Below are positions 1 through 64,000 of a stretch of DNA of 64,000 bases, in pieces (position 1 is the first letter of the stretch; the number at the start of each line of letters is the position of its first letter). Location: assembly GCA_018675335.1 (NCBI GenBank), contig JABGYH010000004.1, forward strand, positions 1-64,000. Reading direction: 5' to 3'. The DNA comes from Candidatus Woesearchaeota archaeon (GTDB lineage Archaea; Nanobdellota; Nanobdellia; Woesearchaeales; UBA11576). A program made the position numbers and the translations under genes. The notes beneath the pieces are model-generated. The model was not told the DNA's origin. It made no database searches and saw nothing but the letters and a program-made list of their open reading frames with translations.

Positions 1-1155
1 ATTAGAAAAACTATTAACATCAAAAACAGCATAATCACTACCCCAATCAATAATTTCACAATCAGGAGAAAAACAATATTCTAATCCATTTTTTAACAAA
101 TCAGGCTCAATAGATAAATCCAAACCCCAAAAAGTAATTCTTGCAGAATTATTTAATTTCAAAGCACCCGAATCATCAAGTAACCCCAATAAATTTGGTT
201 GAAGAAAAACAGTTTCATTAATTTCTAATGCCATTGCAGAAGTTAAATTATTGCCCGTCCAATTAATTTGACCATATGAATTATTATAGATTATAGTGTT
301 ATTATATCCTGCATCCACAAAAGTCTCTGTTGAATAATTTTCAGCAGTAACAAAGTTATTTAATAAAAGATTATTATTTGAAATAAGACTCATACTAATT
401 CCTGCAGCACCCCAATTATGTGAAACATTAATTGTATTATTTTCTATTGTAGAATCATTAGACTGCGCTATTGAAACCCCATCTGAATTCGAACCGGAAG
501 TTATGAGTGTATTATGCGCCACATAAAAACCAGCTGATGAACTAACTAAAATACCTTCACTAGAACTGCCGGAAGTGTTAATATTATTATATGTCACATT
601 AGAATTAATAGTGCCAGTGATTGACATAATTCCCCTTCCAGTTGAATCCGAAGTAGTTATATTATTCCCCTATATATTATGATTAGCCCCTCCATACATA
701 AAAATCCCTGCTGCGCTTGGCTGCCCATATGTAACTATAACATTACCTGACACAGTAATTCCATCGCATAAATCTAAGTAACTCCCATATGAAGCAGTTG
801 AAAAAGTATTATTGATGATAAACGAATTATCAACTTGATTAAATTTTATTAATGATCCCATATCTGAACTGCCATTATAAAAATTACAATTTTGAATAGT
901 TAAATTATTTCTACCGATTGAATAAACTCCCCTAGAGCTTTCTCCCGAGATATTTACACCATATCCTTGACAATCTAAAATAATGTTTGATGCAGCAATA
1001 GTAAAACAAGTTGAAGTATCATTAACACTTTGATTCAAGTAATAAGTTGTTCCTGCAGAATTTAATTCTTGACAGGAATCAATTTCAACTGCCAAAACCA
1101 ATGAAGAAAATAGAATAAATAATAATGATGTAAGTATAATCAGCCCTTTTTTCAA
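1..1155 (-). CDS. Secreted right-handed beta-helix protein, 3' end outside window, interrupted by one in-frame TAG
   Basis: The frame starts at TTG 1155-1153, four bases after a GGTGAA Shine-Dalgarno, and encodes a signal peptide (KKG followed by a long hydrophobic run ending near LVLA). The mature part has a conserved N-terminal pattern (SCQEL, TCFTIAASNIILDC) and short asparagine-rich repeats (NNLTIQNC, NNTF, GNVI) typical of NosD-like parallel beta-helix proteins. The frame meets TAG at 672-670 and then continues open, in the same frame and with the same N-rich repeat style, to base 1. So the gene is longer than this window and is either broken, misread or read through. TAG also ends other genes here (3752-3754), so routine recoding of TAG is unlikely. 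Predicted location: cell surface. Confidence 0.75.
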
Positions 1156-1178
1156 AATATTCACCTTTTTTATTTGAT

Positions 1179-1251
<73 letters not shown>

Positions 1252-1303
1252 GTAATTTAACAATATAATTACATAATTATTTTTAACATAAATCAAATCA
1301 TAC

Positions 1304-1311
1304 TATTTAAA
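1304..1311 (-). promoter_or_regulatory. TATA box of the beta-helix surface gene
   Basis: The minus strand reads TTTAAATA here. Transcription would start about 25 nt downstream, near 1280, giving a leader of about 125 nt that contains the whole AAT repeat. Position is inferred from the spacing seen at other genes in this window. Confidence 0.55.
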
Positions 1312-1324
1312 CCTTGTTACAAAA

Positions 1325-1358
1325 AATAAGAAAAAAAATCACTTTAGGTTTAAGTGAT
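1325..1358 (-). terminator. Intrinsic-type terminator after the Lrp gene
   Basis: On the minus strand a perfect 7-bp stem (ATCACTT / AAGTGAT, 7-nt loop) is followed directly by eight T residues and a second T-rich run. It lies just past the stop codon of the Lrp-like gene and before the promoter of the beta-helix gene. Confidence 0.7.
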
Positions 1359-1379
1359 CGTAAATGATTTATTAATTTT

Positions 1380-1859
1380 TTATTCAAAACTTCTAACAAT
1401 TTCTGTTGAACTTGACGAAACAATTTTGGACTTTGGAACATATGACTCTTTTTTGATTTCTTCTTGTGTCATAAATTCTTCAATATTTCCCAAATTAAAT
1501 TGTTTTAAACTTACAACAAAATTATCTAATTCTCGCACATGCCCAAAAACAAATTCTGCCAAAAAATCATAACCTCTAGTTAGAGAATGCAATGTATTTA
1601 CCTGAGGATGATTGTTCAAGAAATTTCTTAAGTTTTCTTTATGATGTGAACTACAACTCATAGCCAAATACACATTATTTAATCCAAGTTTATCTAAATC
1701 AAGTATTGCAGTAAATCTTTTTACAACTCCTGACTCAAATCTTCTTACTTTGTCGTGAATAGTTGATACAGGAATATTTAATTCACGTCCAATAGTACTA
1801 AGGTTTTTTCTAGCATCGTTTCGCAAATGCGATAATATTTGTGCTCCTTTTTGATCCAT
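1380..1859 (-). CDS. Lrp/AsnC-family transcriptional regulator
   Basis: A 159-aa protein with an N-terminal AsnC-type helix-turn-helix (residues about 1-50; LSTIGRELNIPVSTIHDKVRRFE) and a following alpha/beta ligand-binding (RAM-like) domain to about residue 140. Lrp proteins bind DNA as dimers or higher oligomers and often sense amino acids; no effector can be read here. A G-rich stretch lies upstream of the start, and an intrinsic-type terminator follows the gene. It is divergent from the gene at 2132 across a promoter region rich in CTGAAA half-sites, which either protein could bind. Serine-rich C-terminal tail. Confidence 0.88.
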   Translation of the reverse strand: MDQKGAQILSHLRNDARKNLSTIGRELNIPVSTIHDKVRRFESGVVKRFTAILDLDKLGLNNVYLAMSCSSHHKENLRNFLNNHPQVNTLHSLTRGYDFLAEFVFGHVRELDNFVVSLKQFNLGNIEEFMTQEEIKKESYVPKSKIVSSSSTEIVRSFE

Positions 1860-1948
1860 CGCGCAATTCCCCCCTCTTTTTTTTTATTTATATGGGTACT
1901 GCACCGCTTTATCCTTTCAAAGAACTAAGCAACCCGCAATTCATTAAA

Positions 1949-2107
1949 ATATTTCAGACACCACTTTACTAGTTCAGTGTTTTCCTGAAATATAAACCTT
2001 ATTTCCCCCAAAAACCTGACTGTTTCAGTAATAACCTGAACCATTTATAAAAGAAATACTAATTACATGTTTAGACGAATGTTTCCTGAAACAGAAATGT
2101 TTAAATA
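1949..2107 (+). promoter_or_regulatory. Promoter and candidate operator array upstream of the winged-helix gene
   Basis: Two perfect dyads TTTC-CT-GAAA occur at 1981-1990 and 2082-2091; the second extends to TGTTTC-CT-GAAACA (2080-2093). Further half-sites TTTCAG (1952-1957, 2033-2038) and CCTGAA (2045-2050) lie between. The proximal dyad sits just upstream of the TATA box TTTAAATA (about 2100-2107), which is 25 nt from the ATG at 2132. Placement over the BRE region suggests repression or autoregulation; the binding protein is unknown. Confidence 0.55.
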
Positions 2108-2131
2108 GCTTGAAGTCTATGCTTAACTAAA

Positions 2132-3754
2132 ATGCATGAAACAGAATATAAACTCTTAACAGCATTTAAAGAAAACTCCAATAAATCACTTTCTACATCA
2201 CATATTGTTAAATTAATTTATCCGCAAGAGTGGAAACGAATCGATTCAGATCTTAATCACCCCCAAAATAACAAAGAAAAAATATTTGATGCAAAACGAG
2301 AAAAAGCACAACTTCACAGACGCATACTATATTATTTATCTAAACTAGTAAAAGAAGAAATACTACAAGTAACAAAAGAGAGTGCAAAAGGACAAAAACA
2401 TTATGCTCTGACCCTTGGAGAGGGAGAAGAATTCATAATAGAAAAATACAAACGAAAAATAATTATTTCTAAACCAAAAATGCCATCAATGCCAATTGAA
2501 GGATATGAACAAAAAGGAATGGTAATAAAATATTCAGCACCCACCTGGATTGATAGAGTTAATAGCGTAATTGTTGAATGTCCAAAATTTAAAGATCTAA
2601 AAGAACTATATACCAGCATAAGCAAATTCTTTTCAAACATAAATGATGGAATTGCATTAAATCACTTTGAATCATTACTCGCAAATGCAAATCAAGAAAC
2701 ATTTCAAAAATTCTATTCACATCTAATCAACGAATGTGAAAACTATGGGAAAAAAATTAGTTTAATTATTGATTCAACCACAATAAACCCAGAAAAACAA
2801 GCACACGTATTAAGATTATTACATAACTTACTCGCAAACGAAAGCGAAGAAATAGTAATAGTTTTAGAAATTAGTGTTAAAGATTTACAAACTAAAAAAG
2901 CATTTTTCAAAAAAATAATTGAATTATTTACTAATGCAAGACTCAAAACATATTTTAAAAATAAAGATTTACACAAAGCACCATACTTTATAGGCAAAGC
3001 AGGACCATACACATTTAATGAGCGCGAATGGCAACAATATAGAAAAAACTCAAAAAAAGAGATTAAATACATAATTTGTTCACAATCAACAGTAGTTGTA
3101 GATGTTGATAAGTTTTTTGAAACATATAATTCATCAAAACAATTCAGAGCATTCATCATGAATATTACCAAATCATTTCTTTCAGCAAATTCACTACAAA
3201 GAAAAGGATCATCAGATTATTTTAAAGAATTACTTGCAGAAAATGAGGATCAACAACAAGAATTATTCTCAATGAGCAGAAATTTTATTAGGTTTTGGAA
3301 CTATGGCTGGAAACAAGAAGGAAAAGATCAAGACTTAATTGTTGATTTATTTGAAAGTGCGAGACAAGAATTAGATAAATTTACCAATGCGGAAGACATT
3401 ATATACTTAGCATGTGGAATGCCCACTCGATTTAAAGTATGTTTTGCATCTGCGTTTAGCGAATTTACTGAAGCTTCTGCTTTAAGTAAAACAAAATATC
3501 GTAGAACTTACTTAAGAAAAATTGATGAATTATATACTGAAGAAACACTAAATAGTATGAAACCAAAAGAAAAACTTTTCAAAACATTTGACGGCGGAGA
3601 TGTAATGATTATTCATAGAATTGGAGTAATCAAACCGGAAAGTGTACTTCGAGAATTAAATGTTATTTTAAGCACTTATGAAATACCGTTTTTCGCATAT
3701 GATTTTGGAGAATCCCATAAAGGAGACTTAAAATTATCATCATTTTTTGAATAG
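2132..3754 (+). CDS. Unrecognised 540-aa protein with N-terminal winged-helix-like domain
   Basis: I do not recognise this family. Residues about 1-100 look like a winged helix (hydrophobic-helix spacing, LSTSHIVKLIYPQEW, then LHRRILYYLSKLVKEEILQ and a KGQKHYALT hairpin). The rest is a soluble alpha/beta region rich in Lys, Glu and Phe, with no membrane segment or signal peptide. The C-terminal part has segments such as DAEDIIYLACGMPTRFK-like and KLFKTFDGGDVMIIHRIG. ATG 2132 fits a leaderless start 25 nt after the TATA box. The stop is TAG. The gene precedes the thymidylate-synthase-like gene by 107 bp on the same strand. The HTH plus the palindrome array suggests a self-regulated DNA-binding protein; this is inference. 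Confidence 0.7.
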   Translation: MHETEYKLLTAFKENSNKSLSTSHIVKLIYPQEWKRIDSDLNHPQNNKEKIFDAKREKAQLHRRILYYLSKLVKEEILQVTKESAKGQKHYALTLGEGEEFIIEKYKRKIIISKPKMPSMPIEGYEQKGMVIKYSAPTWIDRVNSVIVECPKFKDLKELYTSISKFFSNINDGIALNHFESLLANANQETFQKFYSHLINECENYGKKISLIIDSTTINPEKQAHVLRLLHNLLANESEEIVIVLEISVKDLQTKKAFFKKIIELFTNARLKTYFKNKDLHKAPYFIGKAGPYTFNEREWQQYRKNSKKEIKYIICSQSTVVVDVDKFFETYNSSKQFRAFIMNITKSFLSANSLQRKGSSDYFKELLAENEDQQQELFSMSRNFIRFWNYGWKQEGKDQDLIVDLFESARQELDKFTNAEDIIYLACGMPTRFKVCFASAFSEFTEASALSKTKYRRTYLRKIDELYTEETLNSMKPKEKLFKTFDGGDVMIIHRIGVIKPESVLRELNVILSTYEIPFFAYDFGESHKGDLKLSSFFE

Positions 3755-3757
3755 ATT

Positions 3758-3892
3758 AAAAATGGAAATAAAATAATCAACCACCACCAACTGGTTACGC
3801 TCAAATTGACACGCAACACCCAGTATGATTTCACAAACTCAATCGTACGCAACAAACAAAAATGGAAATAAAAGAATCAACAACTACTAACG
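3758..3892 (+). repeat. Imperfect direct repeat: start region of the thymidylate-synthase-like gene duplicated 100 bp upstream
   Basis: The segment at about 3758-3795 nearly repeats 3858-3895, including the ATG (3762 and 3862). In the upstream copy one base change gives ATG GAA ATA AAA TAA, so it can encode only a 4-residue peptide. A second short pair (CTCAAATTGACACGCAAC and CTCAATCGTACGCAAC) lies between the copies, suggesting successive slippage or tandem duplication. Confidence 0.7.
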
Positions 3893-4515
3893 CCTGGAAG
3901 GCCGCATTGAGATATATAATAGATGATAGTCGAGAAGAATATAGAGAAAAAAGACAAAGAACATGTTCTGAAGTATTAAATCTTAGAGTAACTGTTGAAA
4001 ATCCAAGTTTTGATGTAACAACTCCAATTGAAATATTAAATTCATTTCAAAAATGGGTCTATCCTCCACTATCAGAAATTTCAAATGTAATTTTTTCCAA
4101 ACACCAAAATCCAATTTATGAATACAGCTATGGGAGCGTATTATTCAAATACCAAGGAGTATTAAATCAAATTGATGATTATATTATTCCTTTGCTAAAA
4201 CAAAATCCAAACTCAAGACGAGGAGTAGTTTTTACTTGGGACCCAATACAACATTCAAATAAATTCAAACAACAAGTACCTGGACTTACTCAAATTGATT
4301 TCAAACTAAGAAATGGCAAATTAAATATAACATCAATTGTAAGAAGTAATGATATGTTTTTTGGATGGCCTGCAAATGTATATCAAATATTTTTATTACA
4401 AGAATACGTAAAATTAAAACTAGGATGTGAACTTGGAACACTAACAACATTCTCAACATCAGCACACATATTTGATGATCAAAAAGAACATGTTAAACAA
4501 GTAATTAATAGATAA
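3862..4515 (+). CDS. Thymidylate synthase-like protein (methanogen-type length) lacking the catalytic cysteine
   Basis: The 217-aa sequence follows the short archaeal thymidylate synthase family: AWKAALRYII, VLNLRVTVENP, RRGVV, then RSND (161-164), GWPAN (168-172) and a final SAHIF (His202). At the position of the nucleophilic Cys in the P-P-C-H motif of ThyA, an ungapped alignment to the following GKL block puts Gly141 (V-P-G-L). Without Cys, methyl transfer to dUMP or hydroxymethylation of dCMP by the known mechanism should not work. Nucleotide-binding residues (RSxD, GxPxN) remain, so it may bind or sense a pyrimidine nucleotide. There is no clear Shine-Dalgarno or TATA box of its own; its start region is duplicated 100 bp upstream. 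Confidence 0.75.
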   Translation: MEIKESTTTNAWKAALRYIIDDSREEYREKRQRTCSEVLNLRVTVENPSFDVTTPIEILNSFQKWVYPPLSEISNVIFSKHQNPIYEYSYGSVLFKYQGVLNQIDDYIIPLLKQNPNSRRGVVFTWDPIQHSNKFKQQVPGLTQIDFKLRNGKLNITSIVRSNDMFFGWPANVYQIFLLQEYVKLKLGCELGTLTTFSTSAHIFDDQKEHVKQVINR

Positions 4516-4556
4516 GTTATTTTATTCGTTACTGTCAAGCTCTTGGCAAATCAAAA

Positions 4557-6482
4557 TTAAATAACTCCCCTTTCAAAATGTCCCTTAGTAAAGTTTTTTT
4601 TATTAGTTAGGGGATTTTTGTTTTCTAAAATCTGTTTATATAAATTAATTGTTTGAACTGAATTATTAGATAAGTCAAAAAAGAACTGATTAATATTTAA
4701 TTGTTTGAGTTCTGTAATTTCTTCAAACAAACCCAAATCTCTACTGTTAAGAACCTCAAAATAATTATGATTTTTTCTTACTTGAAACGTGTAATTTTTT
4801 TCATCTTTAAGTTTATTTGAAAGCTGAGAATATTTTGTGTTCATCAAAACAATATTTCCATGTACAAAAACTGCAAAAGATTTATTTTTGAAACTTTTTA
4901 ATTCTTGTAAATTAAGTTCTGATGAAATAATAGGAATTGCAGAGCTAAAAAATAATACATCTAGATCATTAAAAATGTTTAATGAATAATCTAAGTAAAT
5001 GTTTAAATTTTTGTAGTCCTTTAATTCAGAATATATTCCTAAGTCTGCAGTTAAAACATTTTGGATATTTTGTTTTTTAATAATTGTTACTGCTTTCTTT
5101 GCATCTTTATCAGTTAAAAGTCCTGGAACATACGCACCAAATTCAGATGAGAAATCTTTTGCAAAAATATCGTAAAACACAATACATTCAGGCAACGTAG
5201 CAACTGATTTTGCTTCTTTAAAATTATTAAATCTCACTAAAAATAAATTATTTTGAAGAGTTTGTTTATTTTTAATTTTAGGAAGGTTAAAATTAACTAA
5301 CTTTCTTTTTTTTGTTTTTATTTTAGAATTTGATTTGAACGTTATATTTTTTGTAGGTTTTATTGAAGAAGTCTTATAAATCTTAGTTCCAATTGGAGCA
5401 TGAATAAAAATTTTTACTTTATCCCCTTTTTTTGATTTAGAAACTTGTTCATTATTTTTTTCAATCTTTTTAATAACTGCACCATCAATTTTATTTTTAA
5501 GCCAAATACCTACTCCATCACCTACGCAGACATCGGATTCCAACGCGATCTTATCTTCTGAATCAATCACTCCAAGAAAAACACCCCTTCCTTTCGGAGT
5601 CTCAGGAGATATAAGATCGGACTTATTTGAAAAATAACCTTGAGTAAATTCTCGATTGAATGCTAGTTCCATTTCTTCAAACAGTTCTTTGTCAACTTTG
5701 AAATTTTTACCATAATATGAATCAATTGCAGTACGATAAAGTTTTGTAGCAGCAGAAACATACTCAGGACTCCTTAATCTACCTTCAACTTTCAATGACA
5801 TAACTCCTGAATTAATTAAATTTGGAATTTGATTTACAAGACACAAGTCTTTCATACTCATCAAATAAGAATCATTATACTTTTTTCTACAAGGTTGTGC
5901 ACACAAACCACGATTACCACTTCGTCCCCCAAGAAAACTTGAAAACAAACATTTTCCACTATAACAAAAACACATTGCGCCTTGAATAAAAACTTCAGTT
6001 GGAATTTTTGGAATTTTTGTGAATTCTTTTATTTGATGTTCTGAAAATTCTCTTGGAAGAATAATTCTATCTGCACACCCCACTAATTTTGCTGCGTATG
6101 AATTTGTGATTGCAGATTGAGTAGAAAGATGAACTTCAAGATCAGGAAAATTATCTTTAATGATTTTAAGAAAAGAAATATGTTGAATAATAACTGCATC
6201 TGCCCCTGCAATATAAATTTGATTCAGAGTTTTGAAAAATTGATCTAGTTCACTATTTTTTACAAGTGTATTTAATGTACAAAAAATTCTAACTCCTTTT
6301 TCGTGAGCATAAGTTATTACTTCGTTTAATTCATCTATAGGAAAATTATTTGCTCTTCTTCTGGCATTAAATTCTTTAACTCCCAAATAAACTGCATCCG
6401 CACCATTAACAACCGCAGCTTTCAAAGTATCCCAATTACCTGCAGGTAAAAGAAGTTCAATTTTTGATTTCTTTGATGACAT
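4557..6482 (-). CDS. Peptidase U32 family protein (RlhA/YhbU-like)
   Basis: A 641-aa protein with the U32 core: LLLPAGNWDTLKAAVVNGADAVYLG at the N-terminus, then a cysteine cluster around residues 170-200 (CFCYSG, CLFSS, NRGLCAQPC). In the family these cysteines bind an Fe-S cluster, and relatives such as E. coli RlhA hydroxylate 23S rRNA while others act on tRNA; collagenase activity is doubtful for most members. Residues about 280-641 form a long second region, partly a lysine-rich beta domain and then a degenerate TIM-like half. The ATG at 6482 is leaderless, 28 nt from a TATA box shared with the divergent gene at 6534. Confidence 0.85.
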   Translation of the reverse strand: MSSKKSKIELLLPAGNWDTLKAAVVNGADAVYLGVKEFNARRRANNFPIDELNEVITYAHEKGVRIFCTLNTLVKNSELDQFFKTLNQIYIAGADAVIIQHISFLKIIKDNFPDLEVHLSTQSAITNSYAAKLVGCADRIILPREFSEHQIKEFTKIPKIPTEVFIQGAMCFCYSGKCLFSSFLGGRSGNRGLCAQPCRKKYNDSYLMSMKDLCLVNQIPNLINSGVMSLKVEGRLRSPEYVSAATKLYRTAIDSYYGKNFKVDKELFEEMELAFNREFTQGYFSNKSDLISPETPKGRGVFLGVIDSEDKIALESDVCVGDGVGIWLKNKIDGAVIKKIEKNNEQVSKSKKGDKVKIFIHAPIGTKIYKTSSIKPTKNITFKSNSKIKTKKRKLVNFNLPKIKNKQTLQNNLFLVRFNNFKEAKSVATLPECIVFYDIFAKDFSSEFGAYVPGLLTDKDAKKAVTIIKKQNIQNVLTADLGIYSELKDYKNLNIYLDYSLNIFNDLDVLFFSSAIPIISSELNLQELKSFKNKSFAVFVHGNIVLMNTKYSQLSNKLKDEKNYTFQVRKNHNYFEVLNSRDLGLFEEITELKQLNINQFFFDLSNNSVQTINLYKQILENKNPLTNKKNFTKGHFERGVI

Positions 6483-6502
6483 ACAAATTAGTTATTATTT
6501 AA

Positions 6503-6512
6503 TGTTTAAAAA
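6503..6512. promoter_or_regulatory. Palindromic TATA element serving two divergent leaderless genes
   Basis: TTTAAA at 6505-6510 is self-complementary. Measured from its far edge, the plus-strand ATG (6534) is 29 nt away and the minus-strand ATG (6482) is 28 nt away. Only 51 bp separate the two start codons, so both genes most likely share this one TBP site. Confidence 0.6.
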
Positions 6513-6533
6513 GGTATTTGCTCTTTTACAACT

Positions 6534-7157
6534 ATGTTTACACTAAACGTTAAAAATTACTTCAACTCTATTCAAAATATGGCAATTCCCAAACAAGACA
6601 TTTTAGATCATCTTTGCAACACATACACTTCAGCTTTAGATCCTTTGAAAGCAACAGAAATAAAAAAACAAATGAGAATAAGAGTTGGTGAACAAGTAAG
6701 TGATCCAGTAGTAATTCCACAATATGGTGATAATCCAATAAGATCAATTCAATTTATATTAAATAATGGCCAACATGCAAAATACTTGATTGGCCAAATT
6801 GCAGAAGATAAAAAATTAGAAAATTTAGTTGGTTTTGAAGTTAAATTAGAACTTCAGTGGAGAACGATTAAAGGAATTCCATTTATTGTTGGAACTTATC
6901 AAAAAGAAGACAAAGAATGTATTTATGTCGCAAATGGATCAACTGGCTGGACTCCCTCCGAAACAGGACTTATTCCACAAGGACTGCCTGAAGAAGTTTT
7001 TGCAGGACTAATTTTAGCAAGAGACATAGTTGTAGATTATTTAAAACAAGAAGGGCGCAGTCATAGTAATGGATATTTAATAAAACCCGAAAATATTCCA
7101 CCTCCAACGCGAAGATATAGAATGACTAGAGTAATTACAATGCCTGATTTAATGTGA
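6534..7157 (+). CDS. Hypothetical protein, 207 aa
   Basis: I do not recognise this protein. It is soluble, with no signal peptide. A central beta-rich part (VIPQYGDNPIRSIQFILNNGQHAKYLIGQIAED, then FEVKLELQWRTIKGIPFIVGTYQ) is followed by a mostly helical region (EEVFAGLILARDIVVDYLKQ) and a proline/arginine-rich tail. The ATG is leaderless, from the TATA box shared with the divergent U32 gene, which hints at co-expression with that RNA-modification-type protein but proves nothing. Confidence 0.7.
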   Translation: MFTLNVKNYFNSIQNMAIPKQDILDHLCNTYTSALDPLKATEIKKQMRIRVGEQVSDPVVIPQYGDNPIRSIQFILNNGQHAKYLIGQIAEDKKLENLVGFEVKLELQWRTIKGIPFIVGTYQKEDKECIYVANGSTGWTPSETGLIPQGLPEEVFAGLILARDIVVDYLKQEGRSHSNGYLIKPENIPPPTRRYRMTRVITMPDLM

Positions 7158-7330
7158 CTCCAACAAAATTACTCAAATACGTAATGTATTCAAATAACTA
7201 AAACAGGACAATTTCTACATTCATAAAGAAACATTTTTAAAATCCCACTTTTTCTTTAAAGACTTTGCTTTTTTATAAAAATTAATTTAATTTTTTAAAA
7301 TAATTATATCTAATAAAAAAGGTGATATTA

Positions 7331-8743
7331 ATGGATGAAACTGAAAATTACAAAGTAGCAGATTTAAGTCTTTCTGATTATGGTAGAAAAGAAATAGAAA
7401 TTGCAGAAGTAGAAATGCCTGGACTCATCGCACTTAGAGAAAAATATGGCGAAGAAAAACCCTTGAAAGGTGCTCGAATAATGGGTAGCTTACACATGAC
7501 CATTCAAACTGCAGTACTTATTGAAACACTTGTCGTATTAGGTGCAGACGTAAGATGGGCATCATGCAATATTTATTCTACACAAGATCATGCAGCAGCA
7601 GCTATTGCAACCACTGGAGTTCCCGTATTTGCCTGGAAAGGAGAAACACTAAAAGAATATTGGTGGTGCACAAAAAAAGCATTAGATTTTGGTGATGGGA
7701 AAGGCCCAACAATAATTGTGGATGATGGTGGTGATGCAACAATGTTAATTCACAAAGGTGTTGAAGTCGAAGCGGATTCTACAATTCTTCAAAAAGATTA
7801 TTCGGATCAAGGAGAAGATTATGCAGAATTAATATTATTATTAAAAGAAAAATATGAAGAAAATAAAGAATATTGGACTCCTATATCAAAAGAAATTAAA
7901 GGAGTATCTGAAGAAACAACTACTGGAGTTCATAGATTATATCAATTATTCGAAGAAAACAAATTACTATTTCCCGCAATAAATGTTAATGACTCAGTAA
8001 CTAAAAGTAAGTTTGATAATTTATATGGTTGTCGTGAAAGTCTTGCTGACGGAATAAAAAGAGGAACTGACGTCATGGTTGCTGGAAAAACAGTTGTTAT
8101 TTTTGGATATGGTGATGTTGGAAAAGGGTGTGCACAAAGTATGAAAGGATTTGGGGCTAAAGTAATAATTACTGAAATCGATCCTATATGTGCTCTTCAA
8201 GCAGCAATGGAAGGATTTGAAGTTAGACTTGCAGAAGATGTTGTTTCACGAGGAGACATATTTGTTACTGCAACAGGAAATAAATGGGTCATAAATATAG
8301 ATCACATGTCTAAAATGAAAGATCAAGCAATTGTTTGTAATATCGGACATTTCGATAATGAAATTCAAATGGATGCACTGGAGACATATCCTGGAATAAA
8401 AGAAATAAATATTAAACCTCAAGTTGATAAATTCGTATTCCCCGATGGACATTCAATAATTGTGTTATCCAGAGGTAGACTTGTTAATTTAGGTAATGCT
8501 ACAGGCCATCCAAGTTTTATTATGAGTACTTCATTTACGAATCAAGTACTTGCGCAAATTGAACTTTGGAAAAATAAATATGAATTAGGCGTGTTTATGC
8601 TTCCTAAAAAACTTGATGAAGAAGTTGCAAGATTACACCTAAAAAAATTAGGTGTTACCCTAACAAAAATGAGTCAAGAACAAGCAACGTATATGGGAAT
8701 CAACGTTAATGGTCCATTCAAATCTGATCATTATAGATATTGA
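7331..8743 (+). CDS. ahcY: S-adenosylhomocysteinase
   Basis: Hydrolyses S-adenosylhomocysteine to adenosine and homocysteine, relieving product inhibition of methyltransferases, with NAD as tightly bound cofactor. The 470-aa protein shows the N-terminal [15 protein letters not shown] motif, substrate-domain DDGGDAT, the NAD-binding Rossmann loop ([14 protein letters not shown]), the [10 protein letters not shown] and TGHPSFIMS motifs, and a C-terminal K-x-D-H-Y-R-Y tail. That tail reaches the partner subunit's NAD site in bacterial and eukaryotic enzymes, whereas typical archaeal forms are shorter, so this one looks bacterial in type. Start: ATG 7331 lies four bases after GGTGAT; the upstream GTG at 7322 overlaps the Shine-Dalgarno and is rejected. 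Confidence 0.95.
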
Positions 8744-8879
8744 AATTAGACATAAAATTATTTATTTTTTCTTTTAAATATTAATTAACATGCATAAAAT
8801 GATAAATTAAAAAGTTTATCAAACATTTTCTCAACAGTAAACTAACCATACTAAGAAAGAACTGTAAATTTTAAATTAT

Positions 8880-9050
8880 TTACTTCTTTTGTGCTGCAAA
8901 ATAAGATGCGACAAAACCAACGCCCAGTCCAATAAGTGTTCCTGCAGCAACTTGATGTACTAATAATCCCACGCCAATTCCAATCAATAAACCACCAGGA
9001 ATTAAAACACCATACGAATCTTTTTTTGACATACTTAATTTTTTTACCAT
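8880..9050 (-). CDS. Small glycine-rich membrane protein, 56 aa
   Basis: A short frame starting ATG 9050 (or the second Met at 9032) and ending TAA 8880. After a basic start (MVKKLSMSKKDS) come two hydrophobic, glycine-spaced stretches (GGLLIGIGVGLLV and GTLIGLGVGFVASYF) and a KK end. The Gly-x3-Gly spacing suggests two packed transmembrane helices. An AT-rich TATA-like element lies 20-30 nt upstream. Function unknown; it fills what would otherwise be a 360-bp gap. Confidence 0.6.
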   Translation of the reverse strand: MVKKLSMSKKDSYGVLIPGGLLIGIGVGLLVHQVAAGTLIGLGVGFVASYFAAQKK

Positions 9051-9105
9051 AATATCTCTGAATTACAATTTAATATTTTCTAAAACTGAATTCAATTGAA
9101 CATAA

Positions 9106-9576
9106 TTAAAGTTTTAATCTAAATTTAGTCATGTAAGGTTTGAAACCATATTTTTCCCAAACAATATTTGCTAAAGAATTTTGCGTATGCACACTTATTT
9201 CAATATCTGAGATCCCATTAGTTTTAAACCAATCAAAAAGTTTACTTACTAATAGTTGAGATACACCTTTACCCCTACATTTTTCATCAACATAAACATC
9301 AGATATTACACCATAATTTACTACATCCAATACAGGAGGTTTTTTATCAATTTTTGCAAATGCGAATCCAATAAGATTATTATCCAGTTCTGCAACAAGC
9401 AAAATTTTCTTTTTATCACTTAAAGACTCAGATAAATGTGAAATGTATTTTTCTTTTGCAGTTTTGCTTGGCTTATATTCAGAATCAAATTTTTCATGAT
9501 ATAACAACATACCAACACAAAAATCACCAACTTTATCCAAATCAGTTTTGATAGCATTCCTTATTACAATAACCAT
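9106..9576 (-). CDS. GNAT-family N-acetyltransferase
   Basis: A GCN5-related acetyltransferase fold: IRNAIKTDLDKVGDF at the N-terminus, the beta4 strand VISDVYVDEKCRGKGVSQLLVSKL carrying the acetyl-CoA pyrophosphate loop (R-G-K-G), and the C-terminal NSLANIVWEKYGFKPYM motif. The substrate cannot be told; similar proteins acetylate protein N-termini, amines or small molecules. ATG 9576 is preferred because a TATA-like TTTAAATTTA lies 25 nt upstream; the in-frame GTG at 9585 is too close. Confidence 0.85.
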   Translation of the reverse strand: MVIVIRNAIKTDLDKVGDFCVGMLLYHEKFDSEYKPSKTAKEKYISHLSESLSDKKKILLVAELDNNLIGFAFAKIDKKPPVLDVVNYGVISDVYVDEKCRGKGVSQLLVSKLFDWFKTNGISDIEISVHTQNSLANIVWEKYGFKPYMTKFRLKL

Positions 9577-9683
9577 ACAAAACACTAAATTTTTATTATT
9601 TTTAAATTTATCTTAGAATACACAAATTTTTTTAAAATTTAATGAGTTTAAACTTACTAAGAGTATAATTCAATAAAAAAAGA

Positions 9684-9720
9684 ATTAACAAAAAAAATAA
9701 GAAAAAAAGTAATAAAAAAT
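9684..9720 (-). terminator. T-run terminator after the thiol-protein gene
   Basis: The minus strand downstream of the stop has several runs of 5-8 T residues broken by single bases, the usual archaeal oligo-T terminator. No hairpin is visible. Confidence 0.5.
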
Positions 9721-9722
9721 TC

Positions 9723-10454
9723 TTAACAACTACCTTTAAGTTCAGGTGCTGCAGCAGCAACTACTTCACCACAAGCTTCAGGCGCATCACTAAATTCTGC
9801 ACAAATTGCTTGTTGGAATGCTTCAGCAGTTCTACCGCCTTTATATGGTTCTCCATTAACAAAAATTGTTGGACTTCCACGAGCGCCAGCTGCACTTGCT
9901 TTTTGAAAAGATTCTGCTAAAAGTTCATCTCCTTCTCCACCTTCATAACAAGTACGAACAGTGTTAAGATCTAAACCTGCGCTAGCAGCACATTCTTCCC
10001 AATTACCAGGAATTGCTTTCATATTTTTATTCATACACGCAACCATTTCCATGTAACTTCCAGGGAAATATTTTGCAGCACAAATTTGAACTTTATTACC
10101 ATCAACTTCAGGTTGACCGTGCAAAGATTGGAATGCTCCTGGAACACCATTACCAATAAAATCTAATTTAAAATCAACATTATTTCCTAATGTATCAAGA
10201 ACAGGTTTTATTGCATCTTCAACTTGAACTCCATATGGGCATTGACTCATAACATAGAACTGAACTTCAATTGCACCAGGTGCAAGTTCTAATGTTTCAG
10301 CAGCAGCCACACTTGAACTACTAAGTGGAGTTAGAGCATTATCTAACTTTGCAGATACATTCCCTAAATAAAAATGATTAACAATAACAACGATACCAAT
10401 CAGAACTAGCAATACAAGTTCGATTTTGAGATAATTCTTAATTCCTTTTGCCAT
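9723..10454 (-). CDS. Membrane-anchored GILT/DsbA-like thiol oxidoreductase
   Basis: The 243-aa protein has one N-terminal transmembrane anchor (residues about 10-30), then an extracytoplasmic thioredoxin-like domain. The active-site region is SQCPYG (Cys72), with one cysteine where DsbA has CxxC, followed by LHGQPEVDGNKVQICA, which resembles the GILT pattern, further cysteines, and a cis-proline loop GSPTIFVNGEPYKGGR. It probably handles disulfides of secreted proteins, consistent with the Cys-rich surface protein at the right edge. A GAGGTG Shine-Dalgarno precedes ATG 10454. A final Cys is the last residue. Substrate and redox direction are unknown. Confidence 0.8.
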   Translation of the reverse strand: MAKGIKNYLKIELVLLVLIGIVVIVNHFYLGNVSAKLDNALTPLSSSSVAAAETLELAPGAIEVQFYVMSQCPYGVQVEDAIKPVLDTLGNNVDFKLDFIGNGVPGAFQSLHGQPEVDGNKVQICAAKYFPGSYMEMVACMNKNMKAIPGNWEECAASAGLDLNTVRTCYEGGEGDELLAESFQKASAAGARGSPTIFVNGEPYKGGRTAEAFQQAICAEFSDAPEACGEVVAAAAPELKGSC

Positions 10455-10608
10455 TTAAATAACACCTCAAATATATAATTTTGATTATTAGCATACTGAA
10501 AAAAATACTGATATTTAAAGGTTTAGGATGGGTTTAAAAGGATTTGAAGATGTTTAACTCAAATTAATAAGACACAACATTTTTAAATTATACTGGCAAA
10601 CCAAGATT

Positions 10609-10983
10609 ATGGCAAAAGTTGTTGTTTTTGAAGATGGAAGTTTGGATGTATGCGACAGGTATTCCCAATTAGTTCCAAAACATGAAGTTCACATTTATAT
10701 GTTGGCATCATTTTTTGAAGGAGCAAAATTTGGAATGGTGGAAAAAGGAGGATTTGATCCTGAACAGATTTATCCAAAAATTCCTGATGAAATAATGCCT
10801 GCAGATGTTTATTTTTTAGATGGATTAGCAGGTAAGTGTTTAGAAATATTTCCCAGATTGCCACACGATAGATCATTTCTTGTTTCGAGTAATCCAGCAA
10901 TTCAAGAAGAAGTAAAAAATGCAGGATATCAATTAGCAACTCAATACGATGTATGCAATATTGCGGACAGATTAAGTCGTTGA
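10609..10983 (+). CDS. Small receiver-like (CheY-like) protein
   Basis: The 124-aa protein looks like a stand-alone response-regulator receiver fold: an opening strand VVVFEDG, a central strand ending FLDGLAG where the Asp would be the phospho-acceptor, then a strand LVSSN and a final helix. The acidic pair is weak and the conserved Lys is unclear, so it may not be phosphorylated. The ATG is leaderless, about 25 nt from a TTTTTAAAT element. A second receiver-like protein is encoded at 27945-28448; no histidine kinase is visible in the window. Confidence 0.55.
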   Translation: MAKVVVFEDGSLDVCDRYSQLVPKHEVHIYMLASFFEGAKFGMVEKGGFDPEQIYPKIPDEIMPADVYFLDGLAGKCLEIFPRLPHDRSFLVSSNPAIQEEVKNAGYQLATQYDVCNIADRLSR

Positions 10984-11024
10984 TTGCAATAGTCTAGTCA
11001 CATAAAAAAGTTAAAAAAAATAAT

Positions 11025-11453
11025 TTATAATCCAAAAAGTTCATGAATATATTTTTTTTCTGCGTTGTTACAATTATACTTACCATATTCTTTTTCAACA
11101 TGCTCGACAATCGGCCTTAATGTTTCAATTTCGTATTCTAACTCTCCTGTTATTTCGTGAGCTAAGAAAACTGCACCAAAACAGTTTATAAGACTTCCAT
11201 AATCCCATCCACTTGAATGACCTGCGTGCTCTGCAGCAATTATTTTATCCATAGTTCTTTGATATTCAACAATATATTGAGTTCTTGCTTTTTCTAACAA
11301 GCTCTCAGGATTTTTTTTCATTGCTCCCCTAATTAAAACTAAGTTTTCAATTTTTACATCTCTTAACCTAGCCCTTATGTAAGGGTTTTCTCGGTTCTCA
11401 ATAATTTCTTTGTTTGTTTTAGAAAAGTTTTTTGTTAATTCTTCTAAACTCAT
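11025..11453 (-). CDS. Hypothetical soluble helical protein, 142 aa
   Basis: Not recognised. Mostly helical and charged, with a central His/Trp segment (AEHAGHSSGWDYGSLINC) and a C-terminal acidic helix. No signal peptide or membrane segment. ATG 11453 follows a strong GAGGTGGAG Shine-Dalgarno; the upstream in-frame GTG at 11465 is part of that element. The gene stands alone between a plus-strand receiver-like gene and a plus-strand TrmB gene. Confidence 0.65.
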   Translation of the reverse strand: MSLEELTKNFSKTNKEIIENRENPYIRARLRDVKIENLVLIRGAMKKNPESLLEKARTQYIVEYQRTMDKIIAAEHAGHSSGWDYGSLINCFGAVFLAHEITGELEYEIETLRPIVEHVEKEYGKYNCNNAEKKYIHELFGL

Positions 11454-11594
11454 TTTTTTCTCCACCTCAATTTAAGCCAAGAGGTTTGGCTTTCGTTATT
11501 ATGAAGTAGTATTCACTAACTATTTATTAAAGAGTGTCCCCCTACAAGACGACTTTAGAAAGATTTAAATAGTAAAATGATCAACAATAATATC

Positions 11595-12353
11595 ATGGAC
11601 TTGCAAGAACTCAAAAAAATAGGACTTACAAAAGGAGAAATACAAGTTTACGAAGCTTTGATAGAATTAGGAGAATGCACTAAAACTAAACTTGCACAAA
11701 AATCAGGCATATCTCCTTCAAATATATATGATGTAACTAACAGACTATTAGAAAAAGGAATAATATCAAAAGTAGAAAAAAACGGAGTTGCACACTTTAG
11801 TCCTGCAAACCCAAATCACATTCTTAATTTTTTACAAGATAAACAAACTGAAATAGAAAAAGAAAAAGAATTAGTCAATTCACTTTTACCCTCACTCCTA
11901 TTAAAATTTAATGAGAAAACTGAAAATACCAATGTCGAAGTTTTTCAAGGATGGAATGGATTAAAAACAATATTTCAAAACCTACTTGATGAATGCAATA
12001 ATAAAGATGAATGCTTTGTTTTTGGCGCAAGTATCGGAGAGAATGAACAACAAGCAGATATATTTTTTACTAAATATTCCAGACTCCGAGAACAAAAAGG
12101 AATACAAACTAAAATAATATTTAATGCAAAAATAAAACAAAGAACAGACCGAATTAATTATTTTCTGAAATCAAAAAACTACAAAATAAAATTCTTACAA
12201 CAATCAACACCTGCAGAAATTATGCTTTACAAAAATACTGCATGCATAATAATACTTACAAAAGAACCACTCGCAATAAGAATTACAAGTAAAGAAGTTA
12301 AAACTAGTTTTAAACAATACTTCGATACACTTTGGAAAATCGCAGAAAAATAA
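11595..12353 (+). CDS. TrmB-family transcriptional regulator
   Basis: Starts with the typical TrmB winged helix (LKKIGLTKGEIQVYEALIELGECTKTKLAQKSGISPSNIYDVTNRLLEKGII), then a coiled linker (about 75-110) and a C-terminal domain related to phospholipase-D-like or sugar-sensing TrmB effectors (EVFQGWNGLKTIFQNLL, FGASIGE). TrmB proteins control sugar uptake or central metabolism in archaea; here no sugar transporter is adjacent. The TATA box at 11566-11572 lies 23-29 nt before ATG 11595, so this start is preferred to the ATG at 11577, which is too close to the TATA box. Confidence 0.85.
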   Translation: MDLQELKKIGLTKGEIQVYEALIELGECTKTKLAQKSGISPSNIYDVTNRLLEKGIISKVEKNGVAHFSPANPNHILNFLQDKQTEIEKEKELVNSLLPSLLLKFNEKTENTNVEVFQGWNGLKTIFQNLLDECNNKDECFVFGASIGENEQQADIFFTKYSRLREQKGIQTKIIFNAKIKQRTDRINYFLKSKNYKIKFLQQSTPAEIMLYKNTACIIILTKEPLAIRITSKEVKTSFKQYFDTLWKIAEK

Positions 12354-12388
12354 GAAAAAAAATATTAAATTAAGAAAAAAAAGTTTAT

Positions 12389-12718
12389 TTAAGAATGCGG
12401 TAAACTATCAATTTTTTTAACTTTTTCTGAATGATTAGATGCACTATTTATACTTACTGCAGCAGATGCAAACAAAAAACCAGACATAACTAAGTAAGCC
12501 ACACCATATTGATAGTCCAGTTTGCTTGCAGCCTCTGCAAATTTTTCTGATTCCCTAATAACCAAATCAGTTAATTCAGGAGCTCTTGATAGTTTCTCTT
12601 GTAAAATAGCAGTTTTTGTTGCAGCATAATCAACCATAAAAGCCAAACCATAAGCACCAGTGCCCGCACCAAGACTTGCAGAAACATAACTTGCTAAATA
12701 AGCCATAATTTTTCCCAT
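12389..12718 (-). CDS. Small membrane protein with two hydrophobic segments
   Basis: 109 aa. Hydrophobic segments at about residues 5-35 and 70-92 flank a charged helical stretch (LQEKLSRAPELTDLVIRESEKFAEAASKL). The topology resembles that of the paralogous pair at 49603-50574 but no clear sequence identity is seen. A GGGTGAT Shine-Dalgarno precedes the ATG. The gene ends tail-to-tail with TrmB, separated by T-rich and A-rich runs. Function unknown. Confidence 0.65.
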   Translation of the reverse strand: MGKIMAYLASYVSASLGAGTGAYGLAFMVDYAATKTAILQEKLSRAPELTDLVIRESEKFAEAASKLDYQYGVAYLVMSGFLFASAAVSINSASNHSEKVKKIDSLPHS

Positions 12719-12869
12719 ATTAAATCACCCATTAAAATAAATAAGAATAAGAAAAGACAGACAATTTATATGTTTTTAGTTACTCGAAAGTAAAAATAAC
12801 TTAGTTAATTGAATCATATAAAATTAAGAAAAATAATATTAGAATAAAAAAAAAGTTTTAAGATTATAT

Positions 12870-13472
12870 CTATCTTGAACTGTCTGCTTGACGTTCTAAT
12901 TCTAACTTTTTAGAAACTGCTGAACTTCCAGGTTTTAATTCAAATGCATCTAAAAGTTCTTGAGATAATGTACTTTCAATAGATCTTTTAGTATTGAATG
13001 CTTTTTGGTAAGCACCTTGAGTCATTAATTTGATAGCTTGATCAATCCTTCTTTGAGGTGCACATTCAACAGCTTTTGGATATTTAGCTCCACCATACTC
13101 AATTGTTATGATTTCTTCACGAGGAGCTGCATGTTCAATTGCTTTTACAACAACTTCAATAGGATTTTTTTTAGTTTTTTCTTCAATAATTTCAAGAGTT
13201 TTAACCATTATGTTAAAAGCAGTCTCGCCTTTTCCACTTAGTTTGTATGAAGAAATTCTGTGTTTTTTACCTCTGTGACCTGGAACCATTAATCGATTCA
13301 TTAATCTTTCAATAATAAACACATTTGATTTGTGGAATCTAAACTTAGCAGCTTTGCCCCCAGTTCGTGGAACAATTCTTGGTTCAATACAAAGGTATCT
13401 CTTTAAACCTTCATCTTCAATAACAATTCCTTGTGTACTCCAACGATTGAATGCTAAAATTTCTTCTGCCAT
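12870..13472 (-). CDS. rps7: 30S ribosomal protein uS7 (archaeal S7)
   Basis: Binds the 3' major domain of 16S rRNA and nucleates assembly of the 30S head. The 200-aa length and motifs (ALSYKLSGKGE-like GKGETAFNIMVKTLEIIEEKTKKNPIEVVVKAIEH, PREE, RRIDQAIKLMTQGA, and the Ser/Arg end) match the archaeal form, which is longer than the bacterial one of about 156 aa. It follows uS12 with a two-base gap and has no clear Shine-Dalgarno, which suggests translational coupling. The usual neighbours of the archaeal str operon (L30e, NusA, elongation factors, S10) are absent on both sides. Confidence 0.95.
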   Translation of the reverse strand: MAEEILAFNRWSTQGIVIEDEGLKRYLCIEPRIVPRTGGKAAKFRFHKSNVFIIERLMNRLMVPGHRGKKHRISSYKLSGKGETAFNIMVKTLEIIEEKTKKNPIEVVVKAIEHAAPREEIITIEYGGAKYPKAVECAPQRRIDQAIKLMTQGAYQKAFNTKRSIESTLSQELLDAFELKPGSSAVSKKLELERQADSSR

Positions 13473-13474
13473 TT

Positions 13475-13912
13475 TTATTTACGTGCTTTCTCAAGCTTTC
13501 CTTTTAATAAAGCGTTTAAACTTTGATCATTAACTTTTACTACTTTCCATCTAACTCCAGGAATGTCCCCTTTGGAACGACCCATGTTACCACCAATACA
13601 TTCGATAACAACTTCATCATGTTCATCTACTAGTTTGGTTGCGCCATCTCCTGGCAAGAAAGCTGTGATTTGACGAGCGTTTTTGATTAACTGGACTCTA
13701 ACACACTTACGCATTGCTGAGTTTGGTTGTTTTGCTTCTAATTGAACTTTTTCTAAAACGATCCCTTTAGCTTGGGATGCCCCTTGTAATGGATCAGACT
13801 TCGCCTTTAATTGTTTAACGCGTCTAACGTACCATTTATCCTTCCATCTCTGCGTATCACGTCGCTTTATTAGCTTTGTAGCCGCGTTGATTCCTCTTGT
13901 CTTATTTGCCAT
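13475..13912 (-). CDS. rps12: 30S ribosomal protein uS12 (archaeal S12)
   Basis: Decoding-centre protein of the small subunit. The 145-aa archaeal-type sequence carries the universal [15 protein letters not shown] loop and the [19 protein letters not shown] and [13 protein letters not shown] segments. The ATG is leaderless: a TATA-like TTTATAAATA lies about 25 nt upstream (13933-13943). First gene of a two-gene rps12-rps7 unit. Confidence 0.96.
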
Positions 13913-14000
13913 GAGTCTGAAAATTTATAAGATATTTATAAATTTATCGAATTAGTGCAGTAAAAAAAAGAAATAAAGCCTAAAAAGGCTCGAAAAAGAG

Positions 14001-14330
14001 TTAATTAAGTAAATCATACAGTGCAAATTGAGAAGACATAGTTACATGCGTTTGATCCCTCCATCGCCCAACTAATTCTTGAGGAATCCCTTCTAGCACC
14101 GATTGTTCTTGGACAGATAATTTCCACCCACCATATACTCCATTAAGTTTTGAAAGTAAATTTGCTTGCTGAGGAGTAATTTCATATTCAAATAAACTCC
14201 CCACTGATTTATGCTCCCAGTCTCTGCCCTTCCCAACAATGCCATCATAATGAACCCTACAACTGGAAAATTTCGTTGGATCAAATGTTTTTACTTCATC
14301 CAATAACAAGTCTATTGTGTCTTTAGTCAT
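14001..14330 (-). CDS. Hypothetical soluble protein, 109 aa
   Basis: Not recognised. Acidic N-terminal helix, then a mixed region with Trp residues (GRDWEHKS, GGWKLS, GRWRDQ). No signal or membrane segment. A GGTGAA Shine-Dalgarno lies seven bases before the ATG, and the preceding lipoprotein-like gene stops only 15 bp upstream, so it is probably the last gene of a three-gene operon (15200 to 14001). Confidence 0.6.
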   Translation of the reverse strand: MTKDTIDLLLDEVKTFDPTKFSSCRVHYDGIVGKGRDWEHKSVGSLFEYEITPQQANLLSKLNGVYGGWKLSVQEQSVLEGIPQELVGRWRDQTHVTMSSQFALYDLLN

Positions 14331-14345
14331 GTTTTATTCACCATT

Positions 14346-14906
14346 TCACAAACCAAGCAATATTGAACCAATACCACTTTCTTGCATTGCTTGAGCTTTC
14401 TGAACAACTTGTTTTAATTCTTGATATGTTTTGTCTACTTGAGCAAAACACTCGTCAGGAGAGTCATATACTGCAAGACCAATATCAGAACAAGCCACTG
14501 CTTTTTCCCAAGGCATATCCATCGCACCATCTAATGTTTTCTTAAAATCAGGTTTAAGTTCGCCATTTACCATCTCAAAATATACTGGCAAACATTCGCT
14601 TTCCGATTTATTTCTTAATTCACCAGAAATATTCTTTTCTTGAAAATGATATGTTAAAGCTAATTGCGCACCACATGCTTCAAGGGGTTTTTTGTACGTC
14701 ACACCTTTTGTTGATACTTCAAAATTATCTAATTGAAGTTTTTGCACACCTATTGCCTCACCAACATAATCCCCAATTGACCAAGTTTGTTTCCTAGCAG
14801 GTTCGGGCTTCGGAGTTTGTTTAGCTTCAGGCGCTTTTTGACAACTTGACGCTAGAGCTGCAGCTCCAATTAAAATTGCCGTTAATATTTTTCTTCCTCT
14901 ATACAT
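14346..14906 (-). CDS. Putative secreted lipoprotein
   Basis: The N-terminus MYRGRK, a short hydrophobic segment and the lipobox LASSC (Cys about residue 22) predict lipid attachment and surface exposure. A Pro/Lys-rich linker follows, then a domain with four more cysteines (ACGAQL, SECLPVYF, ACSDIG, DECFAQ) that could form two disulfides, and a C-terminal helix. No known family recognised. ATG 14906 has a perfect AGGTGAG Shine-Dalgarno; the upstream in-frame GTG overlaps it. Confidence 0.65.
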   Translation of the reverse strand: MYRGRKILTAILIGAAALASSCQKAPEAKQTPKPEPARKQTWSIGDYVGEAIGVQKLQLDNFEVSTKGVTYKKPLEACGAQLALTYHFQEKNISGELRNKSESECLPVYFEMVNGELKPDFKKTLDGAMDMPWEKAVACSDIGLAVYDSPDECFAQVDKTYQELKQVVQKAQAMQESGIGSILLGL

Positions 14907-14930
14907 ATATCTCACCTTTGTTTAATTTGA

Positions 14931-15200
14931 TTATAATTTTTTTTCTAAATCACTTAATTTTTCAAGAACCATATTTGTTTGAGCTTCACGACCAATACTT
15001 CGAGAAAGTGTTGTTGCCACCTCACCTAAAATATACCCTGCACCAGTTAATGCCAAAACACCCAAGCTAGATGTTTCAGAAGCAACCTCGTTAATCCCCA
15101 CAATCAATGAACAATATTTAATCCCCGCACCAAAAACTGAAGTTTGCAGAATCATTTTTATTGGTTCAACACCGCACTTAGTTTCATAAACCACACACAT
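14931..15200 (-). CDS. Hypothetical membrane-associated protein, about 89 aa
   Basis: Contains one or two moderately hydrophobic segments (TSVFGAGIKYCSLIVGI and SLGVLALTGAGYILGEVATTL) and a charged C-terminal coil (NMVLEKLSDLEKKL). The start is uncertain: ATG 15200 directly follows GGTGGTG, and an internal Met is also possible. It probably opens the operon with the lipoprotein and the 109-aa protein. Function unknown. Confidence 0.5.
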   Translation of the reverse strand: MCVVYETKCGVEPIKMILQTSVFGAGIKYCSLIVGINEVASETSSLGVLALTGAGYILGEVATTLSRSIGREAQTNMVLEKLSDLEKKL

Positions 15201-15353
15201 CACCACCAATAATCATTTAGTAGTAGTAAATAATCACTAGAATATTAAAGTTATTTATAGAAATTATAGAAATTACTAATTTAGTCGCAAGTGTGTTGAA
15301 TATAAAAAAAACATAGAAAACAAATATAAACAACCAAATTTTTAATCAAGACT

Positions 15354-15608
15354 ATGATTGCAACAATTGCAGGCTGGCTTCCAGCAATAATATTACCAGT
15401 AGCTGCAGGAATACAACTATACAAAATTATTAAATACAAAAAAGCAGATGGAGTAAGCTCACTTGCTTGGACTTTTTTTGCAATAGCAAATCTTGGAGCA
15501 TATGTTTTTGCAGAAAAATATTTTTTAATACAATCAATTCTCGCATTTTTACTTACTGCAATAATAAATTTCGCAATAGCAATTTTTGCCAAAATCTATA
15601 AAAGTTAA
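15354..15608 (+). CDS. SemiSWEET/PQ-loop family membrane protein
   Basis: 84 aa with three transmembrane helices. The first helix ends in the PQ-loop-like pattern PVAAGIQLYKI, followed by KKADGVSSLAWTFFAIANLGAYVF, close to the G-V-S-x3-W signature of SemiSWEETs. SemiSWEETs dimerise to form small sugar transporters; the substrate cannot be told, and the first-helix Pro-Gln pair is not intact. Leaderless start about 25 nt from an AT-rich TATA-like element. Confidence 0.7.
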   Translation: MIATIAGWLPAIILPVAAGIQLYKIIKYKKADGVSSLAWTFFAIANLGAYVFAEKYFLIQSILAFLLTAIINFAIAIFAKIYKS

Positions 15609-15639
15609 CTGCTCGTAAGTTCGATTATTTGAGAAAAAA

Positions 15640-16026
15640 TTAATCTTTTGAAGGATAATTTCCAGGCAATAAATAACCTCTCCTAGTAATAAAATTGGTT
15701 ACATAGCTCGTCGTATAACTGATTGTTACTGGCGCAATGCATGATTCCAATAATTCAGGAGTTCCATTAAGAGTGTGACTCCCATAACTTATCGCAAATG
15801 TAGCTAAGGCAGGAATCAAACTTCCAAAAAAATATGATGTGAACTTATTTTTAATTGGAGAAAAATGTTGAACTATCCTCGCAGTAACTCCTGTTGACAT
15901 AAAACTTGCCAATGCTTGCGTTCCACCTGCAGCAAGCATTTCAAGACTTCCATGTTCGCAATTTACTGCAACTGCAATTGTACCATTAGTTACTGCAGAA
16001 ATTATTGCAAATTTTGGATTGAACAT
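15640..16026 (-). CDS. Hypothetical multi-pass membrane protein
   Basis: About 128 aa from ATG 16026, which lies about 25-30 nt after a TATA-like GTGTATAG; an in-frame TTG at 16077 is possible but less likely. Three or four hydrophobic segments (FAIISAVTNGTIAVAV, MLAAGGTQALASFMSTGV, FFGSLIPALATFAISYG, SCIAPVTISYTTSYVTNFI) end in a short charged tail. No family recognised. It lies just downstream of the MazG-like gene. Confidence 0.55.
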   Translation of the reverse strand: MFNPKFAIISAVTNGTIAVAVNCEHGSLEMLAAGGTQALASFMSTGVTARIVQHFSPIKNKFTSYFFGSLIPALATFAISYGSHTLNGTPELLESCIAPVTISYTTSYVTNFITRRGYLLPGNYPSKD

Positions 16027-16086
16027 ATTATAATACAAATTTTTAACAGTCTCAGTTAACTCTATACACAACCACAAACAAACTTT

Positions 16087-16434
16087 TTAGTCTCTTATCA
16101 ATTTAGTTTCTTCTTTTTGATCATACTTTTCAAATATTTCTTTTTTAACCATATTAAATGAATCTTCAATATCAACATCTAATTGATTTGCCAATCTACA
16201 AATCGCAAAAAATACATCCCCAATACCATCAATGAAAATTTCTTTTTTTTCTTGAATAATTTTTACTCTGTCTTCTTCGTTTTTGTACCTTAAATATCTG
16301 GACATTTCCAATAATTCTTCATGCACGTGATCGAATTTGTCAATGTTTGGAGAATCCTTCCAACCGTTTCTTTGAGCGAAGTCTTTTACAACTTGCTGTG
16401 CTTCTTTGATTGTTTTTGTTTGAGTAAATTCCAT
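16087..16434 (-). CDS. MazG-like nucleotide pyrophosphohydrolase
   Basis: A 115-aa all-helical protein with the MazG metal-binding pattern: HVHEELLEMSRYL (EExxE-like) and DGIGDVFFAICRLA (ExxD-type, D-G-I-G-D). Such proteins hydrolyse NTPs or dNTPs to monophosphates, often for nucleotide-pool cleaning. ATG 16434 is chosen because TTTATATA lies about 25-30 nt upstream; the longer frame from 16473 would start inside the promoter. Confidence 0.75.
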   Translation of the reverse strand: MEFTQTKTIKEAQQVVKDFAQRNGWKDSPNIDKFDHVHEELLEMSRYLRYKNEEDRVKIIQEKKEIFIDGIGDVFFAICRLANQLDVDIEDSFNMVKKEIFEKYDQKEETKLIRD

Positions 16435-16588
16435 TTTAAAATAACCAACACGCAGTACTATATAAATTTTCAATAAATATTTAGGTTAATTATATAAATA
16501 ATTTATTTAATTGAAATATCAAGATAACTTAAGATAAAATAGGCATAATAATTTAATAATATTTTGAACAATAGAGGAACTACACTAA

Positions 16589-16774
16589 ATGAAATTCAAT
16601 TCATCTCAACTCATCAAAATTCTAGCAATTATTTTGATCGTCATCATAGTAATAACATTCATATTATTTTATACAGGCAACATTACCACAATGGGCTTTT
16701 GGATGATCATAATTTTTATTGCAATCATGGCTTATTGGGGGATCCCATTTATGAGAAAACGCTTCACAGAGTAA
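16589..16774 (+). CDS. Small two-helix membrane protein, 61 aa
   Basis: Two transmembrane stretches (LIKILAIILIVIIVITFILFY and MGFWMIIIFIAIMAYWGIPF) joined by a short GNITT turn, with a basic end MRKRFTE. A GAGGAAC element lies upstream of the ATG. An overlapping frame (16564-16791) gives a His/Asn-rich low-complexity product and is rejected. Function unknown. Confidence 0.6.
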   Translation: MKFNSSQLIKILAIILIVIIVITFILFYTGNITTMGFWMIIIFIAIMAYWGIPFMRKRFTE

Positions 16775-16869
16775 GTAATACTCCCAAATAGTAAACTTAA
16801 TAAATAGTTACCCTGATTCTAAATTTTACATTAAAATGTGTTGAGAATAATATTTTGCGGAGGAAAAAA

Positions 16870-17241
16870 ATGTTGAGAATTAATTTATACCCTTATTTAT
16901 TGCCTGAAGATTTAAAAGATCATAAAAGACAATTAGCACTATCAGGACTTGATCTTGTTTCTGCGGACAAGGTAACTACTCCCGCAGGTTTAGAAGCTGC
17001 CATTGGAAGAGTTGATATGTTTATGGACCGCACTTCCCCTGAATGTATCAGTACAGATTACATTAATTTGAGAGTTATTCTAGATCAAAATTTAGCAATG
17101 TTAAGAGCTCAAGAAAGAACCATAGTCCCACCATTAGCAGTTAGACAATATGTTGATCTCGTAGCACAAGTATTTCAAGCACAAGCGTTTAATGATGTTC
17201 GAAAAGCAGCTCAATTAACTTCACCTAATTATATTCATTAA
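16870..17241 (+). CDS. Hypothetical soluble protein, 123 aa
   Basis: Not recognised. Predominantly helical, without cysteine-rich, signal or membrane segments. Recognisable stretches include LYPYLLPEDLKDHKRQLAL and RTIVPPLAVRQYVDLVAQVFQAQAF. A GGAGG Shine-Dalgarno precedes ATG 16870. It follows the small membrane protein on the same strand by 95 bp. Confidence 0.6.
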   Translation: MLRINLYPYLLPEDLKDHKRQLALSGLDLVSADKVTTPAGLEAAIGRVDMFMDRTSPECISTDYINLRVILDQNLAMLRAQERTIVPPLAVRQYVDLVAQVFQAQAFNDVRKAAQLTSPNYIH

Positions 17242-17336
17242 ACAAAATAATTGTAGATTGTAACTAAACTCATAACTTTCTTAAACTAATCTTATAGCTT
17301 AAGCTACTTAGAAAATCAGTGCTAAGAACATCGTAG

Positions 17337-17459
17337 TCAGTTGTTATTAATGAGTTTTCGGTTTTTCTCAAGTTTTGATACTTCACCGTATTTCTCTAGA
17401 TATATTCGTAATCTAAGTTCTTCAGCTTCTCGTTTCAATTCTTCTAGGAGTTCTTCCAT
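17337..17459 (-). CDS. Possible 40-aa coiled-coil peptide in a 424-bp intergenic stretch
   Basis: A short frame (MEELLEELKREAEELRLR and then IYLEKYGEVSKLEKN) is strongly amphipathic with heptad-like leucines. There is no good Shine-Dalgarno or TATA box at leaderless distance, so it is uncertain. The rest of 17242-17665 holds no other frame of note, but the minus strand has TATA-like elements near 17590-17625 followed by a short G-rich hairpin and a T8 run (see findings). Confidence 0.4.
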   Translation of the reverse strand: MEELLEELKREAEELRLRIYLEKYGEVSKLEKNRKLINNN

Positions 17460-17665
17460 TTTTGAACTGAGGGCTTTGAATTATTTACAAATTAATTCCA
17501 ATTCTTCCTTGAGAATTTAGTTTAAAAAAAATTCTCACAGAGTTTGAAATTCACCATTAGTCCCCCAACTAAGGTATTATCCGTATTTATGGCGTTATTA
17601 CTATATAAAATGTTCTTTATAAATTTTAGAAAATCTAATTTGACAACCATTAATTCAACAATCGG

Positions 17666-18322
17666 TTAATTAGTCTGTGCGGCAGGTTCTTTGAATATGA
17701 AACTCATAATCAACATAATGCTCAATATCACAATTGTTATTGCTTGAAAAACATCATCTTCTAAAAAATTCAAAAAGAAAGGTAGCTTTGCAGGCCAACC
17801 AAATGCGGAATGAATTATTATTAAAGAGATTATAACAATAGTCAACCACATACCCATTTGATCAGTCTGGCCCATCATCAAAGCGATTATACCAATTAAA
17901 ATTGTTATTGTTAACACAAATCCAAAAATTTGAGGATATGCGTTTCCAACCCAAAGTAAAAGTATTATAGGTATGAAAAAAATATAATTCGCACCTTTCA
18001 ATAATGTTTTTGGATCTCTAACTACAAAAGATAAAACCAAAACTGCAATTAAAATTCCAAATATAAATAATGCAAATCCCCCCACAATATTATTAACTAT
18101 AAGAACTGGGTTGAAGTCTGCAGGATAAACTCCTAAAATATGAGGCACTCCAAATGTTAATGACATAACTAATGCAACAACAACTTTAGTTGATTTTTGA
18201 TCACCCACAATTTTTGAATTAAACATAACTAAGTAAACTACTGTGAAAATAATTAACATAGGTAAAATTACTTGTGGTAATCCTGATGCGACAATTGCGT
18301 CAAAATCTGCATTAGTAAACAT
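17666..18322 (-). CDS. Hypothetical multi-pass membrane protein, 218 aa
   Basis: Six or seven transmembrane helices, starting with an amphipathic N-terminus (MFTNADFDAIVASGLPQVILPMLIIFTVVYLVMF) and alternating with short loops (NSKIVGDQKSTK; RDPKTLLKGANY). A GAGGTG Shine-Dalgarno is two bases from the ATG region. No transporter signature seen. Proteins with this start are, from memory, common in DPANN genomes, but no function is known to me. Confidence 0.65.
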   Translation of the reverse strand: MFTNADFDAIVASGLPQVILPMLIIFTVVYLVMFNSKIVGDQKSTKVVVALVMSLTFGVPHILGVYPADFNPVLIVNNIVGGFALFIFGILIAVLVLSFVVRDPKTLLKGANYIFFIPIILLLWVGNAYPQIFGFVLTITILIGIIALMMGQTDQMGMWLTIVIISLIIIHSAFGWPAKLPFFLNFLEDDVFQAITIVILSIMLIMSFIFKEPAAQTN

Positions 18323-18419
18323 TTAACACCTCTTTTTTAAGATCTAAATAAGATAATAATTTAATCACAATATTCATTCAAATATAAATTTAACTTAATA
18401 TATTAACTTGAACTGATAG

Positions 18420-19193
18420 TTAAATAAATAATTTTTTTAAAATTTCAAACGTGTAAAGGATGATTGCATATGTTTGCTCTTTTGTCGGCTTAAATACTTC
18501 TTTTTTCTTATGTACAGAAAATATTCTTACTTGATTAACTAAATGAATTTGCTGAGTTATTCCAGGATCAAGTTCTACTTGTTTTTCTCTCAAACGAGCA
18601 ACTAAATTTCCAAGACCAATTCCGGGATTTTTTTCTAAAATATCAAATCCTGTTGCGTCATAATATTTTTTGTGAAGACCAATTTCTAAAACTCTCCCAC
18701 AAAGAATTACACAACTTCTAAAACATTCACTCCCAAAACATTTTTTTATTTCATTAATATCTGCGTTCAAATCAGGCAATACATCCAAAGGAAGATTAGG
18801 ATCATAAATTGGATAATCTTTTGTTGCTAAAACTTTTGGCTTTTCAGAAATATTTAATTCTAAAACTAATTTTTTTATTGAACTTACTTTTTCTATTGCA
18901 ACAACACAATCTTTTTTACATAAATCTAATTCCTTAATTAAACCAAGAAATTGATTAATTTTTAATTCAGTTTTTATTTCAAATTGATTAAGAGAACTAA
19001 GTTTTAATCCAGTACTTTGAAGCATTTGTAAATCTTGAGAAATTTTATCCAAATAATATTGTTTCTTTTTTTCTTTAAAATCATACATTGTTTTGCTTGT
19101 ATTAATAGAACTGAGATCAATACCATTAGTAATACAATTACCATATGTTTTTTCTAACCTATCTAAAACCTCTTTTATTTGTTGCACAAGCAT
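18420..19193 (-). CDS. Protein with C-terminal DUF4145/HEPN-like domain
   Basis: 257 aa. The N-terminal 130 residues are helical and charged. From about residue 140 the sequence resembles DUF4145 (DINEIKKCFGSECFRSCVILCGRVLEIGLHKKYY), ending with NQVRIFSVHKKKE, which contains an R-x4-H motif as in HEPN ribonucleases, and then a helical end. HEPN proteins are often RNases in defence or stress. No partner nucleotidyltransferase (MNT) is adjacent. A TATA-like TATTTATA lies about 26 nt before the ATG, giving a leaderless start. Confidence 0.55.
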   Translation of the reverse strand: MLVQQIKEVLDRLEKTYGNCITNGIDLSSINTSKTMYDFKEKKKQYYLDKISQDLQMLQSTGLKLSSLNQFEIKTELKINQFLGLIKELDLCKKDCVVAIEKVSSIKKLVLELNISEKPKVLATKDYPIYDPNLPLDVLPDLNADINEIKKCFGSECFRSCVILCGRVLEIGLHKKYYDATGFDILEKNPGIGLGNLVARLREKQVELDPGITQQIHLVNQVRIFSVHKKKEVFKPTKEQTYAIILYTFEILKKLFI

Positions 19194-19358
19194 TTAGTTT
19201 AATTATATTTTTAAATAGTATAAATACTTTATCATAAATTATAGAATATAGATCAAAAATCATAAAAAAAATAAAAAGACATAATTAATTTAAATTTGGA
19301 TGAAAAACGCATTAAAATAGATAATAAAAATGAATAAAATAAAATTATTTAATAATTT

Positions 19359-19586
19359 TTACTCTTCTTCTTCCTCTTCAGAGTCTTCCTCTTCATCACA
19401 CCACTCTTCTTCTTCGTCTTCTGATGAGTTATCGTCTTTCATGTAGTCCACATCTCGCTCTTCTTCATTGTAGTCATCTCCAAAGTCATCTACTTGAGCT
19501 TCGTCTTCTACAACTTCACCGTATTCAAAATATTCTTCTTCTTCCTCTTCATACCAGATCTCAACCCTTTTTGCCTCATGTTCCAT
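19359..19586 (-). CDS. Extremely acidic small protein, 75 aa
   Basis: After a short mixed N-terminus (MEHEAKRVEIW) nearly every residue is Glu, Asp, Tyr, Ser or Asn, ending in a run of Glu. Likely disordered. Acidic tails like this can bind nucleic-acid-binding proteins, ribosomes or metal ions; no assignment is possible. ATG 19586 follows a G-rich GGGGGTG Shine-Dalgarno. Codon pattern (many GAA/GAG and GAT) matches a real coding frame but low-complexity bias makes this less certain. Confidence 0.55.
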   Translation of the reverse strand: MEHEAKRVEIWYEEEEEEYFEYGEVVEDEAQVDDFGDDYNEEERDVDYMKDDNSSEDEEEEWCDEEEDSEEEEEE

Positions 19587-19840
19587 GATGGACACCCCCT
19601 ATGTGTTCACTCAAGGTGATTTTTATAAAAATTTATGAGTATGTGTATTTCTCTTAAGTCAATCATTTATAAAATTTTTTATATAATTTTTCGATTTCTT
19701 TATAGTGTTAATAAATGAATAGTTTTTTAGTGAGATTTTTTTGTCTTAAATCCAATTTTTTTGTCTTTTATTTTGTATATTATCAAGAGTTTAGAGGTTT
19801 TATCAATTATCGCATTTTAATTTATATTTTTATTTAGATT

Positions 19841-22726
19841 TTAATTAGATTTTTCAGAATTCGCATCCCAATAATCATCATAATCTATAGGTTGTGGTTT
19901 TTCTAATTCAAACAACTCTTTTTTCTTTCCCTTTTCTAATGAAATGCTAGCAATAACTAACGTGTGCATTCTTTTTAAAAACTCAATACGATCTTCCATT
20001 TTAAGAATATCAGCATATCCTTGCACAATCAAATTAAATGCAAAGGGACTTGGAATTTTTGTATTAATAACTTCTGCAGTTATTTTTTTTTGTTCTAATT
20101 TTTCAATTATTAATTGTGCATTACCAATATCCATTACATCTTCTAAAACTTCTCTTCTCGATTCTTTAAGTATTGGAAAATCTTTTGAAATTCTTTTTAC
20201 TGCAGACATTAAAATCATACTACTTACTTGTTGTCTTCCAACTCTCTTTTTTATGCCCTTATACATCCTCAATATCATTAAACTTCTTCCAGCACAATGC
20301 CTAAATCTTCGACTTAGAACTTGAGTTTTTTCAATTGCAGAATCCATAAGTTCTCTTAATCTTTTTGATTCTACTAAGTTAATTGCCCTTAAAGGTTGCA
20401 TTCTTTTTGTTGATGCAACATAAAAACCATTATCATTAATACCAATTTCTACATCTATTTTTTGAGTTTTAGCAATCGCATATGCCACTGCCCTGGATAA
20501 ACAATCATTAACGCGCCTCCCAAACATCGCATGAAAAATTGCATATTTTTTTCCTTCTGCTTCATATTGTTCAATCACAATTCGTTTATCCGTTGGAATC
20601 AAACCATAATCATATTGTTGTCTGAAATATTCATGGATACTACTCGCACTATTGTCATCAACATATAAATATTTGTTAAGAAAATTTATTATCTCTTTTT
20701 TGGATTCTTTTTTTCTAAATCTATCTTCAACTAATCGTCTTAATCTACCAATATCACAAGCAAGATCAAAACTTAAAGGCAACATATCAGAATACCATGA
20801 AGGAACTGTTGGTTTTGAACCTGGCGCTTGCTCAACTTGAGCTACCATCCCTCTACTAAATTTGAATCTATAACAACCACCACCTAAAACAAATACATCA
20901 CGCGGTTTTAATCGCTCCAAAAACGCTTCATCAATCGTACCAATTTTATACTCTCCAACTTTAACACTTATACCACTTTGATCAGGTATAGTTCCTATGT
21001 TAGTCATGTAAGTAATTCTAGCCATCTTACCTCTACGACCAAGCATCCCCGTTTCTTTATCATACCACAACTTTGCATATACATGTCGGTCTTCTAAAGA
21101 AGTATATTCTCCAGTCAAATAATTTATTACAGAATTAAAATCAAGCTCACTTAAATTTTTAAAACAATACGTTGTTTTAATCATTTCAAATAAATCTTTT
21201 TTTGCAATTTTTTCATTAATGCAAATTCCAAATATTTGTTGAGCTAAAACATCTAATGAATTTTTTGGAATGTGAATTTTGTCAATCTTTTTTTCAACTG
21301 CATTTTTTAAAAGCGCACTGCACTCTACTAATGAATCTCTGTCAGTAACTATTATTCTTCCCTTAGTTATTGAATGCAACTGATGTCCGCTTCGTCCAAC
21401 TCGTTGAAGTGCCCTCGCAACAGATTTTGGACTTCCCATTAAAATTACTAAATCAACATAACCAATATCAATCCCCAATTCTAAACTCGTCGAACACACA
21501 ACACATTTTAGTTTTCCCTCTCGTAATTTAGTTTCAATTGCATACCTGTGTTTTTTACTTAAACTTCCATGATGCGCACCTATTGTGCCTTTAGTTGAAA
21601 TGTCTGTTTCTAGTTCTTCAGTTATTTCTTCTGATTCGTCTTTGGTCGTAATTTCGTGTTCTTGTTCTGTTTCTAATTCTTTTGTTTGTTCTTTTTCGTT
21701 TTTAGTTTCTATTAATTTTTCTTCTGGTTCTTTTTCTGGTTTTTTTTCTGGTTCTTTTTCTGGTTCTTTTTCTGGTTCTTTATCAGAATCATCAACCAAA
21801 TAATCAGTATAATTTTCGGGAAATTTTTCTTTTAAATGATGAACTAAACTTTCAGTACCTGCCCGAGTATTAGTAAAAATCAAAGTTGTCTTATGACTTT
21901 GAATTAATTCATCAACTAATTCATGTGTTTTTTTTATTAACTTATTCGCATCCACATCAACTAAATTGGGAAGGGGAGAAATAACTTTTAAATCAAGCTC
22001 TTTGATAAACTGAACATCAATAATTTTACAAGTCCTATTCATCCCCACAAGATAATGTGCAATAGAATCTAATGGCGCCACAGTTGCACTCAAACCAATC
22101 CTGCACATACCAGGAGACAATCTTTGCAACATCTCCATTGTAAGACCCAAATGTACTCCTCGTTTGTTCTCCGCAAGCGAATGGATCTCATCAACAATAA
22201 ACCATTCAACTTTGCTTAATTTTTCGCGAAACTTAGGAGACGTTAGTAAAATCGATAAAGACTCAGGTGTTGTAATCAAAATATGAGGAGGATTTTTTAA
22301 CATCTTTGATCTATCATAAGGTGATGTATCACCAGTTCTAACATTAACCCTAATTCCTAATTTAGACCCGTTAATTTCTTCCATTTCTTGTAACGGCTCA
22401 ACAAGGTTTACTTGAATATCTCTTGAAAGTGCTTTTAGCGGAGATACATAAACACAATATACTTTGTCTTCTAAAATTCCCTTTTGCGAACTATCAACTA
22501 ACTCATTAAGAATTGATAAAAATCCAGTTAATGTTTTTGTAGCTCCAGTAGGCGCGCTCACTAACACATTTTGTCTTGTGTGAATCTCGTAAACACCATA
22601 TTTTTGCGGTAGCGAAAAATCTTTGAATTTTTTAAAAAACCAATTTCGAACTACTGAGTTTAAAATTCCATCTACCTTCTCCCGAGTATCTGGTTCTGAT
22701 TTATACTCAATTACTGATTCTTTCAT
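19841..22726 (-). CDS. lhr: Lhr-type superfamily 2 ATP-dependent helicase with a KEPE-repeat insertion
   Basis: A 961-aa DNA repair-type helicase. RecA1: Walker A-like APTGATKT (58-65, with G-A-T-K-T instead of G-S-G-K-T), DEIH (179-182), SAT (213-215). RecA2: TLIFTNTRAG (281-290), CSTSLELGID (411-420), QRVGRSGH (441-448). The C-terminal half holds the winged helix and Lhr-core region (HAMFGRRVNDCLSRAVAYAIA). Residues about 307-379 are an insertion of charged low complexity including KEPE repeats, placed between the TNTRAG motif and the AHHGSLS motif, where other helicases have a short loop. Leaderless, with TATTTAAAT about 25 nt upstream. Confidence 0.88.
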   Translation of the reverse strand: MKESVIEYKSEPDTREKVDGILNSVVRNWFFKKFKDFSLPQKYGVYEIHTRQNVLVSAPTGATKTLTGFLSILNELVDSSQKGILEDKVYCVYVSPLKALSRDIQVNLVEPLQEMEEINGSKLGIRVNVRTGDTSPYDRSKMLKNPPHILITTPESLSILLTSPKFREKLSKVEWFIVDEIHSLAENKRGVHLGLTMEMLQRLSPGMCRIGLSATVAPLDSIAHYLVGMNRTCKIIDVQFIKELDLKVISPLPNLVDVDANKLIKKTHELVDELIQSHKTTLIFTNTRAGTESLVHHLKEKFPENYTDYLVDDSDKEPEKEPEKEPEKKPEKEPEEKLIETKNEKEQTKELETEQEHEITTKDESEEITEELETDISTKGTIGAHHGSLSKKHRYAIETKLREGKLKCVVCSTSLELGIDIGYVDLVILMGSPKSVARALQRVGRSGHQLHSITKGRIIVTDRDSLVECSALLKNAVEKKIDKIHIPKNSLDVLAQQIFGICINEKIAKKDLFEMIKTTYCFKNLSELDFNSVINYLTGEYTSLEDRHVYAKLWYDKETGMLGRRGKMARITYMTNIGTIPDQSGISVKVGEYKIGTIDEAFLERLKPRDVFVLGGGCYRFKFSRGMVAQVEQAPGSKPTVPSWYSDMLPLSFDLACDIGRLRRLVEDRFRKKESKKEIINFLNKYLYVDDNSASSIHEYFRQQYDYGLIPTDKRIVIEQYEAEGKKYAIFHAMFGRRVNDCLSRAVAYAIAKTQKIDVEIGINDNGFYVASTKRMQPLRAINLVESKRLRELMDSAIEKTQVLSRRFRHCAGRSLMILRMYKGIKKRVGRQQVSSMILMSAVKRISKDFPILKESRREVLEDVMDIGNAQLIIEKLEQKKITAEVINTKIPSPFAFNLIVQGYADILKMEDRIEFLKRMHTLVIASISLEKGKKKELFELEKPQPIDYDDYWDANSEKSN
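21720..21785. repeat. 12-bp-unit minisatellite encoding KEPE repeats in the Lhr helicase
   Basis: On the plus strand the unit GGTTCTTTTTCT recurs about five times, with one variant; on the coding strand it gives Lys-Glu-Pro-Glu. The repeat can change length without frameshift. Confidence 0.75.
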
Positions 22727-22876
22727 TGAGCTTTATTCCCCCTAGGTGATTTAAATAGCTTACCCCGCCATGTCCTGTGTCCAATGAGCAATTACAGATG
22801 TATTCAAATCAAATTAGTAAAAAATTAACACATCAGCAGTTTAATTTATAAATGAAGGATCATAAATAGCAATTTT

Positions 22877-23530
22877 ATGGACGTTGTAATACTTGCTGGC
22901 GGAAAAGGAACACGGATGACTGATAAGTATCCAAAACCTCTAGTGAGAGCTAAAGGAAAAGCAATACTTGATTGGCAACTTGATTATCTTTTAAAAAATA
23001 ATGTAGATAATATTGTTTTAGCACTAGGCCATAGAACAAAAGAAATAATTCGACATATTAATTCAAAATATAAAACTGCCAAAATTAGTTTTTCAAAAGG
23101 AACAATTGCACACGGAACTGGTGGCGCATTAAAACGTGCACTAAAATATTGTACCACTGATTTTATTTTACTTATGAATTGCGATGATTTAGCTAACATT
23201 AACATAAATAAACTTCGCAAAATAAAACACAATTCAATTTGTGTTGCACATCCAAGATCCCACTTTGGGTTGGTAAAAGAAGTTAGAGGTTATGCAAAGT
23301 TTGAAGAAAAACCAATTCTTAAAGATTGGGTGAGTTGCGGATGGGTAATTTTAGACCGAAAAGAAATGTTAAAAAAAATTCCTGATGAAGGAAGCATGGA
23401 ATACGATGTCTATCCAAAAATTAAATTAAAAATATTTAAACATGCAGGCTTTTGGAAACCACTAAATTCTAGAAAAGATGTTGATGATTTTGAAAAATTA
23501 ACTGTTCCAAAAGAATTATACAAAAAATAA
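22877..23530 (+). CDS. Sugar-phosphate nucleotidyltransferase
   Basis: A 217-aa single-domain NDP-sugar pyrophosphorylase: VILAGGKGTRM nucleotide-binding loop, KPLVRAKGKAILDWQLDYLL, GTGGALKRAL, a metal-binding NCDD, and SCGWVILDRKEM. It transfers a nucleotidyl group from an NTP to a sugar-1-phosphate; the small size is like heptose-1-phosphate guanylyl- or glucose-1-phosphate transferases, but the substrate is not readable. There is no left-handed beta-helix C-terminal domain. Leaderless ATG about 25 nt after TTTATAAATG. Divergent from the Lhr gene. Confidence 0.85.
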   Translation: MDVVILAGGKGTRMTDKYPKPLVRAKGKAILDWQLDYLLKNNVDNIVLALGHRTKEIIRHINSKYKTAKISFSKGTIAHGTGGALKRALKYCTTDFILLMNCDDLANININKLRKIKHNSICVAHPRSHFGLVKEVRGYAKFEEKPILKDWVSCGWVILDRKEMLKKIPDEGSMEYDVYPKIKLKIFKHAGFWKPLNSRKDVDDFEKLTVPKELYKK

Positions 23531-23813
23531 ATTATTAATCTGATATTTCTAACTGCAATATTTTTGATCATAACATTTCTGACAATGCAAGCTCTAATTA
23601 TGCTTTTTTGGATCATATCATTTTGTTTAAAGCTAAAATCAAAAATAAACCGATATTTCAAACCGCAACCAATATATCTTTCTAAAAAAGTAATGGTTAT
23701 CAATTGAATGAATTAATATTGATTTCTAGAAAAAAAAATGATTTGTATGAATTAATTTAATTAGAGTTCTAAATTAAATATTTTTACGAGATCATGTTAG
23801 GAGGAAAATAAAA

Positions 23814-24110
23814 ATGGAAAATTGTAATGAAAAACAAAACGAATGCTCAACCAAAAGTTGCGCACCAAAACAATGCACAAGTTCAGGGTGTGAAATGACT
23901 GATAAAATGATGAGTCTTGCAGAGCAGGCTTGGTCTGATCTACTTAAAGATAAAATGAAAAAATTATTCGAAACAAACAATGGAGAAAGAATGGATAAAA
24001 TTGCTCAAGCAACAGTCGATGCAGTCAATAAAAAATGGAAACATAAAATGCAAGGTATGGCTGCATGTGGAGAAGCTAAACAAAATCTAAAAGAAGCATT
24101 CATGAGCTAG
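23814..24110 (+). CDS. Small protein with Cys-rich N-terminus, 98 aa
   Basis: The first 26 residues hold six cysteines (MENCNEKQNECSTKSCAP, then KQC and SGC), possibly for metal binding; the remaining 70 residues are helical with a MMSLAEQAWSDLLKDKMKKLFE segment and a final CGEAKQNLKEAF helix. From memory, similar proteins recur in DPANN genomes without known function. A strong GGAGG Shine-Dalgarno precedes the ATG; the stop is TAG. Confidence 0.7.
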   Translation: MENCNEKQNECSTKSCAPKQCTSSGCEMTDKMMSLAEQAWSDLLKDKMKKLFETNNGERMDKIAQATVDAVNKKWKHKMQGMAACGEAKQNLKEAFMS

Positions 24111-24149
24111 AATAAGTTTACAAAATATTTTTTTCTTTTTTTAAAAAAA

Positions 24150-24377
24150 TCAGTTCACAAATTCAAAACGAGGAACTAACTTACCTTTCACTTCAACACT
24201 TTCTTTAAACATACTTAAAGGTCTTACCCAAATTGAACCGAGACCATATGTTCTACACTCGTAACAGGCTTCATACACTACAAACTTTTCAAGAGTTTCA
24301 CTATGAGTTGCAATTTGAATAACTCTAACTAATCCACCTTTGAAATGTTTATACATGCCAATTTTTAATTCATCCAT
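24150..24377 (-). CDS. DUF1653-family protein
   Basis: About 75 aa matching the DUF1653 pattern: GMYKHFKGGLVRVIQIATHSETLEKFVVYEACYE, then IWVRPLSMFKESVEVKGKLVPRFE. The family is a small beta-barrel of unknown function found in bacteria and some archaea, often as a stand-alone gene. ATG 24377 is preferred to a longer frame beginning at 24395 because an AT-rich TTATTAAAT element lies about 25-30 nt upstream of it. Confidence 0.8.
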   Translation of the reverse strand: MDELKIGMYKHFKGGLVRVIQIATHSETLEKFVVYEACYECRTYGLGSIWVRPLSMFKESVEVKGKLVPRFEFVN

Positions 24378-24463
24378 TTTTCTAGTTCTCAACAATTAAT
24401 AATTTAATAAATAGAAAACAAGCATAATTTTGTGCGCTCCAAACATAAGTCAATAAAAAAATT

Positions 24464-24503
24464 ATAAAAAAATAAATAAAAAAAATAAAACAAAAAAAAA
24501 TAA
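24464..24503 (-). terminator. T-rich terminator region after the UPF0182 gene
   Basis: The minus strand just past the stop codon carries repeated runs of 5-9 T residues. No hairpin seen. Confidence 0.45.
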
Positions 24504-24504
24504 A

Positions 24505-27249
24505 TTATTCTTCTAAAGCGTTTAGAACATCACCAAGCTTTTCAAAGTTTTCACCAATCGCTGACCAGTTTTGATCATTCATTGATTCTAATACTTTTTC
24601 ATAATACACATTTGCTTGTACAATAAGTTCCGGATTTGTTCCAGTCAAATTATTGTCTTGTTCAAATTGACTTTTTAGTATCGCAGCATCTTTTCTAGAC
24701 GCACCAAATAATGCAGCTAATGCTTCACCGAAATTAACTTCCATTACAACACGCTCACCGTCTGATACTATAACCCGTTTAAGTTCTGGAAGTTGACCTG
24801 TTTCTGCTTGAATATATAATGGCTCCACATAAAGAATACTATTTTTAATTGGGATTATTAGTAAATTTCCCCTTGTAACTCTTGACCCTTGTTGAGACCA
24901 TAATGTAAGTTGCTGAGAAATCTCAGAATCTTGATCAATCTTTGCCTCAACTTGTAAAGGTCCAAAAACAAGTTTATCTTTTGGAAATTTATACACAACT
25001 AATTTACCATACTGATCACCATCAGATCTTGCAGCCATCCAAGCAATCATATTATCTTTTTTGATTGGAGTAAACGAAGTCATCAACATAAATTCTTCGT
25101 CAATTTCACCAGGTAATTTCATAATAACATAATACGGCTCAACAGGAACTTTTTGTCCTACACCATAAATCTCACTAGGAATTTGCCAAGCATCTTCTTT
25201 ATTATAGAAAACTGTTGCTTCTTCCATATGATAATCTCCATAAATAAAAGACTGAATCTTAAATAAATCCACAGGATATCTTAAGTGAGCTTTCAAAGAT
25301 TCAGGAAACTGATCAAATGATTTGAACTGATTCGGAAAAATTCTATTGTATGTTTGAATCATAGGATCAGATGGATCAATAACATAATAAGTTACGCCTC
25401 CATTAAATGCATCAACAACAATCTTAACAGAATTTCTAATATAATTTATACCATTAACTTTTGCAGAATATGGAAAATTACCAGTGGTCGTGTATGCATC
25501 TTGAATCCACACTAACCTACCATCATCAATAACCATATAAGGATCTGAATCTAGATGAATAAATGGAGTAATTTTAGCAATTCTTTGTTGAATATGTCGA
25601 TCAAACATAACTCTGCTCTCAGGAGTTAAATCTGATGAAAGTAGTATTTTCAAATCAACAAAACGAATACTCATCAAAATCTTTTTCCAAGCAGTATCAA
25701 GTTTAACTCCTCCCAGACCATTATACTTAAGATACTGGTTAGAGTTTCCTTGAGGATAATCAAATTCTTCAGTTTTAGTATTAACTAATACGAAATTTCC
25801 TTTTTGTTCACCATAATAAATTCTAGGATTAACTATGTTCAAACTTGGCTCTCCCACAATATTGTCTGGAGGAACATCCTTAACATAATAATCAGGCAAG
25901 CCTTGAGATGTGACTTTATTTACTGGACTCATAACTAAACCAAAACCATGAGTGTAAACTAAATGAGTATTAATCCAAGTCTTTGCATTAGATGCAATTT
26001 GATTCTGATTTAATTCTCTTGGAGCAAGCATTACTTGCGTATACTTACCATCAATAGTATAACGATCAATATCAACTTCAGCTAAGTCATAATACAATCT
26101 AATCTCTTGCGTTTGTTTATATGTTTGAGTTAAAGGTCTCCAATCAAGAATACGGACATTATCAATAGTCTCAGATTCATTATCTAAAATATCACTCGTT
26201 AACCCTTGCTCAACATCAAAATGATTTTCTTCCACTGAATCTAAACCATATGCAATTCTTGTGAATTCAATATTGTTATCAATATATGGCCTTTCTAAAT
26301 TTAGTTCATTAGGTGAAACTTTTAATGACTGAATTAATGCAGGAATAACTGACGGAACAACAAAAATAAATAACACATACAAAATAATTATAGATAGTGC
26401 AAAATGTTTCTTTTTGAATGAGGCCTTTTTTGCAATAAACATCCACACAAATAAAACAACTGCTACAAGAATTGCTAAAAACATTGCAAACTTCACAATT
26501 GGAAGGAATGCGATAACATCAGTGTAACCTGCACCAACTACAATTCCTGCTTCTGAAAACATAATTGAAAATTGATCAATATAATGTCTAAACGCTAAAA
26601 GTAAAAAAAACAAAGAAAGTAGCACAGTTAGATGTCCTAATGCATGACTTTTGAAATGAGATAAAAAAGTTTTGAAATCAAAATTATAATTAGGAATTTG
26701 TCCTGGAGGAGGTGCTGTTTTTGTTTTAAACCCTGCAATAAATAATTGCATATAATCTAATAAAACAAATACAAACGCCATTGCTACAAGAACAATTACA
26801 AATTTCCAAACGAAAGTAAAAAATGGAAGTGAGAAAACATAAAATGAAACATCCTTTAGAAAAATAGGATCAGGAATATTAAACACAAACTGATTAAAAT
26901 ACTGAAGAACCACAAACCAATTTGCGGATGCTATAAATCCACCAACTAAAGATAATCCTGCAGCGATCAAAAGTTTATACTTGAATTTAATAAGTTGCTT
27001 TTTTGCATCTGCAAACTTTGACGAAACCCAAAAGTTTAATGTAAAAAATGTGAATGCAATAAATGTTGCTGCAAAAAATAATCCAAGTTTAGTTTTTAAT
27101 GAAATCAAAAATATCTGTGCGAAACCCAGATTATCAAACCAGTAATAATCAGTAATCAAACCAACAATCGTTGATATGGATAAAAAAAACATTATTATTA
27201 AAAGAATGAAAATTGCGTTGAATGGATTTTTTTTCTTAATTTCAGTCAT
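24505..27249 (-). CDS. UPF0182-family integral membrane protein (COG1615)
   Basis: 914 aa. Seven hydrophobic segments in the first 320 residues (for example FNAIFILLIIMFFLSISTIVGL) are followed by a large soluble domain with family segments such as NELNLERPYIDNNIEFTRIAYGL, DNVRILDWRPL, THGFGLVMSPVNKV, IYYGEQ and IPSEIYGVG. The acidic C-terminal 80 residues end in EALKE-like EDVLNALEE. The family is widespread in actinobacteria, cyanobacteria and some archaea; function unknown. Leaderless ATG about 28 nt after GTTTAAAAG. Confidence 0.92.
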   Translation of the reverse strand: MTEIKKKNPFNAIFILLIIMFFLSISTIVGLITDYYWFDNLGFAQIFLISLKTKLGLFFAATFIAFTFFTLNFWVSSKFADAKKQLIKFKYKLLIAAGLSLVGGFIASANWFVVLQYFNQFVFNIPDPIFLKDVSFYVFSLPFFTFVWKFVIVLVAMAFVFVLLDYMQLFIAGFKTKTAPPPGQIPNYNFDFKTFLSHFKSHALGHLTVLLSLFFLLLAFRHYIDQFSIMFSEAGIVVGAGYTDVIAFLPIVKFAMFLAILVAVVLFVWMFIAKKASFKKKHFALSIIILYVLFIFVVPSVIPALIQSLKVSPNELNLERPYIDNNIEFTRIAYGLDSVEENHFDVEQGLTSDILDNESETIDNVRILDWRPLTQTYKQTQEIRLYYDLAEVDIDRYTIDGKYTQVMLAPRELNQNQIASNAKTWINTHLVYTHGFGLVMSPVNKVTSQGLPDYYVKDVPPDNIVGEPSLNIVNPRIYYGEQKGNFVLVNTKTEEFDYPQGNSNQYLKYNGLGGVKLDTAWKKILMSIRFVDLKILLSSDLTPESRVMFDRHIQQRIAKITPFIHLDSDPYMVIDDGRLVWIQDAYTTTGNFPYSAKVNGINYIRNSVKIVVDAFNGGVTYYVIDPSDPMIQTYNRIFPNQFKSFDQFPESLKAHLRYPVDLFKIQSFIYGDYHMEEATVFYNKEDAWQIPSEIYGVGQKVPVEPYYVIMKLPGEIDEEFMLMTSFTPIKKDNMIAWMAARSDGDQYGKLVVYKFPKDKLVFGPLQVEAKIDQDSEISQQLTLWSQQGSRVTRGNLLIIPIKNSILYVEPLYIQAETGQLPELKRVIVSDGERVVMEVNFGEALAALFGASRKDAAILKSQFEQDNNLTGTNPELIVQANVYYEKVLESMNDQNWSAIGENFEKLGDVLNALEE

Positions 27250-27531
27250 TTTAGTATGTTAATTCTAACGAGTCTTTTAAACTTTACTGCACTGGATAAT
27301 AACATACCAGTTAACATAGGTTCAAAAGACCAAAATTTAGTTTATAAAACATCACCAAAAATTGAAGGTAGAATAGTTTTAGTTGAGGTTTTGAAGATAT
27401 TTATTTGTTAATTATTTGTTAAAAACATAATTTCCTTATAACTAATAGAACCAAGTTTTATATGTTTAATTTTGAGAAATAATCCTATTAAGTTATTGAG
27501 ATGATATTATGAATATATTGAGGTGTTAATC

Positions 27532-27894
27532 ATGAATAAAATTACACATTTTGAAATTCCCGCAGATAATATGGAACGTGCAAAATCATTTTATGAACAA
27601 GTATTTGATTGGAAAATAAACAAATGGGAAGGATCAGTAGAATACTGGTGTATCAAAATGGGACAAGGTAAAGATTGTTTGTCAGGAGGACTAATGAGTC
27701 GCAAACAAGGAATTGGAAAACACCCAATAAACACAATTGAAGTAATATCCATTGATGAATTTTTAAAAAAAATTGAACTTAAAGGAGGAGAAATCATCAC
27801 TCCAAAAATGACAATTGACAAAATAGGATTTATCGCTTATTTTAAAGATACTGAAGGGAATGTAATGGGCATACTTGAAAAAAATAAAACTTGA
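27532..27894 (+). CDS. VOC-family (glyoxalase/bleomycin-resistance fold) protein
   Basis: 120 aa with the beta-alpha-beta3 pattern of vicinal-oxygen-chelate proteins: ITHFEIPADNMERAKSFYEQVFDWKI, SGGLMSR, and the second module ITPKMTIDKIGFIAYFKDTEGNVMGILE. The first-strand His and the final Glu are candidate metal ligands. Substrate unknown. ATG 27532 follows GAGGTG by a good spacing; the in-frame GTG at 27523 lies in the Shine-Dalgarno. Confidence 0.85.
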   Translation: MNKITHFEIPADNMERAKSFYEQVFDWKINKWEGSVEYWCIKMGQGKDCLSGGLMSRKQGIGKHPINTIEVISIDEFLKKIELKGGEIITPKMTIDKIGFIAYFKDTEGNVMGILEKNKT

Positions 27895-27944
27895 AAAACA
27901 TATAGAAAAAAAATATTATAAAAAAATTGATTAAGAAAATTTAC

Positions 27945-28448
27945 TTACGCACTATAACGCAGATCCCCCATTCCTACCGCAACAGGCAGAGTTCTATAAT
28001 CAGGTTTTGAAGAAATACCAACTAAAAAATGAGTAATATCCTCCACCAAAGAATCTATTGATCTAGGCGAACCCAAATTTTTTCTTATAATAACAACACC
28101 CTTCTCAACAAGATCTTCAGGCGTTGATCTATGTAGCGCGCGAGGTAATCTTTCTTCTTGAAGTCGTAAACCTTCTAAATCATACGCAGAAACATAAGCA
28201 ATAGGTAAAGTCTCATCTCTTAATAATCTGTTTACTGTAACCATACCATGGCCGTAATCATTATCAATAATAACTGCGTCTGCACTTAGTAAATCAACTT
28301 TATTAACTGCCTCATCTTGAACGCAATTAGCATAAGTCCATAAATGACCTGTTCTTCTTAAAGTACGTTGAGCACCAATAATTGCTACAGAAAATTTGGA
28401 ACTACTAAAATTATCATCCACTACCAAAACAGTATAATTTGTTCTCAT
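27945..28448 (-). CDS. Response-regulator receiver-like protein
   Basis: 167 aa. VLVVDDN gives the acidic pair, AVIIDNDYG places the likely phospho-acceptor Asp, and IAYVSAYD supplies the Ser/Thr position of a CheY fold. No DNA-binding output domain is present, only a C-terminal helical and loop extension (SIDSLVEDITHFLVG). Last gene of a five-gene minus-strand operon starting at 30982, with a GTGATTAT Shine-Dalgarno-like element. Partner kinase not visible in the window. Confidence 0.7.
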   Translation of the reverse strand: MRTNYTVLVVDDNFSSSKFSVAIIGAQRTLRRTGHLWTYANCVQDEAVNKVDLLSADAVIIDNDYGHGMVTVNRLLRDETLPIAYVSAYDLEGLRLQEERLPRALHRSTPEDLVEKGVVIIRKNLGSPRSIDSLVEDITHFLVGISSKPDYRTLPVAVGMGDLRYSA

Positions 28449-28452
28449 ATAA

Positions 28453-29031
28453 TCACTTTTTTAATTTTTTATACGCTAAATAAATAACCAATACTAATTC
28501 AAATAAAATAACGACTGGCCGAAGAAATCGCGCCATGTCTTCATAAAAAATTGCAGTTCCAAAAAATAAAGTAAATAATCCACCAAGCATAAAACCTGTT
28601 GCAATCCATTCATTAAGATCATTATTTTTTATTGGAAGATAAAGTCCCACTGCAATTGCAATTAAACCAAAAATTGATGAAACAATAAATACAACCAAAT
28701 TATGCATTTTTTGTGCAGCATCATGATCTCTTTGACAAAAATTACATTCAGCAGATGTTGGACACCCATTAGAATCATAAGAATATTTGATTGAACTATC
28801 AAACCCACAATCAGGAGTATCAATTTGAGTACACTCAATTGAAACTGGCATTGATCTTGGTTTTTCATAGCCACAAAACGAATCATATCTAGGATTAGGA
28901 TATACCGCCTCAATTAGACTATTAACAAAAATTGCATATAATACTGCAATTACAAATATTATAACTACCTTCCTAAGATCAACCATACCCCTAAATAATC
29001 CATCATCATTTAAAAAGGTATCTGAATTCAT
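28453..29031 (-). CDS. Membrane protein with cysteine-rich external loop
   Basis: 192 aa with one N-terminal helix (about 20-42), a 60-residue loop with six cysteines (SFCGYEKPRS, IECTQ, DCGF, GCPT, ECNFC) and three further helices (about 110-188). The Cys loop should be extracytoplasmic and disulfide-bonded. From memory, this arrangement recurs in DPANN genomes; function unknown. Its ATG directly follows the stop of the upstream endonuclease-like gene (TAA-ATG), so it is translationally coupled. Confidence 0.65.
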   Translation of the reverse strand: MNSDTFLNDDGLFRGMVDLRKVVIIFVIAVLYAIFVNSLIEAVYPNPRYDSFCGYEKPRSMPVSIECTQIDTPDCGFDSSIKYSYDSNGCPTSAECNFCQRDHDAAQKMHNLVVFIVSSIFGLIAIAVGLYLPIKNNDLNEWIATGFMLGGLFTLFFGTAIFYEDMARFLRPVVILFELVLVIYLAYKKLKK

Positions 29032-29874
29032 TTAAAAATGGATCTTACAATATATGGGTTTATGGTCCGAACCAGGAAAACGAAGGCGAATACTGGCTCC
29101 TTTACAATTTTTAGTGAAAAACCGATCAAGCCCAGGGATTAATTGGGGTTTTAGAACGTCCTTGAAATTATTTTGTTTAAGTAATTTAGTGCATTCTTCA
29201 AATGATCCTAACCAAGTATTAAAGTCACCTCCAAGAAATATTATTTGATCTTTGTTCTTATTAATTATTTTAAGAATTTCTTTCATTTGACTTGCCCGAC
29301 CATTTGAGCCACAAGCATTTTCTAAATGAATATTATAAATTCCAATTGATTTTTGATTAATTTTTATTTGAGCATAAACTACAATTCTTTGAAGAACATG
29401 ATTTGGAATTACATATCTAGTAGTATAAGGTAGTTCAAACACACTTGTTTTTGAAAAAGAATACTTTGAAAATATTCTTTGCCCAGAAACAGAATAATTG
29501 TATAGTTTTTTATTTTGAAACTTTTTTCTAATCTGATGAAACGGTGCAAAAAAATGATTAAATGATTTATAAAAGAAATACTTTTGTTTAGTATCTTCTT
29601 GAGTAAGAATAATATCAGGATCATACTTTTTAATTATTGTTCTAAACGACTTTGAAATATTTTTTTTATCATAATTACGAAATAAATTCCAAGAAACAAT
29701 TGATAGATTATCTTTTTTTAATTTTGTTTTAATTTTGTTTGATTTAATTACATTATTTTTTGGCGTACTAACTTGAGCTAGTTTTTGATTTAAAGAAATA
29801 TTAGAACACATCGTGTATATCGTCCAAGTTGCTTCTTTTAGACCTTCAATAATTTTTAATATCATAAATATCAC
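29032..29874 (-). CDS. Endonuclease/exonuclease/phosphatase (EEP) family protein
   Basis: About 280 aa with the EEP signature motifs: LSIVSWNLF (Asn), ILTQED (catalytic Glu), YNIHLEN (His), FLGGDFNTW (Asp and Asn), and SDHKPI (final Asp-His). Such enzymes cleave phosphodiesters in DNA, RNA, inositol phosphates or lipids; the substrate is not readable. The N-terminal 45 residues are not part of the fold. The start is either GTG 29874, overlapping the upstream stop by four bases (GTGA), or ATG 29865. Operon member. Confidence 0.82.
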   Translation of the reverse strand: MIFMILKIIEGLKEATWTIYTMCSNISLNQKLAQVSTPKNNVIKSNKIKTKLKKDNLSIVSWNLFRNYDKKNISKSFRTIIKKYDPDIILTQEDTKQKYFFYKSFNHFFAPFHQIRKKFQNKKLYNYSVSGQRIFSKYSFSKTSVFELPYTTRYVIPNHVLQRIVVYAQIKINQKSIGIYNIHLENACGSNGRASQMKEILKIINKNKDQIIFLGGDFNTWLGSFEECTKLLKQNNFKDVLKPQLIPGLDRFFTKNCKGASIRLRFPGSDHKPIYCKIHF

Positions 29875-30317
29875 AAGTTTTGTCTTAATTTTAGTAAATG
29901 ATCTTCAATAAGTTCTACTTTTTCAGTTCTATTAATCATACTGTAGAATAATTTAGCAGATTTTAATGGCAAAATTGGAATTACTAAATCTTTCCAAGAA
30001 TTCTTTTTTATCTTGTCAAACATATTTAATTCAGTTTTATCATACGCATTTACTTCAACTTCAAAACCGTCAATAAAACACACTAATGAATGAAACTTTT
30101 TTTCTTGATTGTAAAGACAATTTGGAGAATATTCAGATAATACATTTTCAAAAATTTTAATACCATTTTTAGTTGAAGTTATATCTAAATCCCTGACTGA
30201 AACAAGCATTCCTTGAACAAATAAATTAGCACTCCCTTCAAGCCTCCACTCAAAATCAAAATCTTTTGTTTTTTCCATAATTAATTTTAGTATTTTGTGA
30301 CTGTCTCCCTCCTTCAT
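29871..30317 (-). CDS. Nucleotidyltransferase-like protein (MNT type)
   Basis: 148 aa. WRLEGSANLFVQGM followed by VRDLDI matches the GS-x9-DxD core of the nucleotidyltransferase fold, with FEVEVNAY as a third acidic strand. Members include aminoglycoside adenylyltransferases and tRNA-end or toxin-associated NTases. Its ATG overlaps the RNase H1 stop (ATGA) and its stop overlaps the EEP start, so all three are translated as a coupled set. Substrate unknown. Confidence 0.65.
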   Translation of the reverse strand: MKEGDSHKILKLIMEKTKDFDFEWRLEGSANLFVQGMLVSVRDLDITSTKNGIKIFENVLSEYSPNCLYNQEKKFHSLVCFIDGFEVEVNAYDKTELNMFDKIKKNSWKDLVIPILPLKSAKLFYSMINRTEKVELIEDHLLKLRQNL

Positions 30318-30982
30318 TTTAATGCCTCTTTTGCAAGTTGATCTGCCATCTCGTTGTAAGTATCTCCTGAATGAGCTAAAACTTTTTTGAATGAAATTGA
30401 AATTTTTTTCATACTTTTACTCATAAAATCATGATATGATTTAGTGAATATTTTGTTTCTATTCCAAGATCCAGTTGCCCAATGTTCAATTCCTGCATAA
30501 TCATAATAAATTTTTATTGAACTTTCTTTATTTTTTATTGCGTATTCAACCGCTTTTATCGCACCTAAAAGCTCACCATAAATTTGAAACATTTTAGCAG
30601 CTTCAGAATCATTACCCTTGCCATTCAATGTTTTTATTACTTTATTATTTTTTAATAAAACGATACCATAACTGTAAGCATTTTTAGATTTAGAAAAACT
30701 TCCATCAACATATGCCACTAATGAATCAGACGAAGAATTTGATTTTGTTTGTGTTGAATCTATAATTATATCAAAACCATTTTTTTTAAAAAGAAGTTTA
30801 ATTTGAGCAGGAGTCGCATTAGAATTTGTTTGAACATATTTAACTGCATCAGAAACTGTTAAAAATCCTTTGAATAATGCGTTTGGAAAACCACTAACCT
30901 TTTCTTTGCATTCAGCCCAAGTTTTGTAAATATTGGTGCCTGGTTCGTGACCTTTTAAAACAACATAAATCTTTTTAGCCAT
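30314..30982 (-). CDS. rnhA: Ribonuclease H1 with N-terminal viroplasmin-like domain
   Basis: 222 aa. Residues about 1-50 form a hybrid-binding (caulimovirus viroplasmin-like) domain (KIYVVLKGHEPGTNIYKTWAECKEKVSGFPNALFKGF). The catalytic domain has the four acidic residues in order: Asp in AYVDGS, Glu in YGELLG, Asp in IYYDYAG and Asp in NEMADQLAK. It degrades RNA in RNA-DNA hybrids. This two-domain type is usual in eukaryotes and many bacteria, while archaea more often rely on RNase HII, so transfer is possible. First gene of the five-gene operon. Confidence 0.92.
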   Translation of the reverse strand: MAKKIYVVLKGHEPGTNIYKTWAECKEKVSGFPNALFKGFLTVSDAVKYVQTNSNATPAQIKLLFKKNGFDIIIDSTQTKSNSSSDSLVAYVDGSFSKSKNAYSYGIVLLKNNKVIKTLNGKGNDSEAAKMFQIYGELLGAIKAVEYAIKNKESSIKIYYDYAGIEHWATGSWNRNKIFTKSYHDFMSKSMKKISISFKKVLAHSGDTYNEMADQLAKEALK

Positions 30983-31060
30983 AAATTGAGATTATTCTTC
31001 AATGGTATATTAATTTGTTGGAAATTCCATTTACTAAAATCAAATAAAAAAAATAAAAAT

Positions 31061-31546
31061 TTAATAATTAAACAAACCTAAAAAACTACGTGATTTCACT
31101 TCTTCAGGTGCGTTTTTACTCGATAGAATAATGTTAGTTTGGTTTTGTATTTCAGATGGATTTGATTTATGCTCAATAGTTCCATTCTTTTTATGCACTA
31201 CAAAATGAGAACCATAATTAGTTGCTATTTCTTTTGCCCGCGTTGACGCTTCTAACTTATGTTCAAAAGTTTTACTAGGTTTCACGCACCCAGCACATTT
31301 AACTGCCCACTTACCCTTATGAGGAATTACATGTTGGTTGGGATTTGATTTCACTTTTGATTTTTTAAGCACGTGTCGTTCAAACTTTCCTTCCCTGTTA
31401 TGAATCACAAAAGAAAATTTAGAATTTCTAGCTTCTTTTATGGCTTCTTTTTTCTGTTTAAAAAATCCTTTGTATTGACTTCCACCTTGTTTTTTTAAAA
31501 CCCACCCTGATTTGAATGGAACTAAATAAAGTTTATCTGATTTCAT
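31061..31546 (-). CDS. Protein with two DUF2188 repeats
   Basis: About 161 aa. Two copies of the DUF2188 motif are seen: GWVLKKQGGSQYKGFFKQKKEAIKEA with FSFVIHNREG (about 12-55), and KWAVKCAGCVKPSKTFEHKLEASTRAKEIA with SHFVVHKKNGTIE (about 72-120). A Ser/Asn-rich tail follows. The family is small and of unknown function. ATG 31546 follows GAGGTG; the longer frame to 31618 includes the leader. A hairpin with T-run lies 60 nt upstream. Confidence 0.8.
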   Translation of the reverse strand: MKSDKLYLVPFKSGWVLKKQGGSQYKGFFKQKKEAIKEARNSKFSFVIHNREGKFERHVLKKSKVKSNPNQHVIPHKGKWAVKCAGCVKPSKTFEHKLEASTRAKEIATNYGSHFVVHKKNGTIEHKSNPSEIQNQTNIILSSKNAPEEVKSRSFLGLFNY

Positions 31547-31603
31547 ATTATACACCTCACAAAAATTTATTAAAAAAATATTAAGAATTGAATAATACCT
31601 CAT

Positions 31604-31631
31604 AAAAAAAAGAGCCAAAAGACTCTTTTTT
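31604..31631 (-). terminator. Hairpin with T-run between the divergent promoter and the DUF2188 gene
   Basis: A perfect 9-bp stem AAAAAAGAG / CTCTTTTTT is followed on the minus strand by T8. It lies 58 nt before the DUF2188 start, downstream of a minus-strand TATA-like element (about 31795-31806). It could end a short untranslated RNA or attenuate the DUF2188 transcript. Confidence 0.5.
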
Positions 31632-31796
31632 AAAAAAAATGTTTTTGGGCTGCGAATTAATTACCACTAATGGCAATATCATATTTTTATAGATATTAGG
31701 ATATATTAAACTAACTCGTTTGAAATATTAGAATGTGATTAATGCCACTTATAATAAATTAATTTTATCACTTTTAAGTATTGTAAATTATATAAA

Positions 31797-31806
31797 AATT
31801 TAAATA
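31797..31806. promoter_or_regulatory. TATA element for the patatin gene, nearly palindromic
   Basis: ATTTAAATA lies 23-31 nt before ATG 31829. On the other strand it reads TATTTAAAT, so it could also fire leftward toward the hairpin at 31604-31631. Confidence 0.5.
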
Positions 31807-31828
31807 TGTGACTTGGAATGCGAACTAT

Positions 31829-33049
31829 ATGCCAAGACTACTAGAAAAAATAATTATTTCTGAAAAACGCAGAATTGCAATGGTTGCTAGCGGAGGCGGA
31901 CTAAAAGCACACTACTTTCATATGGGTGTTGGAATAAGACTTGCAAGAGAAGGATTCCAATTTAATGGCGGCGTGTTAGAAACCCCTAGAACAGAACTTA
32001 TTCCACCTCATGAACTTGGAACAAAAACAATAGATATGTTTGTTGGATCAAGTGGAGGCGCACTATTTAGCATGGGGGTTGCACTAGGTCACTCCCCAGA
32101 AGACATGTACAACCTATTTCGCGATCCAAAACAACTAAAAAAAGTAGGACTTGCCCAAGGGATAGGCCACTATATTCAATTCAACAGAAAAACAATAACT
32201 CAAGCTGCAAAATGCATGTTACGAATCCTTGCAACAAAACAATTACATCCAGAAGCCCTTTCGTTTATGAGCCCAATAAGTTTAGAACCACTAGAAAAAA
32301 GACTACATAGATTCTTAGAAACAGAAGATTTTAGACACGTTGCAGCAGACTTATTTGTAGTATCAACACCACTTAATCTTAGAAATAGAATTGTTTATTC
32401 AAGAAGACCATTCGAAGAAGAACCAAGACTAGTCTATAGAAACGATGCAAACATATCCTCAGCCGTAACTGCATCTTGCGCATTACAATTTCTCGCACCA
32501 ATTTGTGTTGAACATAAAAATGGAGATAAAATAGATCAAGTAGATGGAGAAACTAGAAAAACACTATCATACAAAATTGCATCAAGCAATGGAGCTGACT
32601 TAGTTTTTGTATCCTACACTCACGTACCATATGAATTTGATAAAGATGTTGGATCAATCAAAAAATATGGCTTAATTAGAACAGTAGTTCAATCAGTATA
32701 TTTGTTAATTGAAGAAAAAATACTCGCATCACAAGAACTTACCCAACAAAAAAATACAACTTATGACCTAGTAATGGGAGAATTTGAACAAATACTAACA
32801 GATCTGCCAACTGAACATAGAGCAGCGTTAATTGACCATAGAGATCGAATGGTTGCAAGACTCGTAAAAGAATTAGATATAAAACGAGGAGTTGATTATA
32901 TATTTATTCGCCCTGAATCTGATGATCATGACTTCTACTTTGACTGGCACTTAGGAATGTCAACTGACTATGTAGAAAAAATGGTTAGAAAAGGATATGA
33001 AGCAGCAGATAGAGAACTACGCAAATTTGATTTTAAATTCTTAAAATAA
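31829..33049 (+). CDS. Patatin-like phospholipase
   Basis: About 406 aa. The oxyanion loop SGGGLKAHYFHMGV, nucleophile elbow VGSSGGA (G-x-S-x-G) and the dyad aspartate in DQVDGET identify the Ser-Asp patatin fold. No signal peptide, so it likely acts on lipids at the inner membrane face or in the cytoplasm. The C-terminal 130 residues are helical and not part of the core. ATG 31829 is chosen by its 25-nt spacing from the TATA box; the in-frame GTG at 31808 is too close to the TATA box. Confidence 0.85.
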   Translation: MPRLLEKIIISEKRRIAMVASGGGLKAHYFHMGVGIRLAREGFQFNGGVLETPRTELIPPHELGTKTIDMFVGSSGGALFSMGVALGHSPEDMYNLFRDPKQLKKVGLAQGIGHYIQFNRKTITQAAKCMLRILATKQLHPEALSFMSPISLEPLEKRLHRFLETEDFRHVAADLFVVSTPLNLRNRIVYSRRPFEEEPRLVYRNDANISSAVTASCALQFLAPICVEHKNGDKIDQVDGETRKTLSYKIASSNGADLVFVSYTHVPYEFDKDVGSIKKYGLIRTVVQSVYLLIEEKILASQELTQQKNTTYDLVMGEFEQILTDLPTEHRAALIDHRDRMVARLVKELDIKRGVDYIFIRPESDDHDFYFDWHLGMSTDYVEKMVRKGYEAADRELRKFDFKFLK

Positions 33050-33150
33050 GTATACTCAATGCAATAAAAGCTTAAAAAGGGATTTTGATAAGCTAAATAT
33101 ATTGTAAAAATGAGTTTTAATAATAATTATAATATGGGTGGGCGTTAATA

Positions 33151-33798
33151 ATGAGTGAATTAGAAGAACTAAGAGAAAGAATGATGGCTACGGATTTTAC
33201 CCCTAATAATCCAGGCATTCAAAGAGTTATTGAAAAAGAATTTAAAAGATGGGTTGAAAGTTACGATCACAAAAATGAACCTAAGGTCAGAATGACTGAT
33301 TGTTATGGTTCGAAAGGGGACATTCCCGAACATATTTTTTATGAAGATTGCGCATACACCCCTCACGAAATTCTTGAACATGTAAAATCAAGAGATGATA
33401 TTGGCATGAAACTATTATGGCAAGTTCATAATTATAGTTTAGAAGCTGAATTTCACATCGATGTTAGAGATGCAATTAATCCTATGATCGCAACTGAAGC
33501 GGATTTAGACAAACAAATTATTGGCTGCATGTGCGGGTGCTCTCAATTTACTGGAAGAGAAGTTATGCAAAGTTATATTGACGTTTCAGAAGATGCACCG
33601 CTTTTAGGAGTTGGATTGTCTGATGCAATTATGAAATTATATAGTGATCCTGAAACACACGAATTAAATTCAGATCAACCTATACCATTTCAACAAGACG
33701 ATCCATATGTGCCCCTTGGAACAGTACTAATCGATTTAGCAGTTCAAAAAGGAAGAAGTATTTGTGCAAAAATTGCAAAGTATCTTCCTGGATTTTAA
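33151..33798 (+). CDS. Hypothetical soluble protein, 215 aa
   Basis: Not recognised. Acidic, with a central Cys/Gly stretch (GCMCGCSQFTGRE) preceded by a His-containing beta segment (EAEFHIDVRD), reminiscent of a metal-binding site. The N-terminal 70 residues are helical and charged. No signal peptide. A GGGTGGG element precedes the ATG. It lies between patatin and another small hypothetical on the same strand. Confidence 0.6.
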   Translation: MSELEELRERMMATDFTPNNPGIQRVIEKEFKRWVESYDHKNEPKVRMTDCYGSKGDIPEHIFYEDCAYTPHEILEHVKSRDDIGMKLLWQVHNYSLEAEFHIDVRDAINPMIATEADLDKQIIGCMCGCSQFTGREVMQSYIDVSEDAPLLGVGLSDAIMKLYSDPETHELNSDQPIPFQQDDPYVPLGTVLIDLAVQKGRSICAKIAKYLPGF

Positions 33799-33882
33799 AA
33801 TTTTTTAATTATCTTTTATTTTTATTAATATTTGAATACTTATTATTGCCTAACATAAAAATTCAGATTTTATAAATTAAAA

Positions 33883-34248
33883 ATGATAAAACCTAAATCA
33901 GTTGATGAAATAACTAATTATTTGTTGAGGACTAAACCTCCCAGAGTAGAGGTTACTTTAGACCATTATGTTATTAATAGTGAATTGAAGTTAGCTTCCC
34001 CTGTTTGTAGATATGACATCGCAGACGAAAACACCAAATTCGAATTTCTTTTTCCTCGACGAAAAGTATTTCCCTCTCAAATAAGTCGTGCAGATTATCT
34101 TCTATTGAAACTATTATCTTATGTTCCTGGAATGAGGTCGCAATTCCCTTCTGCGTATTTATCTCGCGAGGAAGCAGAACTGAAATTAAAACAACAAAGT
34201 TCTCGATTACGATCAGAAGGAATTGAAGTTACTCTTAATTTACCCTAA
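33883..34248 (+). CDS. Hypothetical protein, 121 aa
   Basis: Not recognised. Basic, with beta-rich first half (RVEVTLDHYVINSELKLASPV) and helical Arg/Lys-rich second half (SREEAELKLKQQSSRLRSEGIEV). No signal or membrane segment. An ATAAAAAT element about 25 nt upstream supports a leaderless start at the first ATG. Confidence 0.55.
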   Translation: MIKPKSVDEITNYLLRTKPPRVEVTLDHYVINSELKLASPVCRYDIADENTKFEFLFPRRKVFPSQISRADYLLLKLLSYVPGMRSQFPSAYLSREEAELKLKQQSSRLRSEGIEVTLNLP

Positions 34249-34372
34249 TCTTAATTCTTTTAAATTATTTTCAGATGTTAACAACAAAATATATAAACAA
34301 ATTCTAAACTTTATTTAATAATAAGTTATTTATTTAATATAAATTAACATATTTAACATAACAAAAAAAAAG

Positions 34373-35140
34373 GTGATTGATATTCTGAAGAATACTTTTG
34401 TACACATACCAGGAATAAGCCAAAATGCAGAACAAAAACTGTGGCAAGAAAAAATCTCTGACTGGAAAAGTTTTGTAAATAATGTTCACAACATAAACTT
34501 AAGTGAAAATAGAAAACAAACTGCACAAAAATTTATTCAACAATCAATTACAGCTTATGATCAACAACAATTCAAATTCTTTAATGACTGTTTACCTGGC
34601 AAAGAGCAATGGCGAGCATATCCTGACTTAAATGGAAAATGTGGCTTCTTAGATATTGAAACAACAGGACTAAGTAAACATAGAAACAAAGTAACAGTAA
34701 TAGGAATTAGTGATGGCAAGAAAACAAAAGTTTTTGTTAACGGTGATAACTTAGACGAATTTGAAAATGAAATGAACAAATATGAAATGCTAGTAACATT
34801 TAATGGCAAATGCTTTGATGTTCCATTTCTCAAACATAAATTTCCAACAACTGACTTTGATAAAATGCATGTTGACTTAAGATTTGTAATGAAAACACTA
34901 GGGTATTCTGGCGGACTTAAAAACATAGAAAAGGAAGTAGGCATAAACCGTGATGATGATCTTGCCGAAGTTGATGGTTATGAAGCAGTAAGACTATGGA
35001 AACGATATGAAAGAGGAGATAAAGCAGCGCTAGATTTATTAATTAAATATAACATAGCGGATGTTGATAACCTCAAAACACTAATGGATTTCACATTTAA
35101 AAAGCTAAAAACCCAAAAATTCGGACAATTTATTAATTAA
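34373..35140 (+). CDS. YprB-like RNase H-fold 3'-5' exonuclease (COG3359)
   Basis: 255 aa at most. DEDD-type exonuclease: GFLDIETTGLS (DxE), VTFNGKCFDVPFLKHKF, HVDLRFVMKTLG, and YNIADVDNLKTLM (YxxxD). An N-terminal helix-hairpin-helix-like segment (HIPGISQNAEQKLWQEKI) precedes the nuclease. The start is odd: GGTGAT is followed by no ATG, TTG or GTG at normal spacing. GTG 34373 lies inside the Shine-Dalgarno; ATT 34382 or CTG 34385 have better spacing. Confidence 0.82.
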   Translation: MIDILKNTFVHIPGISQNAEQKLWQEKISDWKSFVNNVHNINLSENRKQTAQKFIQQSITAYDQQQFKFFNDCLPGKEQWRAYPDLNGKCGFLDIETTGLSKHRNKVTVIGISDGKKTKVFVNGDNLDEFENEMNKYEMLVTFNGKCFDVPFLKHKFPTTDFDKMHVDLRFVMKTLGYSGGLKNIEKEVGINRDDDLAEVDGYEAVRLWKRYERGDKAALDLLIKYNIADVDNLKTLMDFTFKKLKTQKFGQFIN

Positions 35141-35304
35141 CAGAATATAACACTCAAAAAACACAGTTAAGTTATGATCACCACTTTATTTAAATAACAT
35201 TTGACGTATTTTGCCAATTTTTGATTATTTAGCAAAATTCTCAATAAAATTTATAAATGAGTGAGAAAATATTTGAATTCAATAACCTATCAAAGGCGAT
35301 ACAT

Positions 35305-35529
35305 ATGGCTAAAAAAGATAAAAAACCAAAAAAGGTCAGTGCAAAGAAAGAGAAATATGCTAAATTTAAGAAGGAAAAACCAGGAACACTTGATATTTCA
35401 ATGCCTGATTTAACTACTGATGAAGCTAAACAAAAGCAACTTGATGAAACTAAAATTGACCGATTCTTAAAATTTAATAGAAATCCACCAGTACTTTCAT
35501 TAAAAGAAAGAAAACTGAAGAATAAGTAA
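35305..35529 (+). CDS. Small lysine-rich protein, 74 aa
   Basis: MAKKDKKPKKVSAKKEK and on, very basic at the N-terminus, then a DxSMPDLTTDEAK segment and a basic C-terminus. Likely disordered or nucleic-acid associated; no family recognised. ATG 35305 is preceded by AAAGGCGAT; the upstream in-frame ATG at 35257 overlaps a TATA-like TTTATAAAT and would be too close to it. Confidence 0.6.
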   Translation: MAKKDKKPKKVSAKKEKYAKFKKEKPGTLDISMPDLTTDEAKQKQLDETKIDRFLKFNRNPPVLSLKERKLKNK

Positions 35530-35578
35530 ATTTTTTTTGGACTTGAATAAAGTCATTCTAAATATTTTTTAATTCTAT

Positions 35579-36430
35579 TTAATTTATTTTTTTAATTAAT
35601 TCATGAGCAAGCTTCATATTTGATGCAGAGATTATTGGAATGAATTTATTTTGACCTAAAACTAAAAATTTTTTGTTTTCAATACTGACTCCATCTTTAG
35701 TAACAATTACTCCGCCTGCCTCATTAACTAACCCAAATGCGACACCAATTTCGAGATTTCCTTTACGAGTACATTCTAGCACTAAATCTGCTTTTCCATT
35801 TGACAAATCTACATAATGAATTGCAGATGAATCCTGACGAAGAAGATTATACCCATCTAATTTTGAAATAAAATTATCAAAAATAAAAGTGATTTTTCTT
35901 TTACCATCAAAAAATTGATCAACATAAATTTTTGTTGATGAATCTAATTTATCAGTAGAAGAACAAGTAAGACTCATTGATTTATTGTTTTTTATTAAAA
36001 CACCACCTTTTGATTTAACTGCATAATATAATATTTTAGATGAATGTTCCATAACTCCGCTAAAAATATAATCAGAATAATTGGGATTAATATTTGAAAA
36101 AATATCAAACATAGTGCCATATCTGCCTTTTCCTCTGGCTTTTTGGTAAACACTCGTACCATCCAATCCATCGAGAACTGCTAAAAATTTAGGATTATCT
36201 GAAAGATCAACTTGTCCGTGTTCCTCAGATATAATTCTTAGAGGAATACTCGCATTTTTGAATATATCAATAACTGCTTTTTCCGCTTCGATATCCCCAA
36301 CTAATGAAGTATCGCCATGCTCATTTTTTTGAACAGATTTAAGACCCTTGTCACCTAATTCTTCATGAATTTTATATGCATTTTCTAATGCTTGAATACT
36401 AATCTCAACTAATTTTTTTATATCTGTCAT
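35579..36430 (-). CDS. Inositol monophosphatase/FBPase-superfamily protein
   Basis: 283 aa. Mg-dependent sugar-phosphatase motifs: GDIEAEKAV, ISEEHG (EE), AVLDGLDGTS (DxxDGT). The third metal motif, usually W-D-x-A-A-G, reads LEIGVAFGLVNEAGG, so the Asp is replaced by Glu and the Trp is lost. Archaeal relatives act as inositol monophosphatase or fructose-1,6-bisphosphatase; here activity may be altered. Leaderless ATG about 25 nt from GATTTATAATT. Confidence 0.78.
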   Translation of the reverse strand: MTDIKKLVEISIQALENAYKIHEELGDKGLKSVQKNEHGDTSLVGDIEAEKAVIDIFKNASIPLRIISEEHGQVDLSDNPKFLAVLDGLDGTSVYQKARGKGRYGTMFDIFSNINPNYSDYIFSGVMEHSSKILYYAVKSKGGVLIKNNKSMSLTCSSTDKLDSSTKIYVDQFFDGKRKITFIFDNFISKLDGYNLLRQDSSAIHYVDLSNGKADLVLECTRKGNLEIGVAFGLVNEAGGVIVTKDGVSIENKKFLVLGQNKFIPIISASNMKLAHELIKKIN

Positions 36431-36570
36431 TTATGATCTATGAAATATCCCAGAATTATAAATCTTTTCAAACCCGTTGCAGTTAAATCATAAAGTTCGC
36501 AAGAAAAAAAAGAATGATTATGCACTCAAAAACTTAAATTTTATATATTGCATTCGCTTTTGATAAAATT

Positions 36571-37533
36571 ATGCCTGAAATAAATTTAGATATGTTAGAT
36601 AAAAAGATTCTAAATCAACTTAATCAAAATGCCAGAGCAAGCTATTCTGAAATTGCAAAGAAAGTACGATCATCAAAAGAAGTAGTAAATTATCGAATTA
36701 AACGATTACTAAAATCAGGAATTATCAAAGAATTTGTAACAATATATGGTCTCGGATACTGGGCATATAAAGTATTAATACAATTTGAAAAAATGAGTGG
36801 CGAAGAAGAAAAAGAAATTCTAAAATTTTTGAAAAGTCATCATAACACAAATTGGATTACTCCTTGCTCAGGAAATTGGGATTTGGTATTTGCAGTAATG
36901 GCTCGTGATCCAAAACATTTTGATGAAATTTTGAGAGGAATTATCACTAAAATTGGACCATTTTTACAAGACTATAAAATTTCAACAAGTATTGGATCGG
37001 AAACATTTGGGCACACATACATTCTTGGAAGTGTAAAAGAACCAAAAAAAATTACGAGACAAACTGTTTGGGACTTTGACTTAAAAGACAAAAAAATTGC
37101 AAAACTACTCCACAAAGATGCACGCATAAGTTTAACTGATATTTACAAACAAACAAAAATTCCTGTTGATACAATAAAATACAGAATAAAAAAAATGCAT
37201 GAGAACTGCATTATTAGACGGTATCGAATGATACTTGATCCTACAAAATTAGGATATAACCGATATGAAATATTCATTCGTTGTATTAACTTAACTGATC
37301 CTGTTATTTCTAAATTTAGAGAATATGCAAAACAAAATCCAAATATTGAATACTTAAGTCGCTGTGTTGGAAGTTGGGATATAGAATTTACTGTTCATTT
37401 TAAACATTCATCAGATTTACGAACATTTGTACTCGATGTAAAAAAAGAATTTGGAGAATACATAAAAAATTTTGAGTCAGTAACACTATTTGACACAATA
37501 AATTTTGTGTATTATCCAGAAGAACTAAGATAA
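36571..37533 (+). CDS. Double Lrp/AsnC-type transcriptional regulator
   Basis: 320 aa made of two Lrp-like halves. The first starts NLDMLDKKILNQLNQNARASYSEIAKKV with its HTH, the second DFDLKDKKIAKLLHKDARISLTDIYKQTKIPVDTIKYRIKKM near residue 170. Each is followed by an alpha/beta ligand-domain-like region with a matching sequence (TPCSGNWDLVFAVMA and SRCVGSWDIEFTVHF). This looks like an internal duplication or fusion. The ligand is unknown. Confidence 0.85.
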   Translation: MPEINLDMLDKKILNQLNQNARASYSEIAKKVRSSKEVVNYRIKRLLKSGIIKEFVTIYGLGYWAYKVLIQFEKMSGEEEKEILKFLKSHHNTNWITPCSGNWDLVFAVMARDPKHFDEILRGIITKIGPFLQDYKISTSIGSETFGHTYILGSVKEPKKITRQTVWDFDLKDKKIAKLLHKDARISLTDIYKQTKIPVDTIKYRIKKMHENCIIRRYRMILDPTKLGYNRYEIFIRCINLTDPVISKFREYAKQNPNIEYLSRCVGSWDIEFTVHFKHSSDLRTFVLDVKKEFGEYIKNFESVTLFDTINFVYYPEELR

Positions 37534-37541
37534 AATTTTAC

Positions 37542-37778
37542 TTATTCTTGAGGTAATGCACTTACAATATGAGGATGTAGTTTTCTTCCAACATCAGACT
37601 TATTCCAAGCACGCTCATGCGCATAATAAAAAACAGTCTTAAACGCATTTGCTAACAAACCAGAACTAAGTGCCATGCTCCAATCTCCAGTCATATAATA
37701 AATACTTGCCACAGTCGTGGTTGTCGCAACAACTCTCCACGTAAGAGTTTTATAAATAGTTCTTTTATGAGATTCCAT
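37542..37778 (-). CDS. DUF2061 membrane protein
   Basis: 78 aa matching DUF2061: KRTIYKTLTWRVVATTTTVASIYYMTGDWSMALSSGLLANAFKTVFYYAHERAW. Two transmembrane segments and a basic end. Function unknown; in bacteria it often lies beside sulfate-assimilation or transporter genes, but not here. GGTGAT Shine-Dalgarno five bases before the ATG. Confidence 0.85.
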   Translation of the reverse strand: MESHKRTIYKTLTWRVVATTTTVASIYYMTGDWSMALSSGLLANAFKTVFYYAHERAWNKSDVGRKLHPHIVSALPQE

Positions 37779-37892
37779 TAATAATCACCTTAAATTAGAT
37801 ATTAGCATAAATATGAAACATAAATACTATATAAACTTATTTAGATTTTTGTAAAAGTACTTATGTTAATTTAAAAATAATAAAAAGAAAAA

Positions 37893-38828
37893 TTATTTTT
37901 TATCATTCATCACTAAATAATTAGTTAATTCTTGTTTCATTTCAGGCACAATTTTATTTGGATACCTAAGTGATGTATAAAAAATAGTAAAATAAATCAT
38001 TTTAATTGAATCAACAAACTTCGCAACACACGCACCCACTAAAAAAACTAAATACGCAGTAATTAAAACTGGAACCCAAGAAAATGAAAATCCACTAATT
38101 GTTATTACAGTTATAGTTGTTGCTAATGAAATTAAATAACCAATACCAACACCAATTAAAATAATAATTAAATAAATCGGAAACAGAAAAGAACCAACAA
38201 TTGAGCCTGCAAAATCAATACCAAAAACACCCATTAACGTTGCAGGAATATTATCTTTTAAAGATTTAATTTCAACAATTAATTCGTTTAATGGTTTTTT
38301 CTCAATAACCACTGCCGGAATCATATAATGACTAAGTAAATCCCAAACTTCCCTTAATGCTGCAAAGAAAATAATTACTAAAAGACTTAAAATTCCTTTT
38401 TTTTCTCCACCACGATTTCGGGTCAAACTCATTAACCAATCAATTAAAGCAATAAGTCTTAATTTTCCTTTTTCTGTTTTTGTATGATTATGAGCATCAA
38501 GATAGCTAATATCAACACCCGTAATTGTGTTAAATACAATCCAACTCAAATTTGCTTTTTGACGAACATTGTAAAAATAAACGTATATTCCTAGAAAAAA
38601 CACAGTGAATAATAAAATTATTACCCCTCCAAAAACAAAAGTACCAGTAAAAAAAGATAGTAATGATAAGAAAATTAAAGATATAATAATTCCTGAAAAA
38701 ACACACATATTAATTATCGGAGTTTTGATATCTTTATCTTTTCCAATAACAGTGAAAGAATGTTTGAGTAAATAACCCATATCTTTAAGGCGTTGTTTGA
38801 ATGGTCTAGATTTCATTGCTTGAATCAT
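37893..38828 (-). CDS. Multi-pass membrane protein (DUF6159-like)
   Basis: 311 aa with six or so transmembrane helices in pairs, the first after LKHSFTVIGKDKDIKTPIINMCVFSGI. The H-S-F-x3-x-K-D-K start resembles DUF6159 (from memory, not verified). The C-terminal part includes a lysine/aspartate end (NDKK). No transporter motif seen. Leaderless ATG 38828 about 26 nt after TTTTTATATT. Confidence 0.6.
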   Translation of the reverse strand: MIQAMKSRPFKQRLKDMGYLLKHSFTVIGKDKDIKTPIINMCVFSGIIISLIFLSLLSFFTGTFVFGGVIILLFTVFFLGIYVYFYNVRQKANLSWIVFNTITGVDISYLDAHNHTKTEKGKLRLIALIDWLMSLTRNRGGEKKGILSLLVIIFFAALREVWDLLSHYMIPAVVIEKKPLNELIVEIKSLKDNIPATLMGVFGIDFAGSIVGSFLFPIYLIIILIGVGIGYLISLATTITVITISGFSFSWVPVLITAYLVFLVGACVAKFVDSIKMIYFTIFYTSLRYPNKIVPEMKQELTNYLVMNDKK

Positions 38829-38974
38829 ATTGAAAGTATTGATGTTTCAATCAATATAAAAACTTATTGATAAAATTAATAATAATCATTTAACTAAAAT
38901 ATGAATACGCTGATTTTATGCTAATATTCTTTAAAACACCAAGATTTAAATAACTGAGCAGTAAAATCAAGTTT

Positions 38975-39802
38975 ATGCACCCTATAATTACTAAGAAAGA
39001 AGCAGACATGATACGAATCACATTAGGTGAGTCTGTAGAAATATCCCTTGATTTAGGTAAAACAAAAACTAAAGTTACAATTAAAGATGAACACGCACAT
39101 ATTCTCGGAGAAAAAATTCCTATTAGCGCATTTTCTAAAGTAAAACCTGAAACTTGCTATTTAGTAATGGAAGGAGAACTTAAAAAATTAGCATTATTTT
39201 CAGATGAAACAAACTTTTACTATAAACTTGTTCCCTCAAGAGACTGGCCAACAGTAACCCTTAGTTCAACACCCATGCACAGACATTGTTCGGTAACACC
39301 AAAAAATGATACAATTTCAAAAATGAATGAAATTGAACCAATCAAAGGCAACATACTTGATACTTGTTGTGGACTTGGCTATACTGCAATTATGGAAGCA
39401 AAACAAGCAGACTCAGTAAATGTTTTTGAAAGAGATGAAAATGTTTTAGAAATTGCCAAATTAAATCCTTATTCACAAGAATTATTTACGAATCCTAAAA
39501 TCAAATTACATATTGACAGCGTATTTGATGGCATCAAAGAATTTAAAAAAGATTTTTTTGATATAATAGTTCATGATCCTCCAACATTCAAATACTCAGC
39601 AGAACTTTATTCCAGACAATTTTATTCAGAATTATTTAGAGTTTTAAAAAAAGGAGGAATACTATATCATTACGCACCTTGGCCTAAAAAAACTCATAAA
39701 GTTGAATTTTATAGAGGAATAATACTAAAACTTGAAGAAAATGGTTTTAGTGATGTAAAATATAGTGAAAAATCTTCAGGCGTTGTTGCGAGAAAAGAAT
39801 AA
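38975..39802 (+). CDS. Predicted archaeal SAM-dependent methyltransferase (COG2521-like)
   Basis: 275 aa. The N-terminal 100 residues form a beta-rich lead domain. The Rossmann methyltransferase follows: GNILDTCCGLGYTAIMEAK (motif I with Cys-Cys), VNVFERDENVLEIA (motif II), IIVHDPPTFKYS (motif IV D-P-P), and RVLKKGGILYHYAP. The D-P-P motif is typical of enzymes that methylate amino nitrogens on nucleic acids or proteins. Substrate unknown. The TATA box GATTTAAATA is about 25 nt before ATG 38975. Confidence 0.8.
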   Translation: MHPIITKKEADMIRITLGESVEISLDLGKTKTKVTIKDEHAHILGEKIPISAFSKVKPETCYLVMEGELKKLALFSDETNFYYKLVPSRDWPTVTLSSTPMHRHCSVTPKNDTISKMNEIEPIKGNILDTCCGLGYTAIMEAKQADSVNVFERDENVLEIAKLNPYSQELFTNPKIKLHIDSVFDGIKEFKKDFFDIIVHDPPTFKYSAELYSRQFYSELFRVLKKGGILYHYAPWPKKTHKVEFYRGIILKLEENGFSDVKYSEKSSGVVARKE

Positions 39803-39974
39803 ATCCAAAAATAAAACAAATTCTTAACCTATAAAATAAATACCACCATACTGCAATAATTATTTTCTAAACCTAAAAGCTTTTATTAAAAACTAAATGT
39901 TTGAAGAGATATTCTTGATTAACTAATAAAAAGTGCTTAAATTTTATAAATAACCAGATAAAAACTAAATAACC

Positions 39975-42776
39975 ATGAAAGACATAATAATTAAAGGTGC
40001 AAGAGAACATAATTTGCAAAACATATCAGTGACTTTGCCGCGTGATAAGTTTATTGTAATTACTGGTTTGTCAGGTAGTGGGAAGTCAACCCTTGCATTT
40101 GATACATTATATGCGGAAGGGCAAAGAAGATATGTTGAAAGTCTTTCGGCTTACGCCAGACAATTTCTTGGACTTATGAACAAACCAGATGTAGACTCAA
40201 TTGAAGGACTATCACCTGCAATTTCAATTGAACAAAAAACAACATCAAAAAATCCTCGTTCAACTGTTGGAACAGTTACTGAAATTTATGATTACTTACG
40301 ATTATTATTTGCAAGAGTTGGAACACCCTATTGCCCAAAACACAATATAAAAATTGAAGCACAATCTCCTGAAAAAATATCTCAAAAAATATCTCAAGAT
40401 CACACAGGACAAATAACGCTTCTAGCACCAATAATTAGTCAAAAAAAAGGAACTTATGAAAAGCTAATTGAAGATTTAAACAAAGAAGGATACACTAGAG
40501 TTCGAGTAAATAAAAAAATATATCGAACAGATGAAAAAATCAAACTTGAACGATATAAAAAACACGATATTGATATTGTAATTGATAGATTAAATTTAAC
40601 TGATACTTCAAGACTTGCAGAAAGTGTTGAAACTGCACTTTTAAAAGGAAAAGGAATTCTCAAAGTACTTGATGAAAAAAATAAAAAAGAACAAATTTAT
40701 TCAGGTAACATGTCCTGTCCTCAATGTGGAATTGTTTTTGAAGAATTACAACCAAGAATGTTTTCTTTTAATAGCCCATTTGGAGCATGCGAAGACTGTA
40801 AAGGACTTGGAATAAATATGGACTTTGAACCTGACTTAATAATTCCTGACAAAACAAAATGTATCGCAGATGGTGCAGTTATGCTTTATCGAAATGCGAT
40901 TGATGGTTGGCGAGGCCAATACTTAGGTGCTGTTGCTAAACACTTCAAATTCGATATATTCACCCCAATAAACAAACTTACAAAAAAACAATATGATGCA
41001 CTCATATATGGATCTAGTGAAAAAATTAAATTTAACATGTCCATGAGAGGAGGAGAAGCAGAATGGTCTTCAAGTGGATCTTGGGAAGGCTTAATTCCTC
41101 AATCAGATAGACTATATCATCAAACAAACTCAGACTATAGACGACGAGAACTTGAAAAATTTATGAGAGTTTCAAACTGCCAAGCTTGCGACGGAAAACG
41201 TCTAAAAAATAAAGTTCTAGCAGTCAAAATTAATAATAAATCAATTATTGATGTAACTTTTATGTCAATTAAAGAAAACATAGAATTTTTTAAAAATATA
41301 AAACTCACAAAAAAACAATTAGAAATTGCAAAACAAGTCTTAAAAGAACTTATTGAAAGAATTAACTTTCTCGATCAAGTAGGACTAAATTATTTAAGTT
41401 TATCAAGGTCTGCCGCATCACTTTCAGGAGGAGAAGCACAACGAATTAGACTTGCCACCCAAATTGGAAGTAATCTTATGGGTGTTATGTACATCTTAGA
41501 TGAGCCAAGCATTGGTCTTCACCAAAGAGATAATCAAAAATTAATTGATACACTTCACAAACTAAGAGATTTAGGAAATACATTAATTGTCGTAGAGCAT
41601 GATGAAGATACAATAAGACGCGCAGATTATGTAATCGACATGGGACCTGGAGCTGGAATTCATGGCGGAAAAATAATTGCAAAAGGAACTCCAAAACAAA
41701 TACTTGCAAATAAAAATTCCTTGACTGGAAACTACTTATCAGGAAAATTAAAAATTGATACTCCGACTACCAGGAGAACATCTGAACATAACATAATGCT
41801 TAAAGGATGCTCGGCAAATAACTTAAAAAATATTGATGTTACTATCCCCACTGAAACACTTACATTAATTACGGGAGTTTCTGGAAGTGGTAAGTCCACA
41901 TTAATTTATGAAACACTATTCAAAGAACTTGCAAAAAAAATTAACAAATCAAAAGTATTACCAGGAAAAAATAAAGGATTTTTAATAAATGCAGAAATTG
42001 ATAAAGTAATAGTTATTGATCAATCACCAATTGGAAAAACTCCTCGAAGTAATCCTGCAACATACACAAAAGTTTTTGATGAAGTTCGCGCTTTATTTGC
42101 AATGCAAAAAGAAGCAAAAATTAGAGGATACAAACCAGGACGATTTTCATTTAATGTAAAAGGTGGACGATGTGAAACCTGCCAAGGTGATGGACTTATA
42201 AAAATTGAAATGAATTTCTTACCTGATGTTTATGTTGAATGTGAAGACTGTAAAGGAAAACGATACAATCAAGAAACACTCGAAGTAAAGTATAAAGAAA
42301 AGACCATTGCAGATATTTTAGCATTATCGGTTGAAGAAGCATTAAAAATATTTCAAAACATGCCAAAAATTCGCCAAAAACTAGAAGTATTACAAAGAGT
42401 AGGACTTGAATACATTAAACTTGGACAATCATCAGTTACACTATCAGGAGGGGAAGCACAAAGAATTAAACTAACTCGCGAATTATCAAAACGCGGCACT
42501 GGAAAAACAATATACCTCCTTGATGAACCAACAACAGGACTGCATTTTCACGATACAAAAAAACTAATCAAAGTACTAAATGATCTAGTCGATAAAAAGA
42601 ACACAGTGGTAGTAATTGAACACAATTTAGATGTTATTAAATCTGCAGATCACATAATTGACCTTGGCCCTGAAGGGGGAAACTGTGGCGGAGAAGTAAT
42701 TGCCACTGGAACTCCTGAAGAAGTTAGCAAAATCAAAAAAAGTTATACAGGTCAGTTTCTTAAAAAAATTCTATAA
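39975..42776 (+). CDS. uvrA: Excinuclease ABC subunit A
   Basis: Dimeric damage-recognition ATPase of nucleotide excision repair that loads UvrB. 933 aa, close to the bacterial length. First ATPase: TGLSGSGKSTLAFDTLYAEGQRRY, with signature LSGGEAQRIRLATQIGS and DEPSIGLHQRD. Zinc modules: CPQCG with CEDCKGLG, and CETCQGDG with CEDCKGKRY. Second ATPase: TGVSGSGKSTLIYE, LSGGEAQRIKLTREL, DEPTTGLHFHD. The full set of motifs suggests an active protein. Leaderless ATG about 25 nt after ATTTTATAAATA. First of two same-strand repair genes. UvrABC in an archaeon is normally taken as acquired from bacteria. Confidence 0.98.
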   Translation: MKDIIIKGAREHNLQNISVTLPRDKFIVITGLSGSGKSTLAFDTLYAEGQRRYVESLSAYARQFLGLMNKPDVDSIEGLSPAISIEQKTTSKNPRSTVGTVTEIYDYLRLLFARVGTPYCPKHNIKIEAQSPEKISQKISQDHTGQITLLAPIISQKKGTYEKLIEDLNKEGYTRVRVNKKIYRTDEKIKLERYKKHDIDIVIDRLNLTDTSRLAESVETALLKGKGILKVLDEKNKKEQIYSGNMSCPQCGIVFEELQPRMFSFNSPFGACEDCKGLGINMDFEPDLIIPDKTKCIADGAVMLYRNAIDGWRGQYLGAVAKHFKFDIFTPINKLTKKQYDALIYGSSEKIKFNMSMRGGEAEWSSSGSWEGLIPQSDRLYHQTNSDYRRRELEKFMRVSNCQACDGKRLKNKVLAVKINNKSIIDVTFMSIKENIEFFKNIKLTKKQLEIAKQVLKELIERINFLDQVGLNYLSLSRSAASLSGGEAQRIRLATQIGSNLMGVMYILDEPSIGLHQRDNQKLIDTLHKLRDLGNTLIVVEHDEDTIRRADYVIDMGPGAGIHGGKIIAKGTPKQILANKNSLTGNYLSGKLKIDTPTTRRTSEHNIMLKGCSANNLKNIDVTIPTETLTLITGVSGSGKSTLIYETLFKELAKKINKSKVLPGKNKGFLINAEIDKVIVIDQSPIGKTPRSNPATYTKVFDEVRALFAMQKEAKIRGYKPGRFSFNVKGGRCETCQGDGLIKIEMNFLPDVYVECEDCKGKRYNQETLEVKYKEKTIADILALSVEEALKIFQNMPKIRQKLEVLQRVGLEYIKLGQSSVTLSGGEAQRIKLTRELSKRGTGKTIYLLDEPTTGLHFHDTKKLIKVLNDLVDKKNTVVVIEHNLDVIKSADHIIDLGPEGGNCGGEVIATGTPEEVSKIKKSYTGQFLKKIL

Positions 42777-42815
42777 ATTTATATAGCATTAAATTAGTTA
42801 TTTAATTGAAATAAT

Positions 42816-44384
42816 ATGGCAGCTAAAAATCCCGTAATTGATATAAACACACTACCCACCCTTCCTGGCTGTTATTTATTTAAAAATAAAAAAGGAATAG
42901 TAATCTATGTTGGAAAAGCAAAAAATATCAAAAAACGAGTTAATTCTTATTTTAAAAAAAATCACGAGAGTAAAAAAACAGAACAACTAGTGTTAAACAT
43001 AAAAACGCTTGAAATATTTGTTACAAATACCGAAGTTGAAGCATTACTGCTCGAAAATAACTTAATCAAAAAATACATGCCAAAATATAACATTGACTTA
43101 AAAGATTCAAAAAGATATGCATATATTACAATTCCTGATGAAAAATATCCTCGATTATTAATTGCAAGAAAAAAATTATCAAAAGGAAAATATTTTGGAC
43201 CATTTATTTCCGGACAAACAAGAGATCACATATTAGAATTCTTAAAACGAACATATAGATTAAGAACCTGCAGAAGATTTCCAAAAAAAGAATGTTTAAG
43301 ATATCACATAAATTTATGCGATGCACCCTGTACTGGAAAAATAACTGAGCAAAAATATTTGGAATACATCAAAAATATTGAATTAATTCTTAAAGGCAAT
43401 ATCTCGGAACTCACATCAATACTTAAAATTGAGATGAAGACTGCATCTGAAAAACTTAATTTTGAAAAAGCACAAGATATTAAAAATCGTTTGCAAGCAC
43501 TCGCATGGCTTAAAGAAAAACAAACAATGCAAAGAGATAAAAATATTGATGAGGATGTAATTAATTACTTAATTAAAGAGGACATTGTTTATTTAATCAT
43601 ATTTAATATTTCTAAAGGAATTGTCATCAATAAACAAAAATTTGAATTTGATTATGATTCTGAGTTTTTAGAAGAATTTATCCGAAGGTATTATGAAGAT
43701 AATAAAATACCAAAAGAAATTATAGTTCCAAAAAAAATATCTGAGTCAACACAAAAATATTTAGAAAAAGTAAGAAAAACAAAAATTAAAATAACCGTTC
43801 CAGAAAAAGGAGAGAAAAAAACACTACTTAAAATAATCATTAAAAATATTGAATCAAAACAATTCGCAGGAGAAACTAATCTTTTGGAACTAAAAAAAGC
43901 ATTACGAATGCCTGAACCTCCAAAAATTATTGAATGTTTTGATATATCACACTTAAGTGGAACTTCAACCGTTGCATCAATGGTCCAATTCAAAGATGGA
44001 ACTCCTAACAAATCAGAATACAGAAAATTTAAGATAAGAACAGTCTCAGGAATTGATGATTTTTCCTCAATTGCAGAAGTAATTAAACGACGATATACTC
44101 GACTTCTTAAAGAAAAAAAATCATTTCCAAACCTCATTGTTGTTGATGGAGGAAAAGGTCAATTGTCATTTGCACTAAAAGAACTTGCAGCAATTAATGT
44201 AAAAATTCCAATAATTGCACTCGCAAAACGAGATGAAGAAATATTTTTTCCAGGAAGAACAATCCCCCTAAAACTTGATAAAAAAAATAAAGGACTCCAA
44301 CTCTTACAACAAATTAGAGACGAAGCACACAGATTTGCAATAACATATAATCGACTTCTAAGAAAAAAGAAACTTACTAAATAA
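42816..44384 (+). CDS. uvrC: Excinuclease ABC subunit C, lacking the C-terminal HhH domain
   Basis: Dual-incision nuclease. GIY-YIG domain for 3' incision: LPGCYLFKNKKGIVIYVGKAKNIKKRV. Four cysteines (CRRFPKKECLRYHINLCDAPC) fit the Fe-S site. UVR motif near residue 205 (KLNFEKAQDIKNRL). RNase-H-like 5'-incision domain: IECFDISHLSGTSTVASM, IVVDGGKGQLSFA, IRDEAHRFAITYNRLL. The protein stops at 522 aa, right after the endonuclease domain; the tandem helix-hairpin-helix domain normally following is absent, and no such domain is encoded before the convergent uvrB. The 39-bp gap to uvrA suggests co-expression. Confidence 0.96.
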   Translation: MAAKNPVIDINTLPTLPGCYLFKNKKGIVIYVGKAKNIKKRVNSYFKKNHESKKTEQLVLNIKTLEIFVTNTEVEALLLENNLIKKYMPKYNIDLKDSKRYAYITIPDEKYPRLLIARKKLSKGKYFGPFISGQTRDHILEFLKRTYRLRTCRRFPKKECLRYHINLCDAPCTGKITEQKYLEYIKNIELILKGNISELTSILKIEMKTASEKLNFEKAQDIKNRLQALAWLKEKQTMQRDKNIDEDVINYLIKEDIVYLIIFNISKGIVINKQKFEFDYDSEFLEEFIRRYYEDNKIPKEIIVPKKISESTQKYLEKVRKTKIKITVPEKGEKKTLLKIIIKNIESKQFAGETNLLELKKALRMPEPPKIIECFDISHLSGTSTVASMVQFKDGTPNKSEYRKFKIRTVSGIDDFSSIAEVIKRRYTRLLKEKKSFPNLIVVDGGKGQLSFALKELAAINVKIPIIALAKRDEEIFFPGRTIPLKLDKKNKGLQLLQQIRDEAHRFAITYNRLLRKKKLTK

Positions 44385-44441
44385 TTTAGTTATCGAATAA
44401 GTGACTAAATAACTGTTTGATAAAAATAATGACTAATTAAA

Positions 44442-46373
44442 TTAAGATTTATTTTTTAATGCATTCAATCTATCCCTTAATGCAATTGCCAATTCAAAAT
44501 CAAGCCTATTTGCTGCTTGTTTCATTTCTTTTTCTATTTGAGGAATCAGTTTTTTAGCCTCTGCTTTAGGAATATGTTTAGTATCTTTTAATTCAATAAC
44601 TTTTGCAGGAATATTTTTAATAATAGTTTTTGGAGTTATATTATGTTTTTGATTATACTCCATTTGTTTTTTTCTTCTCCTACTAGTTTCACTAATTGCT
44701 TTTTTAATTGAATCAGTTTGTTTATCAGCATAAAGAGTTACTGTTGAATCAACATTTCTTGCAGCCCGCCCAATAATTTGAATTAAAGATCTCGCATCAC
44801 GCAAAAATCCTTCTTTATCCGCATCCAAAATTCCAATAAAACCCACTTCAGGAATATCAAGACCTTCTCGCAATAAATTAATTCCAACTAAAACATCATA
44901 ATCTTTTGCCCTTAATTGTCTGATAATTTCAGTTCTCTCAAGAGTATCAATCTCAGAATGTAAATATCTAGCGCGAATATTTTGAGACGCAAGGTAATCT
45001 GATAATTCTTCTGCAAGTTTTTTTGTAATAGTAGTTAACAAAACTCTATTTCCTTTTTTAATTGTTTTTTCAATTTGACGTTTTATATCTTTAATTTGAT
45101 CTTTTGACGGTTTTATTTCAATTAATGGATCAATAAGTCCTGTTGGCCTAATGATTTGTTCAACTATTTGAGAAGAATTTGTTTTTTCATAATCTGCAGG
45201 TGTTGCTGAAATAAAAATAACTTTGTGCTTTTTCATGAACATTTCAAACTCACTAAATTGTAACGGACGATTATCAAATGCACTTGGAAGTCTAAACCCA
45301 TACTCAACTAAATTTTTTTTCCTCGCAAAATCACCATTATACATCCCCCTCACTTGAGGCAATGACTGATGAGACTCATCAATAAGAAGTAAAAAATCAT
45401 CACCAAAATAATCCATCAAACAAAATGGTCTTTCCCCTTTTTTTCTATGTTCGAAAAATCGACTGTAATTCTCAATTCCCTTACAAAAACCAGTTTCACC
45501 AATCATCTCAATATCATGCATTGTTCGTTGTTTAAGTCTATGCGCTTCAATCATATCCATCTTAGGTAATTGCTCGTCTAATTCTAATTTGATTTGTTCA
45601 ATTGCTTCTGCAATTTCGGATTCAGGCATTACGAAATGTTTTGCAGGATAAACATAAAAATAAGGAAATTTATCTTTAACATCATTAGTTGTTTTCTCAA
45701 CCTCAATTAATCTTTCAATCTCATCACCAAACATTTCAATTCTAATTATATTATCAAAGTATCCTGGAATAAAATCAATAGTATCACCCTTCACTCTAAA
45801 TCTTCCAGGCATAAGTTCAGAATCATTACGCTCAAATTGAATGTCAACTAGTTTTTTAAGAATTTCTTTTCTAGTAATTTTTTGGCCTTGCTTTAATTCA
45901 AACCCCAAATTTTTGAAATACTCAGGATTACCAACTGAATAAATACAAGATACCGATGCAATAACAATCGTATCTTTTCTAGATAATAAAGAAGCAGTCG
46001 CAGATAATCTTAATTGTTCAATCTTAGGATTTATTTGAGCGTCCTTTTCAATATATTGATCCCTTGCAGGAATATATGATTCAGGCTGGTAATAATCATA
46101 ATATGAAACGAAATACTCCACACGATTTTCTGGGAAAAATTCTTTAAACTCATTATATAATTGAGCTGCAAGAGTTTTGTTATGTGCTAGAACAAGTGTT
46201 GGCTTATTTACTTGCGAAATTACATTGGCCATAGTAAAAGTTTTTCCACTGCCTGTAACTCCCAAAAGAGTTTGCTTATTAAGTCCTTTTTTTAGCCCTT
46301 CAACTATTTTTGCTATAGCTTTTGGTTGATCACCTTTAGGCTTAAATTTAGAATGTAATTTGAACTTAGGCAT
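44442..46373 (-). CDS. uvrB: Excinuclease ABC subunit B
   Basis: Damage-verification helicase that bridges UvrA and UvrC. 643 aa: GVTGSGKTFTMANVI (Walker A), the beta-hairpin region YYDYYQPESYIP, IDESHQSLPQ (Walker B), SATPADYEKT, RPTGLIDPLIEI, GINLLREGLDIPEV, QIIGRAARN, and a C-terminal UVR domain (LDFELAIALRDRL) that would contact UvrC. GGTGAT Shine-Dalgarno two bases before the ATG. Convergent with uvrA-uvrC, ending 57 bp from uvrC. Confidence 0.98.
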   Translation of the reverse strand: MPKFKLHSKFKPKGDQPKAIAKIVEGLKKGLNKQTLLGVTGSGKTFTMANVISQVNKPTLVLAHNKTLAAQLYNEFKEFFPENRVEYFVSYYDYYQPESYIPARDQYIEKDAQINPKIEQLRLSATASLLSRKDTIVIASVSCIYSVGNPEYFKNLGFELKQGQKITRKEILKKLVDIQFERNDSELMPGRFRVKGDTIDFIPGYFDNIIRIEMFGDEIERLIEVEKTTNDVKDKFPYFYVYPAKHFVMPESEIAEAIEQIKLELDEQLPKMDMIEAHRLKQRTMHDIEMIGETGFCKGIENYSRFFEHRKKGERPFCLMDYFGDDFLLLIDESHQSLPQVRGMYNGDFARKKNLVEYGFRLPSAFDNRPLQFSEFEMFMKKHKVIFISATPADYEKTNSSQIVEQIIRPTGLIDPLIEIKPSKDQIKDIKRQIEKTIKKGNRVLLTTITKKLAEELSDYLASQNIRARYLHSEIDTLERTEIIRQLRAKDYDVLVGINLLREGLDIPEVGFIGILDADKEGFLRDARSLIQIIGRAARNVDSTVTLYADKQTDSIKKAISETSRRRKKQMEYNQKHNITPKTIIKNIPAKVIELKDTKHIPKAEAKKLIPQIEKEMKQAANRLDFELAIALRDRLNALKNKS

Positions 46374-46648
46374 AGATCACCATAATAAACAATTAATATA
46401 AAAGCATTTGGGATTGAATAATATATAATTCTAGTCAGCACAATTTCTTAATTTGAATAAATATTTGGCAATTTCAAATATATGATGTTATATACTAAAT
46501 ATGCATCAATTTAATTAAATGTCTATTTTTACCACTAATAAATAAACAATTGATGAATTTTGAAGAAATATATCAATATAAACATAACCCACACTAAAAA
46601 ATCATCGAGATCAAAAAAAATAATTAACCAAATAACTCTAAAACTAAA

Positions 46649-47548
46649 ATGACCCTCACAGATAAACTAAGAACAAATATGAAATGGCTCGTATTAGCAG
46701 GAGCTTTAGCAACTACCCCATTTATTTACAAATATTTGACTTCAGAACCTTTCGAAAGAACAGGCCAACAAACTAGCAAAGGATACGAATATTTCGAATA
46801 CTCAGGAAAATTACCAACCCCAAAAACTCAAGAAGGCAAATTAGCAATTGCGGATGAATTTGACGCCTGGGACTCCAAAAAAGGAAATAATTGCAAAAAT
46901 ACTGGCTGGTCAAATGTTAGAGTAAGAAAAGGAAAAACATACGTTGTAGCAGGATGTGATTTTCCTGCTGACGAACCAGACCCAGAACCTCAACCAAGCA
47001 GTGCAGACTATACTAAAATAAATTATGACGATCCTAAACTAAAAAGCAAAATAAATGCAGAAACATTTGAACCCGAATTTCTTTCAGACTTAGAAAAAAT
47101 GTGTGAAAGACTTGACATGAATGCAATGGGCTTAATCTCAGTAATGGATTTTGAAACTGGCGGAACATTCAGTCCCAAAAAAAAGAATCCCAAAGGTAGT
47201 GCTACAGGACTCATCCAATTTATTTCTAGAACTGCTAGATCACTTGGAACAACAACAAAACAATTAAGAAAAATGACTCAACGCCAACAATTAAAATATG
47301 TTGAGAAATATTTTAAAAGAAATAGTAAAAAACAAACAGATTATGCAAATCCAGTAGATATAGCCCTAACAATATTCTATCCTGCAGCAGTCGGAAAAGG
47401 AGATTGGCACGTAATTGCAAGAAGAGGTTCAAAAGCATATAGGCAAAATGCAGGACTGGATAAACACCCAAAGGATGGTAAAATAACTGCAATAGAATAC
47501 ACTCGAAATGCACTAAATAGAGGATATACCAGCCCATTTTTAGAATAA
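46649..47548 (+). CDS. Membrane-anchored lytic transglycosylase/lysozyme-like protein
   Basis: 299 aa. An N-terminal hydrophobic anchor (about 11-30), then an extracellular low-complexity and proline/glutamate-rich stalk, with two Cys near 81 and 103. The C-terminal domain (about 135-285) has the phage-type transglycosylase pattern: ISVMDFETGGTFSPKKKN with catalytic Glu169, GSATGLIQFISRTARSLGTT, and an MTQRQQLKYVEKYF helix. Such domains cleave peptidoglycan glycan strands. The host should have no peptidoglycan, so the target may be bacterial cells or another polysaccharide. No weighty promoter seen. Confidence 0.72.
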   Translation: MTLTDKLRTNMKWLVLAGALATTPFIYKYLTSEPFERTGQQTSKGYEYFEYSGKLPTPKTQEGKLAIADEFDAWDSKKGNNCKNTGWSNVRVRKGKTYVVAGCDFPADEPDPEPQPSSADYTKINYDDPKLKSKINAETFEPEFLSDLEKMCERLDMNAMGLISVMDFETGGTFSPKKKNPKGSATGLIQFISRTARSLGTTTKQLRKMTQRQQLKYVEKYFKRNSKKQTDYANPVDIALTIFYPAAVGKGDWHVIARRGSKAYRQNAGLDKHPKDGKITAIEYTRNALNRGYTSPFLE

Positions 47549-47912
47549 TAAAACCCCCTTTATAAACCAAAACCGGAAGCTTTATAAGGAGAGGCCCAGA
47601 TTTTCAATATTATTAAAGAAATTAGATATTAAGAGAGAGCAATTGCTCAATAGCATGATCATTTCGCTTTTTCTTACGCAAGTGTAATTTACCTAAAAAA
47701 AAATTACAAATTTACGTGTGTAACTTACACAACTTAACTGAAACACAAAAAAAACAGTTTAGCAATCTAATTTTGTTTTAGATAGTTTTATGCAGTTTTT
47801 AAAAAAAAAATTGATAAAATTATCAAAGAGAACTTTACATCCGTTTTAAAAAAACAATTTAGATGTTAGAAGTTGTCTTAGATTATATACAATAAAACAA
47901 AGGTAAAAAAAA
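47549..47912 (+). promoter_or_regulatory. Long structured leader of the DEAD-box helicase gene
   Basis: This 364-bp stretch has no gene. A TATA-like CTTTATAAGG lies at about 47578-47588, so the transcript could start near 47610 and carry a leader of about 300 nt. It contains perfect hairpins at 47718-47730 (GTGTAA / TTACAC) and 47811-47826 (TTGATAA / TTATCAA), and a repeated GTGTAA-TTAC motif. A weak GGTAA precedes the ATG. A long untranslated leader is typical of cold-inducible DEAD-box genes; regulation here is inferred. Confidence 0.5.
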
Positions 47913-49541
47913 ATGAACGAATTTGAAACATTAGGTTTAATAGAACCAATAATGAAATCTATCCGAGATGAAAATTTCGAAACACCAACAAAAATTCAAG
48001 CTAAAACTATTCCATTAATTTTAGATGGAAAAGACGTAATTGGAAAATCCTCAACAGGCTCAGGAAAAACACTTGCATTCGCAGCAGGAATTATCCAAAA
48101 CATCGACAAAGGAAAAGGAATCCAAGCAATAATTCTAACTCCAACAAGAGAGCTTGCAGAACAAGTAAAAGATGCATTCAAAAAGTTTGCAAAACATAGA
48201 AAACTTGTTGCAACAGCAATTTATGGTGGAGTCTCAATTGAACCACAAATGAAAAAGCTTACAAAAACAGACGTTGTAATTGCAACACCTGGAAGAATGC
48301 TTGATCATATCCAACGTGGAACAATTAATTTAAAAAATGTTAAAATCTTAGTTTTAGATGAAGCAGATAGAATGCTTGACATGGGATTTTTACCTGATGT
48401 CGACAGAATAATTGGAAAATGTCCTTACCGACAACAAACACTACTATTCTCCGCAACAATTAGTACTGAAATTAAAAAACTATGTGGAAAATACATGAAC
48501 AACCCAATTAGAATTGACGGATCAGAACAAGTAGATCCAAATAAATTAAAACAAGTATACTACGATATTTCCGATACTCAAAAATTCCCACTATTAGTTC
48601 ATTTACTAAAAGCTGAGATGACCGGACTTGTAATGATTTTTTGTAACACTAGACAAAACGTAGACTTTGTTGTAAAGAACTTAAAACTAAATCAAATCGA
48701 TGCAGTTGCAATCCACGGAGGATTTACACAATCTAAAAGAAGTAAAACCATGGAAAAGTTCCAATCAAATAAAGCACACGCACTCGTTTGTACAGATGTT
48801 GCTGCAAGAGGACTAGATATTCCTGCAGTATCTCACGTATACAATTATGACTTACCTACAGATTCAAAAGACTATGTTCACAGAATCGGACGAACAGCTC
48901 GAGCAGGAAGTGAAGGAATTGCAGTTAATGTTTTAGGAAAAAGAGATCATAATAATTTCTCTCAAATTCTAAGAGATTACTCAGCAATGAAAGTTCGCAA
49001 AATGGAAATTCCACATTATGAACGAGTAGAAATGAAGAAAACTATTCCTGAAAGACGAGGCCGTGAAAGAACTCAAAGAATCGGACAAGGCGGACGAAGC
49101 GAAGGAAAAGGCGGCGCTAGAGGCGGACGAAGACCTGCATTTGGCGGTGGATTAAGATCACAATCAAGAAGTTTTGGAAGTTCAAGAAGTTCATCCTCAA
49201 GCGGATTTCGTAGTGAACGAAGTGAGAGTCGAGGAACTAGCAGCGAAGGAAGTTTTGGAAGTAGAAGACGAGATAGTGAACAAAGAGAACGACGTGGATC
49301 TAGTAGAAGCTCTAGTGAAGGAAGATCAAGCGGACCTCGAACCGGCGGATTTAGTCGTGGACGAGACAGCAGAGAATCTAGCGAAGGACGATCAAGTGGT
49401 CCTCGAACCGGCGGATTTAGTCGTGGACGAGACAGCAGAGAATCTAGCGAAGGACGATCAAGTGGTCCAAGAAATAGATCTCCAAGATCAGCTCCTTCTG
49501 AAAGAGGAGAACGTAAAAGTTTTCGAAAAACAAGAAATTAA
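47913..49541 (+). CDS. DEAD-box RNA helicase with RGG-like C-terminal tail
   Basis: 542 aa. The Q-motif region, SSTGSGKT, PTRELAEQV, TPGRMLD, DEADRMLD, SATIS, a helicase C domain with TDVAARGLDIP and HRIGRTARAG make up a complete two-domain core (residues about 1-370). The tail (about 375-542) is Arg/Gly/Ser-rich, containing two and a half copies of a 22-aa repeat. It likely unwinds structured RNA, for example during ribosome assembly or cold adaptation; the tail should bind RNA and may drive phase separation. Alternative frames over the tail are low-complexity shadows. Confidence 0.94.
   Translation: MNEFETLGLIEPIMKSIRDENFETPTKIQAKTIPLILDGKDVIGKSSTGSGKTLAFAAGIIQNIDKGKGIQAIILTPTRELAEQVKDAFKKFAKHRKLVATAIYGGVSIEPQMKKLTKTDVVIATPGRMLDHIQRGTINLKNVKILVLDEADRMLDMGFLPDVDRIIGKCPYRQQTLLFSATISTEIKKLCGKYMNNPIRIDGSEQVDPNKLKQVYYDISDTQKFPLLVHLLKAEMTGLVMIFCNTRQNVDFVVKNLKLNQIDAVAIHGGFTQSKRSKTMEKFQSNKAHALVCTDVAARGLDIPAVSHVYNYDLPTDSKDYVHRIGRTARAGSEGIAVNVLGKRDHNNFSQILRDYSAMKVRKMEIPHYERVEMKKTIPERRGRERTQRIGQGGRSEGKGGARGGRRPAFGGGLRSQSRSFGSSRSSSSSGFRSERSESRGTSSEGSFGSRRRDSEQRERRGSSRSSSEGRSSGPRTGGFSRGRDSRESSEGRSSGPRTGGFSRGRDSRESSEGRSSGPRNRSPRSAPSERGERKSFRKTRN
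49311..49469. repeat. 66-bp tandem repeat, 2.4 copies, in the helicase tail
   Basis: Units at 49311-49376 and 49377-49442 with a partial third to about 49469. Each encodes 22 residues centred on RSSGPRTGGFSRGRDS. The first two units differ at a few positions; the second and third are identical over their shared part. Confidence 0.85.
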
Positions 49542-49602
49542 ATTCAAAATAATTTAAAATTTTTTATAATTCTTTTTTTTATTTACTTTTTTTCTAAATA
49601 AA

Positions 49603-50076
49603 TTATGCATTTTTATTTTTCTCACACATAACATAATTTGCTTTAGCATCATTTACAAAAGCATATGCAAACAATAAACTTACAATACCCAAAAAAGAAG
49701 ACGCCATTCCTCGCTCACCCGCAGTTTCAATTAAAGAAGTCAATTTAGCAGAATAGAAATCAATAACTTTTTGCTGTTGAAAAGGATAATACTTATCAAA
49801 ACGCGCCAATTCTGAATCTAGAGAATCACCCATTCCTTTAAGCTGTTGTTCAAATGAAGAGTTCATAGCATTTCGATTTAAATTTTGACTTAAATAATGC
49901 ATCGCACCATAAGGATTTTCTCTTGCTTGGTCAACAAAAATATATCTTTGTTCTTGTAAGTCATTAATTTTTATTCCAAAATCTATTGTCTTCGCAGTTT
50001 CCAAAGCACAAATCCCGCCCGAACCTAATCCTATTAAAGCAGATACGATCATCCCAGTTTTAGTTGATTTTGTCAT
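49603..50076 (-). CDS. Two-helix membrane protein, paralogue of the upstream gene
   Basis: 157 aa. Hydrophobic segments at about 8-27 and 122-142 flank a 95-residue helical loop with ARENPYGAMHYLSQNL and SSFEQQLKGMGDSLD. The same motifs appear in the gene directly upstream (ARENSYDALKYLSQNL and HSFVEQQLIGVNYSLD). The ATG abuts the upstream stop (TAA-ATG), with GGTGAA nine bases before it, so the two are co-translated and may form a heteromer. Function unknown. Confidence 0.7.
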   Translation of the reverse strand: MTKSTKTGMIVSALIGLGSGGICALETAKTIDFGIKINDLQEQRYIFVDQARENPYGAMHYLSQNLNRNAMNSSFEQQLKGMGDSLDSELARFDKYYPFQQQKVIDFYSAKLTSLIETAGERGMASSFLGIVSLLFAYAFVNDAKANYVMCEKNKNA

Positions 50077-50574
50077 TTAGTTTTCACCATCTTGTTCTTT
50101 AATATTTTCTTCCCCTGATTTTTTAGCACCAGAACTCACGCTTACACCACCAAAAATCATCGTAGAAATAATCAAACAAACAAACCCTGCAGATACAGTT
50201 CTTCCTTGCCAATAATTCGCATCATTCATTAATTCGGAAATCTTATTAGAATAAAAATTTGCAAGTCTTCTTTGTTGAAATCCAGAATATTGATCTGCAG
50301 TTTCTAAATGACGATCTAAAGAATAATTAACTCCAATAAGTTGTTGCTCGACAAATGAATGTGAACAAGTATCTTCTAAATTTTGACTTAAATATTTTAA
50401 CGCATCATAAGAATTTTCCCTAGCAATATCTTCATAGAAATGTTTTTGTTCATTTAACACGCCACTTAAATTTGCTAAATCATATGAATCTGCAAGACAT
50501 TTAACTCCAACACCGCCCGATGCCAATCCTGCAATAAATCCCATAATTGTTGCTGCTTTTCTCGTATTAATCAT
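50077..50574 (-). CDS. Two-helix membrane protein, first of a paralogous pair
   Basis: 165 aa. The layout matches the next gene: hydrophobic N-terminal segment (about 8-28), helical loop with the ARENSYDALKYLSQNL motif, second hydrophobic segment (about 125-147), then a charged tail (KKSGEENIKEQDGEN). The loop cysteine (DTCSH) is not shared. No family recognised. The start has only a weak GAGTGG element. Confidence 0.7.
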   Translation of the reverse strand: MINTRKAATIMGFIAGLASGGVGVKCLADSYDLANLSGVLNEQKHFYEDIARENSYDALKYLSQNLEDTCSHSFVEQQLIGVNYSLDRHLETADQYSGFQQRRLANFYSNKISELMNDANYWQGRTVSAGFVCLIISTMIFGGVSVSSGAKKSGEENIKEQDGEN

Positions 50575-50699
50575 TTATCTCAACCACTCCAAACATATTT
50601 TGATTACGAATAAGAAGTGACAAATGCTATTATTTATGAATTATTTATAGAAATTATAGAATTAAATTGAATATGTCAAATATAAAACAATATAAAAAA

Positions 50700-50738
50700 A
50701 ATTAAAGAAAGTAAAAAAAGTAAAAAAAGTAAAAAAAA
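50700..50738 (-). terminator. Tandem T-run terminator after the 176-aa gene
   Basis: On the minus strand, T7-10 runs are repeated three times at about 8-bp spacing (unit TTTTTTTAC) directly after the stop codon. This is a clear oligo-T terminator array. Confidence 0.6.
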
Positions 50739-50740
50739 AA

Positions 50741-51271
50741 TTAATCTGCAAAACCAAAAAGCTTCTTCACTTTGTAACCAAGTTTACTTTTTCTTTTTGC
50801 TTCTTCTGCTTTCATTTGATCATACTTAACTAAAACTTGTTTGAATGCATCTAAATCTAACCTTACAGTCGGACTTCCTTGTTTTTCCCAACGCTCAACA
50901 TCATACCTATGACCAACGCCAAATGAAAAAGGAACATACCCACTCCCAAGAGTTTTTGATTCAATAGTTTCTCCATTAACAACAACAGTTTCTGGCAAAT
51001 GCCCTCGAGTATTTCTACCTTCAAGCAACTTTTCAAGTTCAAGACCTTTTCCTGCATAAGGATTCAATTTACCCCACCCCTCTCCAATTTGGTGCGCAGG
51101 TAAATTACTTTGCGATCTTCCCAGATAAAACAAAAAAGGTTTTCCCCTTTGAGTTGGATCGTCCATTTCTAAAATTTCAGGATTGCAAACATAAACTGCT
51201 GCAACATTATTATTATATCCTTGAATAAAATCAAGCACAGGTTTTTCTTCTTTTTTCTTACTTAATCCCAT
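50741..51271 (-). CDS. Hypothetical soluble protein, 176 aa, weakly related to its upstream neighbour
   Basis: Basic termini and a middle with VAAVYVCNPEILEM, then FLFYLGRSQS. The neighbour at 51277 has VSAMYVVEPGYSL and CTLFLGEKDD at the same place, so the two share a small core domain; here it lacks a signal anchor. C-terminal helix with KAEEAKRKSKLGYKVKKLFGF. Shine-Dalgarno GAGGTAA precedes the ATG. Function unknown. Confidence 0.62.
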   Translation of the reverse strand: MGLSKKKEEKPVLDFIQGYNNNVAAVYVCNPEILEMDDPTQRGKPFLFYLGRSQSNLPAHQIGEGWGKLNPYAGKGLELEKLLEGRNTRGHLPETVVVNGETIESKTLGSGYVPFSFGVGHRYDVERWEKQGSPTVRLDLDAFKQVLVKYDQMKAEEAKRKSKLGYKVKKLFGFAD

Positions 51272-51276
51272 TTTTA

Positions 51277-51696
51277 TTACCTCACATATTTTACTTCCTC
51301 AAGAATTTCTTTTCTGAGTTTTTGTTTGTTTAGTTCACTGTCGGGATCAACCATTTTGCTTGTTGCCTCATCTAATAACATATCAAATTTAGAAGTTAAA
51401 TCTGCACGTTCAAGATCTTCTCGAGTTCTATTGTTAACTCCGTCAGCAGTATTATTACAATAGTCATCAATAATTCTAACTCGATCATCTTTCTCTCCAA
51501 GAAATAATGTACACCTATCTGCACCAGGCAAAGAATATCCTGGCTCCACAACATACATTGCAGAAACTCCATTAATTTTTCCAGCATATTTTCCTTGATC
51601 AAATTCTGAACTAACTGCATTTTTGTAAAGAAATCCTGCCACAGTAACTCCTGCAGCAACAATTCCTGCGATTATCCATTTACTAGCTTTATTCAA
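51277..51696 (-). CDS. Membrane-anchored hypothetical protein, 139 aa
   Basis: An N-terminal transmembrane anchor (WIIAGIVAAGVTVAGFLY) precedes a domain with GVSAMYVVEPGYS, two Cys (DRCTLF and DYCNN), and a charged helical C-terminus. The start is TTG 51696, four bases after GGTGAT, the same arrangement as the beta-helix gene at 1155. The next gene starts six bases after its stop and carries a related core, so these form a two-gene operon. Function unknown. Confidence 0.65.
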   Translation of the reverse strand: MNKASKWIIAGIVAAGVTVAGFLYKNAVSSEFDQGKYAGKINGVSAMYVVEPGYSLPGADRCTLFLGEKDDRVRIIDDYCNNTADGVNNRTREDLERADLTSKFDMLLDEATSKMVDPDSELNKQKLRKEILEEVKYVR

Positions 51697-51824
51697 TTAA
51701 ATCACCTTTGATTGTTTATTATTGTAGAGTAGTTCCAAACTAGGATTAATATTTATTCCCTATAATTCATATTAACCCTAAGGAAAACGAAAAGTTTAAA
51801 TATTAACCAACCTAAAACAAAATT

Positions 51825-52706
51825 ATGGAAGAAAACATAATCAAACGACGCCTCATAAAACAAGGAAAAGGAGGATACACAGTAACAGTCCCAATAGACT
51901 TTGTTAGAAACAATGATTTGGAAGCAGGCACTGAAATTCGATTTATCCCCCTTGCTGACGGACTTTTAATGAGTGCTACTGCAACCAAACCAAAAAAAGA
52001 AATTACATTCACGCTCGAAGATAATGATAAAACAAGACTTAGAACAATTATATCTTCATTTTATAGAAGAGGATATGACACTATCACCCTTAAAACAACT
52101 GATCCCATAAGTTTTTCTCGAATAAATAAAATAACTGAATCACTACTAGGACTTGTTGCAACAGAACATACTGAAAACAACATAATATTGCAAAACATGA
52201 TGAAAGATGATTTTGAAGATGTTGAAAAAATAATCACCAAATTATGCTACACAGTAAAACATTTTAACAAACTAGTACTCGAAGACTTAACTGACAAATC
52301 AACAAAAAATGAAGAAATAAAATCATTAAGAAAAACAACCATGAAACTTCGCGATTATTGTCAAAGGATGATCACCACAACAAATTATCAAAAAGATAAA
52401 TCTCAAGAATATAACTTACTAGTTTTTACAATAGAAAAAATTGCTTCAAACTTTTATAATTTTCACTTAAATAAAAAAGAACTGAACAAAAAACAAAAAA
52501 TAATTAATGAACTAAATACCTTAAATGATATCTTTTCTGATTTATTTGAAATTTATAGAAAGAAAGATTCAAAAAAAATAGTTAAAGCAAATCAAAAAAT
52601 ATTTATCCAAAAAAGAGATCTTAATGTTAATCACCCATTAATACTCGTTTTAAAAGAAAATTTATTCACTTTGAGCTCGCGCATAACTGGACTCTTGCTT
52701 AGTTGA
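51825..52706 (+). CDS. AbrB-domain plus PhoU-like regulator
   Basis: 293 aa. An N-terminal swapped-hairpin AbrB/SpoVT-type DNA-binding domain (KRRLIKQGKGGYTVTVPIDFVRNNDLEAGTEI), then a helical PhoU-like region (about 100-290). Archaeal proteins with this pairing (COG0704-type) are thought to control phosphate uptake; no Pst transporter is in the window. Leaderless ATG about 25 nt after GTTTAAATAT. The 3' end overlaps the convergent gene by 45 bp. Confidence 0.8.
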   Translation: MEENIIKRRLIKQGKGGYTVTVPIDFVRNNDLEAGTEIRFIPLADGLLMSATATKPKKEITFTLEDNDKTRLRTIISSFYRRGYDTITLKTTDPISFSRINKITESLLGLVATEHTENNIILQNMMKDDFEDVEKIITKLCYTVKHFNKLVLEDLTDKSTKNEEIKSLRKTTMKLRDYCQRMITTTNYQKDKSQEYNLLVFTIEKIASNFYNFHLNKKELNKKQKIINELNTLNDIFSDLFEIYRKKDSKKIVKANQKIFIQKRDLNVNHPLILVLKENLFTLSSRITGLLLS

Positions 52707-54047
52707 TGAAGGATCAGTTTGATGCATTCCCAAAGCAAAACCAATTGAACTATAAATATATTCTAAATCTTCTCGCACAATTAAATTTGCTTGACTCAAA
52801 CAATTAAATGCTTCAACCATTTCACGACGAGCATAATTAAATTCCCCAGCACTTTGGTTTGCTTGATCTTGCTTTCTCATATTTCTAACCATCCCAGTCC
52901 TACCATCCGCAGGAGGAATTTCACAATCAGCATTTAATCTTTTAATTTCTTCATACGTATTTTTTAATTGAAGTGCATTACGATAAAGTTTTGCAACAAA
53001 ATAAACTTCAAGATAATCTTTATCCATTTCAAATCCATTTTCTCTCGCAGAAATACTTGCCAAAGATATTTCTCCATCCTCCCCTAATTGATCAACTAAA
53101 GGTCGCACACTATCAATTGCAAAAACATCATCAACTTGAACAATATCATAAACAAATGTACTAAAATCAAAATCATAAGTAGTACGTACTCCATTTCGAA
53201 CAACTAAAGAAACATTTTTACCATTTCTATCAGTAGTCCACTTAGCAAATTTTTCAAAATTAGGTCTTACAATATCATCAAGTTGTTTTAAAATTCCAAT
53301 TGTTTTAGAATCAGATATCCCAAACTTTGATGCGATTTTGTATGCTTTTGGAAATTGTTCTATCTCCCCAACACTCACCCCAATTCCTGCCAAGTGACAT
53401 GCAGCAGCAAGTTTTCCCAAAGATGCATTTTGCAAATAATATTTATCAGACTCAGTTAATAAATCCCCAACATGCGAATTAATTTTTGCACGTTTAACTG
53501 CAGCAGATTTTAATAGTTCAAAAATATCATCAGGATCTAAATTTGTTCCATTTGAAAATGCAACAGAATAAAGTGTTTGGTCAACAAATCCCGTAACTAA
53601 AGGTGCGTTGGAATCACTTGATCCCACATCAATTAAAGGGGCAATAGTAATTTCTGAATCCAACTCAGGAAGTTGCGCCATAATTTTGCGTTCAAGTCCA
53701 TTTAACACAGGATCAGAATTATCTTTCACAATAAGTTCAATCATGTCTGAATTTCCACCAAAACTAATAAAACTAGAACTTGATATTAATTCATAGTCTG
53801 CCGCAGAAATAACTGCATTCGGTTTTATTTTTGAATCCAATAATTTTTTTCTCAACACAGGATCTTTTTCTAAAGCACCCAAACTAAATCCAAACATACT
53901 AGGATCAGAAGAATTTTCTGCAAGAAATCCACATACTAGTAGCTGATTATCACCAATAAATAAAGCATAAGTTCCATCTTCTTGTTTAATAGAAGTCGCA
54001 GGGACTTTAAAAACTGAGCCACCACTTCTTCCCTCATAAATAGCCAT
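52662..54047 (-). CDS. Hypothetical protein, 461 aa
   Basis: Not recognised. Beta-rich N-terminal half (SGGSVFKVPATSI, YALFIGDNQLLVCGF, ISAADYELISSSSFISFGG) and mixed C-terminal half with a Leu-rich helical part (YFVAKLYRNALQLKNTYEEIKRL). No signal peptide or membrane segment. Leaderless start, TTTATAAATG about 25 nt upstream. The last 15 codons run antisense to the end of the AbrB-PhoU gene. Confidence 0.65.
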   Translation of the reverse strand: MAIYEGRSGGSVFKVPATSIKQEDGTYALFIGDNQLLVCGFLAENSSDPSMFGFSLGALEKDPVLRKKLLDSKIKPNAVISAADYELISSSSFISFGGNSDMIELIVKDNSDPVLNGLERKIMAQLPELDSEITIAPLIDVGSSDSNAPLVTGFVDQTLYSVAFSNGTNLDPDDIFELLKSAAVKRAKINSHVGDLLTESDKYYLQNASLGKLAAACHLAGIGVSVGEIEQFPKAYKIASKFGISDSKTIGILKQLDDIVRPNFEKFAKWTTDRNGKNVSLVVRNGVRTTYDFDFSTFVYDIVQVDDVFAIDSVRPLVDQLGEDGEISLASISARENGFEMDKDYLEVYFVAKLYRNALQLKNTYEEIKRLNADCEIPPADGRTGMVRNMRKQDQANQSAGEFNYARREMVEAFNCLSQANLIVREDLEYIYSSIGFALGMHQTDPSSTKQESSYARAQSE

Positions 54048-54131
54048 ATTAAAATCAAGAATTTTATCATTTATAAAACTTTCGTTTATTAGTTACTTAA
54101 TAGTAGTTAATAAGTTAATTTTATAACTTTT

Positions 54132-54689
54132 ATGTCCAAATTTAAAAATATGCAAGACACACAACTACTCCCAACAAGAATTGATCCGAAATATATAATC
54201 CCATTCACAGGATATCCAGTAATTATCACTCAAGGATATAATGGACCATATAGTCACAAAGGAAGAGAAATTAATGGGAGAATTAGACGTAATGATTGTT
54301 ACAGCATAGACTTCGCACTCCCACTAGAAACCACAATTATTGCCTCAAGAGCAGGAATAGTTAATTTAGTTGAAACGTTTTTTGATGAGTGTTATTTAGG
54401 TTTAAATCCTAATAAAGGACGAGTATCAACAAATTTTATCACAATTGATCACTTAGATGGAACTGGTGCGATTTATGCACATTTAGAAAAACAAGGAGAG
54501 TTAGTACAACGTAAACAATTTGTAGAACAAGGACAACCAATTGCAATAACAGGACTTAGTGGTTGGATTGGCCCAATACCTCACCTACATTTTGCAGTGT
54601 TTAAAAAACGAAAAACCAGACGAACTACAGTTCCAATCAATTTTGAAAATTACCACGGACCACTCGAACATTCAACATTAATGAGTTAA
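54132..54689 (+). CDS. M23-family (LytM-like) metallopeptidase domain protein
   Basis: 185 aa. Zinc-site pattern: His42 (PYSHKG), Asp60 (YSIDFALP), His117 (YAHLEK), and HLHFAV with His151 and His153. The spacing between His42 and Asp60 is longer than in most M23 proteins. There is no signal peptide or anchor; the first 20 residues are polar, so export must be by another route or it acts in the cytoplasm. M23 enzymes usually cut peptidoglycan cross-links, which archaea lack. Confidence 0.78.
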   Translation: MSKFKNMQDTQLLPTRIDPKYIIPFTGYPVIITQGYNGPYSHKGREINGRIRRNDCYSIDFALPLETTIIASRAGIVNLVETFFDECYLGLNPNKGRVSTNFITIDHLDGTGAIYAHLEKQGELVQRKQFVEQGQPIAITGLSGWIGPIPHLHFAVFKKRKTRRTTVPINFENYHGPLEHSTLMS

Positions 54690-54798
54690 AATACCAAATA
54701 ATAAAAAATACATAAAAAATAATCAACACATTTAAAAAAAAGAAAATAATTCTTAGTTCAAATACATTAATTAATTAAAAATAAACAAAGGTGATAAT

Positions 54799-54972
54799 AT
54801 GTTTGGTGGAATTATAGGAATCATAGGCCTTGCTTGTGCAATCTGGGTAATATATGATGTTTTTGCAAAAAACAAAAAATTAGACACAAAAATGAAAATT
54901 ATTTGGACAGTTGCTGCAATATTATTTAGCATAATAACTGCAATAGTATATTATTTCATAGGGAAAAAATAA
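54799..54972 (+). CDS. Small PLDc_N-like two-helix membrane protein, 57 aa
   Basis: Two hydrophobic segments (GGIIGIIGLACAIWVIYDVF and IIWTVAAILFSIITAIVYYF) joined by a basic turn (AKNKKLDTKMK), with a GKK end. The W-x-I-Y-D...K...W...YYF spacing matches the phospholipase-D N-terminal (PLDc_N) membrane domain. GGTGAT Shine-Dalgarno three bases before the ATG. Function unknown. Confidence 0.68.
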   Translation: MFGGIIGIIGLACAIWVIYDVFAKNKKLDTKMKIIWTVAAILFSIITAIVYYFIGKK

Positions 54973-55098
54973 TTTTTTTATCTAAAATTTTTTATTTTAA
55001 CTTTTTTATTTTAAATTTAATTCTTAAAATCAGTTAATTCTAGTCATTTTGCGCCTTTTACCCAAACCTTTATAACTAAAACACCTAAAATTAATAAA

Positions 55099-55857
55099 AT
55101 GGAAACTGCAAATATATGGCTACCACTACTATTAACAGTCATTGCAGGCATATCTACCGGTGTTGGAAGCCTAATTGCGTTATGTATTAAAAATTTAAAA
55201 AAACAATATTTGTACTTCTCGCTGGGACTTTCAGCAGGAGTTATGACTTATGTTTCATTTGCAGAATTATTACCTTCCGCAGTTTTAGAAATAGGATTTG
55301 TATACGCAAACTTAGCATTTTTTTCAGGAATCATATTTATCATGATACTAGATTTTTTTATACCTCACGATTTTATTGCAGAAAAAGTATGTGGAGATCA
55401 AAAATCTAAAAAACTAATGACTGCAGGAGTACTTACTGCAATAGGAATTGCTATTCACAACTTACCTGAAGGAATGGCAGTATTTGTAAGTTCAATGAAT
55501 GATTTAACAATTGGAATTTCACTTGCAATCGCAATTGCAATCCACAATATTCCCGAAGGAATGGCAGTAACAATTCCAATATATTATGCCACTAAAAGTA
55601 AAACAAAAGCATTTTGGTATGCAACATTATCTGGCCTTGTTGAACCAATTGGTGCAATAATTGCAATATTATTTTTAATGCCATATTTAACAACGACAGT
55701 CATGGCAGTGACTCTCGCATTTGTTGCAGGAATTATGGTATTCATAAGTTTTGATGAACTACTACCACTCACATTCAAAGAAGATGATAGCCACACATCA
55801 GTTGTTGGAATCATAGTTGGAATGGCCATAATGGCATTAAGCATAGCACTAATTTAA
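55099..55857 (+). CDS. ZIP-family divalent metal transporter (ZupT-like)
   Basis: 252 aa with eight transmembrane helices. Helices 4 and 5 carry the metal-site repeats IAIHNLPEGMAVF and IAIHNIPEGMAVT, and FAELLPSA and FDELLPL are helix 2 and 7 motifs. Imports zinc or other divalent metals along a gradient. Leaderless ATG about 25 nt after TTTATAACT. Confidence 0.92.
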   Translation: METANIWLPLLLTVIAGISTGVGSLIALCIKNLKKQYLYFSLGLSAGVMTYVSFAELLPSAVLEIGFVYANLAFFSGIIFIMILDFFIPHDFIAEKVCGDQKSKKLMTAGVLTAIGIAIHNLPEGMAVFVSSMNDLTIGISLAIAIAIHNIPEGMAVTIPIYYATKSKTKAFWYATLSGLVEPIGAIIAILFLMPYLTTTVMAVTLAFVAGIMVFISFDELLPLTFKEDDSHTSVVGIIVGMAIMALSIALI

Positions 55858-55930
55858 AATTATTAACATCCAATTAATAAAAATAATTTAAAAAAATTTT
55901 GAAAAAATAAAAATATTTTGTGTTGAGAAA

Positions 55931-56653
55931 ATGAAAGAAGCAGACGATCTAGTTGGAGGAATAGAAGCAGTACTTGGAGCGACGTTTCATTCTAGAGTGT
56001 TCAAAATAAAAATGGCAAATGGCGGACATTATGTCATGAAAATAAATCAACCATTTAAAGATCCACTCCAAGTAGAATTAATGAGAGAAATTGGAGATAT
56101 TTCCCATCCAAACTTATTAACTCCCCTTGAAATTGCAGAAGAAGATGGAAGAATAATTGAATTTTATCCATATATCCCACACCCAACATTATATCAAAGA
56201 CACGGAAAACAACCCGATCCTGAAACTGCAAAACTAATAGTTCTTCAAATATTACTCGGATTATCTCCACTACATAGACGAGGAATCATACACCACGATG
56301 TTCGAGAACCAAATATTTTTGTTAATCCTAAAACTGACGAAGTAACACTATTTGATTATAATATTTCAAAAAAACCATACTTTCTTCGAACAGGAATGTC
56401 AACAATCAATAATGTTCCTCCCGAATATTTAGTTGGTTGTACGCAAATAGATTATAGATTTGATATTTATCAAACAGGAATAATACTTAGAGATCTAACT
56501 CACGGATATGATTGGGCCAAAGAAACGTTCATACCTGTAAAAGGAGTCACTCCTGAATTAGTTCAAGTAATAATTAATGCAATTCACCCAGATCCAGATA
56601 AGAGATATAGAACTGCAATGAATATGGCCGAAGCTTTAGATAAACTTATTTGA
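55931..56653 (+). CDS. Compact eukaryotic-like Ser/Thr protein kinase
   Basis: 240 aa. Kinase motifs: VMK (Lys37), catalytic loop HHDVREPNIF (Asp123, Asn128) instead of HRDLKPEN, metal-binding FDYN (Asp142) in place of DFG, PPEYL for APE, and the structural Asp in RFDIYQTG. The usual glycine-rich loop is poor (GGIEAVLGATFHSRVF). The Lys, catalytic Asp, Asn and metal Asp are all present, so it is probably active. It lies 93 bp before the first of two paralogous unknown proteins, candidate substrates or partners. Confidence 0.85.
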   Translation: MKEADDLVGGIEAVLGATFHSRVFKIKMANGGHYVMKINQPFKDPLQVELMREIGDISHPNLLTPLEIAEEDGRIIEFYPYIPHPTLYQRHGKQPDPETAKLIVLQILLGLSPLHRRGIIHHDVREPNIFVNPKTDEVTLFDYNISKKPYFLRTGMSTINNVPPEYLVGCTQIDYRFDIYQTGIILRDLTHGYDWAKETFIPVKGVTPELVQVIINAIHPDPDKRYRTAMNMAEALDKLI

Positions 56654-56746
56654 ACAAAACAAATCTAACAGTAACACTTATAAAAAACATAATCAAAATT
56701 AATTAAAAAAAGAGCTGATTTTAACCCAATACAAATAGGAGTTTAA

Positions 56747-57742
56747 ATGACATCAAGAATAATAATACCACGACTTGCAGAAATATTATTTTACATGTAT
56801 GATGCGCTGCAAGGGGCTTTAGAACATGAAGATTTAGAAGAAATAGATGGACTACTGCAAAGATTAACTGGTCTAGAAAAACAATTTGGAAAAACCATAT
56901 TTCAACAAACAAAATCTAGAGAATTACAACAAGATTTTGATGATTTAGTAACATCCGCACAAGATTACGAATCAACCTTAGTTTCAATAGATTATCCAAT
57001 CTCTGCATTTTCTGAATTAATGAATCAAAAAGTAATGCAACAAATGACAAAATACGTTGAATTAAAAGAAAGATTACTTCAAGAAACAGGATTTAATGTT
57101 GATAAAGATTTTGGAAATGGCCCAATAGATCCTGCAATAAAACCACTAGTAGTTGCATTAAAATTAGTAGGATTTAAAACAAGCAATTCTTGTCAAGGAC
57201 ATTCTGAAAATAGATCCACTCCGCGAGTTTATGTTGCGGGCAATTCAAATATTCCAATATTAGAAAGAGTTGTGGAAGAATATAATTGGGGAAATCCTGT
57301 TGGACTCTGGTGGAAACTAAACGAATCAAAAATAATACCTTCGATTTATTTAGATAAAAAATCAAAAAAACCATTCCTCCAAGACGAAATTGAAGGAATT
57401 AAACACACGATTATCAGTTCTACTTGCACTGCTTTAAAATTATATATTGAATCAACTCCCAACTGGATAAGTATTTGGCCAAAAGACTACCACCCAGGAG
57501 GTTTTCAAGGATGGAATAAAATAACCGGCCAATACAGAAAAGAAGTTGTACAACTAATGCACCAATTAGCAACTCAAATAACTAAAATAATGCCTGGTTG
57601 TGAAGTGATTGATAGAACCCACCCCGAAGGAACATACATTCTAACTGCCAAAGGATTTGGACTTGAACGAAAACAAGCAGATATTTTACCATTATCAGCA
57701 TATTTGTATAATAGAAATCTAAGATTTTGTAGAACTGATTAA
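56747..57742 (+). CDS. Unknown protein with SCQGH motif, first of a paralogous pair
   Basis: 331 aa, no known family. N-terminal helical half with a conserved TIFQQT-x-SRELQ segment (about 50-62), then IKPLVVALKLVGF and SCQGH (148-152), a pattern seen from memory in various phage and bacterial hypotheticals, then a mixed domain ending in KGFGLERKQADILP (about 302-315). A TAGGAG Shine-Dalgarno precedes ATG 56747. It follows the kinase and precedes its paralogue in the same direction. Confidence 0.7.
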   Translation: MTSRIIIPRLAEILFYMYDALQGALEHEDLEEIDGLLQRLTGLEKQFGKTIFQQTKSRELQQDFDDLVTSAQDYESTLVSIDYPISAFSELMNQKVMQQMTKYVELKERLLQETGFNVDKDFGNGPIDPAIKPLVVALKLVGFKTSNSCQGHSENRSTPRVYVAGNSNIPILERVVEEYNWGNPVGLWWKLNESKIIPSIYLDKKSKKPFLQDEIEGIKHTIISSTCTALKLYIESTPNWISIWPKDYHPGGFQGWNKITGQYRKEVVQLMHQLATQITKIMPGCEVIDRTHPEGTYILTAKGFGLERKQADILPLSAYLYNRNLRFCRTD

Positions 57743-57812
57743 AATAAAAATAGGAAATCTTCCGAAAAAAATAAAGTAATTCTTAAAAAAAATATTAAGC
57801 TTGTTTAACTTA

Positions 57813-58826
57813 ATGACTTCACTAAAAATATATCCTAGAATTTCAGAAATTTTATATTACCAGTATCAAGAATTAACAGATGCAAAATTACGAGATGAAA
57901 AAAAAGCAAAAAAAATAATTACAGACTTAACCAATATAGAAACAAAAGTTGAACAAACAATATTTCAACAAACAAGATCAAGACAATTACAAAAAAAATT
58001 TAATCAATTACTTAAAGTTTCACAACAATATCAAAATGGAACTGTTTCTTTAGAACAAACACGGGGAATATTTGAAGAATTAATGCAACAAAAAGTAATG
58101 CGACAAATTCAAAGATATGACGAGGTAAAAAAAGAATTAGTCAATCAAGGTTTTGATGTTGATGATAAAAAAAAACAAGGAATTTTTAAAGATTGTTATT
58201 ATGTTCCAACTATAAAACCATTAGTTGTTGCTTTAAACTACCTAGGTTTTCACCAAACAATGTTTAGTGGTAAAGGCAATGCATTATTTAATCCTTCTGT
58301 TGATTTTGAAGGGAGTGTTAACTTAGAATTACTAACAGAAAAAGTGTCAGATTATAATTTTAAAAATCAATTTAGAAAAAATATGGGTTTGTGGTGGACA
58401 ATTCAACCAAGTGGACTCACAAAATACATCAAATTAAGAAAAACCTCCTGTGAACCATTCACACTTGAAGAAAAAAAAGAATTTTTTTATTTCGTAGATA
58501 AACATTCTGAAGGTTTAGATTTTCAAAAAATTCATTCATTTGATTTTAAAGGAAATTTTATTCAAGCTTCAACGGATAAAAACACTGAAACCTCAACACC
58601 TGAACATATAGAAATTATGACTCACTTATTTGAAAAAATAATAACTAAATTTCCAAATTATCTTGCAGAAAATACTATATACCCCCAAGGATTATATTCT
58701 TTATCTTGCAAAGGATTTGGACTTGAACGAAAACAAGCAGACATTTTACCATTTGCAATGTATTTAGCGGATAGACTTCCCGCAGTAAAACTAGATTATG
58801 ATTTTGAAAGAGTAATTATAACATAA
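57813..58826 (+). CDS. Unknown protein, second of the paralogous pair, without SCQGH
   Basis: About 337 aa from ATG 57813, chosen because the paralogue begins with the same MTS-P-R-EIL pattern and a TATA-like element lies about 25 nt upstream. It shares TIFQQTRSRQLQ, EELMQQKVMRQI, IKPLVVALNYLGF and the KGFGLERKQADILP end. The SCQGH site is replaced by a stretch with SGKGNA, so a metal or nucleotide function may be lost. The C-terminal motif is nearly identical to its paralogue in DNA (43 of 44 bases). Confidence 0.7.
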   Translation: MTSLKIYPRISEILYYQYQELTDAKLRDEKKAKKIITDLTNIETKVEQTIFQQTRSRQLQKKFNQLLKVSQQYQNGTVSLEQTRGIFEELMQQKVMRQIQRYDEVKKELVNQGFDVDDKKKQGIFKDCYYVPTIKPLVVALNYLGFHQTMFSGKGNALFNPSVDFEGSVNLELLTEKVSDYNFKNQFRKNMGLWWTIQPSGLTKYIKLRKTSCEPFTLEEKKEFFYFVDKHSEGLDFQKIHSFDFKGNFIQASTDKNTETSTPEHIEIMTHLFEKIITKFPNYLAENTIYPQGLYSLSCKGFGLERKQADILPFAMYLADRLPAVKLDYDFERVIIT

Positions 58827-58833
58827 TAAATTC

Positions 58834-59469
58834 TCAAAAACTATTCACTCCCATTAATTTTAAAACAGCTTCCGCTTCTTTTGCTTGAATAATTGCATCT
58901 TCTAAAGCATTATGAGGTAACTGCCCATTTGGGCGAAGACCTAATTCTTTAATATTTGCGTAAGGATTTTTTGTTACCCCTCGATACATTGAATTAATAT
59001 CTTCTGCAGTAAAACTTGTTTTAGGTTCACCATCATAAAATTGACCCCAATAAAAATCACAAAATCCACCATCAAATTTAATTGGTGCTGCAAGTTCAAC
59101 TAATCTTTTGTTCTCACCAACTTTTTCTAACCACTCAGAATATTCTTGCATAACTTTTTGTGGAGAATCTGCGCGTTCAATTAATGCTTGCATAACTAAA
59201 TCAGGAGAAAATTTTTCACTCTCAGGATTAAACTCTGGAAGTGATAAAAGATCAGACAAACAATGAAACCCCCTAACACAAACTTTTAACGCATCAGTAA
59301 TTACCAAATTATTTATCGGTTTTATTTCACGATAAAATTGTTGGTTTGTATCAAAGACAACACACGCACCAACAGATAACATAGAATAAACTCCAACTGG
59401 CCTACCTGCAGTTTCAATATCAATAGAAATATATTGTTTTGGTTTAGAATTATATTTTGGTTGTGCCAT
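58834..59469 (-). CDS. DEDDh-family 3'-5' exonuclease
   Basis: About 211 aa from ATG 59469, which sits about 25 nt after a TATA-like element. The longer frame to 59598 would add a hydrophobic lead that is really leader sequence. Motifs: ISIDIETAG (DxE), MLSVGACVV, FDGGFCDFYWG, and HNALEDAIIQA (HNALxDA, the DEDDh histidine). Relatives are RNase T, oligoribonuclease or DNA proofreading exonucleases. Confidence 0.82.
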   Translation of the reverse strand: MAQPKYNSKPKQYISIDIETAGRPVGVYSMLSVGACVVFDTNQQFYREIKPINNLVITDALKVCVRGFHCLSDLLSLPEFNPESEKFSPDLVMQALIERADSPQKVMQEYSEWLEKVGENKRLVELAAPIKFDGGFCDFYWGQFYDGEPKTSFTAEDINSMYRGVTKNPYANIKELGLRPNGQLPHNALEDAIIQAKEAEAVLKLMGVNSF

Positions 59470-59666
59470 AATAAACATATGACTTTTGAATTTTGTATAA
59501 TTATTGAATAGAGAAAATAAATAAAATATATAGAATATACTGCTAATCACAATAATTAAGCAAACATATGCAACAATTCCGCATACATAATATTTCATAA
59601 TAATTCTTAAAAATATGTTTTAAACCACAACTAAGTTTATTAATAAAAAAATTCTCAAATTATATT

Positions 59667-60410
59667 ATGACACTAAACAATAATTTTTCAGAAATATTTG
59701 GAGATACTTCAATCATAGGGATGTTACATTTAGCAGGTGAACGACCAGTTCAACGTGCAATGGAAGAAGCCATAATATATTTAGAAGAAGGTGTTGACGC
59801 AGTTATTGTTGAAAATTATATATCTCACAATTTATTTCATGTTAAAAAAACTCTCGAAGAATTACAAAAAGCAAATACTGGCTTAGTTGTAGGAGTAAAT
59901 GTGCTACCTAACGAATATTACTATGCATTCCAATATGCAACTCAATACGGAGCACAATTTATTCAACTAGATCATGTTGCAGGAACATATGATCGCAGAG
60001 GAACATTCCAACTTCAGGATTATTTACAGGAAAAACAAGCACACCCAGAAATTGTTGTCTTAGGAGGAGTGTGGCCAAAATATTATACACCAATTGAAGG
60101 ATCTGACTTAGAACAAGATTTAGCAGAAGGTGCAGAAAGAGCAGAAGCAATAGTTGTAACAGGAGAGGGAACTGGCATTGAAACAGACATTGAAAAAATA
60201 AGAAATTTTAGAAGAATGCTTGGACCTCACAAACCATTAATTGTGGGTGCCGGATTAAATCCAGAAAATGCATACGAACAATTAATGATCGGAGATGGCG
60301 CAATAGTTGGAAGTTGTTTTAAACCACATGGAAACGAACGTGCACCTATTGATAGAGATTTAGTAAAAAGATTCATGGCAGAAGTTTATCGCGTTCGCCA
60401 AAATAAATAA
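59667..60410 (+). CDS. BtpA/SgcQ-family TIM-barrel protein
   Basis: 247 aa matching the BtpA family: IIGMLHLAGE, AIIYLEEGVDAVIVENY, GVNVLPNEYYYAFQYA, LGGVWPKYYTP, IVVTGEGTGIETD, PLIVGAGLNPENAYEQL, DGAIVGSCFK. BtpA was linked to photosystem I biogenesis in cyanobacteria, but archaeal and bacterial relatives (SgcQ) point to a general role, perhaps in nucleoside or sugar metabolism. Leaderless ATG about 25 nt after GTTTATTAATA. Confidence 0.9.
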   Translation: MTLNNNFSEIFGDTSIIGMLHLAGERPVQRAMEEAIIYLEEGVDAVIVENYISHNLFHVKKTLEELQKANTGLVVGVNVLPNEYYYAFQYATQYGAQFIQLDHVAGTYDRRGTFQLQDYLQEKQAHPEIVVLGGVWPKYYTPIEGSDLEQDLAEGAERAEAIVVTGEGTGIETDIEKIRNFRRMLGPHKPLIVGAGLNPENAYEQLMIGDGAIVGSCFKPHGNERAPIDRDLVKRFMAEVYRVRQNK

Positions 60411-60512
60411 TTTTTTCTTTTAATTAACAATAAAATTCTAAAAATTAAGTCATAAAAAAAACACAGAATAAATAATGTAAAAAAAATTTAATTTAAAAAA
60501 ATAAAAAATATT

Positions 60513-63500
60513 TTAGTCTTCTTTTCGTCTAATGATTACAAATCCACCAACAGTTAATGCAAGTAAAAGCATAATTGCATAATCTGAAAATTCTGGAACT
60601 GCCTCACCTTGACCACCAAACTCAGTTTCAATTAACGCATCATCAGTAGCATTCAATTGAGTATAAGCAGTAGCAGTACAATTAATTGTAAAATCATACA
60701 AATTCGCACTACTAAACCCTGACGTTGAAGTATAATTCCAAGTGTTATCCCCTGACGAGTTAAATGTCATGTTAGTATCAGTAACTGATAAATCTGCAAC
60801 AGTAATCCTACACTCAGCATCATCAGTTGCAGGAGTCAAAGTTGTATTATCACTAGTTTTTGAATAGTTAGCATAAAAAACAACTGCACCATCAACATAA
60901 ACCGATTCCGAATCAGACGTATCTGAAATTTCCAACTGAGAATTCTCCCCCGCAACATAAGTTGAGAATCCCATTTCAGGAGGAATAGTAATGGCAACAT
61001 GAGTTGAATTATATTCTGCACAATCAATTGCATCAGTTACATCACTACAATTAGCACCATCATCCGAACAACGCTCAATTGACTCACAACTATCTCCAGG
61101 AATATAACAATCAACACTTCCAATCGAAAACTCTTGAAACATTTCTTGCCAAACAGCAGATTGAATACCAACACACTCTTGTCCCGCATAATAACAAGAC
61201 TCCCCAGTTGTAAACGCATCACTAAAATTAACAGTAGTTGAATGAGTTATATCAATGTCACCAAATTCGCAGGCCAATCCAGTCGCAGATGAGTTCAATA
61301 TAAAACTTGCATTTTTTTGAACACCAGTGGATACACCCGTAGACGAATTATATTCCTCATAATCACCCGTACTCGTTTTCCACTGAATAAAATCTGCTTC
61401 TTCACCTTCAAAAGATACCATAAAATTCTGCGAAGTTTTCTTAGTCGTAAAATTCAAACACGCTGTTTGATAACCTAAACCAGCCATATCAGTCACATTT
61501 AATTCATAAAAATAAGTAGTTGCAGCAGTTAAATTAAATCCTAATGAATCATCCCACTGATCTAAAGGAAAACTATGAAACAACTTATAATCATCCAAAT
61601 CATAATATGGATCGTTATAACTATCCAAACTAGAGTTCAATGTAGTACAAGTAGAATCATTAAGATAAAACGTCAATGTTGCATTAGTAGGCTCAGTCGT
61701 CATAAAATCAATAAATGCAGCAATTGAATCTAAATGCTTCGAAATATCCCTAATTGAGGGAGCATCAGAATCTGATTCTGAGTTATAAGCATCTTTACAT
61801 TCCCACGCCCATAAACAATCAGGATCATCACAATCCGCAAACCCATCGTAATCATCATCATAATTATTAAAACAAAATGATTCAAAACTACAATGTCCCC
61901 CTGCGCATCCAGAATCGCATTGATCAGGATTCATATCACAATCAATAGGAACTACATCTTCCCACATATCTGTACCCGCATTCCAAGACCCAGTCGTGTG
62001 ATGAACAAACGTATCCCAATTTTCATGACAAAAACCACCTTCAGGCAGCCAAGCATCAGATTCCCATTGACAATCTTTACTACTGCTACCACAGTCAGGA
62101 GAAGTAGTACAAAAATCACAAATGTCATCACAACCAAAAGCATCATCACTAAAATGACAAGTATTTGACCAAGTATCATACTCGCAACCCATAGCTAAAC
62201 ATGCAGATTCTTCACCGTAAAAAAATCCACAACCCGCAGTTCCAGCAATATTAGTACATTCAGGAATAACTGAACACTCAGGATCCGCACAATCTATAAA
62301 ACCATTACCGTTATTATCAGCACCATCAAAACAATCTATCTCAGTTGAATCACACACATAAAAACCATAAAATCCCCCTGGAGCTTCCTGTCCATGACAT
62401 TGAGTATCCTCACAATCAGTACCAAAAAAACCATCATCATCAATACCATTACCACAGATTTCTCCAACAGGACCTTCACTTGATTCAGCAACTGATGCTT
62501 CAAACTTTTTTAATATCCAATCTTCAGAATCTACTTCATCAGTAGAAGAACCTGCAACATATAAATCTCCTTCATTACCTTTAACAACTGAATATGCAAT
62601 ATCGACCATACGAATTCCAATAGTAGTATTCCAAGCAGAACTATCTTCAGTACCGGTATCATCAAACTTTTTAATTTTCATGTCTTCCATACCCAAATAT
62701 CCAGTTTGACCTACAACAAAAACGTCACCATTTTCGTCAATGTAAATTGATCTTGCCCTACCACTTTCACCTTCATCTAAAGTTTTGTTCCAACCAGATA
62801 TGGTTCCAGATTCAATACCTTCAGAGGAATATTTTTTAATAATCCAGTCATAATCCATACTATCATCAAATGCTCCGTAACCTACAACAAATATATCTCC
62901 GGAGTCATCAACTTCAACACCGTAAGCTTCAGAATCATAAGATTGTGTTGGATGAGATCTAATTATTTTATTCCAATTAATTGTATCTTCTACTCCTGAA
63001 CTATCAAATTTCTTAAGCCACCACATGGCCATGCCATCATAAGCTTTTCCGACAACATAAATATTTCCGGAAATATCTGAAGTTAAATCGTACGGAGCAT
63101 CAGAATCTCCAGCATAATCAAAAACAACATCAAGATAATTAGTAGTACAAGTACTTCCTTGATCTAAACTTCCACATTCGGAAAGACTACTCCCTCCAAA
63201 ATCAAGTTCGTTACCACCAGAATCAAATTTCTTAATCCACCAATCACTAGCGGTTGAAAATCCTACCTTATTAACTAAATTTTCTCCTCTACCAAGAACA
63301 TAAATATTTCCAAAGTCATCTATTTCAATACCCATTGCAGAATCATAAGAAAAACCATCAGAACTATAACATTGATTCCAATCCCTAGTATCTTCAACAC
63401 CTACAGAATTATACTTTTTAATCATCCAATCAAAACTACTCGTACCAGTAACACAATTCCTTGCACTGCCAACTACAAATACACTTCCGGAAGAATCAAT

Positions 63501-64000
63501 AGCCGCATCATACGCAATAGTTCCTTCTGAAATTTGTTTATCCCAATATATAGTATCTTCAGTTCCATCAGAACCGAATTTTTTTATTATCCAATCCCAA
63601 TTGTCTCCACCTTGACCTACAACATAAATGTTATTTTCCCCATCAACAGTCATAGCATAAGGAATATCATTTGGACCAATATCAATAGTTTTATTCCAAC
63701 CAGCATCAACTCCAAATTCAACTCCTTCTTCAGGACTTTCAGAAGAACTTGATTCTCCTCCTGCAGCATCTAATTCTTCCTGACCTGAAAAGAAAAAATC
63801 ATAAGTAAAATCAAAAATTGAGTCAGGATCAAAATATACTGCATGCGACAAACAAGAGTCCCACACATACCCAGTCATTTCACCATAACACATACAATCA
63901 GTACTACTTACAGTACCACCATTACGATTATAACTTGGACAAGTAATTTCTTTACTTTTAAGTTCAGGATCATAATAATCTAGATGATAAATAGCACAAC
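60513..64000 (-). CDS. Giant secreted beta-propeller protein with PEF-CTERM-like tail (5' end outside window)
   Basis: The minus-strand frame is open from the right window edge to TAA at 60513, so the true start lies beyond 64000; at least 1161 codons are present. Seven repeats of about 50-70 residues (NKTI, GNIYVVG, DWWIKKF, ED) predict a seven-bladed propeller. Then come Cys/Asp-rich calcium-type motifs (CGNGIDDDG, CFDGADNNGNGFIDCADPEC, DDDYDGFADCDDPDC), Ig-like segments (TTEPTNATLTFYLNDS), and the tail VPEFSDYAIMLLLALTVGG followed by RRKED. The PEF motif, hydrophobic helix and basic end resemble archaeosortase substrates; no archaeosortase is seen here. Confidence 0.85.
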   Translation of the reverse strand, partial: CAIYHLDYYDPELKSKEITCPSYNRNGGTVSSTDCMCYGEMTGYVWDSCLSHAVYFDPDSIFDFTYDFFFSGQEELDAAGGESSSSESPEEGVEFGVDAGWNKTIDIGPNDIPYAMTVDGENNIYVVGQGGDNWDWIIKKFGSDGTEDTIYWDKQISEGTIAYDAAIDSSGSVFVVGSARNCVTGTSSFDWMIKKYNSVGVEDTRDWNQCYSSDGFSYDSAMGIEIDDFGNIYVLGRGENLVNKVGFSTASDWWIKKFDSGGNELDFGGSSLSECGSLDQGSTCTTNYLDVVFDYAGDSDAPYDLTSDISGNIYVVGKAYDGMAMWWLKKFDSSGVEDTINWNKIIRSHPTQSYDSEAYGVEVDDSGDIFVVGYGAFDDSMDYDWIIKKYSSEGIESGTISGWNKTLDEGESGRARSIYIDENGDVFVVGQTGYLGMEDMKIKKFDDTGTEDSSAWNTTIGIRMVDIAYSVVKGNEGDLYVAGSSTDEVDSEDWILKKFEASVAESSEGPVGEICGNGIDDDGFFGTDCEDTQCHGQEAPGGFYGFYVCDSTEIDCFDGADNNGNGFIDCADPECSVIPECTNIAGTAGCGFFYGEESACLAMGCEYDTWSNTCHFSDDAFGCDDICDFCTTSPDCGSSSKDCQWESDAWLPEGGFCHENWDTFVHHTTGSWNAGTDMWEDVVPIDCDMNPDQCDSGCAGGHCSFESFCFNNYDDDYDGFADCDDPDCLWAWECKDAYNSESDSDAPSIRDISKHLDSIAAFIDFMTTEPTNATLTFYLNDSTCTTLNSSLDSYNDPYYDLDDYKLFHSFPLDQWDDSLGFNLTAATTYFYELNVTDMAGLGYQTACLNFTTKKTSQNFMVSFEGEEADFIQWKTSTGDYEEYNSSTGVSTGVQKNASFILNSSATGLACEFGDIDITHSTTVNFSDAFTTGESCYYAGQECVGIQSAVWQEMFQEFSIGSVDCYIPGDSCESIERCSDDGANCSDVTDAIDCAEYNSTHVAITIPPEMGFSTYVAGENSQLEISDTSDSESVYVDGAVVFYANYSKTSDNTTLTPATDDAECRITVADLSVTDTNMTFNSSGDNTWNYTSTSGFSSANLYDFTINCTATAYTQLNATDDALIETEFGGQGEAVPEFSDYAIMLLLALTVGGFVIIRRKED

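Follow-up and report, generated by a model that had tools for sequence, protein, structure and literature searches.

Why would an archaeon in which no peptidoglycan synthesis is found carry a gene for an enzyme predicted to cut peptidoglycan? The question is raised by one gene in a 64,000-nucleotide stretch of contig JABGYH010000004.1 (assembly GCA_018675335.1) from a Candidatus Woesearchaeota archaeon; we refer to this whole stretch as the window and to the gene product as the window protein. A preliminary description of the DNA had read the product as a phage-type transglycosylase with a catalytic glutamate, displayed outside a peptidoglycan-free cell by an N-terminal anchor and stalk and perhaps aimed at bacteria. 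The open reading frame proved to be real, with an ATG start and 299 codons (Table 1). We consider it fairly probable, judging from sequence, that it encodes a tethered, phage-derived transglycosylase of small-genome archaea, used at contact range to attack or dock to bacteria.

Table 1. Features of the transglycosylase gene and its product (window coordinates; residues are those of the window protein)
Feature	Coordinates	Strand	Basis
Whole gene; lytic transglycosylase of phage type, probably tethered to the membrane	46649..47548	+	ATG ORF, 299 aa
Probable N-terminal signal-anchor, residues 12-30	46682..46738	+	Hydrophobic stretch preceded by a positively charged N side
Small stalk domain, residues 34-105	46748..46963	+	Cys82/Cys103 pair; model secondary structure; alignment
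Linker with DYTxINY motif, residues 115-137	46991..47059	+	Common to archaeal clade
Lytic transglycosylase domain, phage type (predicted), residues 130-295	47036..47533	+	PHROG, PDB and fold matches
Glu169 codon, predicted catalytic acid	47153..47155	+	Invariant in 63 rows; aligned with MltC Glu
SATGLIQF, residues 184-191, counterpart of the lytic transglycosylase GLMQ motif	47198..47221	+	Alignment and profile
EF-hand-like loop, residues 271-283	47459..47497	+	Profile positions 139-160 match EF-hand proteins, E 0.008 and weaker

The C-terminal domain is of the phage lytic transglycosylase type

Searches of the PHROGs collection matched the C-terminal domain, over its whole length, to phrog_4928 (E 2.1e-38) and to the baseplate hub family phrog_196 (E 8.1e-34), and phmmer matched the protein to PDB entry 9udh, a phage 'lytic transglycosidase', with an E value of 1.7e-33. 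By tblastn, 293 of 50,697 phage records matched the window protein, the top-ranked being Pantoea phage AAM22 at 47% identity, and a profile scan confirmed at least 573 relatives on viral contigs. These matches, with up to 47% identity to phage enzymes, bear out the initial assignment to the phage type. No Pfam family reached its curated cut-off: Phage_lysozyme2 (PF18013) scored 17.5 of 28.2 bits and SLT (PF01464) 13.5 of 21.3 bits. NCBIfam gave the protein no significant name.

The window protein was aligned with 60 viral and 2 bacterial sequences after removal of near duplicates (21 of 83 loci). One locus in which stops break the frame (L004), two near copies of L007 (L008 and L009) and one on the same contig as L002 (L028) were left out of the counts. 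Residues E169, A185, G187, L188, Q190, F191, Q214, V218 and N267 are invariant in all 63 rows. A profile built from this alignment places E169 on the column of the MltC-type glutamate, which is Q in the MltC variant 4cfo; we take this glutamate to be the catalytic acid and the Q form to be an inactive mutant. The preliminary description had named Glu169 as catalytic and SATGLIQF as the core motif. Both are present, at residues 169 and 184-191, and the conservation and column position of the glutamate agree with the role proposed for it.

In an AlphaFold2 model of the protein, residues 141-290 have a pLDDT of about 90, and the values for the remaining blocks range from 43 to 80. In fold comparison this model was closest to 9udh (Z 18.4, rmsd 2.8 A, 150 aligned residues, 45% identity), and next came phiKZ gp144, Slt70 and further transglycosylases (Z 8-9). 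Among 403 Foldseek matches to PDB entries, 9udh alone fell below E 0.001. The comparison with lysozymes proposed at the outset thus yielded a high-confidence lysozyme-type fold, and the structural refutation envisaged there did not occur. Most archaeal relatives have a canonical form of the EF-hand-like loop near the C terminus; that of the window protein has one residue more. Collectively, we conclude that the C-terminal domain is a phage-type lytic transglycosylase, with predicted activity.

The gene resides in an archaeal genome with no peptidoglycan synthesis found

The genome that contains the window is 1.71 Mb in 9 contigs and 97% complete, and genomes listed from its phylum range from 0.6 to 2.3 Mb. 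Its SSU rRNA is archaeal (1433 bits), in line with the host first supposed, and archaeal-type S12 and S7 are encoded in the same 64 kb as the transglycosylase gene. The gene is flanked by uvrB and a DEAD-box helicase gene (named by eye), and its GC and GC3 are close to those of neighbouring genes. A provirus origin was rejected, as no phage-like genes were seen beside it. The copy in the sole other genome of the genus (G001) lies on a 160-kb contig that also carries archaeal-type S12 and S7. Since a second genome of the genus holds the gene next to archaeal ribosomal genes, we conclude that it is no contaminant.

Neither the transpeptidase domain (PF00905) nor the Mur ligase domain (PF08245) was found in this 97% complete genome, which upholds the earlier claim of a peptidoglycan-free host; a match to the SLT family was likewise absent from it at E 1e-3. 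Among 16 archaeal genomes bearing the transglycosylase, 15 are without a transpeptidase. The exception, G514, has its transpeptidase match on a contig of 4.5 kb, next to a MurE-like ORF, and we judge this match to be probably foreign to that genome. Remodelling of the archaeon's own wall was rejected on these grounds, namely that no peptidoglycan synthesis was found in its genome and that 15 of the 16 bearers are without a transpeptidase.

Other genes of the window and genome touch on the cell surface or the wall. At 54132-54689 (+), 7 kb from the transglycosylase gene, an ORF encodes a peptidase domain of the M23 (LytM) type (E 2.5e-14), and a second M23 peptidase lies elsewhere in the genome (G000:C8:37776-38069). 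No obvious export signal was seen in either of these two proteins, a point against the reading of the transglycosylase as a surface tool aimed at bacteria. Four consecutive small ORFs occupy 49603-51696 (-); at least three have an N-terminal hydrophobic stretch, two look paralogous by eye, and none matched a Pfam family above cut-off. The product of 60513-63893 (-) is a large protein that combines SBBP beta-propeller repeats with an anchor-like C-terminal end. OmpA-domain matches were recorded in two further large proteins of the genome, L014 (G000:C7:46496-49717) and L015 (G000:C7:60819-64028), both with hydrophobic segments; the match is above the Pfam cut-off in one and below it in the other.

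Archaeal relatives are patchily distributed and include a well-supported clade

The preliminary description had proposed a search of other DPANN genomes. Relatives were found in further small-genome archaea, and the window protein is not a singleton. Of 59 near genomes, two have the gene, namely the window's own and the sole same-genus genome; among the ten genomes listed from its family (f1), it occurs only in these two members of the genus. Across the phylum, 18 of 371 genomes matched at the E 1e-3 level, and 11 of these, own included, did so strongly. The seven weak matches (E 1e-5 to 1e-3) were left out of the family, and the four of them that were read (L108, L109, L111 and L113) have an ordinary SLT-type look. 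Within the order, a profile built from six archaeal members matched 14 of 352 genomes, and 10 of the 49 genomes of another family (f54) gave a match. This patchy distribution counts against the simple picture of a domesticated wall cutter.

In the phylogenetic trees, the window protein falls in a clade with sequences from G001, G108, G091, G101, G116 and G460 (support 100/98), that is, seven genomes of six genera, the window and G001 sharing one genus. Its sister is a GDSL-type group (G126, G452 and G463), all ten sequences joining at 97/86. Within the clade, the window protein branches with G116, which belongs to a different family (98/90), and apart from the same-genus G001, an arrangement that argues against simple descent. 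A first tree of 74 rows needs three changes of the archaeal label, at least two of them forced; with four more archaeal rows, two changes are needed, at least one forced. When G250 is set aside, 15 archaeal rows lie on one side with support of 64/81, so that a single origin is neither supported nor rejected.

The sequence from G250 was rejected as support, as its contig is 4.5 kb long and it falls among phage or bacterial rows in the first tree. It is an ORF (L116, G250:C66) that combines eCIS_core, LysM and transglycosylase domains on a contig binned as archaeal, and is possibly the cargo of a contractile injection system or a contaminant.

The phage-type sequence and the patchy distribution are also what one would see if the gene were a recent, functionless phage-gene capture, a contaminant or a misassembly. 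We regard this as highly improbable, given that six archaeal genera (seven genomes) are united in one clade at 100/98, that the glutamate, the motifs and the DYTxINY linker are conserved, and that the contigs look archaeal, with GC3 like that of neighbouring genes.

The N-terminal part may tether the enzyme

As to the proposed display of the enzyme by an N-terminal anchor and stalk, a small domain was modelled in the place of the stalk, and the anchor is marginal by hydropathy, with a best 19-residue Kyte-Doolittle mean of 1.09 at residue 14. No lipobox was found at the N terminus of the window protein. The model has helices at residues 2-21 and 23-30, and an N-terminal anchor is plausible but weak. 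Residues 35-103 were modelled as a beta-beta-alpha-beta-beta domain with a pLDDT of about 75; folded alone and without an alignment, the stalk gave a poor model (mean pLDDT 58). An FDAWD..KGN.C.NTG...C element that includes both cysteines recurs in the relative from G116, and the cysteine pair is absent from the same-genus relative. In the linker, Y121 and T122 are invariant in 6 rows, namely the six of the seven clade members that were aligned at full length.

The N-terminal types of the relatives were assigned by visual inspection and not with a predictor. Lipobox-like N termini occur in G001, of the same genus, and G101 (LGAC and LLGC boxes), and signal-like ones in G116 and the GDSL group; several hydrophobic segments were seen in G108 and G091, and one in G460 and G514. 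In the window protein's own clade at least, a tether in place of release suggests that the enzyme may act at contact range.

Companion enzymes of the relatives fit bacterial peptidoglycan

Several relatives combine the transglycosylase domain with other enzymes. A 2,508-aa protein of G070 has a signal-like start, the transglycosylase domain and Amidase_3 (E 2e-41). In the GDSL-type group, G452 joins a weak GDSL-like match (E 0.0039) to the transglycosylase domain and Amidase_2 (E 1.3e-10), G463 a GDSL-like match below cut-off (E 1e-5) to the transglycosylase domain, and G126 a stretch that looks SGNH-like by eye; in G126, a gene for an M15 D-Ala-D-Ala carboxypeptidase (E 6e-21) adjoins the transglycosylase gene. 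The domain is accompanied by VWA in G135, and a gene next to that of G116 is weakly SLT-like (E 0.0022, below cut-off). The Pfam SLT cut-off is passed by the wider archaeal relatives G070, G126, G250, G452 and G514. In G001, an OmpA-domain, lipoprotein-like ORF (E 3.7e-9) with a VWA-like part adjoins the transglycosylase gene; its best NCBIfam match is the Pal family (E 3.7e-13, below that family's cut-off). This Pal/OmpA-like and VWA-like ORF lies at L005:172-1452 (-) on G001:C14.

It is the peptide portion of peptidoglycan that amidases and M15 peptidases attack. Because these partners target peptides that peptidoglycan has, the predicted substrate of the wider family is most likely bacterial peptidoglycan. 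Against this stands the finding that the companion enzymes sit in relatives, mostly outside the window protein's own clade; in the window protein itself no recognised wall-binding domain was found, nor was a companion enzyme found beside its gene.

Pilin-like small membrane protein genes were seen in runs around two transglycosylase genes, at L115:4845-16174 (G135) and L114:3757-6544 (G100).

Lysozyme-fold enzymes can cut GlcNAc polymers, and the enzyme could instead cut a glycan or chitin-like polymer of the archaeon's own surface, making room for pili or for secretion machines in the manner of certain specialised transglycosylases of bacteria. Such a role would suit the position of the gene amid pilin-like genes in G100 and G135 and beside one in G070 and G286 (by eye). 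The Amidase_2, Amidase_3 and M15 partners of the relatives fit the peptides of peptidoglycan instead, the motifs match those of murein-cutting enzymes and no peptidoglycan synthesis was found, so that we hold this role to be quite improbable.

A model for contact-range action on bacteria

The reading that we prefer, a tethered enzyme acting on bacteria, can be set out as follows. Small-genome archaea of one lineage, which we infer to be DPANN, would have adopted a transglycosylase of the kind found in phage tails and ejection proteins. The signal-anchor would tether the enzyme to the outer face of the archaeal membrane, and the short stalk, possibly disulfide-bonded, would keep it away from the cell surface. 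Glu169 would protonate the MurNAc-GlcNAc bond of bacterial peptidoglycan, leaving 1,6-anhydro-MurNAc ends. The cut in the glycan strands would be local and short-range, making a hole or soft spot in a touching bacterium much as a phage tail does. The enzyme would probably serve to reach into a bacterial partner or prey cell, whether for docking, feeding or local killing, and not to remodel the wall of the archaeon itself.

The same enzyme evidence would also serve a scavenger that trims dead cells or debris of peptidoglycan close to its surface for sugars and peptides, with no live contact, and the use of amino acids from the peptidoglycan of dead bacteria has been proposed for DPANN archaea, according to the available part of that paper (PMC11537232). 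A tether would restrict the reach of such an enzyme, and a lytic transglycosylase alone would yield anhydro-muropeptides that need further steps; we find scavenging unlikely.

Contact-range action on live bacteria may be part of a broader scheme, which we put forward tentatively and hold to be somewhat doubtful. The window protein would be a domesticated phage drill whose sister genes have been building multi-enzyme cassettes against the whole of peptidoglycan, their parts being a GDSL-like domain, the transglycosylase, an amidase, an M15 peptidase and a second SLT-like protein, and the archaea would be epibionts or predators of bacteria.

To our knowledge, hosts have been identified for only a minority of DPANN archaea. 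An enzyme that is conserved in a lineage and is best understood as acting on bacterial walls suggests that the partners or prey are bacteria; if this is true, these archaea would be epibionts or predators of bacteria, and not of other archaea alone. The companion enzymes of the relatives form a gene set to seek in other genomes.

Comparison with known systems

Wall-cutting enzymes of DPANN archaea, and the idea of a bacterial target, are already known. A literature search that was short on subscription papers and did not cover bioRxiv preprints returned no account of a compact transglycosylase of the phage type in DPANN archaea. As far as this search shows, what is new is a compact, probably anchored phage-type family with a linker of its own, its apparent spread over several archaeal genera, and the predicted companion enzymes beside or fused to it in relatives.

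In the accessible part of their paper, Strock et al. 2025 (PMC12352652) describe modular hydrolases, which they found in 175 of 3,706 archaeal genomes, and bacterial killing by two haloarchaeal enzymes. These, like the window protein as read here, are archaeal enzymes directed against bacterial peptidoglycan; two of them were tested, whereas the window protein is known from sequence. Their definition, as given there, combines a Pfam catalytic domain with a Pfam wall-binding domain, and the window protein has neither. With no Pfam domain above cut-off, it would be missed by a survey of this kind. Since the clade lies below Pfam and NCBIfam detection, surveys built on these libraries would undercount archaeal wall-cutting enzymes.

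Castelle et al. 2021, in the portion available, report large murein-like transglycosylases (fam00969) in Pacearchaeota and Woesearchaeota and propose bacterial hosts; Vigneron et al. 2022, likewise in the portion available, report GH23 enzymes and propose 'vampiristic' Woesearchaeota. Going by these portions, the window protein resembles the fam00969 and GH23 proteins in the kind of archaea, in being a predicted peptidoglycan cutter and in the bacterial target proposed. It differs in size, the fam00969 proteins reaching 3,000 aa against its 299 aa, in a comparison made by description. The proteins of G070 (2,508 aa) and G286 (2,102 aa) resemble the large DPANN type and carry a related domain; they too are set beside fam00969 by its description in that portion.

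The GH23/SLT enzymes of bacteria (Slt70, MltC and MltF) and phiKZ gp144 have a similar lysozyme-type fold and order of motifs, but the window protein is 8-16% identical to them and falls under the SLT cut-off. With the transglycosylases of phage virions (PHROG 4928/196 and 9udh) it has in common the domain, the catalytic glutamate, the GLIQF motif and the fold, and the best phage records, such as those of Pantoea phage AAM22 and Pseudomonas phages NP1 and PaMx25, are 37-47% identical to it. In phages the domain forms part of tape-measure-like, hub or small proteins with a role in infection, whereas the window protein is encoded by a cellular gene, has a probable anchor, a stalk and the DYTxINY linker, and clusters with archaeal sequences.
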